Source: an uncultured Litorilinea sp. (GTDB lineage: Bacteria; Chloroflexota; Anaerolineae; Caldilineales; Caldilineaceae). From it: a stretch of DNA of 6,290 bases. Under the pieces are notes generated by a model, which did not search any database, was not told the origin of the DNA, and worked only from the letters and a program-made list of their open reading frames with translations. A program made the translations under genes and the position numbers. The stretch is from the NCBI GenBank assembly GCA_946885925.1, contig CAMPHP010000203.1:1-6290 (forward strand), read 5' to 3'. Within the stretch, counting starts at the first letter, position 1, and the number at the start of each line of letters is the position of its first letter. Positions 1-6,290 of this stretch are shown here, piece by piece.

Positions 1-51
1 TGAGCAAAGTGCTGTGTCTGTTTTGTGCAACTTGCTCTATGCAATTTATCT

Positions 52-73
52 TGTGTAATCTACTGTGTAATCT
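52..73 (+). repeat. Tandem 10-bp direct repeat in the promoter region
   Basis: TGTGTAATCT occurs at 52-61 and again at 64-73, a period of 12 bp. Each copy contains TGTAAT (54-59 and 66-71), one mismatch from the sigma-70 type -10 hexamer. Upstream, TTGCTC (32-37) could act as a poor -35 element, 16 bp from the first TGTAAT. The repeat is seen directly. A promoter or activator-binding role is inferred from its position upstream of the leader ORF. No strong -35 hexamer is visible, and the next 80 bases contain nothing else recognisable. Confidence 0.35.
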
Positions 74-132
74 GCGTAGTATGTGGTGAACTCAACTGAT
101 CTTTCAACCGGACGCCACAAACAAGCGGGCAA

Positions 133-153
133 TTGCGAAGAAACGAATCGCAA
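133..153 (+). promoter_or_regulatory. Hairpin immediately upstream of the leader-peptide start
   Basis: TTGCGA (133-138) and TCGCAA (148-153) form a perfect 6-bp stem with a 9-nt purine-rich loop (139-147). The stem ends two bases before the leader ATG at 156. The loop is the only purine-rich stretch close enough to act as a weak Shine-Dalgarno sequence. The structure could set the initiation rate of the leader peptide, or it could be an operator. The inverted repeat is seen directly; any function is inference. Confidence 0.35.
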
Positions 154-155
154 CA

Positions 156-272
156 ATGATGATTCCGGCAGTAATCCTTTCCAGCATTCTAGTACTTGGT
201 CTTATTACCGAGCTTCTGAGCGTAGTAGTACTTAGCGTCCAGAAGTCAATGCTGGTTGGTGAAGCTGCGTAG
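156..272 (+). CDS. Branched-chain amino acid leader peptide (attenuator ORF)
   Basis: This 38-codon ORF begins with two consecutive ATGs (156 and 159) and ends with TAG at 270-272. It encodes 8 Leu, 7 Val and 4 Ile, half of all residues, with the segments AVILSSILVLGLI early and SVVVLS at residues 22-27. That composition, together with a terminator 35 bases after the stop codon and an amino acid-matched ilvB gene downstream, is the hallmark of an ilv leader peptide. Translation would act as a sensor: the ribosome stalls when charged Val, Leu or Ile tRNA is scarce. No strong Shine-Dalgarno sequence is visible. The frame is open upstream to about position 90 but lacks an ATG there. Val is encoded mostly by GTA and Leu mostly by CTT, codons that are rare or absent in ilvN. 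An alternative reading is a tiny hydrophobic membrane peptide, but the RNA structures around it favour attenuation. Confidence 0.85.
   Translation: MMIPAVILSSILVLGLITELLSVVVLSVQKSMLVGEAA
181..255 (+). promoter_or_regulatory. Protector (1:2) RNA structure of the attenuator, three-way junction
   Basis: CCAGCATT (181-188) pairs perfectly with AATGCTGG (248-255). Two internal hairpins fit within this closing stem: CTTGGT/ACCGAG at 195-200 and 207-212 (one G-T wobble, loop CTTATT), and CTTCTG/CAGAAG at 213-218 and 240-245. Together they make a branched fold lying wholly within the leader ORF. It would hold bases 252-255, which the antiterminator needs, and so favour termination when the leader is not translated. 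The complementarity is seen directly; its role follows the classical attenuation model. Confidence 0.55.
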
Positions 273-322
273 AGATTAACGCCTGCACAGTCTCGAGGTC
301 ACTGTAGACCCTTCCCAACTGG
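252..322 (+). promoter_or_regulatory. Candidate antiterminator pairing (2:3)
   Basis: CTGGTTGGTGAAG (252-264, leader codons 33-37) can pair with CTTCCCAACTGG (311-322). This gives 12 pairs, two of them G-T wobbles, with T260 as a single bulge. The partner includes six bases of the 5' terminator arm, the whole terminator loop and two bases of the 3' arm, so this pairing and the terminator exclude each other. A ribosome stalled upstream, in the Val/Leu codons, would leave 252-264 free. A ribosome at the stop codon (270-272) would cover it and let the terminator form. The pairing is seen in the sequence; folding energies were not computed. Confidence 0.65.
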
Positions 323-335
323 GAAGGGTCTTTTT
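307..335 (+). terminator. ilvB: Intrinsic terminator of the ilvB attenuator
   Basis: GACCCTTCCC (307-316) and GGGAAGGGTC (321-330) form a perfect 10-bp stem with loop AACT, followed directly by TTTTT (331-335). It lies between the leader stop codon and the ilvB ribosome binding site (AAGGAGA, 349-355). It therefore ends transcription before the structural genes unless prevented, which is the position expected of an attenuator. A GGTC/GACC pair (297-300 with 307-310) offers only a weak competing fold. Confidence 0.9.
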
Positions 336-362
336 ATACTCAATTTTTAAGGAGAACAAGCC

Positions 363-2153
363 ATGACCCAGTCGAGCCAAAACGGTCACGGGGCCTCATG
401 TTCAGAGCCTAGGCCGATGACGGGTGCCCAAATGGTGTGGGAGGCGCTGGTGCATGAAGGCGTAAATGTCGTCTTTGGTCATCCTGGTGGCGCGATCTTG
501 CCCACCTATGATGCACTGGCCCCTTATGAGGCGGATGGGCGGATTCATCATGTCCTCGTTCGTCATGAACAATGCGGCGCTCACATGGCGGATGGCTATG
601 CGCGGGCGACCAAGCGTGTGGGTGTCTGTATTGCCACCAGCGGGCCGGGTGCAACTAACCTGGTCACAGGTTTGGCAACCGCACTCATGGACAGCATCCC
701 CATTGTGGCAATCACCGGCCAAGTGCCAACCAATCTGTTGGGAACCGATGCCTTCCAAGAATCAGATATTGTCGGAGTGACGCAGCCGGTTTGCAAGCAC
801 ACCTATCTGGTGACCGATGTCAACGAACTGCCCATGATCCTCAAGGAAGCCTTCTATATTGCGCGTGAAGGGCGACCGGGGCCTGTGTTGGTGGACATCT
901 GTAAAGATGTGCAGAACGCCACAGGGATCTTCCGCTATGATATGGAGATTGACCTGCCCGGTTTTGAGCCGTGGCCCACGGTGAATATGGAAGATGTGCG
1001 TAAGGCCGCGGAGATGATCAACCGCAGCGAGCGCCCTCTGATCATCTCCGGACATGGGGTGCAGTTGGCTGGCGTGTCGCGTGAGTTGCTGGAACTGGTT
1101 GAAAAGGCCCAGATTCCAGTGGTGACCACGCTGTTAGGCACGGGCAATATCCCAGAGAGTCACCCGTTGAGCCTGGGCATGGCAGGGATGCACGGTGAAG
1201 CCTATGCCAACCGCGCGATCCAGGGCTGCGACCTGCTGATCGCGATGGGGATGCGTTTTGACGACCGCATCACAGGCCGTTTGGACCGTTTTGCAAAACA
1301 GGCCAAGATCATCCATTTTGAACTGGATCATGCCGAGGTGGGCAAGAATGTGGTGCCCGATGTGCCAGTGGTGGGTGACCTGGGTGAGACCCTGCCCGCA
1401 CTGCTGCCATTGGTTGAACAACGCCGCCATCAAATTTGGATGCAAGAACTGGACGAGTGGCGCGCTGACTCCTCCACTACAGATATCCTCAACTATGAGG
1501 TGGACGAACTCATTCCACCCTTTGTGATCCGCCAGCTCTGGCACAGCACCAAAGATTTATCCAATGGGCCTGTGATCATCGTGACTGATGTGGGCCAGCA
1601 CCAGATGTGGGAAAGCCAGTATTATATCCATGATCACGCGGGGCAGTTATTGACCAGCGGCGGTTCTGGGACGATGGGCTATGCGCTGCCCGGCGCTATC
1701 GGTGCCCAGATGGCCTATCCGGATCGCACAGTTTGGGCAGTGGTGGGTGATGGCGGCTTCCAGATGACTTTGCAGGAATTGGCCGTGTTGAAGCAGGAAC
1801 GGCTACCCGTGAAAATTGCCATTATCAACAATGGCTTCTTGGGCATGGTGCGCCAGTGGCAGCAGATGTTCTATGACAGGCGTTATGTGGGAACGCCTGT
1901 GGTGTCGCCCGACTTTGTGAAGCTGGCTGATGCCTATGATATTCCTGCCATTTCGGTGCGCAGACCAGATGAGGTGGCGGCTGCTTATGAAATGGCCCAC
2001 CGTACCCCTGGCCCTTTCCTAATTGATTTCCGCGTAAAAGAAGAAGTGAATGTTTACCCAATGGTGGCTCCTGGCGCAGCCGTGGATGAGTTGCTCCGCC
2101 GTCCCAAGCCCGCTGTGGTTCAAGGCTATAGCGGTGTAGAGCCGAGTTGGTAA
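363..2153 (+). CDS. ilvB: Acetolactate synthase, large (catalytic) subunit
   Basis: This 596-aa protein is the catalytic subunit of cytosolic acetohydroxyacid synthase. It joins two pyruvates into 2-acetolactate, or pyruvate and 2-oxobutyrate into 2-aceto-2-hydroxybutyrate, the first common step to Val, Leu and Ile. Three domains are recognisable. The N-terminal thiamine diphosphate domain (about 20-185) has [13 protein letters not shown] at 38-50, the catalytic Glu69 in VRHEQ and TSGPGATN at 92-99. The central FAD/DHS-like domain spans about 205-350. The C-terminal ThDP/Mg domain (about 385-560) has GDGGF at 462-466 and the Asn-Asn pair at 489-490. The segment GTDAFQES (127-134) is typical of the biosynthetic, FAD-containing enzyme rather than catabolic AlsS. 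The start at 363 is set by AAGGAGA seven bases upstream. A later ATG at 417 has no such site, so a short N-terminal extension of about 18 residues is probably real. ilvN follows after 67 bases. Expression should be controlled by the upstream attenuator. Confidence 0.97.
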
Positions 2154-2220
2154 CCCCGTTTGAACTTAATTGAATTTAGCATACATTGATCTGACGAGCA
2201 CGAAAGGGCAGAAAGTTACC

Positions 2221-2793
2221 ATGAAGCATACATTGGTCGCCTGGATGCGCGACAAGCCCGGTGTGTTAAACCGGGTGTCGGGCATGTTGCGTAGGCGCAA
2301 CTTCAATATTGATAGTTTGCAGGTGGGCCATAGCGAGACCCCAGGCATTAGCCGCATGACCTTTGTGGTAGATGGCAATGCCCATATGGTCGATCAGGTC
2401 ATCAAGCAATTACGCAAGGTCATTGACGTAACCCGTGTGGAAGACATCAGCGAGAAGCCCAGCGTGGTGCGTGAACTGGCGCTGATCCGGGTGCAGACTA
2501 ACCGGGAGAACCGTTCGGAGATCATGCAGTTGGTCAACATCTACCGCGCCGAGATTGTGGATGTGGCGCTGGACAGCCTGGTGGTGCAGATTGTGGGGGC
2601 AGAAGATCGCGTGGACGCGTTGATCGAGTTGTTGGCGAATTTCGGCATTGTGGAGATGGTGCGTACCGGGCGGGTTGCCATCGTGCGTGGGGTCACAGAA
2701 CGCCGCTTTAAGCGCGGGACGGCTGTGTGGAAGGCGCGCGTCAATGGCTATGAGTCTGACACAAGCGAACGCTTCCGCACGGGTGGCGTGTAG
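2221..2793 (+). CDS. ilvN: Acetolactate synthase, small (regulatory) subunit
   Basis: This 190-aa protein is the regulatory partner of IlvB; it activates the enzyme and usually confers feedback inhibition by valine. The ACT domain occupies about residues 3-75, with [13 protein letters not shown] at 11-23 and FNIDSLQVG at 28-36. The C-terminal small-subunit domain runs from about 83 to 157 (RELALIRV, then IYRAEIVDV). Gly14 and Asn29 align by eye with the valine-site residues of E. coli IlvH, where position 11 is Asn rather than Asp, so valine sensitivity is plausible but inferred. The basic tail (158-190) lies beyond the core domain. ATG 2221 is chosen because ACT domains begin within a few residues of the start. 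A TTG at 2170 in the same frame would add 17 unconserved residues. The Shine-Dalgarno sequence is weak (CAGAAAG at 2209-2215), which fits coupled expression behind ilvB. This subunit type is also named ilvH. Confidence 0.95.
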
Positions 2794-3105
2794 GGGCTAT
2801 GCCTCTATGCCAGCCTGCCATTCTGCAAACGATAAGCAAACAAGCATCGCGCCAATTCGGATATTGGGCGGCTTGTGGAGAAAATAGAGAGACACCCTAT
2901 CACTGCTTCATAATCTAGGCATCTGCATAATCATCATCTATAGAATCATGTATATAATTACATAGAATCACTGATATGGTTATCAGATAGAGCCACGAGA
3001 GATGTGGCATTGTTAGAAATCAAAGTTCACACCCAAAGTTCAATACCCAGGGCTCACTACACCCAGGGATCCCTACAGAGAGAAAGCAGAAGGACTATTA
3101 AACTC
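2794..3105 (+). other. 312-base ilvN-ilvC intergenic region
   Basis: The first part (2794-2939) holds nothing recognisable. AGGGGC/GCCTCT at 2792-2806 could form a tiny stem but has a 3-nt loop and no T-tract, so no terminator is called after ilvN. The middle is AT-rich and holds the promoter-like cluster at 2940-2986. The last part has short direct repeats: CAAAGTTCA at 3021-3029 and 3034-3042, ACCCAGGG at 3045-3052 and 3061-3068, and the palindrome AGGGATCCCT at 3065-3074. The ilvC reading frame stays open back to a GTG at 3004, but that stretch does not look like protein. No leader peptide rich in Val, Leu or Ile and no terminator-like hairpin is visible here, unlike upstream of ilvB. Confidence 0.6.
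2940..2986 (+). promoter_or_regulatory. ilvC: Candidate ilvC promoter with operator-like palindromes
   Basis: A perfect TATAAT (2953-2958) sits between ATGTA (2948-2952) and TACAT (2959-2963), which are inverted repeats of each other. ATAGAATCA occurs at 2940-2948 and 2962-2970, direct repeats 22 bp apart flanking the -10 box. Twelve bases downstream of the box, CTGATA (2971-2976) and TATCAG (2981-2986) form a perfect palindrome with a 4-bp spacer, close to the expected transcription start. No convincing -35 hexamer lies at the right distance near 2930-2935, so activator dependence is possible. The repeats are seen directly; promoter and operator roles are inferred. Confidence 0.5.
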
Positions 3106-4110
3106 ATGGCAAAAATTTATTACGAGAATCAGGCGGATTTGGGGCTGCTCAAGGGCAAGAAGGTTGCTATTATCGGCTATGGCAGCCAGGGCCACGCCCA
3201 CGCCTTGAACTTGCAGGATAGCGGCGTTGATGTACGCGTCGGCTTGTATGAAGGCAGCAAGAGTTGGCCCAAGGCCGAGGCGGATGGCTTGCGCGTTGTG
3301 ACCAATGCCCAGGCTGCTGCTGAAGCTGACTTTATCATGATGGTGCTGCCCGATCCGATTCAATCCAAGGTCTATGAAGAAGACATTGCGCCCAATCTGA
3401 AGTCTGGTGACACGCTGATGTTTGCTCATGGCTTTAATATCCGCTTTGGGTTTATCCAGCCGCCCGCTGATGTTGATGTGACGATGGTTGCCCCCAAGGC
3501 TCCCGGTCATCGTGTGCGCGAGGTCTTCAAGGAAGGGTCGGGTGTTCCTGCATTGGTTGCCATTCACCAGGACGCCAGTGGCAATGCTCTGCAAAATTCT
3601 TTGGCCTATGCCAAGGGCATTGGCAGCACCCGCGCCGGTGTATTGGAGACAACCTTTACGGAAGAGACTGAAACTGACCTCTTTGGCGAGCAGGTGGTGC
3701 TTTGTGGTGGGGTTAGCGAACTGGTCAAGGCTGGTTTTGAGACCTTGGTCGATGCTGGCTACCAACCAGAGATTGCCTACTTTGAGTGTCTGCATGAGTT
3801 GAAGCTGATTGTGGACTTGATGTACCAGGGTGGCCTGAACTACATGCGCTTTAGCGTCTCCGACACTGCCGAGTGGGGCGATTACAAGAGCGGCCCGCGC
3901 ATTGTCACCGATGAGGTAAAGCAGACCATGAAGCAGATCCTGTCCGAGATCCAGTCGGGTGCGTTTGCCGAAGAGTGGATGGACGAGTATCACAACGGCA
4001 GCAAGGTGCTTCTCTCCACGCGCAAGGCCGAGCAGACCCAACAACTGGAACAGGTGGGCAAGGGGTTACGCAAGATGATGACCTTCTTGAACGCCAAGGA
4101 AATCGGTTAA
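3106..4110 (+). CDS. ilvC: Ketol-acid reductoisomerase, class I
   Basis: This 334-aa cytosolic enzyme catalyses the Mg-dependent alkyl shift and NAD(P)H reduction of 2-acetolactate to 2,3-dihydroxyisovalerate, and the parallel step for isoleucine. The Rossmann domain (about 1-180) has [11 protein letters not shown] at 23-33 and MFAHGFNI at 105-112, with His108. APKAPGH (129-135) carries Lys131. The helical domain has the metal and catalytic ligands TDLFGEQ (Asp191, Glu195), FECLHELK (Glu227, Glu231) and SVSDTAE (Ser252). Length is normal for class I. ATG 3106 is chosen because KARI proteins start with MAKIYY-like sequences; AAGGA at 3090-3094 is the likely ribosome site, 11 bases away. The in-frame GTG at 3004 would add 34 unlikely residues. 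The cofactor loop reads LYEGSKSW (47-54), with Tyr and Glu where NADPH-using relatives often have Arg and a neutral residue. It probably has its own promoter at 2940-2986. Confidence 0.96.
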
Positions 4111-4126
4111 TCAGAGCAATTTGTTT

Positions 4127-4184
4127 TTCGAGTGTAGGGGGCATTTCCAGAGTAGGTTACCAGGGGATGGCCCCTACACTCGAA
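4127..4184 (+). repeat. 58-bp REP-like palindromic element after ilvC
   Basis: TTCGAGTGTAGGGG (4127-4140) is the exact reverse complement of CCCCTACACTCGAA (4171-4184). The stem continues inward after a G-G mismatch, pairing 4142-4148 with 4163-4169 (two G-T wobbles) and leaving a 14-base loop. It begins 16 bases after the ilvC stop codon. No T-tract follows the hairpin on the + strand (AATACAG), and on the minus strand it is followed by A residues, so it is not a standard terminator. The GTAGGGG...CCCCTAC ends recall dispersed palindromes common between genes in Chloroflexi and cyanobacteria. A role in mRNA 3'-end protection, or origin as a small mobile palindrome, is inferred. Confidence 0.65.
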
Positions 4185-4229
4185 TACAGATGCCAGCTTT
4201 GGGAATTCACGGGAAAGGGGGTGATGGGA

Positions 4230-4361
4230 ATGGATGATGGCCTTAGTGCGCTTGCAGGCTGGCTGACACATACTCAAGGCGTTTATATGCAAAACGTTCC
4301 AGCGCAGTTGATGCGCTCCATTCTCGCTTCACTCTCCAATAATGTGATTGTCGTCCGTTGA
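4230..4361 (+). CDS. Possible 43-aa leader or upstream ORF of leuA
   Basis: This is a small ORF of unrecognised function. ATG 4230 lies eight bases after GGGGG (4217-4221) within AAGGGGG, a strong Shine-Dalgarno sequence, better than that of most genes here. It ends with TGA at 4359-4361, 28 bases before the leuA ATG. The last 14 residues, [14 protein letters not shown], contain seven Ile, Leu or Val, so it could be a leucine or valine sensing upstream ORF. Overall composition (13 of 43) is not exceptional, and no terminator hairpin lies between it and leuA. Inside it, AGCGCA/TGCGCT (4301-4306 and 4312-4317) form a 6-bp stem with a 5-nt loop. The frame is also open into the end of ilvC, so length alone proves little. 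Alternatives are a chance ORF or translational coupling to leuA. Confidence 0.35.
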
Positions 4362-4389
4362 GGGCGGCGAACAAAGAAAGGTTTTTACC

Positions 4390-6180
4390 ATGACTTCCCA
4401 GGACCAAAGCAATGGCAGTGATCATGTAGAAAACGGCACAGAAGATGTATCCGCCGTAGATCTGTCTCATGTCGATGTCAACCAATTTGTCATCTCCGAC
4501 ATCAACGAATATGCCCGCACGATTGCCCACGGCAAGCGCGTCGTCGTTTTTGACACAACCCTACGCGATGGCGAACAGAGCCCCGGCGCTACGCTGAACA
4601 CCCAAGAAAAATTGGATATTGCCCACCAACTGGCTCGTTTGGGTGTAGACGTGATGGAGGCAGGTTTTCCTGCTGCCAGCCCTGGTGACTTGGATGCTGT
4701 GCGTCAGATTGCCAACACGGTTGGGCGTCAGCCGCGCGTGGGCCACAATGGCGAGATTCTGCCGCCTCCTTCAATTGCCGGGCTGGCGCGTGCCAACAAG
4801 CATGATATTGACCGCGCATGGGAAGCAGTGCAGGGAGCAGTCCGCCCGCGCATCCACACCTTCTTGGCAACCAGCGACATCCATATGGAACACAAACTGC
4901 GCATGAGCCGCAATGATGTGTTGGAGACGGTGGGTGACATGGTGCAGTATGCCCGCAGCTTTTGCCAAGATGTGGAGTTTAGCCCGGAGGATGCTGGACG
5001 CAGCGACCCGGATTTTTTGGTACAAGTCGTCGGTGTTGCGATTAAGGCCGGAGCCACCACGATTAATATTCCCGACACCGTGGGCTATACGACGCCAGAG
5101 GAGTTTGGCTGGCTGATTGCCTATCTGCGTGAGAATGTCCCAGGGGCCAAGGATGTCATTTTTAGCGTCCATTGTCACAACGACCTGGGGTTGGCAACTG
5201 CCAACACCCTGGCTGGCTTGCGCAGCGGTGCGCGGCAGATGGAAGTTACCATCAACGGCATTGGCGAGCGCGCCGGTAATACCAGCCTGGAAGAAGCGGT
5301 GATGGCGATCTATGTGCGCCAACAGCAATTTGCGCTGGAGACAAGCGTGGAGACGCGCGAGATCCACCGCGCCAGTGATATGGTGAGCCGTTACACCGGG
5401 ATGGTCATCCAACCCAACAAGGCCATTGTCGGTGCAAATGCCTTTGCCCATGAGGCTGGCATTCACCAGGATGGCATGCTGAAGAATAAGCGCACCTATG
5501 AGATCATGGATGCCTCCACAATTGGCTTGAACCAAAGCTCACTGGTCTTGGGCAAGCATAGTGGTCGCCATGCCCTGCGCCGCAAGTTGGAGGAGATGGG
5601 CTACCACCTGGATCGTGAGGAACTGAACGACATTTTCCAACGTTTCAAGGATCTGGCGGACAAGAAGAAGACCGTTACCGATGCCGACTTGGAAGCACTG
5701 GTTGGGGATGAGATCTACCAGCCCGAGGAGACATGGGAATTGGTCAATGTCCAGGTGCAATGTGGCACCACGACGATCCCGACTGCGGTGGTGACTTTGC
5801 GCAACAATCAGACGGGCGAGACCATTATTGACGCTGGCTTTGGCACCGGGCCAGTAGACGCCATTTACCAGGGTATCAACCGCATTGTCGGCGTGAGCAA
5901 TACCCTGGTGGAGTTCTTGGTGCAGGCGATTACCGAAGGCATGGATGCCAATGGCGACGTGACCATTCGCATCGAAGTTCCTGCACAGAGCGTCGGCTAC
6001 AAGGAAACCGCTCAGGGCCGCCAGCGCCGCCGCCTCTTTAGCGGGCGTGGCGTAGATACCGACATTGTCGTCGCCAGTGCGAAGGCGTATATGCAGGCGC
6101 TCAACAAGGCTTTGGAGAGCAAGGAAGAGAATTCTTCAGCAGTCAATATCGCTGAAGGCGCGACACAAGCGGCAGATTGA
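4390..6180 (+). CDS. leuA: 2-Isopropylmalate synthase
   Basis: This 596-aa protein condenses acetyl-CoA with 2-oxoisovalerate to 2-isopropylmalate, the committed step of leucine synthesis. The TIM-barrel (HMGL-like) domain covers about 48-325. It has [14 protein letters not shown] at 54-67 (Arg59 and metal ligand Asp55), HCHNDLG at 261-267 (metal ligands His261 and His263) and [14 protein letters not shown] at 289-302 (Asn297). A linker subdomain with [13 protein letters not shown] (350-362) and LGKHSGRHA (387-395) follows. The C-terminal leucine-binding LeuA domain is about 445-575, so leucine feedback inhibition is expected. The start at 4390 follows AAAGG (4377-4381) by eight bases; an in-frame TTG at 4348 is less likely. 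Common LeuA proteins reach the DTTLRDGEQ motif within the first 10-20 residues; here about 50 residues, acidic and polar at first, precede it. The tail (577-596) is also extra. Homocitrate and citramalate synthases are relatives, but the ilv context and C-terminal domain favour LeuA. Confidence 0.95.
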
Positions 6181-6247
6181 CGTACTGTTTGTGGTGGCTG
6201 TTGTTTGTAGTGACTATCATAACGCGTGTTGAGAATTGATGTGAGTA

Positions 6248-6280
6248 AGAAGCCAGGTTGCCAGCGCAATCCTGGCTTTT
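6248..6280 (+). terminator. leuA: Intrinsic terminator after leuA
   Basis: AAGCCAGG (6250-6257) pairs with CCTGGCTT (6271-6278). Beyond a single bulged T (6270), TTGC (6258-6261) pairs with GCAA (6266-6269) around the loop CAGC. A248-T280 and G249-T279 type pairs (6248, 6249 with 6280, 6279) can extend the base. The 3' side runs into TTTT at 6277-6280, then CCCCC. Lying 67 bases after the leuA stop, it most simply ends the leuA transcript, so the cluster probably stops here. It could instead be an attenuator for an unseen downstream gene. Confidence 0.8.
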
Positions 6281-6290
6281 CCCCCTAAAG

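Follow-up and report, generated by a model that had tools for sequence, protein, structure and literature searches.

Predicted ribosome-mediated transcription attenuator upstream of ilvBNC-leuA in a Caldilineaceae-like member of the Chloroflexota

The ilvB-ilvN-ilvC-leuA locus and its upstream region

The window, as we call the whole stretch of 6,290 nucleotides analysed, carries four plus-strand genes of branched-chain amino-acid synthesis in the order ilvB-ilvN-ilvC-leuA, which are presumably cotranscribed, preceded by a short open reading frame, several RNA hairpins and an intrinsic terminator (Table 1). The IlvB protein shares 92% identity with that of its closest relative, a Caldilineaceae MAG (L001); judged by sequence, the host is a Caldilineaceae-like bacterium of the Chloroflexota, the phylum that the preliminary description of this DNA had guessed and to which the closest relatives indeed belong. 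Related ilvB loci were gathered for comparison (52), and the family analysis excluded one whose gene is cut by a contig end (L038) and 10 loci of other phyla. The Caldilineaceae-type set used below contains 41 loci, counting the window and leaving aside an Anaerolineales locus (L042).

Table 1 Features of the window (1-based positions, plus strand).
Feature	Position	Strand	Description
Leader ORF	156..272	+	38 codons, 19 of them Ile/Leu/Val; ATG at 156 or 159; stop TAG 270-272
P1 hairpin	212..246	+	Within the leader ORF; holds several control codons
Antiterminator arm A	254..264	+	GGUUGGUGAAG, with a bulge at U260; formed by the final leader codons
P2 hairpin	265..290	+	Follows arm A and precedes P3; seen at the level of the family
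P3 hairpin	297..310	+	GGUC-ACUGUA-GACC; predicted, in the antiterminator state, to engage the basal part of the terminator's 5' arm
Intrinsic terminator	306..335	+	306-331: 11 pairs, loop AACU (4 nt); U-run 331-335
Antiterminator arm A'	311..320	+	Common to the terminator's 5' arm and loop
ilvB	363..2153	+	Acetolactate synthase large subunit (TIGR00118); first gene past the switch
ilvN	2221..2793	+	Acetolactate synthase small subunit (TIGR00119)
ilvC	3106..4110	+	Ketol-acid reductoisomerase (TIGR00465)
leuA	4390..6180	+	2-isopropylmalate synthase (TIGR00973)

No promoter was found upstream of the leader within the window. L001 carries TTGACA-17-TATACT just upstream of the point that matches the window start, which suggests that the promoter of the window lies just outside it. 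A TATAAT element, preceded at a distance of 16 nt by a TTGC-type hexamer, is present 49-59 nt ahead of the leader start in 20 of the 41 loci. Four loci (L029, L030, L032 and L036, the L029 group) show TTGACT-18-TACAAT only 11-12 nt ahead of the leader start, a distance that places the predicted transcription start near the ATG; these leaders may be translated from leaderless mRNAs. Judged by eye, there is no clear Shine-Dalgarno sequence ahead of the leader ATG. Two further elements were also spotted by eye: a direct repeat (TGTGTAATCT, 53-62 and 65-74) in the probable 5' untranslated stretch, and, downstream of leuA (6250-6282), a terminator-like inverted repeat (AGCCAGG...CCTGGCT) followed by Ts.

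Mutually exclusive terminator and antiterminator folds

The terminator hairpin, which has a stability of -20.7 kcal/mol when folded alone, is the same structure that was initially described as a 10-bp stem followed by five Ts, the outer A-U pair having been counted as tail. Arm A pairs with arm A' through 254-259 and 261-264 against 311-320, forming 10 pairs (one of them G-U); the antiterminator of 12 pairs proposed previously is thus present, but its positions 252-253 fall outside the conserved core of 10. The segment 252-322 reaches -22.7 kcal/mol when folded alone, and the two folds in the window are mutually exclusive and similar in stability. Compared with 200 dinucleotide shuffles, the arm duplex gave a z-score of -3.1 (p 0.005, the floor of this test), and the whole region (156-340) a z-score of -3.5, with 1 of the 200 shuffles equally stable.

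Three additional hairpins accompany these arms. The stability of P1 exceeded that of synonymous recodings of the leader in the window (p 0.02) and in 17 of 30 leaders at p<=0.05 (mean z -2.1), and P1 is probably an RNA polymerase pause hairpin. P2 was supported at p<=0.05 in 13 of 26 loci but not in the window itself (p 0.45). P3 (GGUC-N6-GACC) was found in 37 of the 41 loci, and every P3 cell is paired in the family alignment (A1); P3 occupies the basal part of the terminator's 5' arm, and the predicted antiterminator state of many loci is accordingly a junction that A:A' closes and that encloses P2 and P3. The P3 loop (301-306 in the window) is strongly conserved among relatives, mostly as A-N-Y-G-N-A, and has no pairing partner or known ligand.

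Conservation and covariation of the arms

Arm A in the family reads GGUUGG-N-GAAG with small changes (GGUGAGGG in the L029 group), and GGUUGG is invariant across the 25 sequences of alignment A1, from which the L029 group is excluded. The leader ORF is present in all 41 Caldilineaceae-type loci and ends near arm A. The position of its stop is variable: the first base of the stop codon lies 24 to 59 nt ahead of the terminator start, being located 5 nt before arm A in 11 loci and 9 to 31 nt past the first base of arm A in the remaining 30. Arm A is therefore conserved at the RNA level, since it is kept even in the 11 loci where it is non-coding.

Within the family, 98.3% of the cells of alignment A1 are paired, compared with 35-63% in slid controls, and none of the 14 pairs shows a two-sided change; the arms are here too conserved to covary. 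Beyond the family the arms do covary, across the class and the phylum, in two of three alignments. In an alignment of 64 class and family sequences made with the structure model, 9 of the 14 pairs showed two-sided change, with 35 two-sided cells compared to 6.7 (sd 6.2) after shuffling (0/500 shuffles as high). As this alignment is fitted to the structure, a model lacking base pairs was built for a fairer test and applied to 59 source sequences: 22 of these were not matched by it, 39 matches were aligned, and removing two in which the terminator had matched its own antisense strand left 37 rows for the count. The sequence-only alignment contained 13 two-sided cells compared to 4.0 (sd 3.1; 2/1000 shuffles) and 314 of 351 paired cells compared to 306.6 (sd 2.0; 0/1000 shuffles); slid controls were less paired (at most 218/325) and had up to 9 two-sided cells. 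The third alignment, an ilvB-anchored MAFFT set of 23 sequences (19 Caldilineaceae-type including the window, and four others; five more were dropped where the terminator finder failed), showed no significant excess of two-sided cells (3 compared to 1.6, a value reached in 109/500 shuffles); 206 of its 229 cells were paired (18/500 shuffles). The covarying stems that the preliminary description had proposed as a check were accordingly found outside the family, the sequence-only alignment included, but not inside it.

Taken one at a time, the arm duplexes of 31 out of 58 model hits were more stable than their shuffles (p<=0.05), and those of the other 27 were no better (for example L005, p 0.48; L006, p 0.57; L208, p 0.88). 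These 58 hits, like the 64 aligned sequences, were picked by models that contain the arms (R1 and R2, described below), so that both tests lean towards the structure. Among 10 loci collected independently of the models, through ilvB homology and a leader-terminator filter, three reached p<=0.05 and seven did not. Matched arm pairs with different sequences occur among the model hits (GGUUGGGAGG/CCUCCCAACC, GGUUGGAAGG/CCUUCCAACC and CGUUUGGAAGG/CCUUCCAAACG) and in L058, a locus reached via ilvB homology, in which CGUUUGGGAGG is matched with CCUCCCAAACG. A strict filter for a leader plus a terminator passed 36 of 42 Chloroflexota ilvB upstream regions (the window and L042 included), none of 840 shuffles and none of the 10 ilvB upstream regions from other phyla. 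Both the leader rich in Ile, Val and Leu and the complementarity of the arms, whose loss in relatives would have spoken against the original proposal, are conserved in the family and beyond.

Composition and codon usage of the leader peptide

The count of 19 branched-chain residues in 38 codons agrees with the 50% Ile/Val/Leu reported at first for this leader, and the control codons V23-V25 (Val) and L26 (Leu) sit shortly upstream of the switch arm. Branched-chain residues make up about one third to one half of the leader residues in the 41 loci, four of which (L006, L007, L028 and L035) were assigned a TTG or GTG start. The Ile/Leu/Val fraction of the leaders is 0.46 in frame, compared to 0.20 and 0.10 in the other two frames, and 14 of 23 non-synonymous changes at Ile/Leu/Val codons lead to another of these three residues (0.34 expected, p 0.009). 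The excess of third-position changes is weak (47 of 119 substitutions, p 0.09).

Synonymous codon choice in the leaders differs strongly from that of ilvB in the same loci: CUU accounts for 50% of Leu codons and GUA for 50% of Val codons, compared in both cases with 7% in ilvB. In 20 leader clusters, the enrichment of CUU over CUC was significant both upstream of P1 (p 3e-6) and within or after P1 (p 9e-11), as was that of GUA over GUC plus GUU (p 1e-7 and p 3e-15, respectively); the preference for CUU and GUA is more than an avoidance of G. CUU is also favoured over CUC in more distant leaders (p 2e-8), where AUU makes up 81 of 109 Ile codons, compared to 27% in their genes, and the GUA preference is non-significant (p 0.2). 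This distant set comprises 31 leaders kept as distinct, of which at least one (MRDGRLRHRPVLQ...) looks wrong and which still includes ilvD-type leaders that resemble one another. Under the selective charging theory, one particular synonym is expected to be used for control codons, and the E. coli leu leader is described in the same source as having biased control codons (CUA; PMC1183508); the present leaders resemble it in this respect, with CUU and GUA in place of CUA.

These data bear on two alternatives. One is that the switch is real and responds to general translation or to use of the start codon, not to the charging of branched-chain tRNAs at control codons. The loosely conserved peptide sequence and the weak third-position excess would fit such a signal, as might the behaviour of Streptomyces coelicolor ilvB leader mutants, in which replacement of the candidate control codons reportedly had no effect (PMC1262725). 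It would leave unexplained that Ile/Leu/Val density is confined to the reading frame, that 14 of the 23 changes noted above stay within these residues, that the CUU and GUA bias is strong on both sides of the P1 boundary, and that the element is associated with ilvB and ilvD; we consider it unlikely. The other alternative is that the ORF specifies a small hydrophobic protein with a function of its own, and that its gene simply ends in an ordinary partial terminator. The peptide is indeed hydrophobic, and an ORF and a terminator taken alone require no switch, but the conservation of arm A outside the ORF, the covariation of the arms and the wide variation of the peptide sequences across the 31 distinct leaders all argue against this option, which we regard as highly improbable.

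Ribosome position and the proposed attenuation mechanism

The element is very probably a ribosome-mediated transcription attenuator for branched-chain amino-acid synthesis that senses the supply of aminoacyl-tRNAs, a reading built on the elements themselves, their conservation, the covariation of the arms at class and phylum level, the association with the operon, the codon bias and a geometric masking model. According to this attenuation model, RNA polymerase would transcribe the leader from the upstream promoter and may pause at P1, while a ribosome trails on the leader ORF. A shortage of Val-, Leu- or Ile-tRNA would slow the ribosome at the control codons and leave arm A (254-264) free to pair with A' (311-320), assisted by P3, which would occupy the base of the terminator's 5' arm; formation of A:A' would block the terminator, allowing ilvBNC-leuA to be transcribed. 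With charged tRNAs in ample supply, the ribosome would reach the end of the leader, on or just past arm A, and the terminator (306-331) would form.

The geometric model, in which the RNA under and behind the ribosome is masked, was applied to 11 leaders. The antiterminator was available with the ribosome on the last control codons in all 11 and disappeared between 1 and 12 codons ahead of the stop, also in all 11; this loss is largely built into the masking rule and thus reflects a consistent geometry, not regulation. Some control codons were non-permissive owing to competing pairings (codons 11-19 of L005 and parts of L019 and L020). With the ribosome at the start codon, the probability of the antiterminator ranged from 0.0 to 0.97 among the 11 leaders, and we therefore dropped the general logic of a switch that is on by default without translation, which had been derived from P1 not overlapping arm A. 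The original statement that the ribosome covers the arm only at the stop codon is too narrow, because the stops of the 41 loci range in position from 5 nt ahead of arm A to 31 nt past its first base; given this variation, the conserved feature is that a ribosome completing the leader would be placed on the arm or slightly beyond it.

Comparison with known leaders

In the textbook attenuator, a 1:2 hairpin shares strand 2 with the antiterminator, an arrangement that is not required of every attenuator. The window differs from it, with P1 ending at 246 and arm A starting at 254; positions 248-255 can pair with 181-188, overlapping arm A by two bases. The resemblance to the E. coli ilvBN, ilvGMEDA and leu attenuators includes a leader rich in branched-chain residues, a terminator, an exclusive antiterminator and the same kind of operon. 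Further differences from the E. coli systems are the location of arm A, within the last codons or just past the stop, and the extra P3 hairpin that takes up the terminator base in the Caldilineaceae. The mechanism proposed here is shared with the ilv and leu attenuators of enterobacteria, and we accordingly read the element as a known mechanism in a leader-peptide attenuator family of the Chloroflexota, with P3 as a Caldilineaceae elaboration. The overall reading of the preliminary description, an ilv attenuator with a leader, a terminator and an exclusive antiterminator, is supported, and its claims about these three sequence elements hold.

Three published groups of ilvB leaders are comparable, each by its published description. 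The Corynebacterium ilvB-II motif likewise combines an upstream ORF rich in branched-chain codons with a terminator and an antiterminator before ilvB; its ORF is usually of 15-17 residues and spans most of its P1 (PMC10272879), whereas the present leaders mostly have about 30-40 codons and arm A at or after their end. Actinobacterial ilvB leader candidates also consist of short ORFs with Ile/Val/Leu runs and terminators before ilvB, but in that group the ORF extends into the terminator hairpin, and the authors did not settle on a mode of regulation (PMC1262725), while the stop codon begins here 24 to 59 nt ahead of the terminator. The ilvB-OMG motif (41 representatives from various phyla) shares the branched-chain-rich ORF before ilvB and is set apart by its peptides, reported to be rich in threonine codons too (PMC10272879). 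No Rfam match named ilvB-OMG or ilvB-II was obtained in positions 1-400 of the window or in 20 related loci, a result from Rfam models and not from the published alignments.

The Rfam search proposed earlier found no Rfam 15 model reaching its threshold in the window. The nearest branched-chain leader model, Leu_leader (RF00512), scored 20 bits (E 0.084), below its gathering cut-off of 50. This search also bears on whether a T-box, a ppGpp riboswitch or a riboswitch for another ligand precedes ilvB, an option suggested by the ppGpp riboswitch that controls ilvB in some bacteria (PMC10272879). The window has no match at gathering score; at E<=5, positions 1-400 give five sub-threshold matches, none of them to a T-box, ppGpp or other riboswitch model, and at E<=0.1 the 20 related loci give a single sub-threshold match, to Phe_leader. 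T-box and riboswitch readings were rejected given that neither the window nor the 20 loci show such a match, and we see scarcely any likelihood in them.

The element is not described in the open literature on attenuation and leader peptides in Chloroflexi, Chloroflexota or Chloroflexus, within the accessible text of the sources covered (PMC4833913 and PMC9413887 included). The initial suggestion that this instance may be undescribed holds for that literature only; Lopatovskaya et al. 2010, outside this scope, may cover Chloroflexota. The attenuator reading would add, to the groups that use a classic regulatory mechanism, a phylum for which the open literature searched does not report it, and the analysis supplies a covariance model together with many natural variants (stops on either side of the arm, compensated arms and differing control codons). 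These variants make two questions testable: where the ribosome has to be with respect to the antiterminator strand, and whether selective charging of tRNA isoacceptors governs the choice of control codons. A broader reading, about which we are more doubtful than confident, is that the Chloroflexota have their own ancient and modular attenuator family, in which a cassette of arm A, linker and terminator stands before ilvB or ilvD throughout much of the phylum and is combined with different leader peptides ahead of other amino-acid genes (Leu-rich before leuA in L173, Thr/Ser before serA in L239), with a mobile stop and with control codons that are rare in the regulated genes.

Distribution in the Chloroflexota and gene context

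The covariance model R1, built from 25 of 26 non-redundant loci (L029 was kept out), matched 44 of 46 family genomes, 40 of them strongly (E<1e-15) and four weakly. All 40 strong loci lead into ilvB, as do the two weak ones examined (L231 and L236). At class level, R1 had a match at E<=0.1 in 42 of 150 genomes; 29 of the 38 loci examined outside the family lead into ilvB or ilvD. The rebuilt model R2 matched 55 of 400 Chloroflexota genomes at E<=0.001, a count including some genomes that had supplied model sequences (e.g. G001, G185, G089, G262 and G349). At the same threshold, R2 matched one of 201 control genomes in the phylum of L044 (titled Armatimonadetes), at a site with no Ile/Val/Leu leader and whose next ORF matched no NCBIfam family, and none of 188 genomes in the phylum of L039 (Myxococcota), an empty result that alone proves little. 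Among four genomes of other phyla, R2 gave a weak match in one (E 0.04), again with no Ile/Val/Leu leader seen.

Of 29 R2 matches in genomes whose ilvB was located by protein search, 28 lie on the same strand 37 to 2117 nt upstream of that gene; two further matches belong to genomes with no located ilvB. When the downstream genes were examined, 27 of 28 R2 loci led into ilvB or ilvD, and family models confirmed four ilvD representatives. A strict scan directly upstream of ilvB in other Chloroflexota, covering 29 loci and 80 of the further matches listed, found a leader and a terminator in 10 of 109 regions, compared to 0 of 2180 shuffles; a scan at this location misses leaders before ilvD.

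Several branched-chain leaders with terminators have no ilv gene in the stretch examined (L207, L209, L216, L200, L210, L225 and L259). L207 is followed by a 139-aa protein with no Pfam match and L216 by a rubrerythrin-like gene. Roughly 1 kb further downstream lie an NAD(P)HX repair gene in L225 and an RseP-like protease in L259, and in the rest nothing was recognised.

Two weak matches precede other biosynthetic genes. A second, weaker match in the Caldilineaceae genome of L009 (L173, minus strand, 1501-1633) comprises a Leu-rich leader (MIVFSTALFNLLSLSLLLVRRDTRLGGIRL) and a terminator upstream of isopropylmalate synthase. A weak match in L239 (361-510, E 0.095) lies upstream of serA (PGDH domains) and contains a short Thr/Ser-rich ORF (MVCGWAFSVNGTTTTSSTTCRGR) with an arm and a terminator, possibly a serine-synthesis attenuator.
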